A DNA stretch of 64,000 bases from Bradyrhizobium erythrophlei (GTDB taxonomy: Bacteria > Pseudomonadota > Alphaproteobacteria > Rhizobiales > Xanthobacteraceae): the NCBI RefSeq assembly GCF_900142985.1, contig NZ_LT670849.1:310001-374000 (forward strand), read 5' to 3'. Below the pieces are notes generated by a model, which worked only from the letters and a program-made list of their open reading frames with translations, had not been told where the DNA came from and searched no databases. Below are positions 1 through 64,000 of the stretch, one piece after another. The translations under genes were made by a program, and so were the position numbers. The first letter of the stretch is position 1, and every line of letters starts with the position of its first letter.

Positions 1-725
1 AACGAGTAGGCCATTCCATCGACGACGCCCGATTTGAGTACCGTCACTGGCGGCGGATCCGCGGGCGCGGTGCGAGCAGGTGCGCTCTCGCTGGCCGGCG
101 TTGGCGGACGCACAGGGCGCCGTTGAGGTGACGCCTCGGCAGGCCTGGTGCGTTCCGATCTCGGCCAGGCATCATCGAAGGTCGCGGGCGGAGGCTCGCC
201 GAGCTCTACTGCCGGCGCGACCACTGGGGCGGAATGAGCTTCGGCAACGGCAGGATCGCCCGCCCGCGTCTGCGCTCGTTCGCGCTCCCGGCGCGACGTC
301 GAAGAAAACATCAAATTGCGCCGCTGTTTTACCGGTTGGGACTCGGACGGCGGCGGTGCCTCCTGCCGTGCGCGCTGAGCCGCGTCTTCCAGCCATGGCT
401 CGTTCGGCTGAGATCCGCCTGCAGCCTCGCCGAGGTTCGGCTCGCCGAGCGCACCATCTCCAACCGCCGGGCGCGGCAACGCGGCGGTTGCCGGTTGTTG
501 TCTGATATCGAAAGCCGCACCGGTACCCAGCCGGCCAGCCACGCCCTTCAGTTCCCTGACGACAATCCAAAGACCAAGGATGAGCAATCCGGTGCAGGCT
601 GTGATTGTACCAGCCAGAATCAGCGTATTGCCGAGGCCAAACTCGTTGATCGGGATCCCGAAAGCGATCGCAAGGAGCCCTGCCAAAAGGCAGGCAATCC
701 CGGCGACCAACATGCCAATCGACAT
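1..725 (-). CDS. Conserved hypothetical protein, N-terminal membrane segments, 3' end outside window
   Basis: The reading frame runs leftward from ATG at 725 and is open to base 1, so the C-terminus is missing. About 240 residues are visible. Two hydrophobic stretches (about residues 3-24 and 32-54) suggest two membrane passes. A long Pro/Ala/Arg/Glu-rich low-complexity tail follows, and the last visible part (TVLKSGVVDGMAYSL) looks like the start of a short conserved C-terminal motif. An AGGGG ribosome site lies seven bases before the ATG; a second ATG at 713 is possible. I recall similar proteins of unknown function in Bradyrhizobium. No function is proposed. Confidence 0.65.
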   Translation of the reverse strand, partial: MSIGMLVAGIACLLAGLLAIAFGIPINEFGLGNTLILAGTITACTGLLILGLWIVVRELKGVAGRLGTGAAFDIRQQPATAALPRPAVGDGALGEPNLGEAAGGSQPNEPWLEDAAQRARQEAPPPSESQPVKQRRNLMFSSTSRRERERAQTRAGDPAVAEAHSAPVVAPAVELGEPPPATFDDAWPRSERTRPAEASPQRRPVRPPTPASESAPARTAPADPPPVTVLKSGVVDGMAYS

Positions 726-850
726 CAAACTACCCCTAAAGCCACGCTCCACCACCGCGCAGCCCGTCAGCCCCAACGCCACGATACCGTCATATTGCGG
801 CCCCCGCCAACGGACAATTTGCGAGCTAATTCCGAGACCTGCGCATGATT

Positions 851-876
851 GGAACCATGGTTAAGGCCCAAACGTT
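851..876 (+). promoter_or_regulatory. Candidate EcfG (general stress response) promoter
   Basis: GGAAC at 851-855 and CGTT at 873-876 are separated by exactly 17 bases, matching the GGAAC-N16/17-CGTT consensus of EcfG-type sigma factors in alphaproteobacteria. It points towards the GT39-type gene starting at 1014, which would leave a leader of roughly 130 bases. The match is seen directly; use by EcfG is inference. Confidence 0.5.
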
Positions 877-1013
877 CCAGCCCGCTGCGCTGCGGTAGGA
901 GAATTACGCCACAATTGCCAATTACTTGGCCATGGAACTGCGCTATATGGATGCCGGGGGATGAGGCCCAAAATGCGCTGACTGGGCCAAGGGACACCGG
1001 GTATCCAATAGCC

Positions 1014-2666
1014 ATGACATCCATCACGACCTCGGCCGTCGATACGCCCCTGGGGCGCTCGATCGAGCGGACTTGCGACGACGCCGCGACGCTGGTGTTG
1101 GTCGCTGTCGGATTGGTCGCAAGCTTCACCTTCCGCGACTATGGCCTTGGCTGGGATGACTACACCCACGCCGAATATGCCGATTTGTTGCTGCGGATGT
1201 ATGGCTCCGGCTTCAAAGACACGGCAGCCTTGTCATTCGCCAATCTCTATATGTATGGCGGCGGCTTCGATATGGCCGCGGCTCTGCTACACAAGATCAT
1301 TCCGCTCGAATTGTTTGAAACGCGGCGGCTGGTCGGCGCCATTGTCGGCATCATCGGTCTCGCGGCGACGTGGCGGCTGGCGCGTCGTGTCGGCGGCCCA
1401 CTGGCGGGACTGGCCGCACTCTTGCTCCTCGCGCTATGCCCGACCTTCTACGGCCACATGTTCATGAATCCGAAGGATGCGCCATTTGCCGTCGCGATGG
1501 TGATCGTGATGCTTGGTCTGGTCCGCCTCGCCGAGGAATACCCGTATCCGTCGCCACGGACGGTACTGATCGTCGGCCTTGGCGCGGGTCTGTCGATCGG
1601 CTCGCGCATCCTTGGTGGGCTCGCATTGTTCTACGCTCTGGTCGGCTTCATTCCTATGCTGATCGAAGAGATCCGCACGCATGGCGCACGCGAATCTTTC
1701 GCACGATTTGTGCGGATGGCGTACGCGCTGCTGCCGGGCCTGATCCTGGGTTATGTCGTCATGGGATTGATCTGGCCGTGGTCGATCATCGAACCCGGTC
1801 ATCCAATCCAGGCTGCCACCTACTTCTCGAATTTCTTCGAAAAGCCGTGGAAGGAGATGTTTGACGGCGCCATCCTGGCGGTCCCCGACATGCCGTGGTC
1901 GTATCTCCCGACGCTGTTCGCCTTGCAGCTGCCGGAAATATTGCTGGCGCTGTCGATTGCGGCCGTCGTCATGACTGTCCTGGCGTTGCCCCGCAATGAC
2001 GTTCAGGCGCGGCGCAAGACGATCCTTCTGATGTTGACCCTGGCGGCGGTCCTGCCGATTGCGATCGCCATCGTGAAACGTCCGGCGCTTTACAACGGCA
2101 TCCGCCACTTCATCTTCGTCATTCCGCCGATGACCGTGCTGGCAGGCGTGGCCTTCGCGCGTGGAATGGACTGGCTCAAGGACAACCGCCGAAGCTGGCA
2201 ACCGGTGGCTGTGGCCGTGTTCGCGTTCGGCCTGATGCTGCCGCTTGCCGAAATGATCCGGCTTCACCCCTATCAATACACCCATTTCAATCACATCGCC
2301 GGCACCGTACGCGGCGCCGACGATCGCTACATGCTGGACTACTGGGGGCTGGCATTCAAACAGGCCTCCGACAGCCTGCGCGAGCAGCTGGACGAGCGGC
2401 GCGAAATTCCGCCGCCTGGACACAAGTGGAATGTCGCTGTGTGCGGGCCGCACCGGGGCGCGCAGGTCGCGCTCGGCCCCGATTTCACCATCGGCTGGGA
2501 CAGCCACGTAGCAGATTTCGCGATGACGCTTGGCGAATTCTACTGTAAGGGCCTCATCAGCGCGCCAATCCTGGTTGAAATCAAACGTGACGACGTGGTG
2601 TTTGCCCGCGTCTACGATATCCGCGGGCGCAGCATTTCGAGCCTGTTGTCGTATCCGCCGCCGTAA
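1014..2666 (+). CDS. GT39-type membrane glycosyltransferase
   Basis: A 550-residue polytopic membrane protein resembling the dolichyl/polyprenyl-phosphate-mannose protein mannosyltransferase (PMT/ArnT-like) superfamily. An early loop carries an acidic motif (GLGWDDYTHAEY, about residues 45-56), where this superfamily has its catalytic aspartate; many hydrophobic helices follow and the last 120 or so residues are soluble. The frame is open from 849, but homology-like sequence begins only after the ATG at 1014, so that start is chosen; it lacks a strong ribosome site. Such enzymes move a sugar from a lipid carrier to an acceptor on the periplasmic side. Donor and acceptor cannot be told from sequence. 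An EcfG-like promoter lies upstream. Confidence 0.7.
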   Translation: MTSITTSAVDTPLGRSIERTCDDAATLVLVAVGLVASFTFRDYGLGWDDYTHAEYADLLLRMYGSGFKDTAALSFANLYMYGGGFDMAAALLHKIIPLELFETRRLVGAIVGIIGLAATWRLARRVGGPLAGLAALLLLALCPTFYGHMFMNPKDAPFAVAMVIVMLGLVRLAEEYPYPSPRTVLIVGLGAGLSIGSRILGGLALFYALVGFIPMLIEEIRTHGARESFARFVRMAYALLPGLILGYVVMGLIWPWSIIEPGHPIQAATYFSNFFEKPWKEMFDGAILAVPDMPWSYLPTLFALQLPEILLALSIAAVVMTVLALPRNDVQARRKTILLMLTLAAVLPIAIAIVKRPALYNGIRHFIFVIPPMTVLAGVAFARGMDWLKDNRRSWQPVAVAVFAFGLMLPLAEMIRLHPYQYTHFNHIAGTVRGADDRYMLDYWGLAFKQASDSLREQLDERREIPPPGHKWNVAVCGPHRGAQVALGPDFTIGWDSHVADFAMTLGEFYCKGLISAPILVEIKRDDVVFARVYDIRGRSISSLLSYPPP

Positions 2667-2780
2667 AGCTGGCGCGGCTCACGGCGCAGAGCATAACTGA
2701 CACATCCGAAAGGCGCCTTGCCGCTTGCTGACGCCAATATTAGGCTTTTCCCAATTCAGCCAACAGCAGGAGAAGGCGTC

Positions 2781-3560
2781 ATGTCGCCAGCGGAAGCACG
2801 CTTGAAGGAAGTACCGTCGGGAATGACGGAGGCCGAATGGGGCCAGCGCGTCAATCTCGCCGCCTGCTACCGCTTGATCGCCCATTATGGCTGGGACGAT
2901 CTGGTCGACACCCATATCTCCGCACGGGTGCCGGGACCGGAGCATCACTTCCTGATCAACCCCTACGGTCTGATGTTCGACGAGATCACGGCTTCCAGCC
3001 TGGTCAAGGTCGACCTCGACGGCAACCTGCTCAGCAAAACGCCGTACCACATCAATCCGGCCGGCTTCACCATCCACTCGGCAATTCACGAAGCCCGCGA
3101 GGACGCCGGCTGCGTGATCCATCTGCACACGCCCGACGGCACGGCGGTCGCGAGTTGCGCCGAAGGCCTGCTGCCGCTCAATCAGACCGCACAGCTTGTG
3201 ACCTACGATCTCGCTTATCACGACTATGAAGGCATCGCGCTCGATCACGACGAGCGCCCGCGCCTGCAACGAGATCTCGGCAACAAGAACCACATGCTGT
3301 TGCGCAACCATGGCACGCTGACCGTCGGCCGCTCGGTCGCATCAGCCTTCGAGCGCATGTTCCACCTCGAACGCGCCTGCACCATGCAGGTGCGCACGCG
3401 GATGCTGGGACCATCGGCCTATCCGGTCGATGCTGATGTCATCGACAAGAACACGAAGCTGCTCGACAATCCCGAACGGCAGGAACTGCGCTCGACCACG
3501 CTGGTCTGGCCGCCGCTGTTGCGCAAGCTCGACCGGCTGGACCCGAGCTACAAGAATTGA
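2781..3560 (+). CDS. Class II aldolase/adducin family protein
   Basis: A 259-residue cytosolic protein of the class II aldolase/adducin fold. Zinc-site histidines are visible in HLHTPDG and in NHGTLTVG, the typical ligand positions of L-fuculose-phosphate aldolase relatives. The ATG at 2781 is chosen because an excellent AGGAGAAGG ribosome site precedes it; an upstream in-frame start at 2718 has none. The closest type is the long adducin-like subgroup often annotated only as class II aldolase/adducin domain protein, so the substrate is unknown. It appears to be a single-gene unit ended by the terminator near 3630. Confidence 0.85.
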   Translation: MSPAEARLKEVPSGMTEAEWGQRVNLAACYRLIAHYGWDDLVDTHISARVPGPEHHFLINPYGLMFDEITASSLVKVDLDGNLLSKTPYHINPAGFTIHSAIHEAREDAGCVIHLHTPDGTAVASCAEGLLPLNQTAQLVTYDLAYHDYEGIALDHDERPRLQRDLGNKNHMLLRNHGTLTVGRSVASAFERMFHLERACTMQVRTRMLGPSAYPVDADVIDKNTKLLDNPERQELRSTTLVWPPLLRKLDRLDPSYKN

Positions 3561-3615
3561 AAAATTCATAATTCCGCTGTAGAGTGCCCTCACATACCTC
3601 TATACATCTCAATCA

Positions 3616-3644
3616 AACGCCGCTCAATTCCGGGCGGCGTTTTT
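3616..3644 (+). terminator. Intrinsic terminator after the aldolase gene
   Basis: AACGCCGC (3616-3623) and GCGGCGTT (3634-3641) form an 8-bp GC-rich stem with a ten-base loop, followed by a T run to 3644. It lies 56 bases after the aldolase stop codon. Confidence 0.8.
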
Positions 3645-3735
3645 ACGTCAGGTTCCCCTCGCCGCTGATATTGCACTGCGTACTGCAGCCCCGAATGGCT
3701 TGCGGTTTGATGTCACAGGGCGGTTGGGGGTCATT

Positions 3736-4143
3736 ATGAAAAAGATCATCTCGGTTCTGGCCGTCACGGTCGCGTTGACGGCGGTGTTGCCCGCGGCCAA
3801 CGCACAGCAAGCCGATCCTCCCAAGCAATCGCTGACCGCCAGACTCAAGCAGAAATATCTGGAGCGGCGCGAGAAGTTCGTGCGCCGCGTGAAGGACGTC
3901 TATTTTGCTGTCGGCTGCAAGATCCTGCCCGGCGAAGCCGGCACCCGCAGCCGGGAGGGCTATCTCGCCAGCGTCCGCGAACAGGCGGTGCTTGATCTGA
4001 AAGAGGATGAGGAACTCGTGGAAGCCGCGCGGCAGGCAGGCCTCGACCGCGCGGCGAAACCGGGAGCATGCGACTACTATCGCCGCCATCCGGAGGCCGC
4101 CGAAGCGATGCGGCGGTCCGCGGCAGACGCCGCCAAACAATAG
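3736..4143 (+). CDS. Small exported hypothetical protein
   Basis: The 135-residue product starts MKKIISVLAVTVALT and has a classical Sec signal peptide with likely cleavage after ANA (about residue 24). The mature part is charged and probably helical, with two cysteines (CKILPG and GACDYYRRHP) that could form a periplasmic disulfide. The ATG at 3736 is chosen because GGGGG precedes it and the signal peptide starts there; the longer frame from 3700 would bury the signal. It converges on the M20 peptidase gene with ten bases between stops. I do not recognise the family. Confidence 0.65.
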   Translation: MKKIISVLAVTVALTAVLPAANAQQADPPKQSLTARLKQKYLERREKFVRRVKDVYFAVGCKILPGEAGTRSREGYLASVREQAVLDLKEDEELVEAARQAGLDRAAKPGACDYYRRHPEAAEAMRRSAADAAKQ

Positions 4144-4153
4144 CTATCGAAAT

Positions 4154-5554
4154 CTACTGCGCGAGCGCGGCGAGAATTCTCGCCCAGGAGCGAATACCCT
4201 TGTGGAAGCTCCTGAGGTCGTACTTCTCGTTCGGCGAATGAATGTTGTCATCGTCGAGCGCAAAGCCGACCAGAAGCGAGTCCAGACCCAGCGTACGCTT
4301 GAAGTCTGCGACGATCGGGATCGAGGCGCCCGACCCCATCAGAACCGCATCCTTGCCCCATTCTTCCGCAAGCGCGCGCCGCGCCGCCGCAAGCGGCTTC
4401 ATGTTCCAGTCGAGCGCCACCGCCGGCGCATTCGAATGGTCGGTGAATTCCGCACGGCAGTCGCCGGGCAGCCGCGCGCTGACATAGTCGCGGAAGGCAT
4501 TGCGGATCTTGTTAGGGTCCTGCCCCTCGACGAGGCGGAATGAGACCTTGGCGGACGCTTCCGCCGGGATCACCGTCTTGGAACCCTCGCCGATGTAGCC
4601 ACCGACGATGCCGTTGACGTCACAGGTCGGGCGCGACGAGATCTGCTCGATCAGGAGGCGGCCCTTTTCGCCGGCCGGGATCGACAGGCCGATGGGTTTT
4701 AGAAATTTTTCCGGCGTCAGATCGAGCTTTCGCCACTGCTCCAGAATGTCGGCGGGCAAATCCTTCACGCCGTCGTAGAAGCCCGGAATGGTGATGCGGC
4801 CGTCATCGTCGAAGAGACCGCCGAGAATGCGGGTCAGGACGCGAATGGGGTTTTGCGCGCCGCCGCCAAAAATGCCGGAGTGCAGATCGCGGTTGGCGGC
4901 CTTGATCTTTACCTCCTCGTAAACGAGACCTCGCAATGAGGTCGTGATCGCCGGTGTGTTCTGGTCCCACATCCCGGTGTCGCAAACGAGCACATAATCC
5001 GCTGCAAGATCGGCCTTGTTCTTTTCGAGGAACGGAACGAAATTTTTAGAGCCGACCTCCTCTTCGCCCTCGATGACGATGGTGAGGTCGAGCGGCAGCG
5101 AACCCGTCACCGACTTCCAGGCGCGGCAGGCCTCGACAAAGGTCATCAACTGCCCCTTGTCGTCCTCCGCGCCGCGCCCGACGATGATCTTGCGTCCATC
5201 CGCGTGGTCGGTCACGACGGGCTCGAACGGTGGACGATGCCAGAGATTTAAGGGATCGACGGGCTGCACGTCGTAGTGGCCGTAGAACAAGGCATGCGGC
5301 CGGCCGGGACCCGATTTCCCGTTCGATTTGGCGACGACGGCAGGATGCCCGTCGGTCGGCCGCACCTCGCTTGCGAATCCGAGCGAGGCGATGTCCTTCG
5401 CCAGATGATCGGCGGCCGCCTTGCATTCGCCGGCGAAAGCCGGATCGGCCGAAATCGACTTGATCCGCAATAACGCGAACAGCCGCGTCAGGCTGTTGTC
5501 GAAATCCGCATCGATGCGATCAAGAACCTTTTGAAGTTGTGCGGCGTCGGGCAT
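4154..5554 (-). CDS. M20 family metallopeptidase (dipeptidase-like)
   Basis: A 466-residue cytosolic zinc hydrolase of the M20/M25/M40 family. The two metal-binding blocks are clear: YGHYDVQPV near residue 90 and RGAEDDKG near 125, followed by GEEEVGS with the catalytic glutamate pair near 160. A dimerisation (lid) domain follows (DLHSGIFGG region) and a late HSPNE supplies another ligand. Length and motifs fit the carnosinase-like dipeptidase branch rather than ArgE or DapE. It is probably the last gene of a leftward set, 36 bases after the GT87-type gene. Confidence 0.88.
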   Translation of the reverse strand: MPDAAQLQKVLDRIDADFDNSLTRLFALLRIKSISADPAFAGECKAAADHLAKDIASLGFASEVRPTDGHPAVVAKSNGKSGPGRPHALFYGHYDVQPVDPLNLWHRPPFEPVVTDHADGRKIIVGRGAEDDKGQLMTFVEACRAWKSVTGSLPLDLTIVIEGEEEVGSKNFVPFLEKNKADLAADYVLVCDTGMWDQNTPAITTSLRGLVYEEVKIKAANRDLHSGIFGGGAQNPIRVLTRILGGLFDDDGRITIPGFYDGVKDLPADILEQWRKLDLTPEKFLKPIGLSIPAGEKGRLLIEQISSRPTCDVNGIVGGYIGEGSKTVIPAEASAKVSFRLVEGQDPNKIRNAFRDYVSARLPGDCRAEFTDHSNAPAVALDWNMKPLAAARRALAEEWGKDAVLMGSGASIPIVADFKRTLGLDSLLVGFALDDDNIHSPNEKYDLRSFHKGIRSWARILAALAQ

Positions 5555-5590
5555 GACCGATCTTCCTTAAACTGGTTTTCTGACTGTACT

Positions 5591-6889
5591 TTACGGCACG
5601 CCGCCGGAGGCGGACAAGGAGCCAGCCGGCGAACCGGCCTTGTCTTCTACCGGATGCAGCAGGTGCCAGGCGAGGCCTGCGGCGATCACGACAGTCGCAA
5701 GAAAGTTGTTTCCGTACGCCTGCCAGTCGTGCGGGAACGGTGGAAGCGACAGGCAGATCAGAACGCCCGAAATGGCGAGCACGATCCATGTTCCCTTGCG
5801 CACGGCGGCGCGGGGGTCGAAGGCCGCGCGATGAATCAGCACCGTCAGCGGGAAGAACAGCCACATGAAGTAATACTGACGCGCCAAGGGCGAGGCCACC
5901 GTCATCAGGCAGAGCAGAAGGCCGATCTCCTCCGCATCCGAGCGAGGCGTCCGGCGAGAGGCAGGCGGCATCACCGCGATGAAGCCAAGCCCGATGATGG
6001 CGGCCACGCCGAGAACAACCCAATTGGCGGCTTTGAAATCGAGATCGAGCAGATTCATGTAGGCGGGCTTGTTGTTCGGATTGTCCTGGTTGTAGTCGAC
6101 CGGACGCGTCAGGCGATGCGTCAGGGAGATCAGGGACTGGTTCATCCACGACCAGTTCTGATCGTCGCGCTGCCCGAACCCCGTTTCCGAACTCGATCCG
6201 ACCATTCCTTGATACCAGGTCTTCAGCTCGGCGACATTATGCTGATAGCCGCGTATCGGGGTCGGGATGACGACCAGAAGTGCGACGAGAAAAACCACCG
6301 TGCTTGCGACGGACGCCCATTGCCTGCGCCACACCAGATAAGGAAGCACGGCGAGCGGAAAGACCTTGATCGCGGTTGCAAGCGCAAACAGGATCCCCGA
6401 ACTCCAGGGACGGCCGTGTTGCAGAAGCCAGAAGCCCCACAGCATCATCGCCAGCAGCACCAGATTGGGCTGTCCGAGATCGAACATATCGAAAGTGAAT
6501 GAGATCATGACAATCGACGGCAGCGCCGCCAGCCACGGGCTCGCGGTCTTCGCCTCGCCCGTCATCGCGTTCGACAACTGCGCGGTCATCCACCATGCAG
6601 CGGCGTTGAGCAGTGACAGGCAAAGATAGAGCGGAATTTTTCCGAAGAAGGCCGGAATCGCCAGCATGATCGCCGCCGGCGGCGGATACAGAAACGCAAA
6701 GATCGTGCGGGGGTCGTGCGGGTAAAGATCACCGCCTTGCAGGACCTGCTGTCCGGCCCAGAACCAGAGCGGATAATCCTTGGTCTTTCCGTGCCCGAAA
6801 ATCTCCGGCCCCAGGACATCGGCGGTCAGGACGAGGCAGCAAACCAGGAACAGGATGTCGAGCGGCGCTCGTAACGACGGAAGTCTCAA
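5591..6889 (-). CDS. GT87/DUF2029-type polyprenyl-phosphate-mannose mannosyltransferase
   Basis: A 432-residue integral membrane protein with about ten hydrophobic helices. Its early DYPLWFWAGQQVLQGGDLYP segment is the kind of first-loop motif seen in the GT87 (DUF2029) family, whose known members use polyprenyl-phospho-mannose outside the membrane. The start is TTG at 6889, because an in-frame stop lies three codons upstream. Spacing of 36 bases to the HerA-like gene upstream and to the M20 gene downstream suggests a shared transcript. Function is family-level only. Confidence 0.72.
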   Translation of the reverse strand: MRLPSLRAPLDILFLVCCLVLTADVLGPEIFGHGKTKDYPLWFWAGQQVLQGGDLYPHDPRTIFAFLYPPPAAIMLAIPAFFGKIPLYLCLSLLNAAAWWMTAQLSNAMTGEAKTASPWLAALPSIVMISFTFDMFDLGQPNLVLLAMMLWGFWLLQHGRPWSSGILFALATAIKVFPLAVLPYLVWRRQWASVASTVVFLVALLVVIPTPIRGYQHNVAELKTWYQGMVGSSSETGFGQRDDQNWSWMNQSLISLTHRLTRPVDYNQDNPNNKPAYMNLLDLDFKAANWVVLGVAAIIGLGFIAVMPPASRRTPRSDAEEIGLLLCLMTVASPLARQYYFMWLFFPLTVLIHRAAFDPRAAVRKGTWIVLAISGVLICLSLPPFPHDWQAYGNNFLATVVIAAGLAWHLLHPVEDKAGSPAGSLSASGGVP

Positions 6890-6925
6890 AAGGCGTCACT
6901 TTCTGATAGTTGAAGGGAGATCACG

Positions 6926-8479
6926 CTATCGGCGCAATAGCCCACCGAGCGCCCCGCGCACAATGGCGCGGCCGACCGAACCGCCGATCGAGCCGCCGAC
7001 CGACTTGCCGATATCGGCCACCGCGCCGCCAACCACCTTGTTGGTCACCGAACGGGTGATATTGCGCGCGATTAACTGCCCCGTCGACAGGCGGTTGCGT
7101 GGCGTGCTGGTCCCGAAAATCCCACCGACGATGGCGCCGATCTGCCCAAGGATTCCGCCGCCTCCACCGATGGCGCCTCCTACGCGCTTCTGCAATACCT
7201 CATAGGCGGATTCGGAATCGATCGCGGTGTCGTATTTCCCCTTCACCGGGCTGTTGTCGATGATGGATTTGTGCTCCTCGGGGGTGATCGGTCCGATGCG
7301 AGCGGTCGGCGGCCGCACCATGACACGCTCGACGACGGCCGGAATGCCGTTGCCTTCCAGAAACGACACCAGCGCCTCGCCCTTGCCGAGCTGGGTGATC
7401 ACTTGCGCGGTATCGAGTTTCGGATTGGGACGGAACGTCTCTGCCGCCGCGGCAACCGCCTTCTGGTCGCGCGGCGTGAATGCACGAAGCGCATGCTGCA
7501 CACGGTTGCCGAGCTGGGCGAGCACCCTGTCGGGCACGTCGACCGGATTTTGCGTGACGAAATAAACGCCCACTCCCTTGGAGCGGATCAGCCGTACCAC
7601 CTGCTCGATCTTTTCCATCAGCGCTTTCGGCGCGTCGTTGAACAACAGATGCGCCTCGTCGAAGAAAAACACGAGCTTTGGCTTGGGAGGATCGCCGACT
7701 TCGGGCAACTGCTCGAACAGCTCGGACAACATCCACAAAAGGAAGGTCGCGTACAATCGCGGGCTCTGCATCAGCTTGTCGGCGACCAGAATGTTGACCA
7801 TGCCCCGGCCGTCGCGGTCGGTTCGCATGAAGTCTCTCAAATCCAGCGCCGGCTCTCCGAAGAACTTGTCGCCGCCCTGGTTTTCCAGCACCAGAAGCTG
7901 ACGCTGGATGGTGCCGACGGTCTGCTTCGAGACGTTTCCATACTGGGTGGTCAGTTCGCCGGCATGCTCGGCGATGAAAGACAGGATCGCGCGCAGGTCC
8001 TTCATATCGAGCAGCAACAGCCCCTGTTCGTCCGCGACGCGGAAAGCGATGTTCAGCACGCCCTCCTGGACATCGTTCAGGTCCATCATGCGTGACAGCA
8101 AAAGCGGTCCCATCTCGGAGACGGTGGCGCGCACCGGATGGCCCTGCTCGCCGAAGACGTCCCAGAACACTGTCGAAAACTGATCCACCTGGAAGGTTAG
8201 CCCCATGTCGCCGGCGCGCTTGAGGATAAAATCCTTGGCCTCGCCCACTTCCGATATGCCCGACAAATCTCCCTTGATGTCGGCCGCAAATACCGGAACG
8301 CCGGCGCGCGCAAATCCTTCGGCCATCACCTGCAATGAAACGGTCTTGCCGGTTCCGGTCGCGCCTGTCACCAGTCCGTGCCGATTGGCGAGCGCAAACG
8401 TCAGCCAGGCTGGCTGTTCACCTTTTCCAATAAAAATTTTTTCATTGGTGTCGGCGGTTTGGGGTTCGGGTGTCGCCAT
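6926..8479 (-). CDS. HerA-like/DUF853 P-loop ATPase
   Basis: A 517-residue protein with Walker A GATGTGKT (about residues 39-46), Walker [13 protein letters not shown] near 270 and a YFVTQNP block near 305, the layout of the DUF853 (YjgR-like) branch of HerA/FtsK-type hexameric ATPases. The last 80 residues are Gly/Ile-rich with repeated [13 protein letters not shown] segments. The start at 8479 is supported by GAAGG upstream. The cellular role of this branch is not established, although HerA relatives pump or process DNA. No NurA nuclease gene is adjacent. Confidence 0.85.
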
Positions 8480-8805
8480 TACATCGCCTTCGCTGTGAAC
8501 ATCGCCGCTCAGTCACCCCATTCTAGGGCATGTCGCAAGCCGATTGAACCTTCAGCGAACGAATGAGAACGACAAACACTCTTTAGTCGGTGTGCATTCG
8601 GCCGTTTTGTCGCTGTGCATCATCGAATTTAGAACGAAACTCACCCGTCAAGATACGAAATCGTCACTTGCTCTTGCATTGCTGCAACACTCGCGATCCG
8701 AATCACACCGACGGCGCCGGTGGTCGCTTGTAATTCGTCTCGCACAAGATCAAGATAAATCGTGAGCACGGACCCGGCGGATAAGCCGGCCGAGGATGGG
8801 GCGCG
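8480..8805. other. Divergent intergenic region, no gene seen
   Basis: This 326-base spacer separates the leftward HerA-like operon from the rightward gene at 8806. Short open frames here lack ribosome sites and protein-like composition. No palindrome, terminator or recognised promoter consensus was found; it presumably holds both promoters. Confidence 0.5.
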
Positions 8806-9171
8806 ATGGACGAACTGACGGGGCGGCTGACTGCAAAGGTCGGCATCGAAGGTGCTGTGGCTGAAAAGACCATTGGCATCATTCTGGGCTTCCTTCTCCG
8901 CGAAGGGCCTTCCGATACGGTTCAGGCCTTGATCGACAAGATTCCCGGAGCGGAAGCTGCAATCTCCGCATCAGAGAATGGCGCCGGCCTGTCGAAGCTG
9001 ATGGGCGGCGGCCTCATGGCCGTCGGTACCCGGCTGATGGGACTGGGCCTCGGCATCAGCGACATCCAGAACATCGCGCGTGAACTTTTCCGATTTGGCC
9101 GGGACAAAATTGGAGAGGATCAGATGGGCGCAATCATCGCGGGCACCCCCGGCCTCAATCAGTTCGCTTGA
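8806..9171 (+). CDS. Small conserved protein (DUF2267/DUF2780-like)
   Basis: A 121-residue protein without signal peptide. The N-terminal half (AKVGIEGAVAEKTIGIILGF) resembles small helical bacterial proteins annotated as DUF2267 or DUF2780, followed by a glycine-rich middle (LMGGGLMAVGTRLMGLGLG) and a charged C-terminus. It lies 25 bases before the DUF4332 gene in the same direction, so the two are probably co-transcribed. Function unknown, and the family assignment is tentative. Confidence 0.6.
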   Translation: MDELTGRLTAKVGIEGAVAEKTIGIILGFLLREGPSDTVQALIDKIPGAEAAISASENGAGLSKLMGGGLMAVGTRLMGLGLGISDIQNIARELFRFGRDKIGEDQMGAIIAGTPGLNQFA

Positions 9172-9195
9172 AACCCATTTCACACTCGAAAAGTC

Positions 9196-9603
9196 ATGAC
9201 ATATCCAATTTCCGAGATTGATGGCCTTCCCTCTTTCGCCGCCTCAAAACTGAAATCGCTCGGCATTCGGACCACGGACCGCCTGCTTGAGGCGGCAAGA
9301 ACCGTGAGGGGCCGCAAAGTGCTTGCGGCCAAGACCGGCATCAGCGAGCAGCAACTGCTCGAATGGGCGAATTTCTCCGACTACATGCGGATTCCGGGCA
9401 TGGGCAGGGCCAAGGTCGGATTGGTGCGCGCCGCAGGCGTGCCGACCGTTCGCGAACTGGCCCTTCGAAACCCGGCGCGGTTGGCGCAGAACATGAAAGA
9501 AGTGAACATCAGGCGGAAGCTTGTGCGGGTCCTGCCTTCCGAAAAATCGGTCGAACAGTTGATCGCCAAGGCCCGCAAACTCCAGCCCAAGATCACCTAC
9601 TAA
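9196..9603 (+). CDS. DUF4332 helix-hairpin-helix protein
   Basis: A 135-residue protein made of two helix-hairpin-helix units: IDGLPSFAASKLKSLGI near the start and IPGMGRAKVGLVRAAGV in the middle. This is the pattern of DUF4332, related to the DNA-binding hairpins of repair proteins and of the polymerase beta/RadA type. It ends 105 bases before folP. A nucleic-acid-binding role is plausible from the fold; nothing in the context specifies it. Confidence 0.72.
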   Translation: MTYPISEIDGLPSFAASKLKSLGIRTTDRLLEAARTVRGRKVLAAKTGISEQQLLEWANFSDYMRIPGMGRAKVGLVRAAGVPTVRELALRNPARLAQNMKEVNIRRKLVRVLPSEKSVEQLIAKARKLQPKITY

Positions 9604-9707
9604 ATCACCCGCAATATTGTCTCTGCGATGCGATCGACACCTCCGGTCGACCGCGGGCTAAGGTGTGCTCTCTTGACACCCCGACGCCGACCGCGCAAAG
9701 CGACCGC

Positions 9708-10553
9708 ATGATCGCGACCTCGCCCGGAACCGCCCCGGCGGACCATCGGACCTGGCCCGAAAGGCTGTCCGGACCACATCCGCTGGTCATGGGGGTGCTG
9801 AATATCACGCCGGACTCCTTCTCGGACGGCGGGCGCTTCCTTGCGCCGGAGAGCGCAATGGCGCAGGCCCGGCGTATGGCCGCCGAGGGCGCCGACATCA
9901 TCGACATCGGCGCCGAATCCACCCGGCCCTACGGGTCGAAGCCGATCTCGGCCGACGAAGAAATACAGCGCCTGCGGCCGATCCTGGCCGACGTCGCAGC
10001 GCTTGGAATTCCGGTCTCGATCGACAGCATGAAGCCGGTCGTCGTCGCCTGGGCGCTCGACAACGGGGCTGCCATCGCCAACGATGTCTGGGGACTTCAG
10101 CGCGATCGCGACATGGCGAAACTGATTGCGGAGCGACGTTGCCCGGTCGTGATCATGCACAACCGCGACCGCGCCGATCCCGCGATCGACATTATGACCG
10201 ATGTCACCGAATTCTTTTTACACTCGCTCGAGATTGCGGCGACAGCCGGCATTTCGCGTGAGCACATCGCGCTTGATCCCGGCATCGGATTCGGCAAAAC
10301 GCCAGAACAGAGCATGATGGTGCTGGCGCGGCTGAAGCAATTCTCGAGCTTTGGACTCCCGCTCCTGGTTGGCGCGTCGCGCAAGCGCTTCATCGCGGCG
10401 GTGACGCCGTCCGAACCGGATCAGCGCCTCGGCGGTTCGATTGCGGCGCATCTGATCGCGGCGGAGGCCGGCGCGCGGATCATCCGCACCCACGACGTTT
10501 CGCAGACCCTGCAAGCCTTGCGGGTCGCCTCAGCCATTTGGGACAAGCAATGA
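9708..10553 (+). CDS. folP: Dihydropteroate synthase
   Basis: A 281-residue TIM-barrel enzyme that joins 6-hydroxymethyl-7,8-dihydropterin diphosphate to p-aminobenzoate, the sulfonamide-sensitive step of folate synthesis. The signature MGVLNITPDSFSDGG is at about residues 26-40, with DIGAESTRP and the late GASRKRFI pterin-site motif. ATG 9708 gives normal family length; the frame is open further upstream (from 9363) but only overlaps the previous gene. Its TGA overlaps the ATG of folB (ATGA), showing translational coupling in a folP-folB-folK operon. Confidence 0.95.
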   Translation: MIATSPGTAPADHRTWPERLSGPHPLVMGVLNITPDSFSDGGRFLAPESAMAQARRMAAEGADIIDIGAESTRPYGSKPISADEEIQRLRPILADVAALGIPVSIDSMKPVVVAWALDNGAAIANDVWGLQRDRDMAKLIAERRCPVVIMHNRDRADPAIDIMTDVTEFFLHSLEIAATAGISREHIALDPGIGFGKTPEQSMMVLARLKQFSSFGLPLLVGASRKRFIAAVTPSEPDQRLGGSIAAHLIAAEAGARIIRTHDVSQTLQALRVASAIWDKQ

Positions 10554-10918
10554 GCGACACGATCTTCATTACCGGGCTCGTCATCCACGCCCGTCACGGC
10601 GTCATGGATCACGAAACCGAAGTCGGGCAGCGCTTCGTCATCGACCTCGAACTCTCGGCCGATCTGTCGGAGTCCTCCCGTACCGATCGCCTGGCCGACA
10701 CCGTTTCATATTCTAACGTGGTGGCGACCGCGACGGCAGCCTTCAAGGATACCAACCACAAATTGCTGGAACGCGCCGCCGGCGCGGTTGCCGAGGCGGT
10801 ACTCGGGGCGTTTCCGAAGATCAGCGCCGTCAAGGTCACCGTCCACAAGCCGCACGCGCCGATTGCAGCGATCTTCGACGACGTCGGCATTGTCTTGACG
10901 CGCACACGGAAGGTTTGA
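10550..10918 (+). CDS. folB: Dihydroneopterin aldolase
   Basis: A 122-residue protein typical of FolB, which cleaves dihydroneopterin to hydroxymethyl-dihydropterin and glycolaldehyde. It shows IHARHGVMDHETEVGQRF near the N-terminus (with the conserved glutamate) and VKVTVHKPHAPI near the C-terminus, whose lysine is the expected catalytic residue. The ATG at 10550 overlaps the folP stop, and the TGA overlaps the folK ATG by one base (TGATG). Confidence 0.94.
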   Translation: MSDTIFITGLVIHARHGVMDHETEVGQRFVIDLELSADLSESSRTDRLADTVSYSNVVATATAAFKDTNHKLLERAAGAVAEAVLGAFPKISAVKVTVHKPHAPIAAIFDDVGIVLTRTRKV

Positions 10919-11409
10919 TGGCGCACGCCCTGATCGCGCTTGGCGGCAATGTTGGCGACGTCCGCACGACCTTCCGGAAGGCGATCGCCAATATCTGCGG
11001 CATGACCCAGGCCGCCCTCGTGGCGCGCTCGTCGGACTATACGACCCCGCCATGGGGCGACGTCGAGCAGGCGCCTTTCATCAACGCCTGCATCGAGATC
11101 GACACCGCGCTCGACCCCCATGCCCTGCTGTTCACGCTGCAAAAGATCGAAACCAAATTCGGCCGCGACCGCGCCAAAGAACGCCACTGGGGACCGCGGA
11201 CGCTCGACCTCGATTTGATCGCCTATGACGATGTTTCGATCCGGAAGCCGGAACTGACCCTGCCCCACCCTCGCTGGTTCGAGCGTGCCTTCGTGCTGGT
11301 GCCGCTCGCCGAGATCTCCCCCGATCGCGTGATCGGCGGCCAGAGCGTCGCTTCCGCCCTGGGCAAGGTGTCAACGGATGGAATTGAGCGCCTGCCCGAC
11401 CTTCCTTGA
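10918..11409 (+). CDS. folK: HPPK, 2-amino-4-hydroxy-6-hydroxymethyldihydropteridine diphosphokinase
   Basis: A 163-residue pyrophosphokinase that activates hydroxymethyl-dihydropterin with ATP for folP. LGGNVGD is at the N-terminus; the core HPPK signature (RHWGPRTLDLDLIAYDD, with the magnesium-binding DLDL) is near residue 85-100, and LPHPRWFERAFVLVPLAEI follows. Folate genes are ordered folP-folB-folK with overlapping stops and starts. The methylmalonyl-CoA mutase genes follow in the same direction after 58 bases and may be partly co-transcribed. Confidence 0.95.
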   Translation: MAHALIALGGNVGDVRTTFRKAIANICGMTQAALVARSSDYTTPPWGDVEQAPFINACIEIDTALDPHALLFTLQKIETKFGRDRAKERHWGPRTLDLDLIAYDDVSIRKPELTLPHPRWFERAFVLVPLAEISPDRVIGGQSVASALGKVSTDGIERLPDLP

Positions 11410-11467
11410 GGCTAAAACACCGTTTGGCTTGACGGCGCGCCCGTGGCAATTTCGGCAGGCAATGGAA

Positions 11468-13336
11468 ATGACCGCATCAGACGAACTGTCGCTCGCCGCG
11501 GATTTTGCGCCCGCCACGTTTGAGGATTGGCGCAAACTGGTCGATGGCGTCCTGAAGGGCGCACCGTTCGAGAAGCTCGTCAGCAAGACCTATGACGGCC
11601 TGACGATCGAGCCGATCTACCGGCCCGCCGCCGGCGCTGCCCCGATTGCCGGCCGGCCAGCGGCCGCGCCCTGGCAGGTCATGCAGCGGATCGATCATCC
11701 GGATCCGGCCGCAGCCAATGCGCTGGCGATCCATGATCTCGAGAATGGCGCCACAGGACTTGAGATCGAGTTCGCCGGCGGCTCGGGCGCTCGCGGCTTT
11801 GGCATCACCGATGCGACGCCGGAAACGATGAAGCGTCTGTTCAACGGCATCTTCGTCGACGCCGGCATTTCGATTTCGCTTCATCCGGTGGTCGGACGCG
11901 GCAATGCCGGCGAGACGCTTGCCGCGTTGATCGAGGCGCAGCGTATCGATCCGGCCAAGGTCGATCTTCGCTTCAACTATCAGGCACTGAGCACGATGGC
12001 GGTGCGCGGCCGCGCGCCGGCCGCATGGAATGAGATGGCAAAGCCCTTTGCCGGCGTGGTCGGCGGGTTGATGAAACGCGGTTTTCGCGGCCCGTTCGTG
12101 CTCGCCGACGGACGCGCCGTCCATGATGCCGGTGGGTCCGACGTCCAGGAGCTGGCATTCGCGTTGGCGCTCGCCGTCGCGTACTTGCGGATGCTGGAAG
12201 ACGGGGGCGTCACACTGGATGCGGCGCGCTCGGCGATCTCGTTCCGCCTCGCTGCCGACGCCGATCAGTTTTTGACGATGGCGAAATTCCGTGCGTTGCG
12301 CCTGTTGTGGGCGCGGGTGGAAGCGGCGTGCGGACTTACGCCGAAGCCGGTCTTTGTGGCAGCCGAAACCGCGTGGCGGATGCTGACCCAGCGCGACCCC
12401 TACGTGAACATGCTGCGCGCCACGATGGCGACGTTTGCGGCGGGGCTTGCCGGCGCGGACGCGATCACGGTGCTGCCGCACACGCTGGCGCTCGGATTGC
12501 CGGATGCCTTTGCGCGGCGGGTCGCCCGCAATACGCAACTTGTTCTTCTGGAAGAATCCAATCTCGCGAAGGTATCCGACCCCGCCGCCGGCTCTGGCGG
12601 TATCGAAAGCCTTACACAGGCGCTATGCGAAGCGGCATGGGCCGCGTTCCAGGAAATCGAAAAGGCTGGCGGCGTATTCACCGCGCTTGAACAAAACCTG
12701 ATCCAGCGCAAGGTCGCTGCCATGCGCAAAGCGCGCGAAGCAGCCATTGCCCGGCGCAAGGACGTGCTGACCGGCAGCACTGCCTTCCCGAACCTGAACG
12801 AGGCGCAGGTCGCAACGCTCGATGTGAAGGCTGCCACGCTCGCACCCGACGACGCAAAAATCACATTCGAGCCGTTGACGGCGATGCGGCTCGCCGCGCC
12901 GTTCGAGCACTTGCGCGATCGCTCCGACGAAATGCTGAAAGCCAAGGGCACGCGGCCGAAGGTCTTCCTCGCCAACCTGGGCACGGCGGCCGATTTCACC
13001 GCGCGTGCGACGTTTGCGAAAAGTTTCTTCGAGACCGGCGGCATCGAGGCCGTGGCGTCGGACGGCTTGACCGAGTTGGCCGCGATCTCCGTCGCCTTCA
13101 AGGCTTCCGGCGCGGCGCTTGCCTGCATCTGTTCGTCCGACAAGGTCTATGGCGAACGCGCCGGGGACGCGGCGAAGGCCCTTCAAGCGGCCGGCGCCAG
13201 ACATATCTATCTGGCAGGGCGTGCGGGCGAACAGGAGGCTGCGTTGCGTGCGGCCGGCGTTAACGAGTTCATCTTTGCCGGTGGCGACGCCCTCGCCGCC
13301 CTCCAACAGGCCCACCTGCTTGCGGAGACAACATGA
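11468..13336 (+). CDS. mutA: Methylmalonyl-CoA mutase small subunit
   Basis: A 622-residue subunit of the mutase that interconverts methylmalonyl-CoA and succinyl-CoA. It has the barrel domain (TYDGLTIEPIY at about 35-45, then RNTQLVLLEESNLAKVSDPAAGSG) and a C-terminal domain related to B12-binding modules but lacking DxHxxG, as expected for the non-catalytic subunit. AGG stands eight bases before ATG 11468; an ATG two codons earlier is too close to it. It ends in ATGA overlap with the GFA-family gene. The partner, mutB, follows two small genes later, an unusual spacing because the two subunit genes usually abut. Confidence 0.9.
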   Translation: MTASDELSLAADFAPATFEDWRKLVDGVLKGAPFEKLVSKTYDGLTIEPIYRPAAGAAPIAGRPAAAPWQVMQRIDHPDPAAANALAIHDLENGATGLEIEFAGGSGARGFGITDATPETMKRLFNGIFVDAGISISLHPVVGRGNAGETLAALIEAQRIDPAKVDLRFNYQALSTMAVRGRAPAAWNEMAKPFAGVVGGLMKRGFRGPFVLADGRAVHDAGGSDVQELAFALALAVAYLRMLEDGGVTLDAARSAISFRLAADADQFLTMAKFRALRLLWARVEAACGLTPKPVFVAAETAWRMLTQRDPYVNMLRATMATFAAGLAGADAITVLPHTLALGLPDAFARRVARNTQLVLLEESNLAKVSDPAAGSGGIESLTQALCEAAWAAFQEIEKAGGVFTALEQNLIQRKVAAMRKAREAAIARRKDVLTGSTAFPNLNEAQVATLDVKAATLAPDDAKITFEPLTAMRLAAPFEHLRDRSDEMLKAKGTRPKVFLANLGTAADFTARATFAKSFFETGGIEAVASDGLTELAAISVAFKASGAALACICSSDKVYGERAGDAAKALQAAGARHIYLAGRAGEQEAALRAAGVNEFIFAGGDALAALQQAHLLAETT

Positions 13337-13794
13337 GCGACGCAAAACCTGTCCTGACCGGCGGCTGCCAATGCGGCGCGATCCGTTTTGCGCTATCGGC
13401 CCCACCGACCAAGGTCAGTATTTGTCACTGCCAGATGTGCCAGAAAGCGTCAGGCGCGCCGTTTGCTTCCTTTGCCGAAATCGAAAAAGGCGATTTCGCC
13501 TGGACCCGCGGCGAGCCCGCGGCGTTCCGCTCCTCTTCGATCGCCGAGCGCGACTTTTGCCGCGACTGCGGTACGCCTTTGAGTTTCCGCCGCATCGACG
13601 GCCCACGCATCGAGATCATGACCGGCGCCTTCGACCGGCCCGACAGGCTGGTTCCGATCCGGCAATATGGGACCGAATCCCGGCTTGGTTGGGTGGTTGC
13701 GATCGCCAACCTATCGAGCCAGACCACGTTGCAGAATTACGGCCAGGAGAAGCTGAGCGGTATCGTCAGCCACCAGCATCCCGATCATGATTAA
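13333..13794 (+). CDS. GFA/DUF636 family zinc protein
   Basis: A 153-residue protein of the glutathione-dependent formaldehyde-activating (GFA) family, a small beta fold with zinc sites. Cysteine pairs are visible in GGCQCGAIRF, CHCQMCQKASG and DFCRDCGTPLSF. Most GFA members do not have proven formaldehyde chemistry, so the name is family-level only. It starts in ATGA overlap with mutA and its end overlaps the next small gene by eight bases, so it is expressed within the mutA-mutB operon. Confidence 0.88.
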   Translation: MSDAKPVLTGGCQCGAIRFALSAPPTKVSICHCQMCQKASGAPFASFAEIEKGDFAWTRGEPAAFRSSSIAERDFCRDCGTPLSFRRIDGPRIEIMTGAFDRPDRLVPIRQYGTESRLGWVVAIANLSSQTTLQNYGQEKLSGIVSHQHPDHD

Positions 13795-14047
13795 GGTATT
13801 TCAAAAGCTTACCAGGCTATCCGGACGTGGTAGATTTGAAACCACGCTTTGGGTTTTGGGGTTTATCCTCGCGCCCGTCGAGATTCTGTCCTGGCTAGCT
13901 GTCGCCGGCTTTACGCGGTCGTTCTCGGGTGCCTTGCAAAACGGAGTTAGCAACCGGTTTGAAGATCCCGTCTACAAGAAGAACCTTCAACGGTTGATCG
14001 AGAGGAACCGCCAGTTTGAGGAAGAGAGGAATGAGCGGCATTCCTGA
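13787..14047 (+). CDS. Small single-pass membrane protein between the mut genes
   Basis: An 86-residue protein with one hydrophobic segment (about residues 21-42, [19 protein letters not shown]) and a charged C-terminal helix ([19 protein letters not shown]). It overlaps the GFA-family stop by eight bases and the mutB start by 17. Nested overlaps on both sides argue that it is translated. I do not recognise the family. It could be a lineage-specific addition to the locus. Confidence 0.6.
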
Positions 14048-16187
14048 TTTCAGCACGGTCGCCTTCGAGCCCGTCGCCTCCGCTGGCGCCGCAGGCAAGG
14101 CCGGGCCTTGGCTCACGCCGGAAGGCATTCCGGTCAAGCCCGTGTATGGCGAAGCTGATCTTGCCGGCATCGACTTCCTTGAGACCTGGCCCGGGATTGC
14201 GCCGTACCTGCGCGGCCCCTACCCGACCATGTATGTCAATCAGCCGTGGACGGTCCGGCAGTATGCCGGCTTCTCGACGGCGGAAGATTCCAACGCCTTC
14301 TACCGCCGCAACCTTGCAGCCGGCCAGAAGGGCCTGTCGGTCGCCTTCGATCTCGCGACCCATCGCGGCTATGACAGCGATCATCCGCGCGTCTCCGGCG
14401 ATGTCGGCATGGCGGGCGTGGCAATCGACTCGATCTACGACATGCGCACGCTGTTCGCAGGCATTCCGCTCGACCAGATGAGCGTGTCGATGACCATGAA
14501 CGGCGCGGTGCTGCCGATCCTCGCGCTGTTCGTTGCGGCCGCCGAAGAACAGGGCGTGCCGCCGGAAAAGCTGTCGGGCACCATTCAGAATGACATTCTG
14601 AAAGAGTTCATGGTGCGCAACACCTATATCTATCCGCCGAAGCCCTCGATGCGGATCATCTCCGACATCTTCGCCTTCACCTCGCAGCGGATGCCGAAAT
14701 ACAACTCCATCAGCATTTCCGGCTATCACATGCAGGAAGCCGGCGCGACGCAGGACCTCGAACTCGCCTATACGCTCGCCGACGGCGTCGAATATCTCCG
14801 CGCCGGGCTGAACGCCGGATTGGACGTCGACCGCTTCGCACCGCGACTGTCGTTCTTCTGGGCGATCGGCATGAACTTCTTCATGGAAGTCGCCAAGATG
14901 CGCGCCGCGCGGCTGCTCTGGGCGAAGCTGCTCAAGCCGTTCCATCCGAAGGATCCGCGTTCGCTGTCACTGCGCACACATTGCCAGACCTCCGGCTGGT
15001 CGCTGACCGCGCAGGATGTTTTCAATAATGTGATGCGGACCACAATCGAGGCGATGGCGGCAACCCAAGGCCACACGCAATCGCTGCACACCAACGCGCT
15101 CGACGAGGCACTGGCGCTGCCGACGGACTTTTCGGCGCGGATTGCGCGCAACACGCAGCTTTTCTTGCAGCAGGAAAGCGGGACCACCCGCATCATCGAC
15201 CCCTGGGGCGGCTCGTATTATGTTGAACGTCTCACCCGCGATCTCGCGGCCAAGGCCTGGGGACATATCCAGGAAGTCGAAGAGCTCGGCGGCATGGCGA
15301 AGGCGATCGAGGCCGGCGTTCCCAAGCTGCGGATTGAGGAAGCCTCCGCCAAGACGCAGGCACGGATCGATGCTGGCAAGCAGGCTGTGATCGGCGTCAA
15401 CAAATACAAACCGTCGGACGAGACTCCGATCGATATCTTGAAGGTCGACAATTCCAACGTCCGGCGGCTTCAGATCGACAAGCTGAAGCGATTGCGAAGC
15501 GAACGCGACCAGAAGGCCGTCACGGCGGCGCTGACGGCGCTGACCCGCTCGGCCGGCGAAGGCAACGGCAATCTGCTGGCGCTCGCCATCGACGCCGCGC
15601 GCGCGAAAGCAACCGTCGGCGAGATTTCAGACGCCATGGAAAAAGTGTTCGGCCGCCACCGCGCCGAAATCAAATCCATCACCGGCGTCTACAAACGGGA
15701 GGCCTCGACCATGTCGAACCGCGTCGAGAAGGTGCAGGCGCTGATCGACGCTTTCGAGGAGGCGGAAGGACGCAGACCCCGCATCCTCGTCGCCAAGATC
15801 GGCCAGGACGGCCACGACCGCGGCCAGAAGGTAATCGCATCGGCCTTCGCAGACGTCGGCTTCGACGTCGATATTGGACCGCTGTTTGCGACCGCCGACG
15901 AAGCCGCACGCCAGGCGGTCGAGAACGACGTGCATATTCTCGGCGTGTCGTCGCTGGCGGCGGCGCATCTCACCGCCGTGCCCGAGCTAAAGGCCGCGCT
16001 GAAGAAGCACGGCCGTGAGGACATCATGGTGATCGTTGGCGGCGTGGTGCCGCCGCAGGACTATGACGCGCTGTACAAGGCCGGCGCGGAAGCGATCTTC
16101 CCGCCCGGCACGGTGATCGCCGACGCCGCCGAAGAACTGATCCACAAGCTCAATGCGCGATTGGGACACAGCGAAGCGGCGGAGTAG
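14031..16187 (+). CDS. mutB: Methylmalonyl-CoA mutase large (catalytic) subunit
   Basis: A 718-residue adenosylcobalamin enzyme. The CoA-binding TIM barrel carries [20 protein letters not shown] near residue 65, then [12 protein letters not shown] and [11 protein letters not shown]. The C-terminal B12 domain has the base-off histidine motif [14 protein letters not shown] near residue 595. Start ATG 14031 follows AGAGGA; a start five codons earlier is less likely. With mutA and the nearby chaperone meaB it completes propionyl-CoA assimilation to succinyl-CoA. Confidence 0.96.
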
Positions 16188-16238
16188 CGCTGCCCGGTCG
16201 TAGAAACCATCGGGCCGAGATGCTTATGAAACCCGCCC

Positions 16239-16994
16239 TTACTCGTCGTCGTGGCGGCGTGCATAGGACGTCAGGAGTTCGATGCTCCGGGACTGAAGAC
16301 GATCATTGATGCGCGTTTCGGTGATCCGCTTGACATATCGATTGACGGACGGCGCGTACCACATGGTGACCTTGACCGTCACAACCGACGGCGGCGCGCT
16401 AGTACTGGACGCGGCGCTATTGGTCAATGCCTCGTTGATCTCCAGCTTGAAAGCGTCATAGGTCTTGTTGAACTTGAGCATGACCGGCTCATACCCCACA
16501 ACCCTTATGTTCGCATCGGTCTGGAATTGAGTTTCCGGAGGAGTCTTGCGAATTGAGGTGAAATGCGTCTTCCACTGCGCGCCGACCTTGAGGGGAAGTC
16601 GTATTCCCGTGACCGGATCGGCCGGCTTGCGCGTCCAGAGCTGATCCTCGAGCAGGTTCCAGTTCTCGTCAAAAACCTGCAGCGACGTCGTGGCGACGCT
16701 TTGCCCAAAAGCGGTAAAGGCCGATTGCACGCTATAACTCTTGTCCCTGATCTCGGTGAGGGTATGGACCGTCGTCGCCTTCGTCTCGCCGGTGACGTCG
16801 TCAACGACTTGATAGCTCCAGCGATCGCCCGGTTTGACATCGATCTTGTCGACTACCGGCGCGGAACTCGCCGCCCCCTGGTCCTGAAGCGGTTTTTTCG
16901 CATCGGCGCCCTCCTCTGCATAGGCACCGATAGGAACACAATTCAACGCGATCGCGATGACAGCCATTCGATGAAAAGATATTTTATTGCTCAC
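16239..16994 (-). CDS. Exported protein of unknown function
   Basis: A 251-residue protein starting MSNKISFHRMAVIAIAL, with a Sec signal peptide ending near GAYA. GTG at 16994 is preferred because GGGAG sits six bases before it; a GTG six codons upstream is possible. The mature part looks beta-rich (KPGDRWSYQVVDDVTGE, then VQVFDENWN-like strands) and ends RRHDDE. It somewhat resembles periplasmic DUF3108-like beta proteins, but I cannot assign it. It converges on mutB. Confidence 0.65.
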   Translation of the reverse strand: MSNKISFHRMAVIAIALNCVPIGAYAEEGADAKKPLQDQGAASSAPVVDKIDVKPGDRWSYQVVDDVTGETKATTVHTLTEIRDKSYSVQSAFTAFGQSVATTSLQVFDENWNLLEDQLWTRKPADPVTGIRLPLKVGAQWKTHFTSIRKTPPETQFQTDANIRVVGYEPVMLKFNKTYDAFKLEINEALTNSAASSTSAPPSVVTVKVTMWYAPSVNRYVKRITETRINDRLQSRSIELLTSYARRHDDE

Positions 16995-17132
16995 CTCGAA
17001 CTCCCAATGCACCTTGCAATCGCAATTTTTTGACGATGCTACCTACCCGATCAGCGCCACCGGTTCAAGATGATGATCCGTCCTGGCCACTCACCGTGCG
17101 GAATGCACGATTGGAACACAGCGTCATGCGAG

Positions 17133-17471
17133 CTATTCCCCGAACGGTCCCATGGCGCCGAGCCGCACCGTGAGCAACTCTACATCGGTGACGGCGACAT
17201 GCGGACCCTGACGGGTTTGGGCCGGCGTGGTCCAGAACGTGCCGGCCTCGCAGCGCCTGCCGCCGGTCTCGACCGTCCCAGACAGCACGAGCACATATTC
17301 ATCGGCTGGGTGCGTATGGACCGGAATGACCGTGCCGGCGGCAAGACGGGCGCGATGAATGGAGCCCTCAGGCACCGGCTGGGCGAGCGGCAACAGCTCG
17401 ACGCCCGGAAGAAAATCGATTCTGAGCCAGCCTCCCTCACCCGGATCGGCAAACGTTTGACGCGTGGTCAT
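17133..17471 (-). CDS. Cupin-domain protein (ChrR-like)
   Basis: A 112-residue single-domain cupin. The metal motifs are visible: HTHPADEYVLVLSG (motif 1, two His and Glu) and a weaker GPHVAVTDVELL (motif 2). The layout resembles the anti-ECFsigma/ChrR C-terminal cupin type, without the sigma-binding part. AGGGGG lies seven bases before ATG 17471. It is probably a small metal-binding enzyme or sensor of unknown ligand. Confidence 0.78.
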   Translation of the reverse strand: MTTRQTFADPGEGGWLRIDFLPGVELLPLAQPVPEGSIHRARLAAGTVIPVHTHPADEYVLVLSGTVETGGRRCEAGTFWTTPAQTRQGPHVAVTDVELLTVRLGAMGPFGE

Positions 17472-17653
17472 GATGCAGCCCCCTAATTCGATCCCCACAG
17501 GAGCAGCTTAAGTGGTGCGGTCCCGCCGGAAGCCAACCGCCATCCGCAATCACGTTTCGCAGCGCACGCACGCCCGATTTTTTTGCCGGAGAACGCGTGG
17601 ATGCCGTTCTCCCGCCCCTCGTATGTGCGGCACGGCCGTTGTAAACCAAGCCA

Positions 17654-18643
17654 ATGAATTCGCGTAGAAGCGCTTCCCCAGATATCGAGGCTCTCGCCAG
17701 GGACCTCCGCGCCGGCCACCACGCGGCACTGGCGCGCGCGATCACGCTGATCGAGAGCCGGCGCGGCGATCATCAGGCGGCGGCACGCGACCTCGTCCAG
17801 AGGCTGTTGTCCGAGACCGGCAAGGCGATCCGGGTCGGCATCACCGGCTCGCCCGGCGTCGGTAAATCCACCACCATCGATGCGCTCGGCATGTCCCTGA
17901 TCGAGCGCGGCCACAAGGTCGCGGTGCTGGCGGTGGATCCCTCCTCGGCGCGCACCGGTGGTTCCATCCTCGGCGACAAGACGCGGATGGCAAGGCTCTC
18001 GGCATCCGACAAGGCCTATATCCGCCCCTCGCCTGCCTCCGGCACCCTCGGCGGTGTCGCAGCGAAGACCCGCGAGGCGATGCTGCTGTGCGAGGCCGCG
18101 GGGTTCGATGTCGTGCTGGTGGAAACCGTCGGCATCGGGCAATCCGAAACCGCCGTCTGCGACATGACCGACTTCTTCCTGGCGCTGATGCTGCCGGGTG
18201 CGGGAGACGAGCTCCAGGGCATCAAGAAGGGGCTCGTCGAGCTTGCCGACATGATCGCCGTCAACAAGGCCGACGGCGACAACATCAAACGCGCCAACCT
18301 GGCGGCGGGCGAATATCGCGGCGCGCTGCATATTCTCTCGCCCCGCTCCGAACATTGGCATCCGCCGGTCGTGACCTATTCGGCCTTGACGGGCAAAGGC
18401 ATCGACACGCTGTGGCAGAACGTTCTCGATCACCGCACCGCCATGAATGCCTCGGGTGAATTCGCCGCCCGCCGCCAGCAACAACAGGTGAAATGGATGT
18501 GGTCGATGCTGGAACAGCTCACGATGACGCGGCTGCGTTCCGATGCCTCGGTGCGCGCCAAGGTGAAGCGGATCGAAGCCGAGGTGGCCAGTGGCCGCGT
18601 CTCGCCCGCGCTTGCCGCCGAACAGATCTCCGGAATGCTGTGA
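17654..18643 (+). CDS. meaB: Methylmalonyl-CoA mutase-associated GTPase (G-protein chaperone)
   Basis: A 329-residue SIMIBI-class GTPase that protects and reloads adenosylcobalamin on methylmalonyl-CoA mutase. Walker A GSPGVGKST lies at about residues 63-71, with DPSSARTGGSILGDKTRM and VETVGIGQSE following, and a base-recognition NKAD near 205. Older annotations call this family ArgK/LAO transport ATPase. The nearby mutA-mutB makes the MeaB assignment secure. The TGA overlaps the pcp ATG (TGATG). Confidence 0.95.
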   Translation: MNSRRSASPDIEALARDLRAGHHAALARAITLIESRRGDHQAAARDLVQRLLSETGKAIRVGITGSPGVGKSTTIDALGMSLIERGHKVAVLAVDPSSARTGGSILGDKTRMARLSASDKAYIRPSPASGTLGGVAAKTREAMLLCEAAGFDVVLVETVGIGQSETAVCDMTDFFLALMLPGAGDELQGIKKGLVELADMIAVNKADGDNIKRANLAAGEYRGALHILSPRSEHWHPPVVTYSALTGKGIDTLWQNVLDHRTAMNASGEFAARRQQQQVKWMWSMLEQLTMTRLRSDASVRAKVKRIEAEVASGRVSPALAAEQISGML

Positions 18644-19311
18644 TGGGCGAAGCTTTGCGGATTCTGATCACCGGCTTTGGACCGTTTCCCGGCGCGCCGT
18701 TCAATCCAACCACGCCGCTCGTCAAACGCCTGACGCAATTGCGCCGGCCGGCCCTCGATGGCGTTACGCTGAGCGGTCATATCTTCCACGTCACCTACCA
18801 GACGGTCGATCGCGAACTCCCCGATTTGATCAAACGATTGCGCCCCGATGCGCTGTTGATGTTCGGGCTTGCCAGCCGCACGGCCCACCTTCGTCTCGAG
18901 ACGCGTGCGCGCAACGCTGTCACGACGCACTTGCCGGACGCGGACGGCAACCGCGCGCAAAAGGCGTCGATCGTGCGCGGAGCGGACGCGCTCGTCTTCG
19001 GCCCGCACACTGCCAACCTGCTGCAAGCCGCGCGCTCGACCGGTATCGACGCGCGGCTTTCGCGCGATGCCGGCGCCTATCTCTGCAATTACCTGAGCTG
19101 GCGCGCGATCGAAGCGACGCAACAGGCAGACGGACCGGCGCTCGCCTCGTTCATTCATGTTCCATTGATTGCGCGCGACGGCACCGCGCGCGACGCGACG
19201 TCCGACATCACGCTGGAACAACTGGTCGATGCTGGCGAAGCCATGCTGATGGAGATGGTAAAGCTGACGCGGCGCGCAGTGATGCACGACCAGAATCTCG
19301 CACAGTATTAA
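18643..19311 (+). CDS. pcp: Pyroglutamyl-peptidase I (C15)
   Basis: A 222-residue cysteine peptidase that removes N-terminal pyroglutamate. ILITGFGPFPGAPFNPT near the N-terminus is the family signature; the nucleophile is expected in DAGAYLCNYLSW (about residue 147) and the histidine in SFIHVPL near 170. It is translationally coupled to meaB, which looks like chance operon membership rather than shared pathway. Confidence 0.88.
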   Translation: MGEALRILITGFGPFPGAPFNPTTPLVKRLTQLRRPALDGVTLSGHIFHVTYQTVDRELPDLIKRLRPDALLMFGLASRTAHLRLETRARNAVTTHLPDADGNRAQKASIVRGADALVFGPHTANLLQAARSTGIDARLSRDAGAYLCNYLSWRAIEATQQADGPALASFIHVPLIARDGTARDATSDITLEQLVDAGEAMLMEMVKLTRRAVMHDQNLAQY

Positions 19312-19424
19312 CCCTACCCCCCAACAATCCGCTTCGCGCCCAAGCCCGTTACGCCGGTATCGGCGCTTTTCTTGCTACCTATCCAACAGCACACACGCGC
19401 CCATCGGCCAGGGTTCGAGCCATC

Positions 19425-20795
19425 ATGGATGTCAGTCGCCGCCATCTCATCGGAATCACTGCCGCAGGCGCTGGCGCGCTCGCGATTCCGCCGCCCGCCG
19501 CAGCCACACAGCCGATCTCCGCTCTGGGCCGCGACGCCACGCAGTTTGGCGTTCGTCCCGGCAGCCCGGACGATCAAACGAAAGTTCTGCAACGCGCGAT
19601 CGACGAAGCCGCACGCACGCAGGCCCCGCTGGCGCTCCCGCCCGGCGTCTACCGCACCGGCCCGCTTCGCCTGCCGAACGGCGCGCAGCTTGTTGGCGTG
19701 CGCGGCGCGACCCGGCTCGTTTTCACCGGCGGCGCCTCGATGTTCACAAGCGAAGGCGCCGGCAGCATCGGTCTCAATGCCCTTGTCCTCGATGGCGGAA
19801 ATATCCCTCTGCCCACCCGCCGCGGCCTCGTGCACTGCGTGAGCGGCCGCGACATCCGGATCGGCGATTGCGAAATCACAGCCAGCGGCGGCAATGGCAT
19901 CTGGCTCGAGAATATCGCCGGCGACGTCAGCGGTAACATCCTCACCAAGATCGCGGTCACGGCGATTACATCGTTTGACGCGCAAGGCCTCACCGTTACC
20001 CGCAACACGATTCGGGACACCAACGACAACGGCATCGAGATCCTGCGCACCTCGATCGGCGACGACGGCACGCTGGTCGCGGACAACCGCATCGAGGACA
20101 TCAAGGCGGGTCCAGGCGGCTCCGGGCAATATGGCAGTGCCATCAACGCATTTCGCGCCGGCAACGTGATCGTGCGCGGCAACCGCATCAAGAATTGCGA
20201 CTATTCGGCGGTGCGTGGCAACTCGGCTTCCAACATCCAGATCACCGGCAACAGCATCACGGACATGCGCGAAGTGGCGCTCTATTCGGAGTTTGCGTTC
20301 GAAGGCGCTGTCATCGCCAACAACACCGTGGACGGCGCCGCGCTCGGGGTCTCCGTCTGCAATTTCAACGAAGGCGGACGGCTTGCGGTGGTGCAAGGCA
20401 ACATCATCCGCAATCTGCTCGCCAAGCGGCCGATCGGCACCGCGCCCGATGACGACGGCGGCATCGGCATCTATGTCGAGGCCGACACCAGCGTCTCTGG
20501 CAATGTGATCGAGAATGCGCCGTCGTTCGGGATCGTGGCCGGCTGGGGCAAATATCTGCGCGACGTCGCAATCACCGGCAACGTGATCCGCAACGCTTTC
20601 GTCGGCATCGGCATCTCGGTGACGCCGGGCGCCGGCACCGCGCTCATCAACAACAACATGATCTCAGAAACCCCGCGCGGCGCGGTGGTTGGCCTCGATC
20701 ATGCGCGCCCGGTCACGCCGGACCTGTCCACCGAGGGTGCGCCGCGTTTCGCGCAAGCTGCCGTGGGAATGAACGCGGTCCGCAAGCTGCCCTAA
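19425..20795 (+). CDS. Tat-exported parallel beta-helix repeat protein (TIGR03808 type)
   Basis: A 456-residue protein starting MDVSRRHLIGITAAGAGALA, a twin-arginine signal (SRRHLIG) with cleavage near ATA. The mature region is a right-handed parallel beta-helix with recurring ITGNSITD/VIRNAF-like rungs, as in pectate-lyase-like folds. I recall this as TIGR03808, an uncharacterised family in Bradyrhizobiaceae. The frame is open far upstream, but ATG 19425 starts the signal peptide. Tat export suggests folding before secretion. No enzymatic residues can be named. The TIGR03809-like gene converges with it. Confidence 0.8.
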   Translation: MDVSRRHLIGITAAGAGALAIPPPAAATQPISALGRDATQFGVRPGSPDDQTKVLQRAIDEAARTQAPLALPPGVYRTGPLRLPNGAQLVGVRGATRLVFTGGASMFTSEGAGSIGLNALVLDGGNIPLPTRRGLVHCVSGRDIRIGDCEITASGGNGIWLENIAGDVSGNILTKIAVTAITSFDAQGLTVTRNTIRDTNDNGIEILRTSIGDDGTLVADNRIEDIKAGPGGSGQYGSAINAFRAGNVIVRGNRIKNCDYSAVRGNSASNIQITGNSITDMREVALYSEFAFEGAVIANNTVDGAALGVSVCNFNEGGRLAVVQGNIIRNLLAKRPIGTAPDDDGGIGIYVEADTSVSGNVIENAPSFGIVAGWGKYLRDVAITGNVIRNAFVGIGISVTPGAGTALINNNMISETPRGAVVGLDHARPVTPDLSTEGAPRFAQAAVGMNAVRKLP

Positions 20796-20814
20796 GGGAT
20801 CAGCTCGCCCAGCA

Positions 20815-21288
20815 TCACAGCGTGTTACGCAGGATCGGATAGCGCGCGGTAACCGCCGCGAGATCCAGCACCGCGGCAAAGGCGTCCTCCGCCAGGGGCT
20901 CGGCAAGGCGCTCGTCGCCCGCGACGACACCTTCTTCGGCAAGGACCGGAATCTGCTGCGGCGGCGCGATCGGAACGTCCGCGATCTGCGGCAAAGCGGC
21001 CGGACCGCGTCGAAGCTCATTCCGCGGAATCGCGGTTCGCGCGCGTCCAAGCCAGGATAGATCAATCGGCATATTGTCGCGCGTCGCCTCGCGTGACATG
21101 AGCTCGCGCCAGGTCTCCACCGCGTTTTTGGCTTCGCGAATATTGTCGAGAAACGCCTGTTCGCTGTGAAAGCGGCGCCAGCGCCCGGAATCAAACAATT
21201 CGGTGAGATATTCGAGGCGCTTTTCAGCGAGATTGCACCAGCGCGCGACAATTTCGCGGCCTTTGGCGACGTCCAGTTGAGATGCCAT
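20815..21288 (-). CDS. TIGR03809-like conserved protein
   Basis: A 157-residue protein with no signal. The N-terminal 90 residues (GREIVARWCNLAEKRLEYLTELFDSGRW) form a charged helical domain that I recall as TIGR03809, often next to TIGR03808 in this group; the rest is Ala/Pro-rich. ATG 21288 is preferred to 21342 because the extension is arginine-rich and not protein-like. It converges on the beta-helix gene with 19 bases between stops. Function unknown. Confidence 0.65.
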   Translation of the reverse strand: MASQLDVAKGREIVARWCNLAEKRLEYLTELFDSGRWRRFHSEQAFLDNIREAKNAVETWRELMSREATRDNMPIDLSWLGRARTAIPRNELRRGPAALPQIADVPIAPPQQIPVLAEEGVVAGDERLAEPLAEDAFAAVLDLAAVTARYPILRNTL

Positions 21289-21470
21289 AAATCTGCCCGC
21301 AAGAAGGAAAGGACGCGGACGCAACCGGAACGAATCAGCCAAACGTGACGAATATATTTTGTGGAAAAGTCGGACAAAGTCTAGTGCGGCGATTCTGACG
21401 TTCCTTTCAGTGTCGCCGCGAGCTCTTCAGAGGAACGTCGGAGTCAAAGCCACACTGGAACCATATGCTT

Positions 21471-21548
21471 GCTAGTGTCCCTTTGGTTCTGACATTCGTA
21501 AAAGTGCCCGCCGCGATACAGTACGAATGTCAGAACCGGGACGCTGGC
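21471..21548 (+). repeat. Bulged hairpin, type 2 (copy A; partner degenerate)
   Basis: Perfect 16-bp inner arms lie at 21485-21500 and 21522-21537 (GGTTCTGACATTCGTA and its complement). A TTT bulge at 21482-21484 separates them from an imperfect outer stem whose best-conserved part is GTCCC/GGGAC. The loop starts AAAGTGCCCGC as in the other type 2 copies. Just to the left, 21445-21470 resembles the 3' arm and AT-rich spacer of a type 1 partner, so this looks like a composite whose left half has decayed. Confidence 0.7.
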
Positions 21549-21604
21549 GGCATGCACCTGATACGGCATCCGACGCGGCTGAACCCGTGATCCTGCGGCC
21601 GCCA

Positions 21605-21716
21605 ATAAAAGGAAAAGACCCGCCCGGGGGGACAACCGGGCGGGTCAAGCCATATGGCGCTTGGGGTGGATGGGCGCTCGCGCCAGATATAGCCGTGGGA
21701 GGGATGACCGCTCCCA
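21605..21716 (-). ncRNA. Candidate small RNA between two repeat elements
   Basis: Read leftward, this stretch holds a hairpin TGGGAG/CTCCCA (21716-21711 with 21701-21696), a GGCGC/GCGCC hairpin (73-84 in 216xx) and a strong intrinsic terminator (21646-21617). A CTATAT hexamer at 21726-21721 could be the -10 box; the nearest TTGAAC (21753-21748) is 21 bases from it, longer than usual. No protein-like frame is convincing. Structure and terminator are seen; transcription is inference. Confidence 0.45.
21609..21646 (-). terminator. Intrinsic terminator, leftward
   Basis: GACCCGCCCGG and CCGGGCGGGTC (21617-21627 and 21636-21646) form a perfect 11-bp stem with an eight-base loop. On the minus strand it is followed by TTTTCCTTTT. 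No gene to its right reads into it, so it probably ends a non-coding transcript. Confidence 0.75.
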
Positions 21717-21821
21717 ACGCATATAGGTCGGACCAAGCCGGCGGGACGTTCAAAGCTCGTTAAGAAATTTCCCCCCGGGCCACTTCACGTCCGCGCGAGC
21801 AATATTTCACGGCGTTCGGGC

Positions 21822-21988
21822 CTGCTGGAGTGGATTTGACATTCGCTACCCTGCCGCCCGGAATGCGTAGCGCGAATGTCAAATCCAAAACTCCACTAGA
21901 AACCTATATTTGCCAGTGGTTCTTTGACTCTAACATTTGCAAAAGTGCCAGCCAGGCCGGGATGCAAATGTTAGAATCGGACCACTGG
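21822..21988 (+). repeat. Paired bulged-hairpin element (copies B and C)
   Basis: Hairpin B (type 1): inner arms GGATTTGACATTCGC at 21832-21846 and complement at 21872-21886, AAA bulge at 21887-21889, outer stem TGGAGT/ACTCCA (21826-21831, 21890-21895). AT-rich spacer AAACCTATATTT follows. Hairpin C (type 2): inner arms 21926-21940 and 21964-21978 with one mismatch, TTT bulge at 21923-21925, outer stem CCAGTGGT/ACCACTGG (21913-21920, 21981-21988). It ends 12 bases from the subtilase stop codon. Confidence 0.85.
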
Positions 21989-22000
21989 TTTGGTGCCGCC

Positions 22001-23575
22001 TTAGGGCTTCTCGGCGGCCATGGTGGGTGCCGAGAGGTCTCTGGTTGGCGCCGGCCGCTCCTTCTCCGTCTCGGATATTTCGCCCGCCGCCGGCTTCTCG
22101 GCGGCGGCAATCGGCGCCGATGCGGCAGCAACCGCCGACACCGCAGCAAAGGCATCGGCCTCCCCTGCACCGAACTGGTCATCCGGCCCGGGCGGACCGA
22201 GATCGCGCGCCGTTTTCATCAGCACTGCACGCACCTCGTCCGGCTTCAGCGACGGATTACGCGCCAGCACCAGTGCGGCGAGGCCGCTGACATAGGCCGA
22301 GGAAAACGAGGTGCCCGAGGTGATCTGATATTTGTCATCGGGCGCAGGCAGGAACAGATCGACGCCTGGTGCCGACAGCGCGATGTAGCTGCCCCGGTTC
22401 GAGGCCGCAAATAGCTTGTCCTGGGCATCGGTGGCGCTGACCGCAATCACGCTCGCATCCGCTGCCGGGTAAAGCGGCGGCGATTTGGGGCCGGCGTTGC
22501 CTGCGGCTGCGACCACGACGATGTTCCGCGCCGCCAGCGCCGCAAGACCGCGTGAAATAATGGTGTCTTTCGGGCCGGCGAAGCTCATGTTGACGATCTG
22601 CGCGCCGTGGCCCGCCGCAAGATCCAGACCCTTGAGAATCACAAAGGAGGTGCTTTCCCCGCCCTTGCCGGAGGCGCCAAAGGCGCGGACCGCCAAGATA
22701 TGCGCTGCCGGCGCACTTCCCATCAGCCGAACATGCGAAACGATCGCACCGGCAACGCCGGTGCCGTGCGCGTGCGGGCCTTCCTTGCTGCCAAGCGCAT
22801 CGAATGGCGTGATCGTGACACCGGCAAACTCGGGATGCTTGAGATCGATGCCGGAGTCGATCACTGCGACCGTCACGTTGGCGCCGTCGGCGATAGCGTG
22901 CGCCTCCGGCAATCGCAGTTTCAAACGCGCATATTGCGAGGGGTCGCCGTCGTTCGCGGCGGTTTTCTGATCCTGGAGAACGTAGCGGAAGTTCGGCTGG
23001 ACCGCGCGAACGCTGCTGTCCTGGGCAAATTCGCGGCTCGCGGTTTCTACCGTCTTGTTTCCCGCAATACGGAACAGGCCTATCGTGGCCCCGATCAGTT
23101 CAAAGCTTTGGGATTCGATGCGCCGCAAGCCATGTCGCCGTGCCAGCGCATCGACTTGCGCGCTTGTCAGCGAGCCATCGATTTCAGCGACGATCTCCTT
23201 GGCGATCGTGCGTGAGGCAAGCGAGGCCTCCAGCGCGGTGCCGTGGCCGCCCGCGCTCTTGCTTTTGCGGTTATTTCCGGTTGCCACCTGCCCCGAACAA
23301 TCGCCGTTGTCGCGATCAACAGCGCTGCAAGGAGATCCGACGCGGATGTTACCACGATCCAGTCCGGTAACCGCGCGTCCGGCCAGGTTCGGATTGATAT
23401 AGACATGCGGGCCATGGTCGAAGCTCGGGACCCGCGACGAGATATTGAGATTGGGTGAGCGCATAATGCTCTGCGCCAGAGCCGGCTGACTTCCCCACCC
23501 CGTCGAGAGAAAAGCGGCCAGAAGCGCGGCCATCGCAGGCAGGGTCTTCAGCCGCCACATCTTTCCAACTCGCAT
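22001..23575 (-). CDS. Secreted subtilase (S8) with I9-like prodomain
   Basis: A 524-residue serine protease. Signal peptide residues 1-35 (cleavage near ALAQ); a linker with two cysteines (C83, C93) follows; a prodomain-like segment spans about 127-200 (KEIVAEIDGSLTSAQVDALA ... VRAVQPNFRY, the inhibitor I9 pattern). The catalytic domain has D240 (AVIDSGID), H270 (HAHGTGVAG), N360 (AAAGNAG) and S423 (TSGTSFSSAYVSG), a complete triad. The C-terminal tail is Ala/Pro/Glu-rich. ATG 23575 is used; a GTG one codon earlier is equally possible. It is the last gene of an operon with an ECF sigma factor and its anti-sigma, which suggests it is their regulon member or signal protease. Confidence 0.9.
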   Translation of the reverse strand: MRVGKMWRLKTLPAMAALLAAFLSTGWGSQPALAQSIMRSPNLNISSRVPSFDHGPHVYINPNLAGRAVTGLDRGNIRVGSPCSAVDRDNGDCSGQVATGNNRKSKSAGGHGTALEASLASRTIAKEIVAEIDGSLTSAQVDALARRHGLRRIESQSFELIGATIGLFRIAGNKTVETASREFAQDSSVRAVQPNFRYVLQDQKTAANDGDPSQYARLKLRLPEAHAIADGANVTVAVIDSGIDLKHPEFAGVTITPFDALGSKEGPHAHGTGVAGAIVSHVRLMGSAPAAHILAVRAFGASGKGGESTSFVILKGLDLAAGHGAQIVNMSFAGPKDTIISRGLAALAARNIVVVAAAGNAGPKSPPLYPAADASVIAVSATDAQDKLFAASNRGSYIALSAPGVDLFLPAPDDKYQITSGTSFSSAYVSGLAALVLARNPSLKPDEVRAVLMKTARDLGPPGPDDQFGAGEADAFAAVSAVAAASAPIAAAEKPAAGEISETEKERPAPTRDLSAPTMAAEKP

Positions 23576-23610
23576 CACGGGATTTCCGGCTTATGAGCGA
23601 GCCGATCCGC

Positions 23611-24306
23611 TCATGGCGTCGCCACGGCGAGACTGACGATCCGCTCGTTTTGCAATCGGCTCAGGAGGTTTGCAAACTCGTCTTTCGACATCGACCCATT
23701 GGCAAATTGCAGGCGGAACATGCCGCCTTTGGCGCCATCGACGATCGAAGCCTGATATTTGTCGAGCAGTGCCGTGATGTCGCCGACGCGCGCATCCGGC
23801 GCAAATCGCACCAATGCCCGCGGCGGAGCTGCGGCCGAAAGATCGCGCGTGATCGGCTCGTTCATGCTCAACGAGGCGGTCTGGAAGGTGGCAGGGCGAT
23901 TGTTCATCAGCACCGTGCCGATAAAACCAGCCTGCACCAGCAAGGCAACGGCGGCGAGGCCGGCGGACCAGGCCAGCGTTCGCGGTGAAAGGCTGGCGAA
24001 GAAGCCGGAGATTCGCGTGCCGATGCCGAGCGAAGCCGACGGCTCTCGTGCCGGCTCCGCGTCGATCGCAGCAAACAGCTTCCGCATCGCACCGGACGAC
24101 GGCGCACCCAGGCTCTCGTTCAGATCGATGGTTCCGGCATATTCTTCGCGAATGACCGCGTATTGCCGGGCAAGCTCTGGATCGCGCGCGAGCGCATCGT
24201 CGACCTTGCGGGCATCACGCGCGTTCAGCGTGCCGGCCGCGTGCCACGGCAGCAGCAACTCGATCTCGCTCGGTTCCTGCTCGACGATTTTCTTGCTCGC
24301 AGCCAT
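23611..24306 (-). CDS. Membrane anti-sigma factor with periplasmic I9-like domain
   Basis: A 231-residue protein: N-terminal cytosolic helical domain (IELLLPWHAAGTLNARDARKV, about 15-35, the anti-sigma pattern but without the zinc HxxxCxxC motif), linker, transmembrane helix about 111-133, then a periplasmic domain about 163-230 (RALVRFAPDARVGDITALLD ... LQNERIVSLAV). The last domain follows the beta-alpha-beta-beta-alpha-beta pattern of subtilisin prodomains and resembles the prodomain of the downstream protease. The start overlaps the sigma stop (ATGA); ATG codons at 24309 and 24306 are adjacent. Order, overlap and topology make the anti-sigma call strong; the I9 resemblance was judged by eye. 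Confidence 0.82.
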   Translation of the reverse strand: MAASKKIVEQEPSEIELLLPWHAAGTLNARDARKVDDALARDPELARQYAVIREEYAGTIDLNESLGAPSSGAMRKLFAAIDAEPAREPSASLGIGTRISGFFASLSPRTLAWSAGLAAVALLVQAGFIGTVLMNNRPATFQTASLSMNEPITRDLSAAAPPRALVRFAPDARVGDITALLDKYQASIVDGAKGGMFRLQFANGSMSKDEFANLLSRLQNERIVSLAVATP

Positions 24307-24875
24307 CATGGCCAGCCTCGCTCTATACCGGCTGCCTTCAGCAGCTCGGCCAGTTTCTTGCGTGCGTAGAACAGGCGGGTCTTCACTGTATTCTCCGGAA
24401 TCCCAATGATACCAGCCACTTCTTCAACAGACTTCTCGTGATAGTAGACGAGATCGACGATCTCCCGATGTTCGGCCGAAAGCTGGCCTAAACATCTACG
24501 CAACGCGTCACCAGTATCCTTCTTCTGTACGCTCACCTCGGGATCGTCGGACGTGTCCTCGATCGCGTTGGCGGCCTCGTCGTCCAGTTCCGCGTCCTTC
24601 CTGCGGCGAAGCGCCGACAGGGCCTTGAAGCGCGTAATCGCGAGCAGCCAAGTCGAAACAGCGGACCGGCCCTCAAATTTCCCGGCCTGACGCCACACAT
24701 CAAGGAAAACCTCGCTGATGAGGTCTTCGGCCACCTGCTCGTTCCGAACAAGCCGAAGCCCGAATCGAAACACCCTGACGTGATGGCGCCCATAGAGCAC
24801 TTGCATGGCGAGCCGATCGCCCTGGGCAATCCGAGCGATCAGATTGTCGTCGGAAGCCGCCTGTGTCGCACTCAA
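24306..24875 (-). CDS. ECF RNA polymerase sigma factor
   Basis: A 189-residue extracytoplasmic-function sigma factor. Sigma-2 region: VLYGRHHVRVFRFGLRLVRN with AEDLISEVFLDVWRQ (about 27-63); sigma-4 region: LSAEHREIVDLVYYHEKSV then IPENTVKTRLFYARKKL (about 130-180), a helix-turn-helix for the -35 element. It belongs to the RpoE-like group with a membrane anti-sigma encoded next. The upstream region 24876-25254 should hold its promoter. The signal is unknown; the operon also encodes a secreted subtilase. Confidence 0.93.
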   Translation of the reverse strand: MSATQAASDDNLIARIAQGDRLAMQVLYGRHHVRVFRFGLRLVRNEQVAEDLISEVFLDVWRQAGKFEGRSAVSTWLLAITRFKALSALRRRKDAELDDEAANAIEDTSDDPEVSVQKKDTGDALRRCLGQLSAEHREIVDLVYYHEKSVEEVAGIIGIPENTVKTRLFYARKKLAELLKAAGIERGWP

Positions 24876-25254
24876 TGGCCGTCTCGCAAGGTTGGTCGGA
24901 TCAGACTGGGGCGTGGTTCGATCAGGAAGGCAAGATTCCGCAAATTATAGCAATAACCCGCAGGAGACTGTGATCTTCCGCACAGAAAAGCCTTTTCCTT
25001 CACGTGACGCGTCGACGCTTGACGGTATTTAAATACACCTTGCTCCCGTCGCAAATCGGCCCTCAGTGGCATTGGAACACGTTGGCAGGCGACGATGTCA
25101 CCGACATGCCGCCCATGCACATAAACGGCCGATTTCCTCATCCAAACAAGGGGAAAACGACACTTCAAGATCCGAGATTTCGCCGCGAAAGATACCAAAC
25201 CTAAAGGCTTTGCCACGTAAGTTCCCGTCGATTGCTTTCACCAATGGCGAATTT
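24876..25254. other. Divergent promoter region, no gene seen
   Basis: A 379-base region separates the leftward sigma operon from the rightward diguanylate cyclase gene. A minus-strand TATAAT-like hexamer (24949-24944) could be a -10 element for the sigma operon but has no clear -35 partner at 17 bases. Short frames here have no ribosome site. No terminator or repeat was seen. Confidence 0.45.
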
Positions 25255-26403
25255 ATGGGCATCGCGGCGTCGCCTTTTTTGAGTCCGACGGCAGACAGGC
25301 TGAACGGCGTCGGCCCCAAACTGACGACCGAGGTGCTTGCGCGTCGGGCGCGGCAGCGCCGGCAGATCCAGAGCGCGATTGGCATCAGCTACGTCGTCGA
25401 TGCCATCATCCTGCTGATCTATGCCCACGCCGGCACGACGTCACCGACGATCGGCCCCGCGTTTGCCATCTGCGGTCTCGTCTCGGTGACCGGATATATC
25501 CTGCTGTCAGAATCAGGCGTCACCGAGCGCTTTAGCGATCATTATTTCGTCGTTCCGCAATCGATCATCAGCGTGATCATCATGCTGGCGTTCACCTACA
25601 TCGCACCGCAAGTCGGCGTGATGTTTCTGTGCACGTTGTTCGTCGTGTTCGCCTTCAGCTCGTTGCGTTCGACCCCGTGGCAAACCGCGGTCGTCTGGAC
25701 GGCCACGGCGTCGGGACTTGCCGGACTGTTCCTGCTCACGGACAAACCGATTTCGCTGCCCCACGAAACCTATCTGGAACGCTTCGCCACGATGACGGTG
25801 TTCATCCTGACCGTCGGGCGCTGCATGTTCATTGGCATATTCTCCAGCGCAATGCGTGACTCGCTCTACCGAAGCGGCCTTGCGCTGAAGGAAGCCAACC
25901 GGCGCATCGAAGAGCTCGCCGAACTCGACGACCTCACCGGCTCGCTCAATCGCCGCTGCATCATGCGCTTTCTGGACGACGAGATCGCGCGCGCCCACCG
26001 GACCAGCGTCCCCTGCGCCATCGCGCTGATCGATCTCGACTGGTTCAAACGCATTAACGACACCTACGGCCACCCGACCGGCGACGAAGTGCTCAAGACG
26101 TTTGCGATCACGGTGTTCGCCAATATCCGCAGCGTCGACCGGTTCGGCCGCTATGGCGGCGAAGAATTCCTGCTGGTGCTGCCCGAAACGCCTGTCGACG
26201 TTGCGGTGCGGCTGCTCGACCGGCTGTGCTCGATCATCGCCGGTCTCGACTGGAGCGCATTCTCGCCGGGCATGCGCGTCACGGTTTCCGCCGGCGTCGC
26301 GACGCTGAAAGCAGGCGAAACGGCAGACACCTTTCTCGCTCGCGCCGACGGTGCGCTCTACAAAGCCAAAGCACAGGGGCGCAACCGCACCTCCAGCGCC
26401 TGA
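25255..26403 (+). CDS. Membrane diguanylate cyclase (GGDEF)
   Basis: A 382-residue protein with about six membrane helices (45-200) followed by a GGDEF domain that makes cyclic di-GMP. DDLTGSLNRR begins the domain, DLDWFKRINDTYGHPTGDEVL carries the metal site, and the active site is RYGGEEF. RSVD five residues before GGEEF is an intact RxxD inhibitory site, so product inhibition is expected. There is no EAL domain. ATG 25255 removes an upstream frame of unlikely composition. The DUF2336 gene follows 63 bases later. Confidence 0.92.
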   Translation: MGIAASPFLSPTADRLNGVGPKLTTEVLARRARQRRQIQSAIGISYVVDAIILLIYAHAGTTSPTIGPAFAICGLVSVTGYILLSESGVTERFSDHYFVVPQSIISVIIMLAFTYIAPQVGVMFLCTLFVVFAFSSLRSTPWQTAVVWTATASGLAGLFLLTDKPISLPHETYLERFATMTVFILTVGRCMFIGIFSSAMRDSLYRSGLALKEANRRIEELAELDDLTGSLNRRCIMRFLDDEIARAHRTSVPCAIALIDLDWFKRINDTYGHPTGDEVLKTFAITVFANIRSVDRFGRYGGEEFLLVLPETPVDVAVRLLDRLCSIIAGLDWSAFSPGMRVTVSAGVATLKAGETADTFLARADGALYKAKAQGRNRTSSA

Positions 26404-26466
26404 CCTTCATCTCGCCCGCGGACAAAGCGCCGCGGGTTCATACGACAGCTACTCCAGGATAGAGTC

Positions 26467-27579
26467 ATGAGTTCGAAACTGCTTCCCACTTCCGACGGCC
26501 TGCTCGACGAATTGCAGGCGACACTGGCACACGGAACCGTTGCCCGCCGGGTCGAAACGTTGCGAAAGGTGACCGATCTCTTCATCAGCGGCGTGGTCGA
26601 GTTTTCCGACGACCAGATCGCGCTGTTTGACGACGTGTTCCAATGCCTGATGCATCACATCGAGACCTCCGCGAGGGCGCTGTTGTCGAATCGACTTGCG
26701 CCAGTCGATCGCGCCCCGCCGCTGACCGTCCGCGCGCTGGCGTTCGACGATCTGATCGAGGTTGCGGCCCCCGTTTTATCGCAGTCGGAGCGGCTCGACG
26801 ACCAGACCTTGATCGAAACCGCACGCAACAAGAGCCAGGCGCACTTGATGGCGATTTCGACTCGCAAGACGCTCAGCGGCGCCGTCACCGACGTGCTGGT
26901 TCAGCGCGGCAATGACGAAGTGGTTCAAAGCGTTGTCGGCAATCCCGGCGCCGAATTCTCGGAACGCGGTTTTGCCCGACTGGTCAACCGTGCCGAAGGC
27001 AATGACAGCCTCGCTACCTGCATCGGCCTGCGTCCGAACATTCCACGGCACGTCTACCTGAAACTGCTGGCCAAGGCGTCGGCGACAGTGCGGACGAAGC
27101 TGGAAGCCGCCAATCAGCCGATCGCGCAGGAAGTGTCTAGCGCCGTGCGGGAAGCAACGCGACTGGCACGTTCTGCACCGACGGCCATGACCCAGGAAAC
27201 CGCGATCGCGCACGCGCTGGTCAAGTCGCTATACGAAGACGGACGGCTCGACGAATACCAGGTCGCGGCTTTCGCGGAAGCCGGCAAATTCGACGAAGCC
27301 AATGCCGCGGTCGCAGCCCTTGCCAACGTGTCGATCACGATCGCCGAGAACATGATGGTGGAAACCCGCGCCGAGGGCGTCATGATTCTCGCCAAGATTT
27401 CCGGCATGTCCTGGTCGACCGTCAGATCGATCATCAGGATGCGCGACGCGCTCGCCGGCAAGGAGCCGTCCGATCTCGAAACCTGCAAGGCCACCTACGA
27501 GCGGCTTCGTCCCTCGACCGCGCAGCAGGTGCTTCGCTTCCATCGCATGCAGCAGACGGCGACGCCGCCGGCGGCGTGA
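26467..27579 (+). CDS. DUF2336 domain protein
   Basis: A 370-residue, mostly helical protein of the DUF2336 family, common in alphaproteobacteria. Repeated short helical units (VRALAFDDLIEVAAPVLSQ, DEVVQSVVGNPGAEFSERGF) suggest a HEAT-like solenoid; SGMSWSTVRSIIRMRDAL near the C-terminus is typical of the family. No signal peptide or enzyme motif is visible. Position after the cyclase suggests co-expression. Stop codons converge with osrA across the palindrome GGTTCTAGAACC (27581-27592). Confidence 0.8.
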   Translation: MSSKLLPTSDGLLDELQATLAHGTVARRVETLRKVTDLFISGVVEFSDDQIALFDDVFQCLMHHIETSARALLSNRLAPVDRAPPLTVRALAFDDLIEVAAPVLSQSERLDDQTLIETARNKSQAHLMAISTRKTLSGAVTDVLVQRGNDEVVQSVVGNPGAEFSERGFARLVNRAEGNDSLATCIGLRPNIPRHVYLKLLAKASATVRTKLEAANQPIAQEVSSAVREATRLARSAPTAMTQETAIAHALVKSLYEDGRLDEYQVAAFAEAGKFDEANAAVAALANVSITIAENMMVETRAEGVMILAKISGMSWSTVRSIIRMRDALAGKEPSDLETCKATYERLRPSTAQQVLRFHRMQQTATPPAA

Positions 27580-27584
27580 CGGTT

Positions 27585-28223
27585 CTAGAACCTGAGCACT
27601 TTCGCACCGATAAGTGCGCCGACCGCTGTCACGACAGCAGTCGCGATCGGATACCAGGTCGCTACGAACAGCGGCGAGTCGTCGGTGCAGTGCGAGGCGT
27701 AGAGGGTCGCCGCCAGTCCCGCCGAGATCAGCCCCGCCATCGCGCCGGCCAGCGCGGGGCGTGCCGGCGCGCCGTGGCGCAGCCCGACGAGCGCACCCGC
27801 CAGAAGCGGCAATGACAATAGCGGGATCGAGGTCATGCAAACCCGCGAATTACTGCCGACCAGTCGCGTCATCATCGGCAGCCGCTGCGGCATCATCATT
27901 TCGCTGGCTATGCCGGCGGCGATGATTCCGGCCGGAATCAGCAGCAGCCATCCCCAACCCTTAACGGAGGCCTCGGGTCGCGAAAGATGCAGGCCAACCA
28001 CAATGGCGGAGATCGCCAGCGCCAGCGTGATCACGAATTTCAGATCGAAGAACGGGTTGCGCATCGCCGTCATGACGTCCGGCCGAACACCGAGCGCCAT
28101 CATGAACATGATGAGCGAAACCGGCGCTGCAGCCAGCAACGCCAGCGCCAGTACGGATCCGACCGGCCGCATGCGATAGGGATTGTCGGCGGCGAGCGTT
28201 CGAATGAGCTGTTCGGTTTCCAT
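27585..28223 (-). CDS. osrA: NrsF/DUF1109 anti-sigma factor, OsrA-like
   Basis: A 212-residue protein with six hydrophobic helices, the fold of the NrsF/DUF1109 membrane anti-sigma family. Two cysteines, C129 (SNSRVCMTS) and C179 (YASHCTDDS), lie where those of OsrA of Bradyrhizobium japonicum are reported to be needed for sensing oxidants. That agreement, and position two bases after the ecfF-like gene, support the name. The protein would hold EcfF at the membrane until oxidised. The role in this strain is inferred from the known pair. Confidence 0.88.
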   Translation of the reverse strand: METEQLIRTLAADNPYRMRPVGSVLALALLAAAPVSLIMFMMALGVRPDVMTAMRNPFFDLKFVITLALAISAIVVGLHLSRPEASVKGWGWLLLIPAGIIAAGIASEMMMPQRLPMMTRLVGSNSRVCMTSIPLLSLPLLAGALVGLRHGAPARPALAGAMAGLISAGLAATLYASHCTDDSPLFVATWYPIATAVVTAVGALIGAKVLRF

Positions 28224-28225
28224 TT

Positions 28226-28771
28226 TCAGTGCTCCCGCAGCTTGGCGGTGAGACCAGAGAGCGCGCGATGTAACGCGACCCGCACGGCTCCTTCGCTCAT
28301 CGAGAACTTCGCCGCAGTATCCTTGATCGAAGCGCTTTCCACTGCAATCGACTGCAAGACGTCGCGCTGGCGCGGCGGCAACGTCTGCAACAGGCCTGCG
28401 ATTTCACCGGCCGACGCCGTCTCGGCCGACGGCTGGTCTGGAATGGTCTCGGCAAAGTCGTCGATATTGACGAAGACCCTCCGGCCGCGCCGCCTGAGCG
28501 CGTCAATCAGCTTGTTGCGGGCGATGGCGAACAGCCACGGCGCGAACGGTGCGTTCACGTCCCAGGTATGCCGCTTCAGATGCACCGCTAGCAAAATATC
28601 CTGCACGACGTCCTCGGATTGATCGACCGGCTGACCGGCCCGCGCGAGCCCTCGGCGCGCCCCGGCCCTCAATACCGGCGTGACCGCCTTGAGCAGACGA
28701 TGATACGCGGCGCTGTCGCCTGAAATGGCCAGCCGCATCAGGCCAGTCCACTCGTCTTTACCTTCGCGCAC
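28226..28771 (-). CDS. ecfF: ECF sigma factor, EcfF/SigF-like
   Basis: A 181-residue ECF sigma factor. Region 2 has QSEDVVQDILLAVHLKRHTW and the polymerase-contacting WLFAIARNKLIDALRRR; region 4 has LPPRQRDVLQSIAVESASI and SEGAVRVALHRAL. GTG 28771 is favoured because GGGAG precedes it; GTG four codons upstream (28783) is possible but would almost abut the predicted transcription start. It pairs with the cysteine-bearing OsrA-like protein, the reactive-oxygen-responsive EcfF-OsrA system of B. japonicum (SigF-NrsF in Caulobacter). Targets often concern methionine-sulfoxide repair, but none is adjacent here. Confidence 0.88.
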   Translation of the reverse strand: MREGKDEWTGLMRLAISGDSAAYHRLLKAVTPVLRAGARRGLARAGQPVDQSEDVVQDILLAVHLKRHTWDVNAPFAPWLFAIARNKLIDALRRRGRRVFVNIDDFAETIPDQPSAETASAGEIAGLLQTLPPRQRDVLQSIAVESASIKDTAAKFSMSEGAVRVALHRALSGLTAKLREH

Positions 28772-28790
28772 GCGCGCTCCCACACGTCAT

Positions 28791-28815
28791 TTCGGCCGGG
28801 TTTTCAAATTGTTAC
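28791..28815 (-). promoter_or_regulatory. Candidate EcfF/SigF-type autoregulatory promoter
   Basis: On the minus strand GTAAC(A) at 28815-28810 and CGAA at 28794-28791 are separated by 15 bases. This is near the GTAACC-N16-CGAA pattern I recall for Caulobacter SigF promoters. It would start transcription about 7 bases beyond, just before ecfF. The spacing is one base short and the sixth base differs. Confidence 0.4.
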
Positions 28816-28917
28816 GCCGCAAGACGCCAATCACGAGTTCGTGATGTAATTGGCGCAAGCGGAAATCGCGCCCGCCGGAATTGGCACCCGGGAGGCTCAT
28901 AACACCGATCGCCCGCG

Positions 28918-29085
28918 CTAGTGGAGTGGATTTGACATTCGCTACACGCCTAGCCGCGAGTTCCAAAAGCGAATGTCAAATCCAAAACTCCACTAGAAAC
29001 ATATATTTCATAGTGGTCCTTTGATTCTAACATTCGCGAGAGTGCCCGCTGAGAAGAGAAGCGTATGTTAGAATCGGACCACTGG
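28918..29085 (+). repeat. Paired bulged-hairpin element (copies D and E)
   Basis: Hairpin D (type 1): perfect inner arms 28928-28942 and 28969-28983, AAA bulge 28984-28986, perfect 10-bp outer stem CTAGTGGAGT/ACTCCACTAG (28918-28927, 28987-28996). Spacer AAACATATATTT. Hairpin E (type 2): inner arms 29023-29037 and 29061-29075 with one mismatch, TTT bulge 29020-29022, outer stem AGTGGTCC/GGACCACT (29012-29019, 29076-29083). It is closely similar to the copy at 21822-21988 and fills most of the gap between ecfF and the next gene; only a weak terminator-like stem (29189-29215) was seen besides. Confidence 0.88.
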
Positions 29086-29250
29086 CACGTATCTGATGAA
29101 TCACGGCAAATTTGGCCACCGGTGCTGGCATCGCGAGCGCCACGCCCCGGATTGGCCCGGACTCGTCAGAAGATTCCCTTTTTCTGCCCCGCTGTGGACA
29201 CGCCGAGCGGTCTTTTTCCACCCGGGGCTGGCAACTAGGGGAGATTGCCG

Positions 29251-29916
29251 ATGATCAGCACAGCCAGCGGGCGCTCGGCTTTCATTGTCGCCGCCGGACT
29301 CGTGGTCTTGCTTGCAAACCCGGTCACGGCCGCCACCGACGCCGACGATTCGGCGCCGGATTCGAAGGCCACCGCCGTCACCCATCGAACCATCAGGCAC
29401 GCCTGGCATCATCGCAGACATTATGTGCATCTCAGATCCCATACGATCGCGGCGAAGGCCGACGACCAGGAAGCCGACAAGAAGGCGCCGGATGCTACGA
29501 CCGCGCCCGCTGACAACAGGGCTTCATCGAATATCCCGCCGTCGATTGCCAATGCCAATGCGCAGATGCTGCTGGCCGGCGTGCAATTCAGCGCCGCAGC
29601 GGTCATTCCATCGGGCACCGACGTTCCGCCGACGGCATCCGACAACGCGCGCACTGCGACTGCCGACGGCGGAGCCTTCATGGTTGCCGCGGACCAGCTC
29701 AACGATGTCGACAAGACGCTGCAAGAAGGCGGCTCGGCGACGGCCGCGACCGCGAGTCCATCCGCGGCACCCGCCGATACGCCGCCCGCTACCGCCGCCG
29801 TCACAATGACGGGCGAGAGCTCGACCTGGGACCAGACCTCCCTGATCGGAAAAATCTTCATCGGCTTCGGGGCGCTGCTCACGGCGGCGTCGGCCGCGCG
29901 GATGTTCCTCGGCTGA
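29251..29916 (+). CDS. Exported Ala/Thr-rich protein with C-terminal membrane segment
   Basis: A 221-residue protein with a signal peptide (SAFIVAAGLVVLLANPVTAA, cleavage near residue 29), a His-rich stretch (RTIRHAWHHRRHYVH, about 46-60), a long low-complexity Ala/Asp/Thr/Pro region and a hydrophobic C-terminus (GKIFIGFGALLTAASAARMFLG). ATG 29251 has AGGGGAG before it. The layout suggests an envelope-anchored protein. Family unknown. Confidence 0.6.
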   Translation: MISTASGRSAFIVAAGLVVLLANPVTAATDADDSAPDSKATAVTHRTIRHAWHHRRHYVHLRSHTIAAKADDQEADKKAPDATTAPADNRASSNIPPSIANANAQMLLAGVQFSAAAVIPSGTDVPPTASDNARTATADGGAFMVAADQLNDVDKTLQEGGSATAATASPSAAPADTPPATAAVTMTGESSTWDQTSLIGKIFIGFGALLTAASAARMFLG

Positions 29917-30009
29917 TGCCGGCAATCTGACGGCGGCGTGCCTCGGATCGCTGGCCGGACCACCTCGTTCGACCAGCGATTATTCGAAATGACGCCCACT
30001 TGAAGCCCA

Positions 30010-30050
30010 CCGGGTCAACAGGCACATTTGCGAGCAAATGTGAGACCCGG
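30010..30050 (+). promoter_or_regulatory. Leader hairpin that may cover the ribosome site of the hydratase gene
   Basis: CCGGGTC (30010-30016) pairs with GACCCGG (30044-30050), enclosing a second stem CACATTTGC/GCAAATGTG (30023-30031, 30034-30042). The likely ribosome site GGAG (30049-30052) begins inside the outer stem, six bases before ATG 30059. It could modulate translation, or be another dispersed palindrome. Confidence 0.4.
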
Positions 30051-30058
30051 AGTGCCCC

Positions 30059-30838
30059 ATGAAAGCGTTCGAACACATCATCGTCGAAACCAGAGGCAAG
30101 GTTGGCGTGATCACGCTCAATCGGCCGAAGATGCTCAACGCGCTGTCGTTCGGCGTCTTCGGCGAGATTGCCACCGCCGTCGACGATCTCGAGGCAAACG
30201 ACAGCATCGGCTGCATTGTCCTGACCGGCAACGAGAAGGCCTTTGCAGCCGGCGCAGACATCAAGGAGATGCAGCCGAAAGGCTTCATCGAGATGTTTTC
30301 GAACGACTTCATCGCGATCCGCGGCGACCGCGTTGCCACCTGCCGCAAGCCGACGGTTGCGGCCGTCAGCGGCTATGCGCTCGGCGGCGGCTGCGAGCTT
30401 GCCATGATGTGCGACATCATCATCGCTTCCGACACCGCGAAATTTGGCCAACCTGAAATCACGCTCGGCACGATACCCGGTATCGGCGGCACGCAACGGC
30501 TGACGCGCGCGATCGGCAAATCCAAGGCGATGGATCTCTGTCTCACCGGGCGGATGATGGATGCGGCGGAAGCCGAACGCTCCGGGCTCGTCAGCCGCAT
30601 CGTTCCGTCAGACAAGCTGATGAGCGAAGTGATGACGATCGCGGAAAAGATCGCCGAGATGTCGCTTCCCGCGGCGGAAATGGCCAAACGCGCCATCAAC
30701 CGCGCGTTCGAAACCCCGCTTTCCGAAGGCCTCCAGGTCGAGCGTGACCTCTTTCGATCGACCTTTGCACTGGAGGATCGCCTCGAGGGCATGGCGGCTT
30801 TCATCGAAAAGCGGAAGCCCGCCAACAAGAACAGGTAG
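30059..30838 (+). CDS. Enoyl-CoA hydratase
   Basis: A 259-residue crotonase-family enzyme that hydrates trans-2-enoyl-CoA to 3-hydroxyacyl-CoA. The oxyanion-hole segments [11 protein letters not shown] (about 62-72) and [13 protein letters not shown] (about 107-119) are present, with the catalytic glutamates in the second segment and in [15 protein letters not shown]. Length and both glutamates fit a true short-chain hydratase (PaaF/mitochondrial ECHS1-like). It may act in general fatty-acid or amino-acid degradation. Convergent with the CoA-transferase gene. Confidence 0.92.
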
Positions 30839-30874
30839 CGATCGCTCAGCAAAACTGGCGGCTCATTCGCCTCG

Positions 30875-32728
30875 TCACGTCCCTTGGGTCTGCGCCAGGG
30901 CCGCAATCACCAGCGCCCGATAGAGCCGCTCCTGCCAGGTCGACGGCTTGTCCAGCCCCAGGCGCGTCAGGCATTGAGCTTCGGCTGACTGAAGCCGTTG
31001 CCGCCATCCCTGCCATATCAGCGCGGGCAAACGCTGTGGCGTGCGCTGCACCTCCTGCAGGAATTGCAAGGCCGGGATCAGGCACTGCTCGACATCGGTG
31101 AAATCGCTGCCGAACGGAAACGACGGAAGCAATCCGGCCTGGCGCGCCGGCCGCAGCGCCTCCGCAATCCGCTCCGGATAGTTTTCGCGGTAAGCGCCGG
31201 CGATCTCAAAACCCGCAGGCAGTTTGCCGGCGTCCTTTGCCTGACGGGCAAGTTCGTCCTGAAAGCGCGAATCCGTCACCTGCAACATCGCCGCGATCAC
31301 CTCGGCATCGGATTTTCCGCGAAGATCGGCAACGCCGTATTCGGTAACGATGATATCACGCAGGTGGCGCGGAATGGTTTCGTGACCATAGCTCCAGCGA
31401 ATATTGGATTGCGGCCTTGAGCCGGCTTGCCGCGCCGCCTCGACCGTCAGGATCGAGCGCGCACCCGATAACGCAAAGGCCTGCGCCACAAAATTATATT
31501 GTCCGCCGACGCCGCTCACCACCTGGCCATTCTCAAGGCCATCGGAAATCACGGCCCCCATCAAGGTCGCCATCATCGCATTGTTGACGAAGCGCGCATC
31601 GACGCGGGCGCGGCGTTTGGTATCCTCGTCGCCATAGAGTTCGTTGGTGAAGGACACCGGCACCATCTGAATTCGCGCGATCTGTTCCTCCGTCATGTCA
31701 CACAAAGCGCGATAGAAGGATTTCGGCCCCAGGAAGAACGCGCCGTGCAGGAGAACGCCGTCGACTTCGCGCTTGATGATGCCGGCATCGATCAAGCCGA
31801 TGAACGCTTCGAACAGCATTTCGCTGACGCCGTAGAGGCCCTTTTTGAAAGGCGCGGTTTCGAATGGCGCGCCAGCAGGCGTGAGCCGCTTCATGGTCGT
31901 TTCGAATTGTGCGCCATCGCGATGACGCAGGATCAGGCCTTGCGCAAGCGCATCGCCGACCTGACCGATACCGATCTGCAAGGTGCCGCCGTCGCGCACA
32001 AGACCTGCCGCGTGAAGGCCGATCGCGTATTTGGTGTCGGTAACGGGCTCGGACGGCGGCGCAAACAGCGGGAAATCCGTTTCGGGGCTCTCCAGCACCG
32101 CGCTGAACTCTTCTCCCGAGAGATCACCCGCGCCCGGCATGAACGGCAGTTCGGAATTGACCTGCCCGACCAGCTTGAAGGACGCGCGGCCCTCGGCGCG
32201 CGCGCGGAGCACATCGAGCGTCGTATCGGTATTGCAGCTCAGGCTGTAGCGGCCGACGCCATCGACCACGCGCTTGGCCACCAGTTGCGTCACGACGTTG
32301 AGACCACGCGCCAGCAGATAGGAGGCCGCGTGGGTGTAATTCGCCGAGATATAGTGTTGCTGCGCGAACGGGACGTGCAACCACCTCCCGGCCAGGAAAA
32401 AGAACTCGATCACCTCGACGTTGGGCGGCAATTCGTTGGCCCGCAGCGCATCGGCGTAAGCGAGATCGGGATATCCCCCGAACAGCCGGTCGATGACGGG
32501 AGAGATAAAGCGCCGCTCGAGCAGGTTGGATGGTCGGGGCTTCTCCAGCGTCAGCGCTGAAAAGAAAGTGAGATGGATCGAACGGTCGGCGACCGCCCGC
32601 GCATAGAGCGCGTTGACGATGTGGTTGGCTTTGCCGAGGCCGAGCGGCAGGCCGACCACGAGATGGGTCCCGACATCGCGAACGATGTCCTCGGCGATGG
32701 CCTCAGGGCTGGCGAACAGCTTTGGCAT
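30875..32728 (-). CDS. Acetyl-CoA hydrolase/CoA-transferase family protein
   Basis: A 617-residue member of the acetyl-CoA hydrolase/4-hydroxybutyrate CoA-transferase family. Two Rossmann-like halves are visible: THLVVGLPLGLGKANHIVNA at the N-terminus and LQIGIGQVGDALAQG near residue 255; the C-terminal half has VSGVGGQYNFVAQAFALSGA and ITEYGVADLRGKSD-like text (IVTEYGVADLRG). It is longer than the usual 430-500 residues, with an added C-terminal region of about 90. The reaction is probably acyl transfer between CoA and an acid; the substrates are not evident. AGGGAAG precedes ATG 32728. Confidence 0.85.
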   Translation of the reverse strand: MPKLFASPEAIAEDIVRDVGTHLVVGLPLGLGKANHIVNALYARAVADRSIHLTFFSALTLEKPRPSNLLERRFISPVIDRLFGGYPDLAYADALRANELPPNVEVIEFFFLAGRWLHVPFAQQHYISANYTHAASYLLARGLNVVTQLVAKRVVDGVGRYSLSCNTDTTLDVLRARAEGRASFKLVGQVNSELPFMPGAGDLSGEEFSAVLESPETDFPLFAPPSEPVTDTKYAIGLHAAGLVRDGGTLQIGIGQVGDALAQGLILRHRDGAQFETTMKRLTPAGAPFETAPFKKGLYGVSEMLFEAFIGLIDAGIIKREVDGVLLHGAFFLGPKSFYRALCDMTEEQIARIQMVPVSFTNELYGDEDTKRRARVDARFVNNAMMATLMGAVISDGLENGQVVSGVGGQYNFVAQAFALSGARSILTVEAARQAGSRPQSNIRWSYGHETIPRHLRDIIVTEYGVADLRGKSDAEVIAAMLQVTDSRFQDELARQAKDAGKLPAGFEIAGAYRENYPERIAEALRPARQAGLLPSFPFGSDFTDVEQCLIPALQFLQEVQRTPQRLPALIWQGWRQRLQSAEAQCLTRLGLDKPSTWQERLYRALVIAALAQTQGT

Positions 32729-32912
32729 TCATCTTCCCTCGAACCGTCCCAAATCCGATCGGTGGCCTTAAGGCTTCCCGCCTGCGGCATAGTCAGATGC
32801 GATAGCAGGCTTTCCCTGTCGGTGTCGCTGCGATAACAGTCTTGTCAACGGAAACGCGTTTGTCCGGGAGAAACGGTGACGAGCGCCGACGTTTTTCATA
32901 AGGGAGGTCACG

Positions 32913-33533
32913 ATGATGAAGCTCTACTACGCGACGGGCACCTGCGCACTGGCCTCTTACATCGCGCTTGAAGAGGCCGGCGCCGAATATTCAACCGTCA
33001 AGATCAGCTTCGCAACCAATGAGCAGCGCTCGCCGGAATATCTCGCCATTAATCCCAAGGGCCGGGTCCCCACGCTGGTCACCGACCGAGGCATCCTGAC
33101 CGAGACGCCGGCGATGCTGGCGTTCATCGCCCAAAGCTTCCCGAAAGCAAAACTGGCGCCGATCGACGATCCCTTTGCCTTCGCCGAAGTGCAGGCCTTC
33201 AACAGCTATTTGTGCTCGACCGTGCACATCAATCATGCTCATCGCCCGCGCGGCAGCCGCTGGGCCGACGATCCCGCGGCACTCGATGCGATGAAGAAAA
33301 AGGTGCCGGAAACCATGGCAGCCAGCTTCGACCTGATCGAAAGCAAGATGATGAAGGGTCCGTGGGTGATGGGCGACAGCTATACGGTCTGCGACCCTTA
33401 TCTGTTCACGCTCGCAGGCTGGCTGGAAGGCGATAGCGTCGATATCGCCCGCTTTCCGAAGATCAAGGCGCACCGCCATCACATGGCCGAGCGGCCGGCG
33501 GTCAGCAAGGTGCTCGCAGCCCAAAAGGGCTGA
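32913..33533 (+). CDS. Glutathione S-transferase, beta-class like
   Basis: A 206-residue GST. The N-terminal thioredoxin-like domain starts KLYYATGTCALASYIALEEA, with the cysteine at position 11 used by beta-class enzymes, then NPKGRVPTLVTD with the cis-proline. The C-terminal helical domain has WVMGDSYTVCDPYLFTLAGW. GGGAGG lies close upstream of ATG 32913. It probably conjugates or reduces electrophiles; substrate unknown. Confidence 0.92.
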   Translation: MMKLYYATGTCALASYIALEEAGAEYSTVKISFATNEQRSPEYLAINPKGRVPTLVTDRGILTETPAMLAFIAQSFPKAKLAPIDDPFAFAEVQAFNSYLCSTVHINHAHRPRGSRWADDPAALDAMKKKVPETMAASFDLIESKMMKGPWVMGDSYTVCDPYLFTLAGWLEGDSVDIARFPKIKAHRHHMAERPAVSKVLAAQKG

Positions 33534-33539
33534 TGTCCG

Positions 33540-33591
33540 GCCACACTAGCTTGGGCCCCTTCCCGGCCGAGATTTATCCCGATAGTGTGGC
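33540..33591. repeat. Inverted repeat after the GST gene
   Basis: GCCACACTA (33540-33548) is perfectly complementary to TAGTGTGGC (33583-33591) across a 34-base loop. No T run follows, so it is not a typical terminator. It lacks the core of the bulged-hairpin family, although its CACACTAG edge is reminiscent of it. Confidence 0.45.
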
Positions 33592-33639
33592 GCCCAAAGT
33601 CGGCGGAGCATAACGCCGGAAAACCGGGAGAGAAGTGCC

Positions 33640-35586
33640 ATGGGACAGTTGCGGCGTGCGATCGTCCTGATCGCAGCGGCCATTATTTTCCTCAGTCCCT
33701 CTGCCGCCAAAGTCGTCAAATTCGAGATTCTGAAGGTTGAATCTCCTGCGTTCGAAGGACGGACCTTCGGCGCGGTCGGCACTTACGACCGGATTCTGGC
33801 GCGCGCGACCATCGCGGTGACGCCCGACGACATCCACAACAAGGTCATCGTCGACATTGAGCGTGCGCCCCGCAACGCGCAAGGCCAGGTCGAGGCAATG
33901 ACCGACGTGGAAATCCTGCGACCGACGGTCGCGGCCAATGGTAACCGGACGCTGTTCTACGAGGTGCTCAACCGCGGCAGCAAGCTCGGCTTTGCCCTGT
34001 TCAACGACGTCCCTGCGGTGACCAACGATCTCGTCAAGGCAACCGACGCCGGCAACGGCTTCCTGATGAATCGCGGCTTCACGGTGGTGTGGAGCGGCTG
34101 GCAGGGCGACATCGTTCCGGGTGGCGGCCGCATGACCTTCTTGCCACCGACGGTCGCCGGCGTGACGGGGCTCGCGCGGGAAGATTTCATCTTCGACCAC
34201 AGCGATAATCCGGCGAGCGGCACGCTGAGTTATCCGGCGGCCGACCTCGATCCGTCCCACGTAAAAATAAGCGTGCGTGAGCGCGAGGCCGATACGCGTA
34301 CAATGCCCGCGGGCCTTGCGGTCACCTTCGAGAGCCCGACCAAAATCTCGGTCAAGCGGCCGGATGGTTTTGACGCCGGCGCGATCTACGAATTCATCTA
34401 CACCGCCAAAGACCCGAAGGTGATGGGCCTCGGCTTTGCGGCCACGCGCGACGTCGTCTCGTTCCTTCGCAACGAAGCCGCCGACGCGTCGGGCACCGCC
34501 AATCCCGTCGCTGGCCGCATTGACCGCGCGATCGGCTTTGGCCTCTCTCAGAGTGGCCGTTACCTGCACGACTATCTCTATCTCGGCTTCAATGCCGACG
34601 AGGCCGGCCGCACCGTATTCGAAGGGCTGATGCCGCATATTTCGGGCGGCAAGAAGACCTTCACCAATTATCGCTTCAGCCAACCCGGCCGCTCGCCTTA
34701 CGAGCATGCCGACATGCTCTACCCGGGCGCGGACTTTCCGTTCACCTACCCCGTGCTGACGGACAACGTCACCGGAAAGAGCGACGGCTTTCTCGCCCGC
34801 TGTCTTGCCGCAGGCAACTGTCCGAAGATCATCAAGACCGACAGCGAACTTGAATTCTACCAGCAGCGTGCATCGCTCGTGACAACGGATACCAGGGGCG
34901 ATCCCATCACCATGCCTGACAACATCCGGCTGTTCCTGCTGTCGAACCTGCAACACTATTCGCTCGCACAGGACAAATCGCAGATGGTCAAGGTTTGCGC
35001 CAACCCGACCAATCCGCTCAACGCCGGCCCGCCGGTGCGCGCGTTGCTGATTGCCATGGGCGAGTGGATCAACAAGGGCACGTTGCCGCCGGACAGCCGT
35101 TATCCGAGCCGGGCCAATGAGACGCTGGTGCCGCCTTCGGCCGACAAGGTCGGCTTTCCGCAAATCCCTGGCTTCAGCTATCCGAGCCGGATCGCGCAAC
35201 CGACCTTGCTCAAGTCCGAGGACATGCCGCCGTCGAAGGGCGCGGCCTATCCGGTGTTCGTTCCCAAGACCGACGCCGACGGGCGCGACATCGCCGGCGT
35301 TCACTTGCCGACACTGGAGGCGCCCGCCGCAACCCACACCGGATGGAATTTGCGCAAAGCTGGCTTCGGCGAAGGCGAGCTGTGCGACAACAATGGCACC
35401 ATGATTCCGTTCGCGGCAACGAAAGAAGAGCGGCTGAAAAACAACGACCCGCGCCTGTCGATGGCGGAGCGTTATCCGGGCGAAGGCGACCGGGCAGCGG
35501 CTATTGCGAAAGCCACGCAGCAACTGGTGCGCGACCGGCTTGTGCTGGAAGAAGATGCCGGACTGTTTATCGCCAGATCCAATTAG
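33640..35586 (+). CDS. Secreted alpha/beta hydrolase-domain protein
   Basis: A 648-residue protein with a signal peptide (RRAIVLIAAAIIFLSPSAA, about 5-23). A hydrolase nucleophile elbow GFGLSQSGRY (about residues 302-311) and the overall layout match the large alpha/beta-hydrolase-domain family (Abhydrolase_10 type). A beta-rich N-terminal half (FEILKVESPAFEGRTFGAVG) precedes it. GGAGAGAAG precedes the ATG. It heads a rightward cluster with an MFS carrier and a Tat-type amidohydrolase, which suggests hydrolysis of an ester or lactone outside the cytoplasm and uptake of the product. Confidence 0.8.
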   Translation: MGQLRRAIVLIAAAIIFLSPSAAKVVKFEILKVESPAFEGRTFGAVGTYDRILARATIAVTPDDIHNKVIVDIERAPRNAQGQVEAMTDVEILRPTVAANGNRTLFYEVLNRGSKLGFALFNDVPAVTNDLVKATDAGNGFLMNRGFTVVWSGWQGDIVPGGGRMTFLPPTVAGVTGLAREDFIFDHSDNPASGTLSYPAADLDPSHVKISVREREADTRTMPAGLAVTFESPTKISVKRPDGFDAGAIYEFIYTAKDPKVMGLGFAATRDVVSFLRNEAADASGTANPVAGRIDRAIGFGLSQSGRYLHDYLYLGFNADEAGRTVFEGLMPHISGGKKTFTNYRFSQPGRSPYEHADMLYPGADFPFTYPVLTDNVTGKSDGFLARCLAAGNCPKIIKTDSELEFYQQRASLVTTDTRGDPITMPDNIRLFLLSNLQHYSLAQDKSQMVKVCANPTNPLNAGPPVRALLIAMGEWINKGTLPPDSRYPSRANETLVPPSADKVGFPQIPGFSYPSRIAQPTLLKSEDMPPSKGAAYPVFVPKTDADGRDIAGVHLPTLEAPAATHTGWNLRKAGFGEGELCDNNGTMIPFAATKEERLKNNDPRLSMAERYPGEGDRAAAIAKATQQLVRDRLVLEEDAGLFIARSN

Positions 35587-35661
35587 CTCCTTCACAAGCG
35601 CGACACCGACGGGTTAGGAACGTCCCCGGTCAAAAGACCGAGTAAGAGTGGGAGGAATTTC

Positions 35662-36981
35662 ATGGCGACCGCGGAAGCGACGCAGACGATCGAGCGCCGG
35701 ACCATCGCAAAAGTTTCCTGGCGGCTGTTGCCTCTGGTCGCCGTCGCCTACTGCATCGCCTATATCGATCGCAGCAACATTTCCGTTGCGGCACTCACCA
35801 TGAACAAGGATCTCGGTTTCAGCGCCTATCTTTACGGCTGGGGCGCCGGAATCTTTTTCTTCGGCTACTTCCTGTTCGAAGTCCCAAGCAATCTCATCCT
35901 CGAAAAAATCGGCGCACGCATCTGGATCGCGCGGATCATGATCACCTGGGGCATCATCTCCGGCCTCACCGCTTTGGTGACGGGACCAACCAGCTTTCTG
36001 ATCATCCGATTTTTGCTGGGAGCGGCGGAGGCCGGATTCTTTCCGGGCATGATCCTCTATCTCACCTACTGGTTTCCGGCGCAGTACCGTGGCCGGGTCA
36101 TCTCGACGCTGTTCATCGCGCAGCCGGTCGCCAACGCGATTGCTTCGAGCGGGTCCGCCGCCATCCTCGGAATGGACGGCGTGCTCGGCCTCAGAGGCTG
36201 GCAGTGGATTTTTATCATCGAGGCCATCCCGGCCGTCGTGCTCGGCCTTTTCATCCTGCGCATCATGACGGATCGGCCGGCACGCGCCGCCTGGCTTGCC
36301 GATGATGAGAGAAATTGGCTGCAAACGCGGCTCGACAACGAAACCCGCGCGATCGAACGCGACGGCCATATGACGTGGACAAAGGCCTTGAGCGATCCGC
36401 GTGTCCTGGCGCTGTCGGTGATCTATCTCGGCAGCGTCACCGCAAACTACGGCATCGTTTTCTTCATGCCGCAAATCGTCAAGGGACTGGGTCTCTCCGA
36501 TATGATGACGGGCTTCGTTTCGTCCGGACCCTACATCGTCGGCACGATCGGCCTGCTCGCCTGGGGCTGGTCGTCCGACCGCAACAAGGAGCGTCGCTGG
36601 CACTTGATCACGGCCTCGACGCTCGGCGCGGCGGGCCTCGCTTTTGCGGCGTGGTCTGGCGCGTCCTACTGGGCGCTGCTCGGCATGTCGATGGCCACCG
36701 CCGGAATCTACGGCTCGCGCGCGGCCTTCTGGCCGATGCCTTCGCTCTTTCTCACAGGAACCGCGGCAGCGGGCGCGATCGCCATGATCAATGCCATCGG
36801 CAATCTCGGCGGTTATATCGGCCCCTTTGTGGTTGGATGGATCAAGGATTCCACGCAAAGCTTCCAGGCCGGACTCTATTTCCTCGCCGCATGTTCGCTG
36901 ATGGCGGCCGTCGTCACCTTCTTTGCCGCACGCGCAGCAGGCGCACCTGCTGCCGTGCCGAGCCCAAGCGCCGCCGAATAG
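35662..36981 (+). CDS. MFS transporter, anion:cation symporter (ACS) type
   Basis: A 439-residue 12-helix major-facilitator carrier. The first loop AYIDRSNISVAALTMNKDLGFS is the ACS-family pattern seen in tartrate and phthalate carriers, and loop 2-3 has the shortened conserved motif (VPSNLILEKIGARIWIARIM). GGGAGGAATTTC precedes the ATG. Within its cluster it probably imports an organic acid released by the secreted hydrolase or processed by the next gene's amidohydrolase. Substrate is inferred only. Confidence 0.9.
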   Translation: MATAEATQTIERRTIAKVSWRLLPLVAVAYCIAYIDRSNISVAALTMNKDLGFSAYLYGWGAGIFFFGYFLFEVPSNLILEKIGARIWIARIMITWGIISGLTALVTGPTSFLIIRFLLGAAEAGFFPGMILYLTYWFPAQYRGRVISTLFIAQPVANAIASSGSAAILGMDGVLGLRGWQWIFIIEAIPAVVLGLFILRIMTDRPARAAWLADDERNWLQTRLDNETRAIERDGHMTWTKALSDPRVLALSVIYLGSVTANYGIVFFMPQIVKGLGLSDMMTGFVSSGPYIVGTIGLLAWGWSSDRNKERRWHLITASTLGAAGLAFAAWSGASYWALLGMSMATAGIYGSRAAFWPMPSLFLTGTAAAGAIAMINAIGNLGGYIGPFVVGWIKDSTQSFQAGLYFLAACSLMAAVVTFFAARAAGAPAAVPSPSAAE

Positions 36982-37017
36982 TTCTACAAGAAGCCTAACA
37001 ATAAGGGAGACGAACTT

Positions 37018-37983
37018 ATGCTCAATCGACGAGACCTTCTGCTTGCATCCGTTGCCGCCGGCGTCGCGATGCAAAACCGGGGCGCGTTCGCCAAGGCGGC
37101 GCAGCCTTCGACAAAGGTGAATTTCGAAATTCCGCCTCACGCCTGCGACTGCCATACCCACATTCACTTGCCTGAAAAGTACCCGTTCTGGGACGGGCGC
37201 GTGTACACGCCTGAGCCGGCCTCGCCGGAAGAAATGGCGGCGCTGCACAAGTCGCTCGGCATCGAGCGCGTCGTGATCGTGACGCCGAGCGTCTACGGCA
37301 CCGACAACCGCGCCACGCTCGAAGGCATCAAATTCCGCGGCGATACCGCACGCGGCGTCGCCGTGATCGACGACAAGACGTCGGAAGCCGATCTCGATGC
37401 GATGGGCAAGGCCGGCATCAAAGGCATCCGCGTCAACCTTGCGACCAGCGGCGTCAACGATCCCTCGATCGGGCGCAAGCGCCTTGAGGCTGCGATCGAG
37501 CGCGTGAAGGGGCGCGGCTGGCATGTCCAGTGCTACACCAACCTGGCGCTGCTGACGAACATCAAGGATGTGCTGGCGTCGTCGCCCGTTCCGATCGTGT
37601 TCGACCATTTCGGCGGTGCGGATGCCGACAAGGGTCTCGAACAGCCAGGCTGGGCCGAACTCGTCGAAGCCGTGAAAAGCGGTAAGGTCTACGTGAAGAT
37701 CTCTGGCGCTTACCGGCTGTCGAACAAGGGACCGGACTATCCGGACTCGGTGCCGTTTGCGAAGGCGCTGATCGCCGCCAACCCGGATCGCCTGGTCTGG
37801 GGCTCGGATTGGCCGCATCCGGATTCGGTGACGCCACCGGGCAAGAAACCGACCGACCTGAATCCGTTGCTTCAGATCGAAGACGGCCGCGTCCTCAACC
37901 TCCTCGCGGAATGGACGCCCGATGCCGCGACCCGGAAGAAGATCCTGGTCGACAACCCGGCACGGCTTTACGGCTTTTCGTGA
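37018..37983 (+). CDS. Amidohydrolase-family lactonase, possible Tat export
   Basis: A 321-residue TIM-barrel hydrolase of the amidohydrolase_2 group (close in type to 2-pyrone-4,6-dicarboxylate lactonase). HACDCHTHIHLP near residue 42 gives the first metal motif, IVFDHFGG an internal His, and LVWGSDWPHPDS the late catalytic aspartate. The N-terminus MLNRRDLLLASVAAGVA has twin arginines before a hydrophobic stretch, so Tat export is likely. It lies 36 bases after the MFS gene, in the same operon. It may open a lactone related to aromatic or sugar-acid breakdown. Confidence 0.85.
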   Translation: MLNRRDLLLASVAAGVAMQNRGAFAKAAQPSTKVNFEIPPHACDCHTHIHLPEKYPFWDGRVYTPEPASPEEMAALHKSLGIERVVIVTPSVYGTDNRATLEGIKFRGDTARGVAVIDDKTSEADLDAMGKAGIKGIRVNLATSGVNDPSIGRKRLEAAIERVKGRGWHVQCYTNLALLTNIKDVLASSPVPIVFDHFGGADADKGLEQPGWAELVEAVKSGKVYVKISGAYRLSNKGPDYPDSVPFAKALIAANPDRLVWGSDWPHPDSVTPPGKKPTDLNPLLQIEDGRVLNLLAEWTPDAATRKKILVDNPARLYGFS

Positions 37984-38005
37984 TGTGACCACGATGGCCG
38001 GCGCC

Positions 38006-39400
38006 TCACCGCGCCGGCCATCGCGGCGGGTGACTGCCAAGCGGCATCGCCGGCCGCGACCAGAATGCCGGCGTCCGCGACAGTTGCGCGGCGTGGCGGA
38101 TCGCCTGAAGCGATCCGAAGCCGGACGGCACCTGCTCCACAAAGGGCGGAACCGCTTCGCCTTTCAAATCCTCGGTCTTGAGGCCTTCAGCGATACGCCC
38201 CAGATCCCATAACCATCGTCCGGTTTGCGCCAGCGACACGCGAACGTGCCAGCTGCCGCCCTCCTGCGACTGGCGCGCCTTCGCCATCATGGCGCCGAAC
38301 GCCATCAGATAGCCGGTGGCGTGATCGAGAATTTGCGCCGGCAATTCTTTCGGCCCGTCGACGCCGGCCGCTTGTCCCTCGGCATGATTGAAACCCGTCG
38401 AGGTCTGCACCAGCGAGTCAAAACCGCGGCGGCTCGACCATGGTCCGACATGGCCGTAAGCTGACAGCGAGACATAGACGATGCCAGGATTGATCGCTGC
38501 CGCCTCTTCCGGCGAGAAGCCGAGATCGGCGAGCGCCTGCGGGCGATAACCTTGCGAAAAGATATCGGCCTCTGCGAGCAGCGCTTTCATCTGGTTACGA
38601 CCCTCCTCGCGCTTGAGATCGAGAAAGGTCGAGAGTTTGCCGCGGCCGGTGTCGATGGTGAGCCACGGAATCGCCGGGAGTTCGGGGCTAGACACCAGCA
38701 TCACGTCGGCGCCGTGGGCGGCGAGCGTGCGCCCCGCGACGGGGCCAGCGATCACGCGCGACAAATCGAGCACGCGCAAACCCGCAAGCGGGCGATCGCC
38801 GGCGGGCCATGGCTTTAGCGCGGCCTCTCCGATTTTCTCGAATGTAATGACCGGCAAGGCGGCCAGTGCCCTGGCCTGCGGTGTCGCCGACCATTCATCG
38901 TACGACCGCATCATGGAGACCACGCCACCGGCCTCATAGGCGGCAGTCTCGAATGCTTCGGCGTCCCAGGCCATCAACGCCGCCTGGACCTCGTCGCGTT
39001 CGGCCTTGCACTTCAGGACACTGCACACGGCATCGCGATGATGCGGAAAATTGGTATGCAGACGAACGAAGCGCTGGCCGCGCGTCTTGTAGACGCCGGC
39101 GATCGCATCCCAGGCCGGCGGCGGTGGCGTATCGTCGAGGCGCAAGTAACGCTCGCTGCGGCATTCGACGACGGCGTGACGCATATCGACTGCGATGTCC
39201 TGTCCCTGCCCGCTCCGCAATTTCCAGAGTTGCGCCGCCGCAAGCGCCGCCGCCGCAATGCTCGTTTGGGCGGCAGCCGCGACACGAAAGGACGATGGCA
39301 GTTGCGGCTCCTCGCCTGTCAGCGTGACGGCATCGAGCGCGGCAGGCTCTCCTCCGGCCAGAGCCCAAAGACGGCTAAGGATTTGTTTCGGGCTTTGCAT
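38006..39400 (-). CDS. CaiB/BaiF family CoA transferase
   Basis: A 464-residue class III CoA-transferase. The characteristic RVLDLSRVIAGPVAGRTLAAHGADV is near residue 210, followed by WLTIDTGRGKLSTFLDLK and GRNQMKALLAEADIFSQGYRP, where family members have a catalytic aspartate and CoA contacts. About 200 residues precede that motif, so this resembles the longer, two-domain-like CaiB members. AGGAAGAG precedes the ATG. Substrate unknown; it converges on the amidohydrolase gene. Confidence 0.9.
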   Translation of the reverse strand: MQSPKQILSRLWALAGGEPAALDAVTLTGEEPQLPSSFRVAAAAQTSIAAAALAAAQLWKLRSGQGQDIAVDMRHAVVECRSERYLRLDDTPPPPAWDAIAGVYKTRGQRFVRLHTNFPHHRDAVCSVLKCKAERDEVQAALMAWDAEAFETAAYEAGGVVSMMRSYDEWSATPQARALAALPVITFEKIGEAALKPWPAGDRPLAGLRVLDLSRVIAGPVAGRTLAAHGADVMLVSSPELPAIPWLTIDTGRGKLSTFLDLKREEGRNQMKALLAEADIFSQGYRPQALADLGFSPEEAAAINPGIVYVSLSAYGHVGPWSSRRGFDSLVQTSTGFNHAEGQAAGVDGPKELPAQILDHATGYLMAFGAMMAKARQSQEGGSWHVRVSLAQTGRWLWDLGRIAEGLKTEDLKGEAVPPFVEQVPSGFGSLQAIRHAAQLSRTPAFWSRPAMPLGSHPPRWPAR

Positions 39401-39455
39401 GTCCGTTGCTCTTCCTTAAACCTCACTGCTCTGCCTTAACCTGGAAGGAACCGCA

Positions 39456-39746
39456 ATGGCCGCGATCGATCCGCTGACTGCCGGGGGCGTCTTGCTTGCA
39501 ACTGCCTTGACCGATGCGGTCTATGTCATGTTCACGTCGGCTGTGGTGGCGCGAAAGCGCGTGCCCGCGGCGACCTGGAGTAGCATCTGGTATCTGCTCT
39601 CGTCCTATGCCGTGATCTCCTATACGGAGAACTGGGTCTATGTCGCGTTTGCGGCAATCGGCTCATGGCTCGGCGCATTTGTATCGATCACCTTTCTGCA
39701 TCGGCCACCCGGCGGCCCGCCGGTCGGCGCAGCACCGGAGATCTAG
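39456..39746 (+). CDS. Small conserved membrane protein
   Basis: A 96-residue protein with three hydrophobic segments (about 8-31, 43-56 and 62-82), ending in a Pro/Gly-rich tail. AAGGAA precedes the ATG. Small proteins of this type (AATALTDAVYVMFTSAVV-like start) are found widely in alphaproteobacteria without known role. It is divergent from the CoA-transferase gene. Confidence 0.7.
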   Translation: MAAIDPLTAGGVLLATALTDAVYVMFTSAVVARKRVPAATWSSIWYLLSSYAVISYTENWVYVAFAAIGSWLGAFVSITFLHRPPGGPPVGAAPEI

Positions 39747-39764
39747 ACACGCCCGCGTCATCTC

Positions 39765-40435
39765 GCGACGCGGTTCGCGTCCGAGCTGGCAACGATATTT
39801 CTCCCTCGCGAAAAATAGAGGGCGCAGGGAAAGCCGGGCGCCGGTCGCACCCGCCGATGTCCTGGTTCTGACATTCGTATCGTATTGCAGCGATAGCTTT
39901 TGCGAATGTCAGAACCGAAGGGACATCGGCAGATATTAATTTTCTAGTGCGGTTTCGGATTTGACATTCGCATGAAGAACTCGCGGCCACACTGATGCGA
40001 ATGTCAAATCCACCGCACTAGCCTTGCGTATAGAAATAGAAAACACGCAAGTTAGTCACCACAGGTCCGCCGGCATACCCGGCCTTCCCTGCGCAATGGT
40101 TTTAACGGTTTGCTTCGTGCTCTCTCCGGAGACCGGGCTTTGTTGCCTCCGTCATCGGCGAAATATCTTCCGCCGATTTAGCACCAGCGTCGGGGCGCCA
40201 AGACCACACGACTTCGCCGTCCGCTTTCGCGCCGTTCGTCCTTCGGCCGCGAAAACGTCCACCGCATCCCGCCCAACGTTCGTGACGATGGCCAACGCCC
40301 CTCTTCTCAAGCGAGACGGGCGAAGCTGTAAAAGTGATTTGCCCGTCGGCTTAAGCGAAATATTTTCGCCAAAAGGACTGGACAGGCGTGGCGTGCCAAT
40401 CACTGATTTGCCCGTCGGGCAAATCAGTAACGTCG
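39765..40435. repeat. Large dispersed repeat region (Bradyrhizobium type)
   Basis: Long near-palindromic arms GCGCAGGGAAAGCCGGG (39822-39838) and its complement (40078-40094, one mismatch) flank the hairpin pair at 39853-40021. The rest, to 40435, contains two GATTTGCCCGTCGG units and ends in the palindrome CTGATTTGCCCG/CGGGCAAATCAG. I recognise this from memory as a repeat common in Bradyrhizobium intergenic DNA and often mis-called as a gene. Open frames on both strands (40024-40464, 40152-40550) are rejected as genes. Confidence 0.6.
39853..40021 (-). repeat. Paired bulged-hairpin element in reverse orientation (copies F and G)
   Basis: Copy F (type 2): inner arms GGTTCTGACATTCG 39864-39877 and 39903-39916; outer stem GCCGATGTCC/GGACATCGGC (39853-39862, 39921-39930) with an unpaired GAA-type bulge on the right. 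Copy G (type 1): perfect 17-bp inner arms 39957-39973 and 39995-40011; 10-bp outer stem CTAGTGCGGT/ACCGCACTAG (39944-39953, 40012-40021) and a TTC bulge on the left. Read from the minus strand, order and bulge positions equal those of the other pairs. Confidence 0.85.
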
Positions 40436-40476
40436 AAAGGCGATATGTGCCGGAGAATGGCTGACATTGACCGGCG

Positions 40477-41205
40477 TCACAAGGCCAGCAGCAGTCCAGA
40501 AAATAGCAACATGGTGAGAATGATCCGCCGGAACGACGCTTCATTGACACAGCGGAAAGCGAAAATCCCTAGCGCAGCGCCGGCGAGCAGCGCCGGAATA
40601 CTGGTGACAAACTCAACCAAGACCTTCGAAGACAAATCATTTTGCAACAGCATCAGCACGAGCGAGAAAATCTGCATGGCGGCAATGAAAGGCTGAACCA
40701 GCCCGCGCTGCTCGGTCTTGGGAACCCCATGAATATCGCACCAGATGGTCGGGACTGCGCCCGGCATGGCCGTTAACCCGCCGACAAAGCCGCCGCCGAA
40801 GCCGATTAATGCACTGCGTCCCACATTCATCTGCAGGCGATGAGAAAGCACCGGCCGGAACAACATGTAGGCCGCATAGCAGGCGATGGCGAGACCAAAG
40901 CTCTCTCTGAAGATCCGCGCGTCGGCAGCTTGCAGCAACCACACGGCGATCGGAACGCCAAGCAATCCGCCCACGACCAGTACCGAGCTCTGCTTCCAGC
41001 GGATGCTTTTTCTCAACGCCCAAAGATTCGTGGCTTGTACGGTGATGCTGCACGCCATCATCAGCGGGACCGCCTCCAATGGCGGGAGAACGTGAAGGAG
41101 AATCGCGCCGGCCACCGCCGAAAAGGCAAAGCCTGCGAGGCCCGAGACGAAGGCGCCGCAAAACACGGCGATACTGAGCAGGCAAAACGACGAGATGTCG
41201 CCCAT
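40477..41205 (-). CDS. TauE/SafE family membrane permease
   Basis: A 242-residue protein with about eight hydrophobic helices. FVSGLAGFAFSAVAGAILLH at the N-terminus and GFGGGFVGGLTAMPGAVPTIW in the middle are the paired glycine-rich motifs of the TauE/SafE (sulfite or organosulfonate exporter) family. AAAGG precedes ATG 41205. It is the last of three leftward genes, with 48 bases to the preceding small membrane gene. Substrate unknown; TauE relatives move sulfoacetate, sulfite or other anions. Confidence 0.88.
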   Translation of the reverse strand: MGDISSFCLLSIAVFCGAFVSGLAGFAFSAVAGAILLHVLPPLEAVPLMMACSITVQATNLWALRKSIRWKQSSVLVVGGLLGVPIAVWLLQAADARIFRESFGLAIACYAAYMLFRPVLSHRLQMNVGRSALIGFGGGFVGGLTAMPGAVPTIWCDIHGVPKTEQRGLVQPFIAAMQIFSLVLMLLQNDLSSKVLVEFVTSIPALLAGAALGIFAFRCVNEASFRRIILTMLLFSGLLLAL

Positions 41206-41252
41206 GAGCTACCTTTCCCGGCCGGCAAGATCCTGGAATAACGACTTGGGGA

Positions 41253-41441
41253 TCAGTCCCCGGATAACAGTCCGGGCGGCTCGGGCACTGCCCCGGCATC
41301 GCTTCGTGTAGCGGAGACCAGGATCGTGATTGCGAGGATGTGCAAAACGACGAAGCAGACGGCGATCGCTGCGAGCCACGCATTCTCGCCCGGTGCCGAA
41401 ATCTGGAGTTTGCGTTCGGACGACTTTTCACTGAGCGACAT
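41253..41441 (-). CDS. Small single-pass membrane protein
   Basis: A 62-residue protein with one hydrophobic helix (AWLAAIAVCFVVLHILAITILV, about 21-42). ATG 41441 is chosen because GGAGG lies eight bases before it, inside the end of the previous gene; two ATGs upstream have worse spacing. Its start overlaps the stop of the 112-residue gene, which suggests coupling. Family unknown. Confidence 0.55.
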   Translation of the reverse strand: MSLSEKSSERKLQISAPGENAWLAAIAVCFVVLHILAITILVSATRSDAGAVPEPPGLLSGD

Positions 41442-41766
41442 TGCCATGTCCTCCAGCATTTGACTGAGCGTGAAGCTGGTGCCACCTGTTGTCGATCAGG
41501 TGACGGTACCGTTGAAGGGCGCGCTCTGCCTGTAGCCGTCGCGAATGGTGCAGCGCTCGAAGGAGACGCCAGAGCAGGCCTTTTTGCCGGATCACCTTTC
41601 GAGAAGGACTTTCGGGGGCGACAATCGAAAATACTGCCTCACTCACGGTTGGAGCCCTGCGATCAAACGACGGCACGGAGAATGCCGCGATCGACTGAAA
41701 CATCTTGTGAAGCAATAACCCGTAGAACACACGCGTGAGACGCTGTGTCTTATCTTCCCTGCGCAT
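41428..41766 (-). CDS. Small basic hypothetical protein
   Basis: A 112-residue protein, basic and helical, with a pattern (ALHHSRRLQAERALQRYRHLI, here given in part: HHSRRLQAERALQRYRHLI) that I recall from short Bradyrhizobium hypothetical proteins. AAGGTG lies eight bases before ATG 41766. First gene of the leftward set that ends with the TauE-family permease. No function can be assigned. Confidence 0.6.
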   Translation of the reverse strand: MRREDKTQRLTRVFYGLLLHKMFQSIAAFSVPSFDRRAPTVSEAVFSIVAPESPSRKVIRQKGLLWRLLRALHHSRRLQAERALQRYRHLIDNRWHQLHAQSNAGGHGNVAQ

Positions 41767-41951
41767 GACACGAACACCTTGTGTGAGTGGCTGGATGCGG
41801 TCGGGAGTATCGAACGGGACGCCGCGCCTCGCTTTAACGCGGGCTTAATTTGTCCTTATCGTTTCCTTGATTATTGAACGGTGCGTCCTTGATTTCGGGC
41901 TCGCCTGCCGCTTGAATATCGACCTCGCCCGCCCCCATCGAAGGCCTTGAT

Positions 41952-43502
41952 TTGCTGTACTTCTTTGACGATTTCGCTCTCGACACCAGCCAGCGGGAGC
42001 TGCGCCGTGACGGATCGGCAATTCCGCTGCAACCCCAGGTCTTCGACCTCCTCGAATATCTGATCCGGCACCGCGACCGGGTGGCGACCAAGGACGACCT
42101 GATCAGCGCAATCTGGGGCGGGCGGATCGTCTCGGAGTCATCGCTCACCACCCGAATCAACGCGGCCCGCACAGCCATTGGCGATTCCGGCGACGAACAA
42201 CGCCTGATCAAGACCGTACCGCGCAAGGGCATCCGCTTTATCGGCACGGTGCGAGAGGAAGGGCCCGCTGCGGGCGAGACGATCCAGATCTCACCACAAC
42301 CCGCGCGTCGTCTGTCTATCGTCGTGTTGCCGTTCGCGAATCTCAGCGGCGATCCCGAGCAGGACTATTTCGCCGATGGGGTCACAGAGAGTCTGACCAC
42401 GGATCTTTCGCGCATCAGCGGCTCGTTCGTGATTGCACGCAACACCGCGTTTACCTTCAAGGGGAAAGGCGTTGGCCCCGAGAGGCTCGGAAGAGAGCTG
42501 AACGTTCGCTATGTTCTCGAAGGTTCGGTGCAGCGTGGCGGCAACCGGCTACGGGTCAATGTGCAGTTAATCGACGCCGAAACCGGCAATCATCTTTGGG
42601 CTGAGCGCTTCGACAAACCCGTCGCCGATCTCTTCGACATGCAGGACGAAATCGTCGCCAGGCTCGCCAATGCGCTGAATGCCCAGCTCATCGAGGCCGA
42701 GGCGCGGCGCGCGGAGCGTTCGCACAACCCGGATGCCATGGACTTGTACTTCCAGGGCATGAACTGGTGGAACAAGGGAATGACGCCCGAGCATATGGCT
42801 CAGGCAAAGGCGTATTTCGAGCGCGCCCTGAAGCTCGATCCAGGACAAGTCGAGTCGCTGGTCGCTATCGCGGCCGTGGATTCCTCGATCGGGGCGAATT
42901 TCATGGTCGATGACCGCGACGCGCTCCTTGCGGCAGCCGAGGCAACGGTCACCAAGGCTCTCTCCATGTCTCCGCGGCACGCCCGCGGACACCTCGTGCT
43001 GGGCTCCGTGCTCAACGTAACGAAGCGAGCGGCGCAAGGCGTTCGGGAATGCGAGCTGTCGCTGGCGCTGGATCAAAACTCCGCCGACGCCCACGGCCTC
43101 ATCGGTCTCGCGAAGATTTTTCTCGGCCGTGGCGCGGAAACCGAGGCCCATATCCAGGAAGCGTTCCGGTTGTCTCCCCGCGATATCTTCGCCTTCCGCT
43201 GGCTGCATTATGTCGGCATGGCCAGGCAAACGCTCGGCGACGATGCCGGGGCGGTTGCATGGCTGCGGCGGTCGCTTGAGGCCAACCGGAATTATCCGCT
43301 TGCGCATTTCCAGCTTGCCGCAGCGCTTGCGCAGATCGGTTCGCTGGAGGAAGCGCGGGCCGCGGTACGAGCCGGGCTTGCGCTCAATCCGGCTTTCACC
43401 CTTCGTCGCACGCGCGGCAGAATGAGCGACGATCCGACCTATCGGGCGGGAGCCAAGCGCATCTATGAAGGCATGCAAATCGCCGGAGTGCCGGAGAATT
43501 GA
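41952..43502 (+). CDS. Winged-helix regulator with TolB-like and TPR domains
   Basis: A 516-residue protein: an OmpR/PhoB-type winged helix at about 1-95 (DDFALDTSQRELRRDG, RIVSESSLTTRINAAR), a TolB/FlgO-like segment at about 115-235 (VVLPFANLSGDPEQDYFADG) and TPR repeats to the end. No phospho-receiver or transmembrane segment is seen. Many alphaproteobacterial regulators have this layout, sometimes called adenylate-cyclase-like TPR proteins. It starts at TTG 41952 with GAAGG seven bases before it; no in-frame ATG exists between the upstream stop and the domain. Confidence 0.85.
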   Translation: MLYFFDDFALDTSQRELRRDGSAIPLQPQVFDLLEYLIRHRDRVATKDDLISAIWGGRIVSESSLTTRINAARTAIGDSGDEQRLIKTVPRKGIRFIGTVREEGPAAGETIQISPQPARRLSIVVLPFANLSGDPEQDYFADGVTESLTTDLSRISGSFVIARNTAFTFKGKGVGPERLGRELNVRYVLEGSVQRGGNRLRVNVQLIDAETGNHLWAERFDKPVADLFDMQDEIVARLANALNAQLIEAEARRAERSHNPDAMDLYFQGMNWWNKGMTPEHMAQAKAYFERALKLDPGQVESLVAIAAVDSSIGANFMVDDRDALLAAAEATVTKALSMSPRHARGHLVLGSVLNVTKRAAQGVRECELSLALDQNSADAHGLIGLAKIFLGRGAETEAHIQEAFRLSPRDIFAFRWLHYVGMARQTLGDDAGAVAWLRRSLEANRNYPLAHFQLAAALAQIGSLEEARAAVRAGLALNPAFTLRRTRGRMSDDPTYRAGAKRIYEGMQIAGVPEN

Positions 43503-43538
43503 AAGCTGACGGTCGCCGTTTCCCCCGGGCCGGCGCGT

Positions 43539-43688
43539 CTAGCCCATCAAGGTCGGCGGCAACCACATCGCAATATCGGGAAAGGCGCAGATCAGAATAA
43601 CGGCCACGATCATGATGGCCACGAAGGGCAACGTGCCCCACACGAGTTCAGGATAGGAAATGTTCGGGGCGATGTTGATCAGAGCCGT
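43539..43688 (-). pseudogene. C-terminal remnant of a TRAP transporter large permease (DctM)
   Basis: Read leftward, 49 codons (TALINIAPNISYPELVWGTL ... FPDIAMWLPPTLMG) lie between two stops. This matches the end of DctM-type permeases: an IAP/Y region, a hydrophobic helix (FVAIMIVAVILICAFP) and a final WLP motif. There is no start codon or upstream part, so it is a decayed fragment. Nothing else was found in the 285-base gap. Confidence 0.6.
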
Positions 43689-43786
43689 CTACAAGAACCT
43701 GCGGATGCAGGGGTGACCGGAGCCATTGGCAAATTTTCGATTGGGAGTACTGTTGCCCAAACGTTGTTTCGATCGGCCGCACGTTC

Positions 43787-44581
43787 ATGCCCAAATTCCT
43801 TCGCATCGGAGTCCATCAGTCGAACGTTTCCGGATACACGTCAAAGGCGTGGTGTGTTCGACGGGTTGGCTCGACGGTTTTCCTGAAGTGGGGCGCCGTG
43901 GAAGTTCATGGCGTCGGGGATGGACGAAAGGCTTACTGGACGCTTCCACCGAGGGATAAGACAATTCGTTGCGGCACGGTGCAGCGTGCCAAGGACTATG
44001 CAAAAGCAGCGATCGCGCGGCGGCGCATCCATCGCTATGAACCGCTGGTCGGAAATATTGCGACCCGGCGCCGAACCGCCGATCGCGGCGCCGAACTCAA
44101 GCAAGCGCTCGCCACGATCCTGTTTGTCGACATCGTCCGGTCTACTGAAAAGGCGGCAAAGCTCGGCGATTTGCGCTGGACGCAGGTGATGAATCACTAT
44201 TACGCCGCTGTCCGTAAGGAGCTGAAGACGTTGCGTGGAAAAGAAGTGGTGACGACCGGGGACGGACTGCTGGCGACGTTCGCCGCGCCGGCTGCCGGGG
44301 TCCGTTGCGCGACCGCAATCCATAAGGCAGTGCGCACGCTTGGGCTCGAGGTCAGGGTCGGGCTGCACGCGGGCGAATACAAGGTGAGCGGAGCGGAAGT
44401 GATCGGCCTCGCCTTCCATATCGGCGCGCGCGTCGCTGCGAAAGCCCGCGCCGGCGAAGTCCTGGTCTCGCGCGCGGTCAAGGATCTGATGTCGCAGTCG
44501 GGAATAGGCTTCAAGGATCGCGGCGTTCACCAGCTCAAAGGCGTGCCGGGGCGATGGCGCCTGTACCGGGTCGAGCATTAG
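43787..44581 (+). CDS. WGR-like domain fused to class III nucleotide cyclase domain
   Basis: A 264-residue protein. Residues about 15-85 (KAWCVRRVGSTVFLKWGAVEV ... RAKDYAKAAIARRR, shown in parts) resemble a WGR nucleic-acid-binding domain. Residues 107-262 form a class III adenylate/guanylate cyclase domain: metal aspartates D115 (FVDIVRST) and D159 (TTGDGLLATF), R215 (HIGARVAAKA). The asparagine usually found before that arginine is replaced by H211, as in some atypical bacterial cyclases, so activity is uncertain. No strong ribosome site precedes ATG 43787. Confidence 0.72.
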   Translation: MPKFLRIGVHQSNVSGYTSKAWCVRRVGSTVFLKWGAVEVHGVGDGRKAYWTLPPRDKTIRCGTVQRAKDYAKAAIARRRIHRYEPLVGNIATRRRTADRGAELKQALATILFVDIVRSTEKAAKLGDLRWTQVMNHYYAAVRKELKTLRGKEVVTTGDGLLATFAAPAAGVRCATAIHKAVRTLGLEVRVGLHAGEYKVSGAEVIGLAFHIGARVAAKARAGEVLVSRAVKDLMSQSGIGFKDRGVHQLKGVPGRWRLYRVEH

Positions 44582-44637
44582 GTGAACGCCGCGATGCGCT
44601 TTTCATGAGCGCGGCCCCTTCGGATCTGGATTATGCT

Positions 44638-47600
44638 TCAATGAAAATCCCGCGACGGCGGCAGGATGCGGACATTGCGGGGATGGCGGATTTTTTGCGC
44701 CGGATTGTCCGGATGCTCGCGCCGGTCGTCATTGAGCGGTTCGACCACGGTAGCACCGGCCGGCACCGCGTGTTTCCGGGGCGCGTCATTGGCGAGAGCG
44801 AGCAGATCACCGGAGCGGTCGAACAGTCTTTCGGCGACGAGATGCACGACCTTTTCCGGACTGCTTTGAATAGTGCCCTCGACCAGGATCAACCGGGATC
44901 CCATCACCTCCTTGCGGAAGCGCTCCATCACCTTGGGCCACACCACGATGTTGGCGATGCCGGTTTCATCCTCCAGCGTCATGAAGACCACGCCCTTGGC
45001 GCTGCCCGGACGCTGACGCACCAGCACCACGCCGGCGCAGCGGACATGTTGCCTGTCCCTGGCATCGGACACCGACGAACACGCGATCACGCCCTCGCGC
45101 GTAAACCTGGCGCGCAAGAACTCCATCGGATGGCCCTTCAGCGAGAGGCGAATGGTCTGATAGTCCGCGACCACATGCTCCGACAGCGGCATCGCCGGCA
45201 ACGGCTTTGCCTGTTCATCCGGCTGCTCGCGGGCGGCAGCGGTCTCGAACAGCGGTAGAGGTACATCATCGGGCAGACGGCGCACCGCCCATAATGCCGC
45301 ACGACGATCTAGCCCGATGGAACGAAACGCATCGGCATCCGCCAGCAGGACCAGCGCGCGCTTGGGCAACGCGGTGTCGCGGGCAAAGTCTTCCAGCGAC
45401 GTAAAGGGACGGCGGTTGCGGGCGGCAACGATGCGGTCGGCCCAGTCGTCGGGCTCCTCCATACTGTCATTCCGGGGCGCGCCTCTTGGCGCGAGCCCGG
45501 AATCCATTAAGCCGCGTGTTCGCTCAACAATGGATTCTCTGATGCGCAACTGCGCATCAAAGTTCACGCTTCGCGTGCCCCGGAATGACGATTGGATATA
45601 TTTCAGCCGCTCCTCATCCTCATCGACCCACTTGAAACCATCGATCTGACGGAAGCCGAGACGCACCGCGCAATAGTCACCGTCTTTTTCCTCGAGCGTG
45701 TTCTGGGCAACGCTGTGGGACACGTCGATCTCGCGCACCTTGACCTTGTTCTTGATGGCATCAGCGACAATCTGCGCCGGCGCATAAAAGCCCATCGGCT
45801 GCGAATTGAGCAGTCCGCAACAGAACGCATCGGGGTGAAAATGCTTCAGCCATGACGAGATATAGACAAGCTGCGCGAAGCTGGCGGCATGGCTTTCCGG
45901 AAAACCATACGAGCCAAAACCCTTGATCTGTTCAAAACAGTTCTTGGCGAATTGAGGATCGTAACCCCGCCGGATCATATTCCCGATCATCTTGTCTTCG
46001 AAATTGCCGATGGTGCCGACATTACGAAACGTCGCCATCGCACGGCGCAGACCATTGGCTTCCTCGGAAGTAAAGCCCGCAGCCTCGATCGCGATCCGCA
46101 TCGCCTGCTCCTGAAACAGCGGCACGCCGAGCGTCTTGTGCAACACCTTGTACAGTTCATCAGGAGTGCCGTACTCCGGCGAAGGCGCCGGATAGTTTTC
46201 CTTCTCAATGCCGTTTCGCCGGCGCAAGTAAGGATGCACCATGTCGCCCTGGATCGGGCCGGGCCGCACGATCGCAACTTCGATGACAAGATCGTAAAAG
46301 GTGCGCGGCTTCAGGCGCGGCAGCATATTCATCTGGGCGCGGCTCTCGACCTGGAAGACGCCGAGCGATTCACCGCGGCACAGCATGTCGTAGACCAGCT
46401 TCTCGTCCTGAGGGATCGTCACCAGTTCCCAGCGCTTGCCTTTATGGTTTTCGATCAGGTCAAAGCATTTACGGATGCAGGTCAGCATGCCCAGCGCCAG
46501 CACATCGACCTTCATCATGTTCAGCGCGTCGACATCGTCCTTGTCCCATTCGATGAAGGTGCGGTCGTCCATGGCGGCGTTGCCGATCGGCACATAGGTA
46601 TCGAGCCGGTCCTGGGTCAGCACGTAGCCGCCGACATGCTGCGACAGGTGGCGCGGGAATTCGATCAGCTCGGTGGCGAGTTCAACCGCAAGCTCCACCA
46701 TCGGGTTTTTCGGATCGAAGCCCGCCTGCTTGACCTGCATCTCGTTGAGGCCCGAACCCCAGCTTCCCCACACCGTATCGGCAAGTGCTGCGGTCACATC
46801 CTCGGTCAATCCGAGCGCCTTGCCGACATCGCGGATCGCGCTGCGCGGCCGATAGTGAATGACGGTCGCGATGATGGCCGCACGATGCCGGCCATAGCGG
46901 CGATAGACATATTGCATCACCTCTTCGCGCCGCGAATGTTCGAAATCGACATCGATGTCGGGTGGCTCAAGGCGCTCCTTGGAAATGAAGCGCTCGAACA
47001 AGAGGTCGACCTTGGTCGGATCGACCGAGGTGATGCCGAGCACGTAGCATACGGCGGAGTTCGCCGCCGATCCCCGCCCCTGACAAAGAATGTTCTGACT
47101 GCGCGCATAATGCACGATGTCGTGCACGGTGAGAAAATAATGCGCGTATTTCAGCTCGGCGATGAGATCGAGCTCCTTGCGCAAGGTTGCGCGTAACGTG
47201 TCGTCGATATCGCCACCGAAATATTTTTGCACACCCGTTTGGGTCAGGTCTTCCAGATGCTGCTGCGCGGTCTTGCCCCGCGGCACCGGCTCGTCGGGAT
47301 ACTGGTATTTGAGCTGATCGAGCGAAAAGGTGATGCGGTCGGCAAACCGCATGGTCTCGGCAATCGCCTGCGGCACGTCGCGAAACAGCCGCACCATTTC
47401 TTCAGCAGGCTTGAGATGGCGTTCGGCATTAGCCTCGGCGCGCTTGCCGACCGCCTCGATGGTCGTCTTCTCGCGAATACAGGTGAGCACATCCTGCAAG
47501 CGGCGGCGCGATGGTTCGTGGTAGAGCACCTCATTGGTCGCGAGTAACGGCACACCGGCGCCATCGGCGACGCGCCGGAGCCGCGCCAGACGCCGCCGGT

Positions 47601-48102
47601 CGTCGCCACGGTAGAGCAGGCTTGCCGCCAACCATACGCCGTCGGCCTGGCTTGACCGCAACCGCTTCAGAATGTCGTGCGCCTTCGCCTCTTCGAAATG
47701 GTGCGGCAACGCCATCACCAGAAGCTGACCGTCGGCAAATTCCAGCAGATCATCGAATTTCAGGTGGCATTCGCCCTTGAGCGTGTCCTCGCCACGCTTG
47801 CCACGGGTGAGCAATTGACAGAGCCGGCCGTAAGCCGCGCGATCGCGCGGATAGACCAGGATGTCCGGCATGCCGTCGCTAAAGACGATCCGCGCTCCGA
47901 TCAGGAGCCTCGGTCTGTGCTTGAGCTTGGAATTGTCGAGTTCCTTGAAAGCCCGCACGACGCCGGCCAACGTGTTGTGGTCAGCGATGCCGATCACAGG
48001 GAGATCAAGCTCTGCCGCCTGATGCACATAGGCCTGCGGATGCGAGCCGCCACGCAGGAACGAGAAGTTCGTCGTGATGCCGATTTCCGCATAACCAATC
48101 AT
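44638..48102 (-). CDS. dnaE2: Error-prone DNA polymerase III alpha-type DnaE2
   Basis: A 1154-residue C-family polymerase of translesion synthesis. An N-terminal PHP domain (FSFLRGGSHPQAYVHQAAEL, IADHNTLAGVVRAF) precedes the palm with PDIDVDFEHSRREEV (catalytic aspartates, about 380-390), the QEQAMRIAIEAAGFT segment, and helix-hairpin-helix and OB domains near the end (VRCAGVVLVRQRPGSAKG). A palindromic repeat is inserted in frame at about residues 838-879 (see repeat entry). The ATG overlaps the imuB stop (ATGA), and imuA-imuB-dnaE2 forms the SOS mutagenesis cassette. Confidence 0.95.
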   Translation of the reverse strand: MIGYAEIGITTNFSFLRGGSHPQAYVHQAAELDLPVIGIADHNTLAGVVRAFKELDNSKLKHRPRLLIGARIVFSDGMPDILVYPRDRAAYGRLCQLLTRGKRGEDTLKGECHLKFDDLLEFADGQLLVMALPHHFEEAKAHDILKRLRSSQADGVWLAASLLYRGDDRRRLARLRRVADGAGVPLLATNEVLYHEPSRRRLQDVLTCIREKTTIEAVGKRAEANAERHLKPAEEMVRLFRDVPQAIAETMRFADRITFSLDQLKYQYPDEPVPRGKTAQQHLEDLTQTGVQKYFGGDIDDTLRATLRKELDLIAELKYAHYFLTVHDIVHYARSQNILCQGRGSAANSAVCYVLGITSVDPTKVDLLFERFISKERLEPPDIDVDFEHSRREEVMQYVYRRYGRHRAAIIATVIHYRPRSAIRDVGKALGLTEDVTAALADTVWGSWGSGLNEMQVKQAGFDPKNPMVELAVELATELIEFPRHLSQHVGGYVLTQDRLDTYVPIGNAAMDDRTFIEWDKDDVDALNMMKVDVLALGMLTCIRKCFDLIENHKGKRWELVTIPQDEKLVYDMLCRGESLGVFQVESRAQMNMLPRLKPRTFYDLVIEVAIVRPGPIQGDMVHPYLRRRNGIEKENYPAPSPEYGTPDELYKVLHKTLGVPLFQEQAMRIAIEAAGFTSEEANGLRRAMATFRNVGTIGNFEDKMIGNMIRRGYDPQFAKNCFEQIKGFGSYGFPESHAASFAQLVYISSWLKHFHPDAFCCGLLNSQPMGFYAPAQIVADAIKNKVKVREIDVSHSVAQNTLEEKDGDYCAVRLGFRQIDGFKWVDEDEERLKYIQSSFRGTRSVNFDAQLRIRESIVERTRGLMDSGLAPRGAPRNDSMEEPDDWADRIVAARNRRPFTSLEDFARDTALPKRALVLLADADAFRSIGLDRRAALWAVRRLPDDVPLPLFETAAAREQPDEQAKPLPAMPLSEHVVADYQTIRLSLKGHPMEFLRARFTREGVIACSSVSDARDRQHVRCAGVVLVRQRPGSAKGVVFMTLEDETGIANIVVWPKVMERFRKEVMGSRLILVEGTIQSSPEKVVHLVAERLFDRSGDLLALANDAPRKHAVPAGATVVEPLNDDRREHPDNPAQKIRHPRNVRILPPSRDFH
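45466..45589 (-). repeat. Palindromic repeat inserted in frame in dnaE2
   Basis: Terminal inverted repeats GTCATTCCGGGGC (45466-45478) and its complement (45577-45589) bound a 124-base segment with inner stems GGAATCCATT/AATGGATTC and TGATGCGCA/TGCGCATCA. I recognise the CATTCCGGGG palindrome as a very common Bradyrhizobium intergenic element. Here it codes for about 42 residues of low-complexity sequence (RIRESIVERTRGLMDSG region) in the DnaE2 frame, between ERLK and DDWADRIVAARNRRP. Confidence 0.75.
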
Positions 48103-49736
48103 CAGGCGAACAGCCCGTGCATGAACCAGTTCGGCAGTACCGCTTTGCCCTCCTGCTGTTCGATCTCTTCAAAAAGCCCGTCGCGATAGACCCAGAAGCG
48201 CAAACCCTCCTCGTCCTCGACGCGGAAGTAATCGCGCGTCAGCACCGCACTTCCCGCCCGCCACCACTCCATGGCGACGCGTTCGGGCCCCTCGACGCGA
48301 ACCACGGCATGGGTGGCGCGGCGCCAGACGAACCGCGCCGGTGGACCATCCGGCACCTCGGCGATCACCTTGATTTGCTCCGGCCGCTCGAACAGCCGCA
48401 AGGGCCGCAGTGGCGGCTCGCCGGCGACACGCGCAGGCCAGGTGGATTGCGCAGCTTCCAGCAGATGATGCTGCGCCGGTGCTTTCAGCACGGCGCGCTC
48501 GGGAATGTGGGTGTCCTGCGGCAGGTGAACGACCACGCGCTTGCCGCCGATGCGCGCGGCAATGCGGTCGATCAGTGCCGAGACTTCATCCTGATCATGC
48601 ACATGGGCGTCGAGATCGCGCTGCTCCTGCACCACGATTTCGGTGCGGCTCGCGGTCAGACGAATGAGATCGAATCCGAAGCCGGGATCGAGCGGATCGC
48701 TTAAAGCCTCCAGCCGCTCGCGGAACAGCCGGTCGATCACCTCGCCTCGCGTCACGGGCTGCCCGGTATCGACCGTGATGGTGCGGACCGCACCATCGGT
48801 GCGGAAGAAGCGCGCTTCCAGTTGACGCGCACCCTTGCCCTGCTTGCCCATCGCCGCGACCAGCGTCCCGGCCAACCCCGACAAGGTGGCGGAGATCACC
48901 GCTTCGGTCGCGACCGGCTCGGCAAAGCGCTTTTCCACGATGTAATCGGGCAGCGGCTTGCGCGGACTGATCGGCGCATCGCTATGTCCCAACGCCTGTT
49001 CCAACAGCGCCGTGAAACGAGCACCAAATCTCGCGGTGATTTCGTGCCGCCCCCGGTCGGCCACCTCGCCGATGGTTTTCAGGCCGGCGCGGCGCAAACC
49101 CGTCACCACGGCCATATCCGCCCCCAATGCCGATATCGGCAGCAACCGGACAGCTTCGGCCTCTTCGCCGTCGCGGACGATCCGGCCATGGACATGACGG
49201 GTCAGCGTCCGCGCGCAGACGGCCGTGCCCGCGATAGCGCCGCTGACCCTAAATCCCTGCGCGGTCAGGACACTGCACACGAGGTTCATCATCGCCGCCT
49301 CGCCGCCAAACAGATGCGCGCAGCCGCTGATGTCGAGAAAAAGACCGTGAGGCAGATCGAGCGCCACCAGCGGAGTGAAACGGTCACACCATTCGGCGAT
49401 GGCGTTCAGCGCGTCGGCGTCCGCAACCTCATCGGCATCATGGACCTGCACGTCAGGACAGATGGCGCGGGCGTTCGCAAGCGGCAGGTCGACCGCGAGG
49501 CCCACATGCGTCGCCGCGTCGTTGAGCGCGGAAATCCGCAACATGTTGTTTTGCCTGGCAACGACAATGCTGAGCTCATCCAACTGTTCGAGCCGATTTG
49601 AAGCGTCGTCTTCACGCGACCCGATAACCGCTTCGCGCAAAAGCGTTTTTGCGCGCAGGCGCCTGATGCGGTCGGTGGGCAGGCGCGGCAGCCACAGGCT
49701 GAGAATACGTCGCCGGTTCTCCGAAAAGGCACTCAT
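48102..49736 (-). CDS. imuB: ImuB, inactive Y-family polymerase-like mutasome protein
   Basis: A 544-residue Y-family (DinB-like) protein that lacks the catalytic acidic pair expected of active Y polymerases: the usual DEAYLD block reads LFLDISGCAHLFGG. ImuB is a scaffold that links DnaE2 to the beta clamp; LRPLRLFERP near residue 445 resembles a clamp-binding motif. The start at ATG 49736 gives MSAFSENRRRILSLWLPRLP, matching family N-termini; longer frames do not look like protein. It overlaps imuA by 125 bases and dnaE2 by ATGA. Confidence 0.9.
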   Translation of the reverse strand: MSAFSENRRRILSLWLPRLPTDRIRRLRAKTLLREAVIGSREDDASNRLEQLDELSIVVARQNNMLRISALNDAATHVGLAVDLPLANARAICPDVQVHDADEVADADALNAIAEWCDRFTPLVALDLPHGLFLDISGCAHLFGGEAAMMNLVCSVLTAQGFRVSGAIAGTAVCARTLTRHVHGRIVRDGEEAEAVRLLPISALGADMAVVTGLRRAGLKTIGEVADRGRHEITARFGARFTALLEQALGHSDAPISPRKPLPDYIVEKRFAEPVATEAVISATLSGLAGTLVAAMGKQGKGARQLEARFFRTDGAVRTITVDTGQPVTRGEVIDRLFRERLEALSDPLDPGFGFDLIRLTASRTEIVVQEQRDLDAHVHDQDEVSALIDRIAARIGGKRVVVHLPQDTHIPERAVLKAPAQHHLLEAAQSTWPARVAGEPPLRPLRLFERPEQIKVIAEVPDGPPARFVWRRATHAVVRVEGPERVAMEWWRAGSAVLTRDYFRVEDEEGLRFWVYRDGLFEEIEQQEGKAVLPNWFMHGLFA

Positions 49737-50424
49737 CGCTTTTCCATTCCATGATCCAGTGGCCGGTGGGGCCATGACGGTTGCGGACAAGCTGCGTCTC
49801 AAACAGAGGCGAGCCCCATGCACTCGATGGGGTCGAGCCCGGCGGCGAATGCGCCGCTCGCACGATCCATCGGGTCTCGGCGGTCGAGGCCCTCGGCTCT
49901 GCCGCCATCCGCAACATCAGGGCGGTTGCGCCTGAAGTCTGGGCGGCCAGTGTCAGCTTGCGGCTGGCGACGAGGTCGAGTTGCCGCGCCTCGCCCCAGA
50001 CCTCCAGCACGACGGCGCCCACCGCATCGCAAGCCAACGCGTCTGCTGTCGCACGCAGCGCATGGTCGACGTCGGCCGCGTGGACGCTGACGAAAAGGCG
50101 CGGATCGAGGCCGAGTTCGGAAAGCCCGCTCATCGAGACGGCGCCAGTTTCCACTTCCGTGAAATCCTGCCGGATCCAGACCACGGGCCGCCGGCTAGCC
50201 ACCCGCCCTGCCAATCCTGCGACAAAGCCGGTCGCCGCCGCGCTCTGCCGGCCTGCTTCCGCAAACACCTCGTGCATGGCGCCCACAGCGAGGCCGCCTT
50301 GCAGGTGGGCGTCGGCATCAGTGTGCCCGAGCGGGACCTTGCGCGACGAATACGCCGCGCCATGCGCCTCGATGCGCTCGATGCTGCCGCGCAAGGCGGC
50401 AACCTTTCCTGCTGCGCTCATCAT
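49612..50424 (-). CDS. imuA: ImuA, RecA-like mutasome protein
   Basis: A 270-residue RecA-fold-like protein (MMSAAGKVAALRGSIERIEA start; GAMHEVFAE, VVWIRQDF and LELGLDP-like segments) that acts with ImuB and DnaE2. The frame is open from 50493, but an ATG there lies two bases from the LexA box, which would leave no leader; ATG 50424 is therefore chosen. The last 40 residues overlap imuB in another frame. Confidence 0.85.
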   Translation of the reverse strand: MMSAAGKVAALRGSIERIEAHGAAYSSRKVPLGHTDADAHLQGGLAVGAMHEVFAEAGRQSAAATGFVAGLAGRVASRRPVVWIRQDFTEVETGAVSMSGLSELGLDPRLFVSVHAADVDHALRATADALACDAVGAVVLEVWGEARQLDLVASRKLTLAAQTSGATALMLRMAAEPRASTAETRWIVRAAHSPPGSTPSSAWGSPLFETQLVRNRHGPTGHWIMEWKSDECLFGEPATYSQPVAAAPAHRPHQAPARKNAFARSGYRVA

Positions 50425-50495
50425 GATGCGCCGCGCCCTTTTCGAAATCTGATGTCGCCGTTCTGATTTTGAGAGAACCAGAAGCTGGCTCATTT

Positions 50496-50510
50496 GTTCA
50501 TGATATGTTC
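50496..50510. promoter_or_regulatory. LexA (SOS) box
   Basis: GTTC (50496-50499) and GTTC (50507-50510) are separated by exactly seven bases: the direct-repeat SOS operator of alphaproteobacteria. It lies 71 bases before imuA ATG (50424) and 81 bases before the divergent gene at 50592, so it may control both. Confidence 0.85.
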
Positions 50511-50591
50511 TAATTTAAAGCTAACGGCGACGAAAGAGTCAATCGAATTGGCCGCTCTGAGATTCGTAAATGGAATCAAGGGGATTTAGAC

Positions 50592-51260
50592 ATGGACGGG
50601 CAACCCAAGCTGGAAATCCGCATCCACGAAACCGATTTCGACGGCTGGCGCCAAGCCGCTCGCGCGCTGGTGCTGGATGGCGTCACACCAGAGGACGTGA
50701 TGTGGAGCATCAAGGGTGAAGAAGAATTGTTCGCACCCGGCGAGAGGCAGCCGCAACCGCGCTCATCGACCGAAACATTCAGCGTTTCCGCCAGGTTTGT
50801 AGAGCTCGCCAAAATCGCGATCCTGCACCGTGATCCCCGGCGGTTCGCGATGCTTTACCGCCTGTTGTGGCGATTGCGCTGCAATCACGACCTTCTCGAG
50901 GTCGCGACCGATCCCGACGTTACCAGCGTCACGGCGATGGCAAAGGCAGTGCGGCGCGCCGAGCACAAGATGCACGCCTTTGTCCGCTTCCGCGAAATCG
51001 GGCGGGAACGCGACGCGCAATACGTCGCCTGGTTCGAGCCGGAGCACCATGTCGTTGAGCTGGCAGCGCCGTTCTTCGCGCGCCGTTTTGCCGATATGCC
51101 CTGGTCGATCCTGACGCCCGAACGCTGCGCACATTGGGACGGCTTTGCGATCTCGTTCACGTCGGGCGTCAGCAAGGCGATGGCGCCAACCTCGGATCGA
51201 CTGGAAGAGACATGGCGGCGCTACTACGCCACGGTCTTAAATCCCGCCCGGCTCAGGTGA
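50592..51260 (+). CDS. TIGR03915-type DNA-repair-associated protein, probably truncated fusion
   Basis: A 222-residue protein like the N-terminal part (TIGR03915/DUF4130 type) of a group whose members are often fused to a UdgX-type uracil-DNA glycosylase in Bradyrhizobium. It ends TVLNPARLR at 51260; shifting one base there reads VKAM, the expected continuation, then a stop within 11 codons and no glycosylase motif. A one-base loss plus deletion is likely. AAGGGGA precedes the ATG. It is divergent from imuA and may share the SOS box. Confidence 0.7.
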   Translation: MDGQPKLEIRIHETDFDGWRQAARALVLDGVTPEDVMWSIKGEEELFAPGERQPQPRSSTETFSVSARFVELAKIAILHRDPRRFAMLYRLLWRLRCNHDLLEVATDPDVTSVTAMAKAVRRAEHKMHAFVRFREIGRERDAQYVAWFEPEHHVVELAAPFFARRFADMPWSILTPERCAHWDGFAISFTSGVSKAMAPTSDRLEETWRRYYATVLNPARLR

Positions 51261-51525
51261 AGGCGATGCGGCATGATCGACTTTTTGAGCCGTTCTGCTA
51301 GGTTCCCTCACGCGAGCGTAGACCCGCTCGTTTTTGCCATTTATTCCCGCACAAATTTGCGTGCGATCGGCAGGCTGCTCACAAGGCCGTTCAAAAGATT
51401 TTCTGTCAGCAATTCAATAAGATCTGGGAAGTTCTTCGTTACCGGCGGGGATAACTCCGCCTATGTCATCTAACCTTCAAAACCATCCGTCAATGATGAA
51501 GGCTCACCGTATCAGGGGCGTCGAT

Positions 51526-53160
51526 ATGTCTGATTTTGCACTTGACCAAAAAATTAGCGGGACGGACGGCGGACCGATCCAGCCTGCCTCCCGACCCAAT
51601 CTCGACAAGGGCTTCAACCCCCTGACGATGATCATCTTTTTCGGCATTCTCGCGGCAGGCCTGCTGTTCGTGGCTTACAGTATTTACGCCGACGTCGATG
51701 CCACCGGCGCCAAGATCACGACCTACCTGCCCTACATCCTGCTGATGGTAGCGCTGCTGATTGCGCTGGGCTTCGAATTCGTCAACGGCTTCCATGACAC
51801 CGCCAATGCGGTGGCGACCGTGATCTACACCCATTCGCTTCCGGCCGAATTCGCCGTGATGTGGTCGGGCTTCTTCAACTTCCTCGGCGTTCTGACCTCC
51901 TCCGGCGCGGTGGCCTTCGGCATCGTTTCGCTGCTGCCGGTCGAGCTGATCCTTCAGGTCGGAAGCAGCGCCGGCTTTGCGATGGTGTTCGCCCTGCTGA
52001 TTGCTGCGATCATCTGGAACCTCGGCACCTGGTGGTTCGGCCTGCCGGCTTCCAGCTCCCACACCCTGATCGGGTCGATCATCGGCGTCGGCATCGTCAA
52101 TGCGCTGATGCGCGGCCGCGACGGCACCTCGGGCGTTGACTGGAGCAAGGCCACCGAAATCGGCTACGCGCTCTTGTTGTCGCCGCTGGTCGGCTTCATC
52201 TGCGCAGCCTTGCTTCTGCTGCTCCTGAAAGTGCTCGTCCGCAATCCGGCGCTCTACGCCGCGCCGGAGGGCAACAAAGCCCCGCCCGTCTGGATCCGCG
52301 GCCTTTTGATCCTGACCTGCACCGGCGTCAGCTTCGCGCACGGTTCGAACGACGGCCAGAAGGGCATGGGCCTGATCATGCTGATCCTGATCGGCACCGT
52401 GCCCACCGCCTATGCCCTCAACCGCGCCTTGCCGGACTCGCAGATCGCCGTGTTCCAGCAAACCTCCGACGCCGCTTCCAAGGTGGTTGCGGCCAAGGGC
52501 GCCGGCCACAGCATCATCGGCGATCCGCGCCCGGCCGTAACGCAATACGTGTCGCAGCATCGCATCAGCGAAGGCACCTATCCGTCGCTCGCTGCCCTGG
52601 TGAAGGACGTCGGCGATCAGGTCCAGAAATACGGTTCGCTGAACAAGGTTCCGTCCGAGGTCGTCGGCAACACCCGTAACGACATGTACCTGACCTCGGA
52701 GGCGATCCGCTTCCTGATGAAGGACAAGGAAAGCGACCTCAGCAAGGACGAGATCGCGACCTTGAACAAGTACAAGGGCTCGCTGGACGCCGCCACCAAG
52801 TTCATCCCGAACTGGGTGAAGATCGCGGTCGCGCTGGCGCTCGGCCTCGGCACCATGATCGGCTGGAAGCGCATCGTCGTCACGGTCGGCGAGAAAATCG
52901 GCAAGACCCACCTCACCTACGCGCAAGGCGCGGCCGCCGAACTGGTTGCTGCTGCTACGATCGCCGCAGCCGACAACTTCGGCCTCCCGGTGTCCACCAC
53001 CCATGTGCTGTCGTCCGGCGTCGCCGGCGCCATGGCCGCGAACGGATCGGGGCTTCAGGTTGCGACTATCCGCAACATGGCGATGGCCTGGGTGCTGACG
53101 CTGCCCATAGCGATCATGCTTTCGGGCAGTCTGTACTTTATCTTCGCCCACCTGTTCTAG
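51526..53160 (+). CDS. PiT-type inorganic phosphate transporter
   Basis: A 544-residue member of the PiT family, proton- or metal-coupled phosphate import. The two family repeats are clear: GFEFVNGFHDTANAVATVIY (about 85-104) and the C-terminal TLAAADNFGLPVSTTHVLSS-like block (NFGLPVSTTHVLSSG), with SFAHGSNDGQKGMG in the middle. A soluble insert of about 120 residues (330-450) lies between the halves. ATG 51526 follows AGGGGCG. A terminator follows the stop. No clear Pho box was found in the 266 bases upstream. Confidence 0.9.
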   Translation: MSDFALDQKISGTDGGPIQPASRPNLDKGFNPLTMIIFFGILAAGLLFVAYSIYADVDATGAKITTYLPYILLMVALLIALGFEFVNGFHDTANAVATVIYTHSLPAEFAVMWSGFFNFLGVLTSSGAVAFGIVSLLPVELILQVGSSAGFAMVFALLIAAIIWNLGTWWFGLPASSSHTLIGSIIGVGIVNALMRGRDGTSGVDWSKATEIGYALLLSPLVGFICAALLLLLLKVLVRNPALYAAPEGNKAPPVWIRGLLILTCTGVSFAHGSNDGQKGMGLIMLILIGTVPTAYALNRALPDSQIAVFQQTSDAASKVVAAKGAGHSIIGDPRPAVTQYVSQHRISEGTYPSLAALVKDVGDQVQKYGSLNKVPSEVVGNTRNDMYLTSEAIRFLMKDKESDLSKDEIATLNKYKGSLDAATKFIPNWVKIAVALALGLGTMIGWKRIVVTVGEKIGKTHLTYAQGAAAELVAAATIAAADNFGLPVSTTHVLSSGVAGAMAANGSGLQVATIRNMAMAWVLTLPIAIMLSGSLYFIFAHLF

Positions 53161-53186
53161 ATTCAGGCGGATCGAACACATCAGAA

Positions 53187-53218
53187 AGGGGCCCGCGTGA
53201 CGCGGGCCTCTTTTATTT
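53187..53218 (+). terminator. Intrinsic terminator after the phosphate transporter gene
   Basis: GGCCCGCG (53190-53197) and CGCGGGCC (53201-53208) form an 8-bp stem with a three-base loop, followed by TCTTTTATTTT. Confidence 0.8.
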
Positions 53219-53272
53219 TGGCTGATTGAGTAGTCCGGCTATTTGACCGTGTTTGTTCAGCAGCGCCAACCC

Positions 53273-54445
53273 TCACGCCGCGAGCGTGTTCTCGACCAGC
53301 TTGATCCAGTAGGACGTGCCATAGACGATCGCGTCGTCGTCGAAATTATAGGCCGGATGATGCAAGCCGGCGCTGTCGCCATTGCCGCAGAAGATGAACG
53401 CGCCCGGCCGCTTCTCGAGCATGTAGGCGAAATCCTCGCCTCCCATCAGCGGCGGCATCTCGGTAACATTGCCGTTGCCGGCGACTTCTTCCGCCACCTT
53501 GATCGCGAAATCGGTTTCCGCCGCATGGTTGACGACGACCGGGTAGCCGCGAAGGTATTCGAGGTCGATCTTGGCGCCGGTCATGCGTGCCACGCCCTCG
53601 ACCACCTCGCGTACCCGTTTTTCAACCAGCGTCCGCACTTCCGCGGTCAAGGTCCTGACGGTGCCCCGGATTTCGGCGGTTTGCGGAATCACGTTGCGGG
53701 CGTTGCCAGCGTGAAATTCGCACATCGAGACGACCGCGGACTCAAGCGGATCGACGCTCCTCGAAACGATCGACTGCAACGCGGTCACCAGTTGCGCGCC
53801 GACCATGACGGAATCGATGGAGAGATGCGGACGCGCGGCGTGCCCGCCGCGGCCCTCGATATGAATGTTGACGGCGTCGGTCGAGGCCATGATCGGGCCC
53901 GGCCGGATCGCAAAGGAGCCGACCGGAATCCCCGGACCATTGTGCATGCCGTAGACCTGATCGATTGGGAAGCGATCGAATAGCCCGTCCTTGATCATGG
54001 CCGCGGCGCCGAAACCGCCCTCTTCCGCCGGCTGGAAGATCACGACCGCATCGCCGGCGAAATTCCGGGTTTCGGCCAGGTAGCGTGCCGCGCCGAGCAG
54101 CATCGCGGTATGCCCGTCGTGACCGCAGGCGTGCATCTTGCCCGAGGTTTTCGAGGCATAGGGCAGTCCGGTCGCCTCCTCGATCGGAAGCGCGTCCATA
54201 TCGGCACGAAGTCCGATCGTCTTGACGCCGCTGCCTTTGGCCGCCTTGCGTCCCTTGATGACGCCGACGACGCCAGTCCCGCCGAGACCCGTCACCACCT
54301 CGTCACAGCCGAACTCTCGAAGCCGCTCCGCCACGAAAGCCGACGTACGCTTCTCCTCGTATCCGAGTTCAGGATGTTCATGGATGTCGCGGCGCCAAGC
54401 CTGAATGTCAGGTTGCAGGTCGGCGGCACGGTTGACGATGGGCAT
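53273..54445 (-). CDS. M20 amidohydrolase (hippurate/IAA-amino-acid hydrolase type)
   Basis: A 390-residue metallo-amidohydrolase of the M20D branch. Metal motifs are GLRADMDALPI and HACGHDGHTAMLLGAARYL (about 105-120), then FQPAEEGGFGAAAM with the catalytic glutamate pair, and a dimerisation domain. Family members hydrolyse N-acyl amino acids such as hippurate or auxin conjugates; the physiological substrate here is unknown. ATG 54445 starts the conserved domain; longer frames do not look natural. Confidence 0.92.
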   Translation of the reverse strand: MPIVNRAADLQPDIQAWRRDIHEHPELGYEEKRTSAFVAERLREFGCDEVVTGLGGTGVVGVIKGRKAAKGSGVKTIGLRADMDALPIEEATGLPYASKTSGKMHACGHDGHTAMLLGAARYLAETRNFAGDAVVIFQPAEEGGFGAAAMIKDGLFDRFPIDQVYGMHNGPGIPVGSFAIRPGPIMASTDAVNIHIEGRGGHAARPHLSIDSVMVGAQLVTALQSIVSRSVDPLESAVVSMCEFHAGNARNVIPQTAEIRGTVRTLTAEVRTLVEKRVREVVEGVARMTGAKIDLEYLRGYPVVVNHAAETDFAIKVAEEVAGNGNVTEMPPLMGGEDFAYMLEKRPGAFIFCGNGDSAGLHHPAYNFDDDAIVYGTSYWIKLVENTLAA

Positions 54446-54607
54446 GGGTAAACTCGGTTTTGAATGCTTGATCAACGTCTTATCTAGCACACCGGTTGTG
54501 GTGGACCCAATAGCTCTGGATCATTGACAAAGCGGCCGGGTCGAGACTTTCTCCGGCCCATTAACGTCTGACTAACGGGATAGCGGACGAAGGGCGGAAA
54601 CGAGAAA

Positions 54608-56227
54608 ATGACGACACGTATCGAGGGAGATTTCGACTACATCATCGTCGGCGCCGGCACTGCCGGATGCATCGTCGCCAACCGCCTGTCGGCCAACCCG
54701 AAAAACCGGGTTCTGATCCTGGAAGCCGGCGGCAGCGACAACTGGATCTGGTTTCACATCCCGGTCGGATACCTCTTTGCGATCGGCAATCCGCGCTCCG
54801 ACTGGATGTTTCGCACCGAGGCTGAGGCCGGTCTCAACGGACGTTCGCTGGCCTATCCACGGGGCAAGGTGATCGGCGGCTCCTCGGCGATCAACGCCAT
54901 GATCTCGATGCGCGGACAGGCCGCCGATTATGATCACTGGCGGCAGCTCGGCCTCACCGGCTGGGGCTACGACGACGTCCTGCCGGCCTTCCGCCGGCTG
55001 GAGGATCACTTTCTCGGCGAGAGCGAACATCATGGCGTCGGCGGCGGCTGGCGTATCGAGGCGCCGCGGCTGTCATGGGCCGTTCTTGATGCCGTCGGCG
55101 ACGCCGCCGAGCAGATGGGCATTCGCAAGATTGCGGATTTCAACACCGGCGACAACGAAGGCGTCGGCTATTTCCACGTCAACCAGAAGCGCGGCCGCCG
55201 CTGGTCCTCGGCGAGAGGATTCCTCAAACCCGCGCTGACGCGCACCAACCTGCGCCTCGAGAAGAACGTCCTGGTCGACCGCCTCATCGTCGAGAATGGC
55301 CGTGCCGTGGGCGTCGCGTTCACGAGGGACGGACAGGTTTTCGAGGCCCGCAGCAAGGGCGAAGTGATCCTGTGCGCTGGCTCGATCGGATCGACGCAGG
55401 TGTTGCACCGCTCCGGCATCGGTCCGGCGGAATGGCTCAACCCCCTCGGCATCGCCAGCGTGATCGACCGGCCGGGTGTGGGGCGCAATTTGCAGGACCA
55501 TCTGCAGCAGCGCGCGATCTACAAGGTCTCCGGCGTGCGCACCCTCAACGAGACCTATTACTCTTACGTGCGGCGCGGCCTGATGGGCCTCGACTACGCC
55601 TTTCGCCGACGCGGCCCATTGACGATGGCGCCCTCTCAGCTTGGTATTTTCACCCGCTCCGACCCTCATCGCGAGCGCGCCAACATCCAGTTTCACGTCC
55701 AGCCGCTATCGCTCGACAAGTTCGGCGATCCCTTGCACCGCTTTCCGGCGATCACGGTCAGTGCCTGCAATTTGCAGCCGACTTCGCGCGGCACCGTGCG
55801 GATCAAGTCGCAGGCTCCCGGAGAGGCGCCTTCGATTGCGCCGAACTATCTGTCGACCGATGAAGACCGTCAGGTCGCCGCCGACGCCATCCGCGCCACG
55901 CGGCGGCTGATGAAGCAGCCGGCGCTTGCACGCTTTTCTCCGGAAGAATTCCTGCCCGGTCCGTCGGTCGGCGATGACGGCGCTTCTCTGGCGAAAGCCG
56001 CCGGCGATATCGGCACCACCATCTTTCACCCCGTGGGCACGGCCAAGATGGGAACGCAAAGCGATCCGCTCGCCGTCGTCGACGAACGGCTGCGGTTTCG
56101 CGGGCTGGCCGGCTTGAGGGTTGCGGATGCGTCGGTCATGCCGACGATCACCTCGGGCAATACCAACACGCCAACGGCGATGATTGCCGAGAAAGGTGCT
56201 GCGATGATTCTTGAGGATTCGCGCTGA
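54608..56227 (+). CDS. GMC oxidoreductase (choline dehydrogenase-like)
   Basis: A 539-residue FAD enzyme. The Rossmann FAD site IIVGAGTAGCIVANRLS is at about 15-31, GMC signature GKVIGGSSAINAMISMRGQ near 88, and the late histidine block FHPVGTAKMG near 475. Such enzymes oxidise alcohols, for instance choline, polyethylene glycol or other substrates; the subtype is not resolved. GGAAACGAGAAA precedes the ATG. Confidence 0.92.
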   Translation: MTTRIEGDFDYIIVGAGTAGCIVANRLSANPKNRVLILEAGGSDNWIWFHIPVGYLFAIGNPRSDWMFRTEAEAGLNGRSLAYPRGKVIGGSSAINAMISMRGQAADYDHWRQLGLTGWGYDDVLPAFRRLEDHFLGESEHHGVGGGWRIEAPRLSWAVLDAVGDAAEQMGIRKIADFNTGDNEGVGYFHVNQKRGRRWSSARGFLKPALTRTNLRLEKNVLVDRLIVENGRAVGVAFTRDGQVFEARSKGEVILCAGSIGSTQVLHRSGIGPAEWLNPLGIASVIDRPGVGRNLQDHLQQRAIYKVSGVRTLNETYYSYVRRGLMGLDYAFRRRGPLTMAPSQLGIFTRSDPHRERANIQFHVQPLSLDKFGDPLHRFPAITVSACNLQPTSRGTVRIKSQAPGEAPSIAPNYLSTDEDRQVAADAIRATRRLMKQPALARFSPEEFLPGPSVGDDGASLAKAAGDIGTTIFHPVGTAKMGTQSDPLAVVDERLRFRGLAGLRVADASVMPTITSGNTNTPTAMIAEKGAAMILEDSR

Positions 56228-56316
56228 TCTCACGCGCAATCCGCGTGAGATCCGGAGCGCTTTCGAGCGAAGTGGAAACCGGTTCGCGTGAAGAAAACGC
56301 GTCAAAACAGAAGAAT
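56227..56316 (+). repeat. Hairpin plus dispersed intergenic repeat
   Basis: ATCTCACGCG (56227-56236) pairs with CGCGTGAGAT (56242-56251) around a five-base loop. The following 65 bases (TCCGGAGCGCTTTCGAGCGA ... GAAAACGCGTCAAAAC, shown in part) match, from memory, a repeat common in Bradyrhizobium and Rhodopseudomonas intergenic DNA. No T run follows the stem, so termination is possible but weak. Confidence 0.6.
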
Positions 56317-56348
56317 AGTGCCCAGTTCTGCTTCGACAGGCTCTCGCA

Positions 56349-57740
56349 TCAGGCCGATTTGCGAACGGCGTTGTCGACCAGGGTCTTGCCGAGCGACCAG
56401 ATCGCGCCAGGGACCTTGTGGCTCGCTGCAATCGTGGAATCGAAAGCGCGTACGATCCAGTTGCAATCTTCCTCGGTGATGGTCAGCGGCGGCAACAGCT
56501 TGATGGTGTGGCTGCCGTGGCCCGACACCTGGGTCAGGATCTTGTGGTCCTTGAACAAGGGAACGGTGATGAGCTGACAGAACAGCCCCTTGTTGGCGGT
56601 CTCCAGCACGTTCCACGACGCCTTCAGCCGCAGTGACTTCGGCGAGCCGAACTCAAGACCGATCATCAGGCCCTTGCCGCGGACTTCCTTGAGAAGTTCG
56701 TAGCCCGGGACCATCCGGTTGAGCGCAAGCCGAAGCTCGGCGCCACGCTTGGCAGCCGCCTCGACCAGCTTCTCCGCTTTCATGACCTCGAGCGTGGCAA
56801 TGCCGGCCGCCATCGCCAGGTCGTTCTTTGCAAACGTCGAGCCGTGGACGACCGCGCGGTCCATTTGATTGAAGATCTTGTCGAAGACGCTCTTGCGGGT
56901 GAGCACCGCGCCGACCGGCACGTGACCGCCCGAGAGAGCCTTTGACAACAGAACCATGTCGGGCTCGACGTTCCAGTGCTCGACGGCGAGGAAGCGTCCG
57001 GTGCGGCCCATGCCGGTCTGGATTTCGTCCGCAATCAGCAGGGTGCCGTACTTCTTGCACAGCGCAGCCGCGCCGGGCAGGAATTCGTCGGTGGGCATGT
57101 TGACGCCCTTGCCCTGGATCGGCTCGAAGATGAAAGCGGCGACTTCACGCGACGACAGCGCCTGCTCGAGCGTCGCAAGATCGTTGAACGGAATCGTGGT
57201 ACAGCCGGGAAGCAGCGGCTGGAAGCCGCCACGGAAGTTGGAATCGTCGGTCAGGGAGAGTGCGCCATAGGTCAAGCCGTGATATGCGTGGGCGCAATAA
57301 ACGATGCCGGGCCTGCCGGTGGCGCCGCGGGCAAACTTGATGGCAGCCTCGACACACTCGGCGCCCGAATTGGCGAAAAACACCTTGTCCAGATATGGGA
57401 CATATTTCAGCAACCGCTCGGCCAGCACGCCGGCAAGGGTCGAAACGTCGAGCTGCACGAGATTGGGAAGGTCGGCATCGAGCACGCTCTTGAGCGCCTG
57501 TCGCAGAGCCGGATGATTCCGGCCAATCGCAAAAACGCCAAAACCGCTGAGTAGGTCGAGGTAACGTACCCCGTCACGATCGAAGAGATACTGACCTTGG
57601 CCCTTCTGAAAACCGACATCATAGCCGATCGTTTTAAGGACCCGAACGAGCTGTTCGTTCAGATGGCGCGCATGCATGGAGCTGCGCTGGCCCTGCCGGT
57701 CCACAAACATCTCAGAAATATCTAGATTAGGATCTGTCAT
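56349..57740 (-). CDS. hpnO: Hopanoid-associated aminotransferase
   Basis: A 463-residue class III PLP aminotransferase. FFANSGAECVEAAIKFAR binds the cofactor phosphate, LLIADEIQTGMGRTG contains the pyridine-contacting aspartate, and the Schiff-base lysine lies in LLSKALSGGHVPVG (about residue 270). HpnO converts a ribosylhopane-derived aldehyde to aminobacteriohopanetriol in hopanoid producers; assignment follows from length and the neighbouring hpn genes. The start has no strong ribosome site. Confidence 0.9.
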   Translation of the reverse strand: MTDPNLDISEMFVDRQGQRSSMHARHLNEQLVRVLKTIGYDVGFQKGQGQYLFDRDGVRYLDLLSGFGVFAIGRNHPALRQALKSVLDADLPNLVQLDVSTLAGVLAERLLKYVPYLDKVFFANSGAECVEAAIKFARGATGRPGIVYCAHAYHGLTYGALSLTDDSNFRGGFQPLLPGCTTIPFNDLATLEQALSSREVAAFIFEPIQGKGVNMPTDEFLPGAAALCKKYGTLLIADEIQTGMGRTGRFLAVEHWNVEPDMVLLSKALSGGHVPVGAVLTRKSVFDKIFNQMDRAVVHGSTFAKNDLAMAAGIATLEVMKAEKLVEAAAKRGAELRLALNRMVPGYELLKEVRGKGLMIGLEFGSPKSLRLKASWNVLETANKGLFCQLITVPLFKDHKILTQVSGHGSHTIKLLPPLTITEEDCNWIVRAFDSTIAASHKVPGAIWSLGKTLVDNAVRKSA

Positions 57741-57838
57741 CAGCTACATACTTCTATAAGCGCTAGTTCCGTCAACTGAAAACGCTGAATGCGGCGTTTT
57801 GCCATCCTCGGAGTATCCATTTGAACACAGGTTACCCC

Positions 57839-58450
57839 ATGTTGCACCGCCCGCGAGACGTCGTGCGCACTTTTATAGTTTTTGGTGTATTCGCCATGAG
57901 TGTTACCCCTGCGCTGGCGGCGGATCCCAGCGGCGACTGGAAGGTGGCCGATGGCGTCGCCAATATCCGCGTCGCCGAGTGTAGTGGCAACATGTGGGGC
58001 GTCGTCGCCTGGGAGCAAGAACCCGGCGGCCTTGACGACCACAATCCGGATGTCTCGAAAAGGAGCAGACCCACCCTCGGCATGCCGATCCTCATTAACA
58101 TGAAGAAGAAGGCCGGCGTCGATCAGTGGGAAGGCGAGGTCTACAACGCCAAGGACGGCAAGACGTATAGCTCGACGATCAAACCGATCGGCTCCGACAA
58201 GCTGGAAATTCAGGGCTGCGTGCTCGGCTTCCTGTGCGGTGGGGAAACTTGGACTCGCGTGGCCGGCCCCATCCCGCCGAGTCCTGCGGCCAGTGTAGCA
58301 AAGGGCGCGAAGGCTCCGGTAGCCCCGAAAACTACGGGCGCGATGACTGCGACGACAAAAATGCCAGCGGGTCAGAAGCAGACAGCCACGACCACCGCCG
58401 ACGTGGGCGATATCTGCCTACTCGCCGATATCGCGCGGCTTGCCCATTAG
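57839..58450 (+). CDS. DUF2147 exported protein
   Basis: A 203-residue protein with a signal peptide (MLHRPRDVVRTFIVFGVFAM, cleavage near ALAA) and a DUF2147 beta domain: SGDWKVADGVANIRVAEC, then YSSTIKPIGSDKLEIQGC and WTRV. A low-complexity Pro/Ala/Thr tail of about 60 residues follows. ATG 57839 is preferred; a TTG six codons earlier is possible. It converges on hpnN with a 33-base overlap of coding sequence, and lies inside the hopanoid block. Role unknown. Confidence 0.8.
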   Translation: MLHRPRDVVRTFIVFGVFAMSVTPALAADPSGDWKVADGVANIRVAECSGNMWGVVAWEQEPGGLDDHNPDVSKRSRPTLGMPILINMKKKAGVDQWEGEVYNAKDGKTYSSTIKPIGSDKLEIQGCVLGFLCGGETWTRVAGPIPPSPAASVAKGAKAPVAPKTTGAMTATTKMPAGQKQTATTTADVGDICLLADIARLAH

Positions 58451-61006
58451 CGCAGGCTGAAACAGCAGCACCGCGGCAAGCGTGGTGACAAGCGACAGCG
58501 CCAGAAGCTTGCCCATGCTCGCCGTGCCGGGATGGCTCGACAGCCACAGACTGCCGAACGCCGTCGCCGTCGTCAGCGCGCTGAAAAATATCGCGCGTGT
58601 CAGACTCGATTGCAGCAGATTCGTTCTGCCTGAGCGCCACGCGGTGACATAATAAATCTTGAAGGCAACGCCAACGCCGAGCAGCAAGGGCAGCGCGACG
58701 ATGTTGGCGAAGTTGAGCGGCAGGTCGATCAGCACGCAGATCTCGAGCGTCACCGCGCCCGCGACCAACAGCGGCACCAGCGTCATCAGCACGTCAGAGA
58801 TGCGCCGGAGCGTCAGCCAGAGCAGCAGGCTGATCACGACCAGCGCCCAGAAGCCGGCGTGAATAAAAGCCCTTACGATTGTTTCGCCGGATTTGAGAAT
58901 CGATACCGGACCACCGATCGCGGTCGGCTCGGCGACAAGCACGGCAGCCGCAAACTTGCGCAGCGTCTCGTTGTCGTTGGGATCGCCGCGCGGCTCGGCC
59001 TCGACACGCATCAGGCCATCCTTGGTCTTCCAGCCGTTCACGAGATCCGCCGGCAGGTTATTCAGACTGACCGGCTTTGCCTGCAAGGCGCTCTTGAGCT
59101 GATCGAGCACGACTTTGAGAGGCGTGACGAAGATGGCTTGCGCCTTTTCGCGCGTCGCCTGATTGGAATCGGCGAGCTTCTGCAGATCGTCGGCCAGCCG
59201 CCGCGCGGCGACCGCTCCCGGCCCCTTGGCGTCACCCGCGTTCCTGCGCAGGCTCTCCGCCGATCCTTTCAAGGCATCGACGTTTTCCGCATCCGACGGC
59301 GGCTCGTCGATCGATTCAGGGTTGAGCGCCGGATTGAGAGTCTTGGCCCCTTGCGCAATCAGCTTCAGCTTTTCCGGCTGATCTTCCGGCACGAAGCTGT
59401 CGAGCGAAACCACGCGCAGCACTTCCGGCAGCTTGGAGAGCTTTTCTTCGATCTTCTTCGCATCGGCTTCCGAATTCGTCATCACGTTGATGGCGTTGGC
59501 GCCGGTGTTCGGATCCTTTCGCAGGTCGAGAAACGTCGAGATCGATTCCACGTTGGGATTGCGCAAGTGCATCGGGTTGAAATCGAAGTGCAGGAAGTAA
59601 AGCAGCGGCAGCCCGGCAACCGCGACCAGCAAGGTCCCGCCGACGATGATGACGCGATGGTCTTCGAGGAAACGATCGAGCGGGGCCAGGAAGGCGTAAC
59701 CGACCGGCTCGTCCTCGCCCGGCGGATTGATCAGGCTGAGCAAGGCCGGCAACACGGTGATGCTGGAGAGAAACGCCACCAGCATGCCGAGGCCGGCGAT
59801 CTCGCCAAGTTCCGAGACGCCCTTGTAATCGGTCGGCAGAAAACACAGAAATCCCGCGGCCGTCGCCATGGCGGCGAGCGAAAGCGGAACAGCGGAGCGC
59901 TCCGCGGCACTCGCCAGCGCCGTGTTCAGATCGTTGCTCTTGAAGCGTTCCGATCGATAGCGCACGCTGAACTGGATGCCGAAATCGACGCCAAGGCCAA
60001 CGAATAGAACAGCGAAGGCTATCGACAGCAGATTGAGCGAGCCAACCATCATCAGGCCGAGCGCCGTGGTGATCGAAAGGCCGATGAACAGATTGGCGAA
60101 CACGGCCGAGATGATCTTGGCCGAATGCAGCGCCAGCCAGAGGATGACCAGAACGACCAGAACGGTCCCGACCCCGTTGACGACGGCGCCGTCGGCAACG
60201 GTTGCAAACTCCTCGTTGGCGATCGGCACCGGGCCGGTCAAGCGTACCCTCGCACCGTATTGGCCCTGAAAATTGAGCTGGGTCGCCGCCTCGCGAATAG
60301 CGTCGGTGGCCGCCTTGCCCGGCTCGAGCGCGTTGAAGTCGAGGATCGGCTTGAATTCAATGAAATTCCGTTTGTCGGAATCGGTCAGCGGCTTGTCGCT
60401 GACGAGTTCGCGCCACGAGAAGGTCGCGTTGCCGTTCTTCAGCACGTCCTCGATCGTGCGGGAGATCTGGTTGAACGGCCGCTCCGCACTGTCGAGCTTG
60501 ATCTGGCCGCGCTTGACGCCCGCGAGCACGGTTTCCAGGGCGCCGGTAAGACCCCGGATGCTCGGATCGCCCGCCATGATCTCGATCAGCGGCGCCGCCG
60601 ATTCGAACTGCCTGGTAAGACCGGCGACTTCTTCCTTCGGCAGGAACAGGAACCCGTTCTTCTCGAAGAATTCACCGGAGCCGAGCGGCAGCACGGCCTG
60701 GAAATGCTCCTTGTCGCCGGCCAGCTTCTGGTAGAGAGCGGCGGCCGCCGAGGCCGTCAGTTCGGGGGTAGGCCCCTCCACCACCGCGATGATCGTGCTG
60801 TCCTGGTCGAAGGCTTGATCAAACTGAATGTCGCGCTTGCGCCAATCGAGATCGGGGGAAATCAGCTTGTTGATGTCGGTGTTGATCTCGAAATGTTGCG
60901 CCGTATAGAATCCGGCTCCAACCGCAAGACCGAGCGCAATCAGAACTGTGGTGGCCGCAAACCGGGTGCAGGTCTGGACAATCGAAACAACTATCTTTGT
61001 CAGCAC
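58418..61006 (-). CDS. hpnN: Hopanoid RND transporter
   Basis: An 862-residue RND-superfamily protein. Two blocks of membrane helices (about 15-35 and 270-480; 680-860) are separated by large periplasmic loops, as in MMPL/HpnN proteins. Each block has paired glycine/aspartate-rich segments (GLGVDFGIQFSVRY). HpnN carries hopanoids to the outer membrane. It starts at GTG 61006, divergent from ispH, and overlaps the DUF2147 gene tail-to-tail. Confidence 0.93.
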   Translation of the reverse strand: MLTKIVVSIVQTCTRFAATTVLIALGLAVGAGFYTAQHFEINTDINKLISPDLDWRKRDIQFDQAFDQDSTIIAVVEGPTPELTASAAAALYQKLAGDKEHFQAVLPLGSGEFFEKNGFLFLPKEEVAGLTRQFESAAPLIEIMAGDPSIRGLTGALETVLAGVKRGQIKLDSAERPFNQISRTIEDVLKNGNATFSWRELVSDKPLTDSDKRNFIEFKPILDFNALEPGKAATDAIREAATQLNFQGQYGARVRLTGPVPIANEEFATVADGAVVNGVGTVLVVLVILWLALHSAKIISAVFANLFIGLSITTALGLMMVGSLNLLSIAFAVLFVGLGVDFGIQFSVRYRSERFKSNDLNTALASAAERSAVPLSLAAMATAAGFLCFLPTDYKGVSELGEIAGLGMLVAFLSSITVLPALLSLINPPGEDEPVGYAFLAPLDRFLEDHRVIIVGGTLLVAVAGLPLLYFLHFDFNPMHLRNPNVESISTFLDLRKDPNTGANAINVMTNSEADAKKIEEKLSKLPEVLRVVSLDSFVPEDQPEKLKLIAQGAKTLNPALNPESIDEPPSDAENVDALKGSAESLRRNAGDAKGPGAVAARRLADDLQKLADSNQATREKAQAIFVTPLKVVLDQLKSALQAKPVSLNNLPADLVNGWKTKDGLMRVEAEPRGDPNDNETLRKFAAAVLVAEPTAIGGPVSILKSGETIVRAFIHAGFWALVVISLLLWLTLRRISDVLMTLVPLLVAGAVTLEICVLIDLPLNFANIVALPLLLGVGVAFKIYYVTAWRSGRTNLLQSSLTRAIFFSALTTATAFGSLWLSSHPGTASMGKLLALSLVTTLAAVLLFQPALMGKPRDIGE

Positions 61007-61427
61007 GTCTACTCTTTCTGGTGTCTGCGGCCTGCCGGAAACGCTCGCTGTCTAGCGGAGTTCCCCTGGCCGATCTAATGTTGTTTTTGCGCTTTTCCGG
61101 CGGTGAGAGGCCTTAAAAGGCCCAGAAGGCGCGAAATTCGGGCTATCGGGCGCCTCGACGCACTTATTTGACCGTTATGACGCAGCTTTGAGAAAATCGA
61201 GAGCAGTCAAGCCAAGAAAGTATTATTTTACCTATATTAACGCTGCGAACCACATATACCTACCCATGTGTCCCCTCCGCTCGTAGCCGCCTTTCCTATC
61301 CGGTCTTTTTTTGACACAAAGCCCTGCGCCAGCAGGGCCCGGGGGAATGTTGGTGCGGATGTTGCACACCTGCGTTGATATCTGGGCGCCAAAACGGGGA
61401 TAGTTGAACTTGCGTAACGGCCATCCA
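61007..61427. other. Divergent promoter region between hpnN and ispH
   Basis: The 421-base spacer holds no protein-like frame. GCCCTGC/GCAGGGC (61321-61327, 61332-61338) makes a small hairpin in the ispH leader, just after a TTGACA hexamer (61310-61315) that has no -10 partner at 17 bases. No recognised operator was seen. Confidence 0.45.
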
Positions 61428-62354
61428 ATGGAAGTTTATCTGGCACAGCCCCGCGGATTTTGCGCGGGTGTGGTGCGGGCGATCGAGATCGTCGAGCGTG
61501 CGCTCGAGAAGTACGGTCCGCCGGTCTACGTTCGGCACGAGATCGTCCACAACAAGTACGTGGTCGAAAGCCTTAAAAACAAGGGTGCGATCTTCGTCGA
61601 GGACCTTTCCGAGGTCCCGCCGCGGGCCGTGACCGTGTTCAGCGCCCACGGCGTGGCCCGCAGCGTGGAAGAAGAGGCCGCCGCCCGCGGCCTGCCGGTG
61701 CTTAACGCCACCTGCCCGCTGGTGACCAAGGTCCACAACCAGGGCAAGCGATATATGTCGAAAGGCCGCTCCCTGATCCTGATCGGCCATGCCGGCCATC
61801 CGGAGGTCGAGGGCACCATGGGCCAGGTTCCAGGCCCCGTCCTGCTGGTCCAGAACGTGGATGACGTCGCGGCATTGACCCTGCCGGCCGACACCCCGGT
61901 GGCCTATATCACCCAGACCACGCTCAGCGTGGACGACACCAAGGACATCATTGCGGCCCTTCACGAGCGTTTTACAGATATTCAAGGCCCCGACACCCGG
62001 GATATCTGCTATGCGACACAGAACCGCCAATCTGCGGTAAGGGACCTCAGCAAGCTCGTCGACGTTATCCTGGTAGTAGGCGCGGCCAACAGTTCCAACT
62101 CAAACCGCTTGCGGGAGATTGGGACCGAGGTTGGCGTTGCCAGTTATCTGATCGCCGACGGCAGCGAGTTGAACCCAGAGTGGTTGAAGGATGCCAAGGC
62201 CGTCGGAATCACCGCCGGCGCGTCGGCACCGGAAGTTCTGGTCGACGACGTGATCGAGGCGTTGAAGCGGATTGGACCTGTCGCCGTATCTGTACTCCCC
62301 GGCCGCGAGGAAAATATCGAATTCAGGCTCCCGGCCGAGTTGACGGCGAGCTGA
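61428..62354 (+). CDS. ispH: 4-hydroxy-3-methylbut-2-enyl diphosphate reductase
   Basis: A 308-residue enzyme that makes IPP and DMAPP, last step of the MEP isoprenoid pathway. The three iron-sulfur cysteines are in [11 protein letters not shown] (residue 12), [11 protein letters not shown] and [12 protein letters not shown] 61428 begins [17 protein letters not shown] codons at 61404 and 61410 with a GGGGA sequence upstream are alternatives. Position between hpnN and hpnH suggests it feeds hopanoid precursor supply, perhaps as a second copy in the genome. Confidence 0.95.
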
Positions 62355-62385
62355 TCAACCTCTGACTACGGAAAGAAAGCTTGTA

Positions 62386-63534
<1,149 letters not shown>

Positions 63535-64000
63535 GCTGCGAAGCGCACGGTTGAAATCGATGCCGGTCGTCACGAGATCGCGCAGCGTTCGCGGATTACG
63601 CGCAACGCTGCGCATGATCTGACGCAGGTCGAGATCGCCGTTCGGCTTGATGGCGGCCATGGCCACTGACGGCAAAGCCCGGTGGGCGGGATCGCTGACG
63701 ACCCGTAGCGCAGCAAACGGCAGCCCTGCATTGGCGGCATATTCCGCCGCAATGTGGCTTTCCATGTCGACGGCGGCAGCGCCCGTCTCCTGATGCAGCG
63801 CTTCCTTGAGGTGACGGGCCGCAACCACCTGTTCGGCGCCCGCCAGACGTCCCCTGACGATGCGCCGGCGCCCTAGCCCGACGCTTGCGATCAGATCGTC
63901 ATTCAAGGAAAGACCCGCCAGCCAGCGGGCATCGCCAGCCAGCACTTCGGTCGCAACCACGACGTCGCCCGACTTGAGGGACGGGTCGAGGCCCCCGGCC

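Follow-up and report, generated by a model that had tools for sequence, protein, structure and literature searches.

Introduction

In the DegS/RseA and signal peptidase/RsiV systems a site-1 protease acting outside the membrane cuts an ECF anti-sigma factor before site 2 is cleaved; a 2020 review lists the site-1 proteases DegS, DegP, SipS/SipT and Prc as identified and states that those of several anti-sigma factors have yet to be found (PMC7593790). A serine protease gene next to an ECF sigma gene is known from the ECF26 system RpoE6-EcfR6-SMa0142 of Sinorhizobium meliloti. This protease gene is a target of RpoE6, and the divergent protease arrangement is termed widely conserved in ECF26 (PMC6180224).

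The window analyzed here, a 64,000-nucleotide stretch of Bradyrhizobium erythrophlei DNA, contains a cluster that resembles the RpoE6 locus in that an ECF sigma factor and a membrane anti-sigma factor are encoded beside a serine protease gene (PMC6180224). Its anti-sigma factor ends in a predicted domain that resembles the prodomain of the neighboring protease.

Results

Sigma factor, anti-sigma factor and subtilase form one cluster

The window contains three leftward genes, coding for an ECF sigma factor, an anti-sigma factor and a secreted subtilase of family S8, which lie on the minus strand as one cluster (Table 1). The layout described by the first-pass annotation was confirmed throughout. 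The sigma and anti-sigma genes overlap in an ATGA (24306-24309), and the gap between the anti-sigma and S8 genes comprises 35 bases when counted from the ATG at 23575 and 32 bases when counted from the upstream GTG. The S8 triad, noted as D240/H270/S423 with numbering from the ATG, corresponds to D241/H271/S424 from the GTG. It is intact, and all 40 sequences of an alignment (window plus 39 loci) share its residues.

Table 1. Features of the sigma/anti-sigma/S8 cluster in the window
Feature	Position	Strand	Remarks
ECF sigma factor, PRK12515/NF009168-type	24306..24875	(-)	189 aa, TTG start as listed
Single-pass anti-sigma factor	23611..24309	(-)	232 aa, 0 Cys
Juxtamembrane motif FQTASLS, anti-sigma residues 142-148	23866..23886	(-)	Candidate cleavage/docking motif, putative function
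Prodomain-like (I9/fervidolysin-like) predicted periplasmic domain, anti-sigma residues ~160-232	23614..23832	(-)	AlphaFold2, VIA-align, hhalign
Secreted subtilase (S8)	22001..23578	(-)	525 aa; PF00082 148.5 bits
S8 prodomain, residues ~124-201	22976..23209	(-)	AlphaFold2
S8 catalytic domain, residues 232-472	22163..22885	(-)	Triad D241/H271/S424

The sigma factor matched the Pfam families Sigma70_r2 and r4_2 and reached 348 bits with NF009168 (cut-off 236). The anti-sigma factor scored 34.6 bits with NF052375 over residues 20-167, which is under the cut-off of 100. It displays the traits of class I ECF anti-sigma factors, being a membrane protein with one hydrophobic helix (residues ~109-136, hydropathy peak at residues 117-135), a gene that overlaps the sigma gene by ATGA and an N-terminal anti-sigma domain that would bind sigma. 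The zinc motif of ZAS-subtype anti-sigma factors is HxxxCxxC. As noted before, this motif is absent; the protein lacks any cysteine and therefore falls outside the ZAS subtype. Among its relatives, matches to zf-HC2 were obtained for 7/12 in one set and 11/11 in another.

The S8 protein is the only PF00082 match (E<=0.001) in this 7.5 Mb single-contig genome, whose closest named relatives mostly belong to Bradyrhizobium. The N-terminus of the S8 protein was judged by eye to be a signal peptide. Two cysteines in the stretch that separates the signal peptide from the prodomain, Cys84 and Cys94, occur in all 40 sequences of the alignment (window plus 39 loci) and possibly form a disulfide. PADLOC matched the S8 protein only to its IetS model and its generic subtilase model, and a reading of the protein as part of a defence system was dropped.

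Divergent from the sigma gene lies a gene for a GGDEF diguanylate cyclase (25066-26403, plus strand), followed by one for a DUF2336 protein (26467-27579, plus strand); a similar frame upstream of sigma was also seen by eye in the Bradyrhizobium-type locus L023. About 2.7 kb upstream of the cluster, a second ECF sigma gene (28226-28783, minus strand) is paired with a gene whose product is a negative regulator of the NrsF type (PF06532, 194 bits; pair at 27585-28783, minus strand). Directly downstream of the S8 gene are two inverted repeats whose arms measure 16 bases (21831-21978). The S8 gene is followed by a gene for a 175-aa protein (20815-21342, minus strand) that had no Pfam match at E<=0.001; similar proteins were seen by eye downstream of anti-sigma in the S8-less L023 and in L088. 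A sigma-70 promoter scan of 21500-25400 gave no match. Conserved blocks are present upstream of sigma, but no promoter was identified.

The anti-sigma C-terminal domain resembles the S8 prodomain

A common beta-alpha-beta-beta-alpha-beta pattern had been proposed for anti-sigma residues 163-230 and S8 residues 127-200, and AlphaFold2 structures of each proved both pattern and limits right. The anti-sigma domain consists of E164-169, H175-184, E187-194, E197-202, H209-220 and E225-231, with block mean pLDDT values of 57-79 in a whole-protein model that is poor (mean pLDDT 62, pTM 0.28). The S8 prodomain consists of E124-133, H139-148, E151-159, E164-171, H177-185 and E190-201 with block means of 81-96. 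Structure comparison by VIA-align revealed the S8-prodomain fold in the anti-sigma domain; ACT and Lrp domains were also among its structural matches. Moreover, hhalign of the anti-sigma domain profile against the profile of the partner S8 prodomains was collinear over 70 columns with a score of 25.2, compared with 14.3 for the best of 200 column shuffles, at an HH probability of only 29%. These comparisons indicate distant homology of the two domains.

The window protein itself gave no match to the fervidolysin prodomain family PF22148 at E<=1. Among relatives, matches were obtained for 6/12 at E<=1 and for 2/11 at E<=0.1, and precomputed PF22148 assignments were present on 5/120 relatives among the matches listed. 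A PDB sequence search with the anti-sigma profile returned just two rows at chance level.

The last residues of the BPN' prosegment enter the active site. The prosegment has 77 residues, and the VIA alignment pairs its residue 72 with the final residue (232) of the window anti-sigma factor. The window domain ends at its last strand and has no C-terminal tail reaching the active site, so that a simple product-like inhibition of S8 is not obvious. Several relatives have longer tails, and many carry a prodomain ending of the AEP type. Because the tail varies, inhibition in the manner of a cleavage product is not conserved. The prodomain mimic postulated in the first-pass annotation is supported by fold, profile-profile comparison and the PF22148 matches of some relatives, but the window protein lacks the propeptide-like tail, and we therefore call the domain prodomain-like rather than a propeptide.

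The domain co-occurs with S8 genes across distant families

In a Bradyrhizobium-type set of 105 loci (25 from a genome search and 80 genome-contig loci, which may share species), S8 lay beside anti-sigma in 103. The exceptions are L023 with no S8 gene and L088 with a C-terminal remnant. At L088 (3435-5080), where this remnant is all that is left of S8, the sigma frame appears disrupted and the anti-sigma gene is intact; the unit may be decaying in this strain.

A first wide set consisted of 40 regions (L150-L189), 39 of which come from other genera; they extend up to ~6 kb to either side, as far as the contig ends permit. The set was composed of 31 of the 35 out-of-genus phylum-search matches reaching the C-terminal domain, eight loci from two other searches and the S8-less, in-genus G003. 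The four remaining phylum-search matches belonged to genera already sampled. One member, L165, had no domain match in the scan, and L181-L188 also contributed to the profiles. S8 was found within 6 kb in 31/40 loci, the S8-less ones being L169, L171, L172, L176-L180 and L189. As controls, regions around 20 of the 28 domain-less matches of the same search were taken in the same way. Only one of them contained S8, on the opposite strand (L202; Fisher P 5e-8). The phylum-search loci alone gave 23/31 against 1/20 (P 1.3e-6).

A held-out set comprised the loci of the best-scoring matches in previously unused genomes of the orders to which G723, G698 and G633 belong. Here, S8 was present within 1.5 kb in 43/47 domain-bearing and 1/35 domain-less loci (L268; P 1.8e-17). 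One held-out control (L266) repeats a first-set control, leaving 54 distinct controls, two of them with S8. The survey of domain and S8 that had been proposed as a check of the original reading hence reveals pairing across distant families, in 31/40 and 43/47 loci.

Gene order varies among these loci. S8 is located upstream in L152, L153 and on a Methylocapsa plasmid (pRX1), the one plasmid relative, and in L163 and L164 the anti-sigma gene is convergent with sigma and placed between sigma and S8. Linkage to S8 survives these rearrangements, which argues for function. Viral contigs searched for relatives yielded none.

Some domain-bearing loci have a caspase-like peptidase instead of S8

Domain-bearing loci without a nearby S8 gene, which the first-pass annotation had named as evidence against its proposal, do exist as a minority; most loci have S8. 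A C14 caspase-like peptidase is encoded nearby in 7/9 S8-less loci of the first set, by Pfam PF00656 in L169, L171, L176, L177, L178 and L180 and by motif only in L179. Neither peptidase was found in the fetched stretches of L172 and L189, and the genome of L172 had no S8 match anywhere. In the held-out L282, C14 was detected by motif only, in its wider region L305, and L302, L303 and L304 contained no peptidase according to the profile and motif scan. The controls were scanned by motif alone and contained no C14. As this motif scan missed 3/7 C14 loci in the first set, we make no statistical claim for C14. Exclusive pairing with S8 was rejected given the C14 genes beside some domain-bearing loci and the others in which no peptidase was found; the domain module is peptidase-coupled and not tied to S8 alone.

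The distance to C14 differs. The C14 gene of L171 lies on the opposite strand at a distance of 2.5 kb and that of L177 ~2 kb away, with transporter-like frames, judged by eye, between C14 and the domain-bearing gene in both. In L176, L178 and L179, domain-bearing membrane proteins adjoin C14 peptidases and the sigma profile finds nothing; by eye, the preceding frame in L176 and L178 may encode a sigma factor of divergent sequence. Linkers of C14-partnered loci were considered for an arginine switch, which is not claimed because arginine is also present in many S8-partnered linkers.

Across loci, a conserved juxtamembrane motif resembles the S8 segment after the prodomain

Within the linker, T144, A145 and S146 are identical in 81/81 Bradyrhizobium-type sequences (window plus 80 loci), and residue 142 is F in 77 and Y in 4 of them. 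Mean entropy over these 81 sequences was 0.13 for residues 143-147 compared with 0.89 for 137-142 and 0.81 for 148-159. The FQTAS-like motif is not the sole conserved spot, as a second patch is formed by P152 (80/81), T154 (80/81) and R155 (81/81). Distant relatives often retain the pattern aromatic-x-T/V/A-A/L-S/G.

The S8 segment immediately following the prodomain often resembles the linker motif of the partner anti-sigma factor, for example in L277 (YRTLAA/YRTLAR) and L248 (YRTLSN/YQTLSN). In an unanchored likeness test with 26 loci, matched pairs exceeded shuffled and mismatched ones by ~2 sd. With anchors picked by eye in 23 of the 26 loci (L029, L117 and L118 were dropped), matched pairs scored 3.87 versus 1.00 (sd 0.82; P 0.0004). 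Split by lineage, the hand-anchored test gave P 0.065 in 11 window-like loci and P 0.0012 in the other 12.

The test was repeated with 23 representatives of the 43 S8-bearing held-out loci, the homogeneous block L215-L241 being cut to six. Here, anchors were picked by profiles built from the hand-anchored pieces, and wrong-looking anchors (e.g. L217, L250, L280) were kept. The score was 3.74 versus 1.16 (sd 0.78; P 0.001), and none of 500 shuffled-linker sets reached 3.74; the unanchored held-out test gave P 0.046. The likeness tests control only in part for the common descent of related loci. The linker/S8 pair of the window scores -6, so the argument from motif likeness is not directly applicable to this genome. 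Judged by sequence, the linker motif appears to resemble the post-prodomain segment of the partner S8 across loci, the window pair excepted and its lineage not clearly included.

Discussion

We propose that the cluster codes for a signalling unit across the membrane, with the secreted S8 protease serving as the dedicated site-1 protease of the anti-sigma factor. We assign this reading a probability of roughly 0.4; its weight is reduced by the lack of significance of the motif likeness among the window-like loci. The N-terminus of the anti-sigma factor would keep sigma in the cytoplasm and its one helix would span the membrane, followed outside by a short linker with the FQTAS-like motif and the domain related to the S8 prodomain. 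Mature S8 would dock on this domain through its prodomain-binding face and cut the membrane-adjacent linker at site 1, after which a general site-2 protease would release sigma. The freed sigma factor would transcribe its own cluster, perhaps including the protease gene. Control would presumably run from S8 to sigma in response to a presumed signal. That the protease binds or cuts the anti-sigma domain had been suggested in the first-pass annotation. The juxtamembrane motif indirectly favors the cutting version, whereas nothing was found for control of sigma by protease maturation.

The main rival to the site-1 protease model, which we regard as rather unlikely, is that S8 is solely an output of sigma and that the tethered prodomain binds free mature S8 and measures or restrains it without being cut, as an inhibitor, anchor or folding aid. 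Prodomain homology and co-occurrence with S8 would follow from this as well, and in S. meliloti the serine protease gene that adjoins rpoE6 is among the targets of RpoE6 (PMC6180224). Persistence of the anti-sigma gene after loss of S8 also fits such feedback, or redundancy. However, the conserved linker motif and its likeness to S8 segments are left unexplained, and the window domain lacks a propeptide-like tail, though several relatives have longer ones.

Less probable still is an ACT-like, ferredoxin-like ligand sensor that shares the prodomain fold by chance, S8 and C14 being regulon members and a general protease, for example DegS, acting at site 1. The ACT and Lrp domains among the structural matches, the alternation between S8 and C14 and the loci without a peptidase point in this direction. 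Against it stand the PF22148 matches, an hhalign score far over the column shuffles, the AEP-type prodomain ending of many relatives and the linkage to S8 compared with 2/54 distinct controls. That mere neighborhood, by shared regulation or drift, keeps the three genes together and the prodomain likeness is a functionless relic of an old duplication would suit the two Bradyrhizobium-type loci that retained anti-sigma with no S8 or a remnant, but is very improbable given pairing across many families in rearranged orders and the conservation of motif and domain core.

The site-1 protease model may, more doubtfully, be extended to a proteobacterial class of peptidase-addressed anti-sigma factors carrying a prodomain-like dock and a copy of the protease's maturation-type site in reverse order, with S8, or C14 in some lineages, as site-1 protease. 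If so, a single domain would allow a site-1 protease to be predicted in many proteobacteria, along with a cleavage motif open to testing, a protease prodomain would have been reused as a substrate address, and bacterial caspase-like peptidases could connect to sigma control.

The first-pass annotation knew of no described system of this layout. Adjacency of S8 and ECF sigma genes is in print for the ECF26 group (PMC6180224), whereas full-text literature searches returned no paper on a prodomain-like anti-sigma module among the matches listed, which does not establish its absence in print. The prodomain-like anti-sigma module may thus be new, and new here is the conserved juxtamembrane motif with its likeness to S8 segments across loci. 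On pSymA of S. meliloti (L210, an unannotated record), the S8 frame is divergent from the sigma frame, which we take to be the RpoE6-locus genes, whereas S8 of the window lies on the same strand as sigma. The pSymA sigma factor is ~32% identical to the window sigma factor over 148 residues, and the pSymA anti-sigma factor gave no match to the prodomain-like domain at E<=0.05. The C-terminal domain of the ECF26 anti-sigma factor is likened to RsiW (PMC6180224). Systems of the DegS and signal peptidase kind differ in their proteases, the words subtilase and subtilisin being absent from the review of site-1 cleavage (PMC7593790). In the CASP system Csx29-Csx30-CASP-sigma, a TPR-CHAT protease cuts the inhibitor of an ECF-like sigma factor encoded at the same locus; it is, however, an RNA-triggered CRISPR system, comparable only to the C14-partnered loci, and the accessible part of its description names no prodomain-like module (PMC10028731).

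The model proposed here also invites comparison with eukaryotic S1P (MBTPS1), which is a subtilase. Acting on SREBP2 together with SPRING, this protease, which is gated by an inhibitory prodomain, carries out the initial cleavage in the release of a transcription factor from the membrane; its prodomain is part of the protease and is displaced by SPRING, whereas here the prodomain-like module resides on the supposed substrate (PMC11231238). The comparison is an analogy and not a homology of systems. If the model holds, the cluster would represent the bacterial equivalent of S1P, its prodomain having been shifted onto the substrate.
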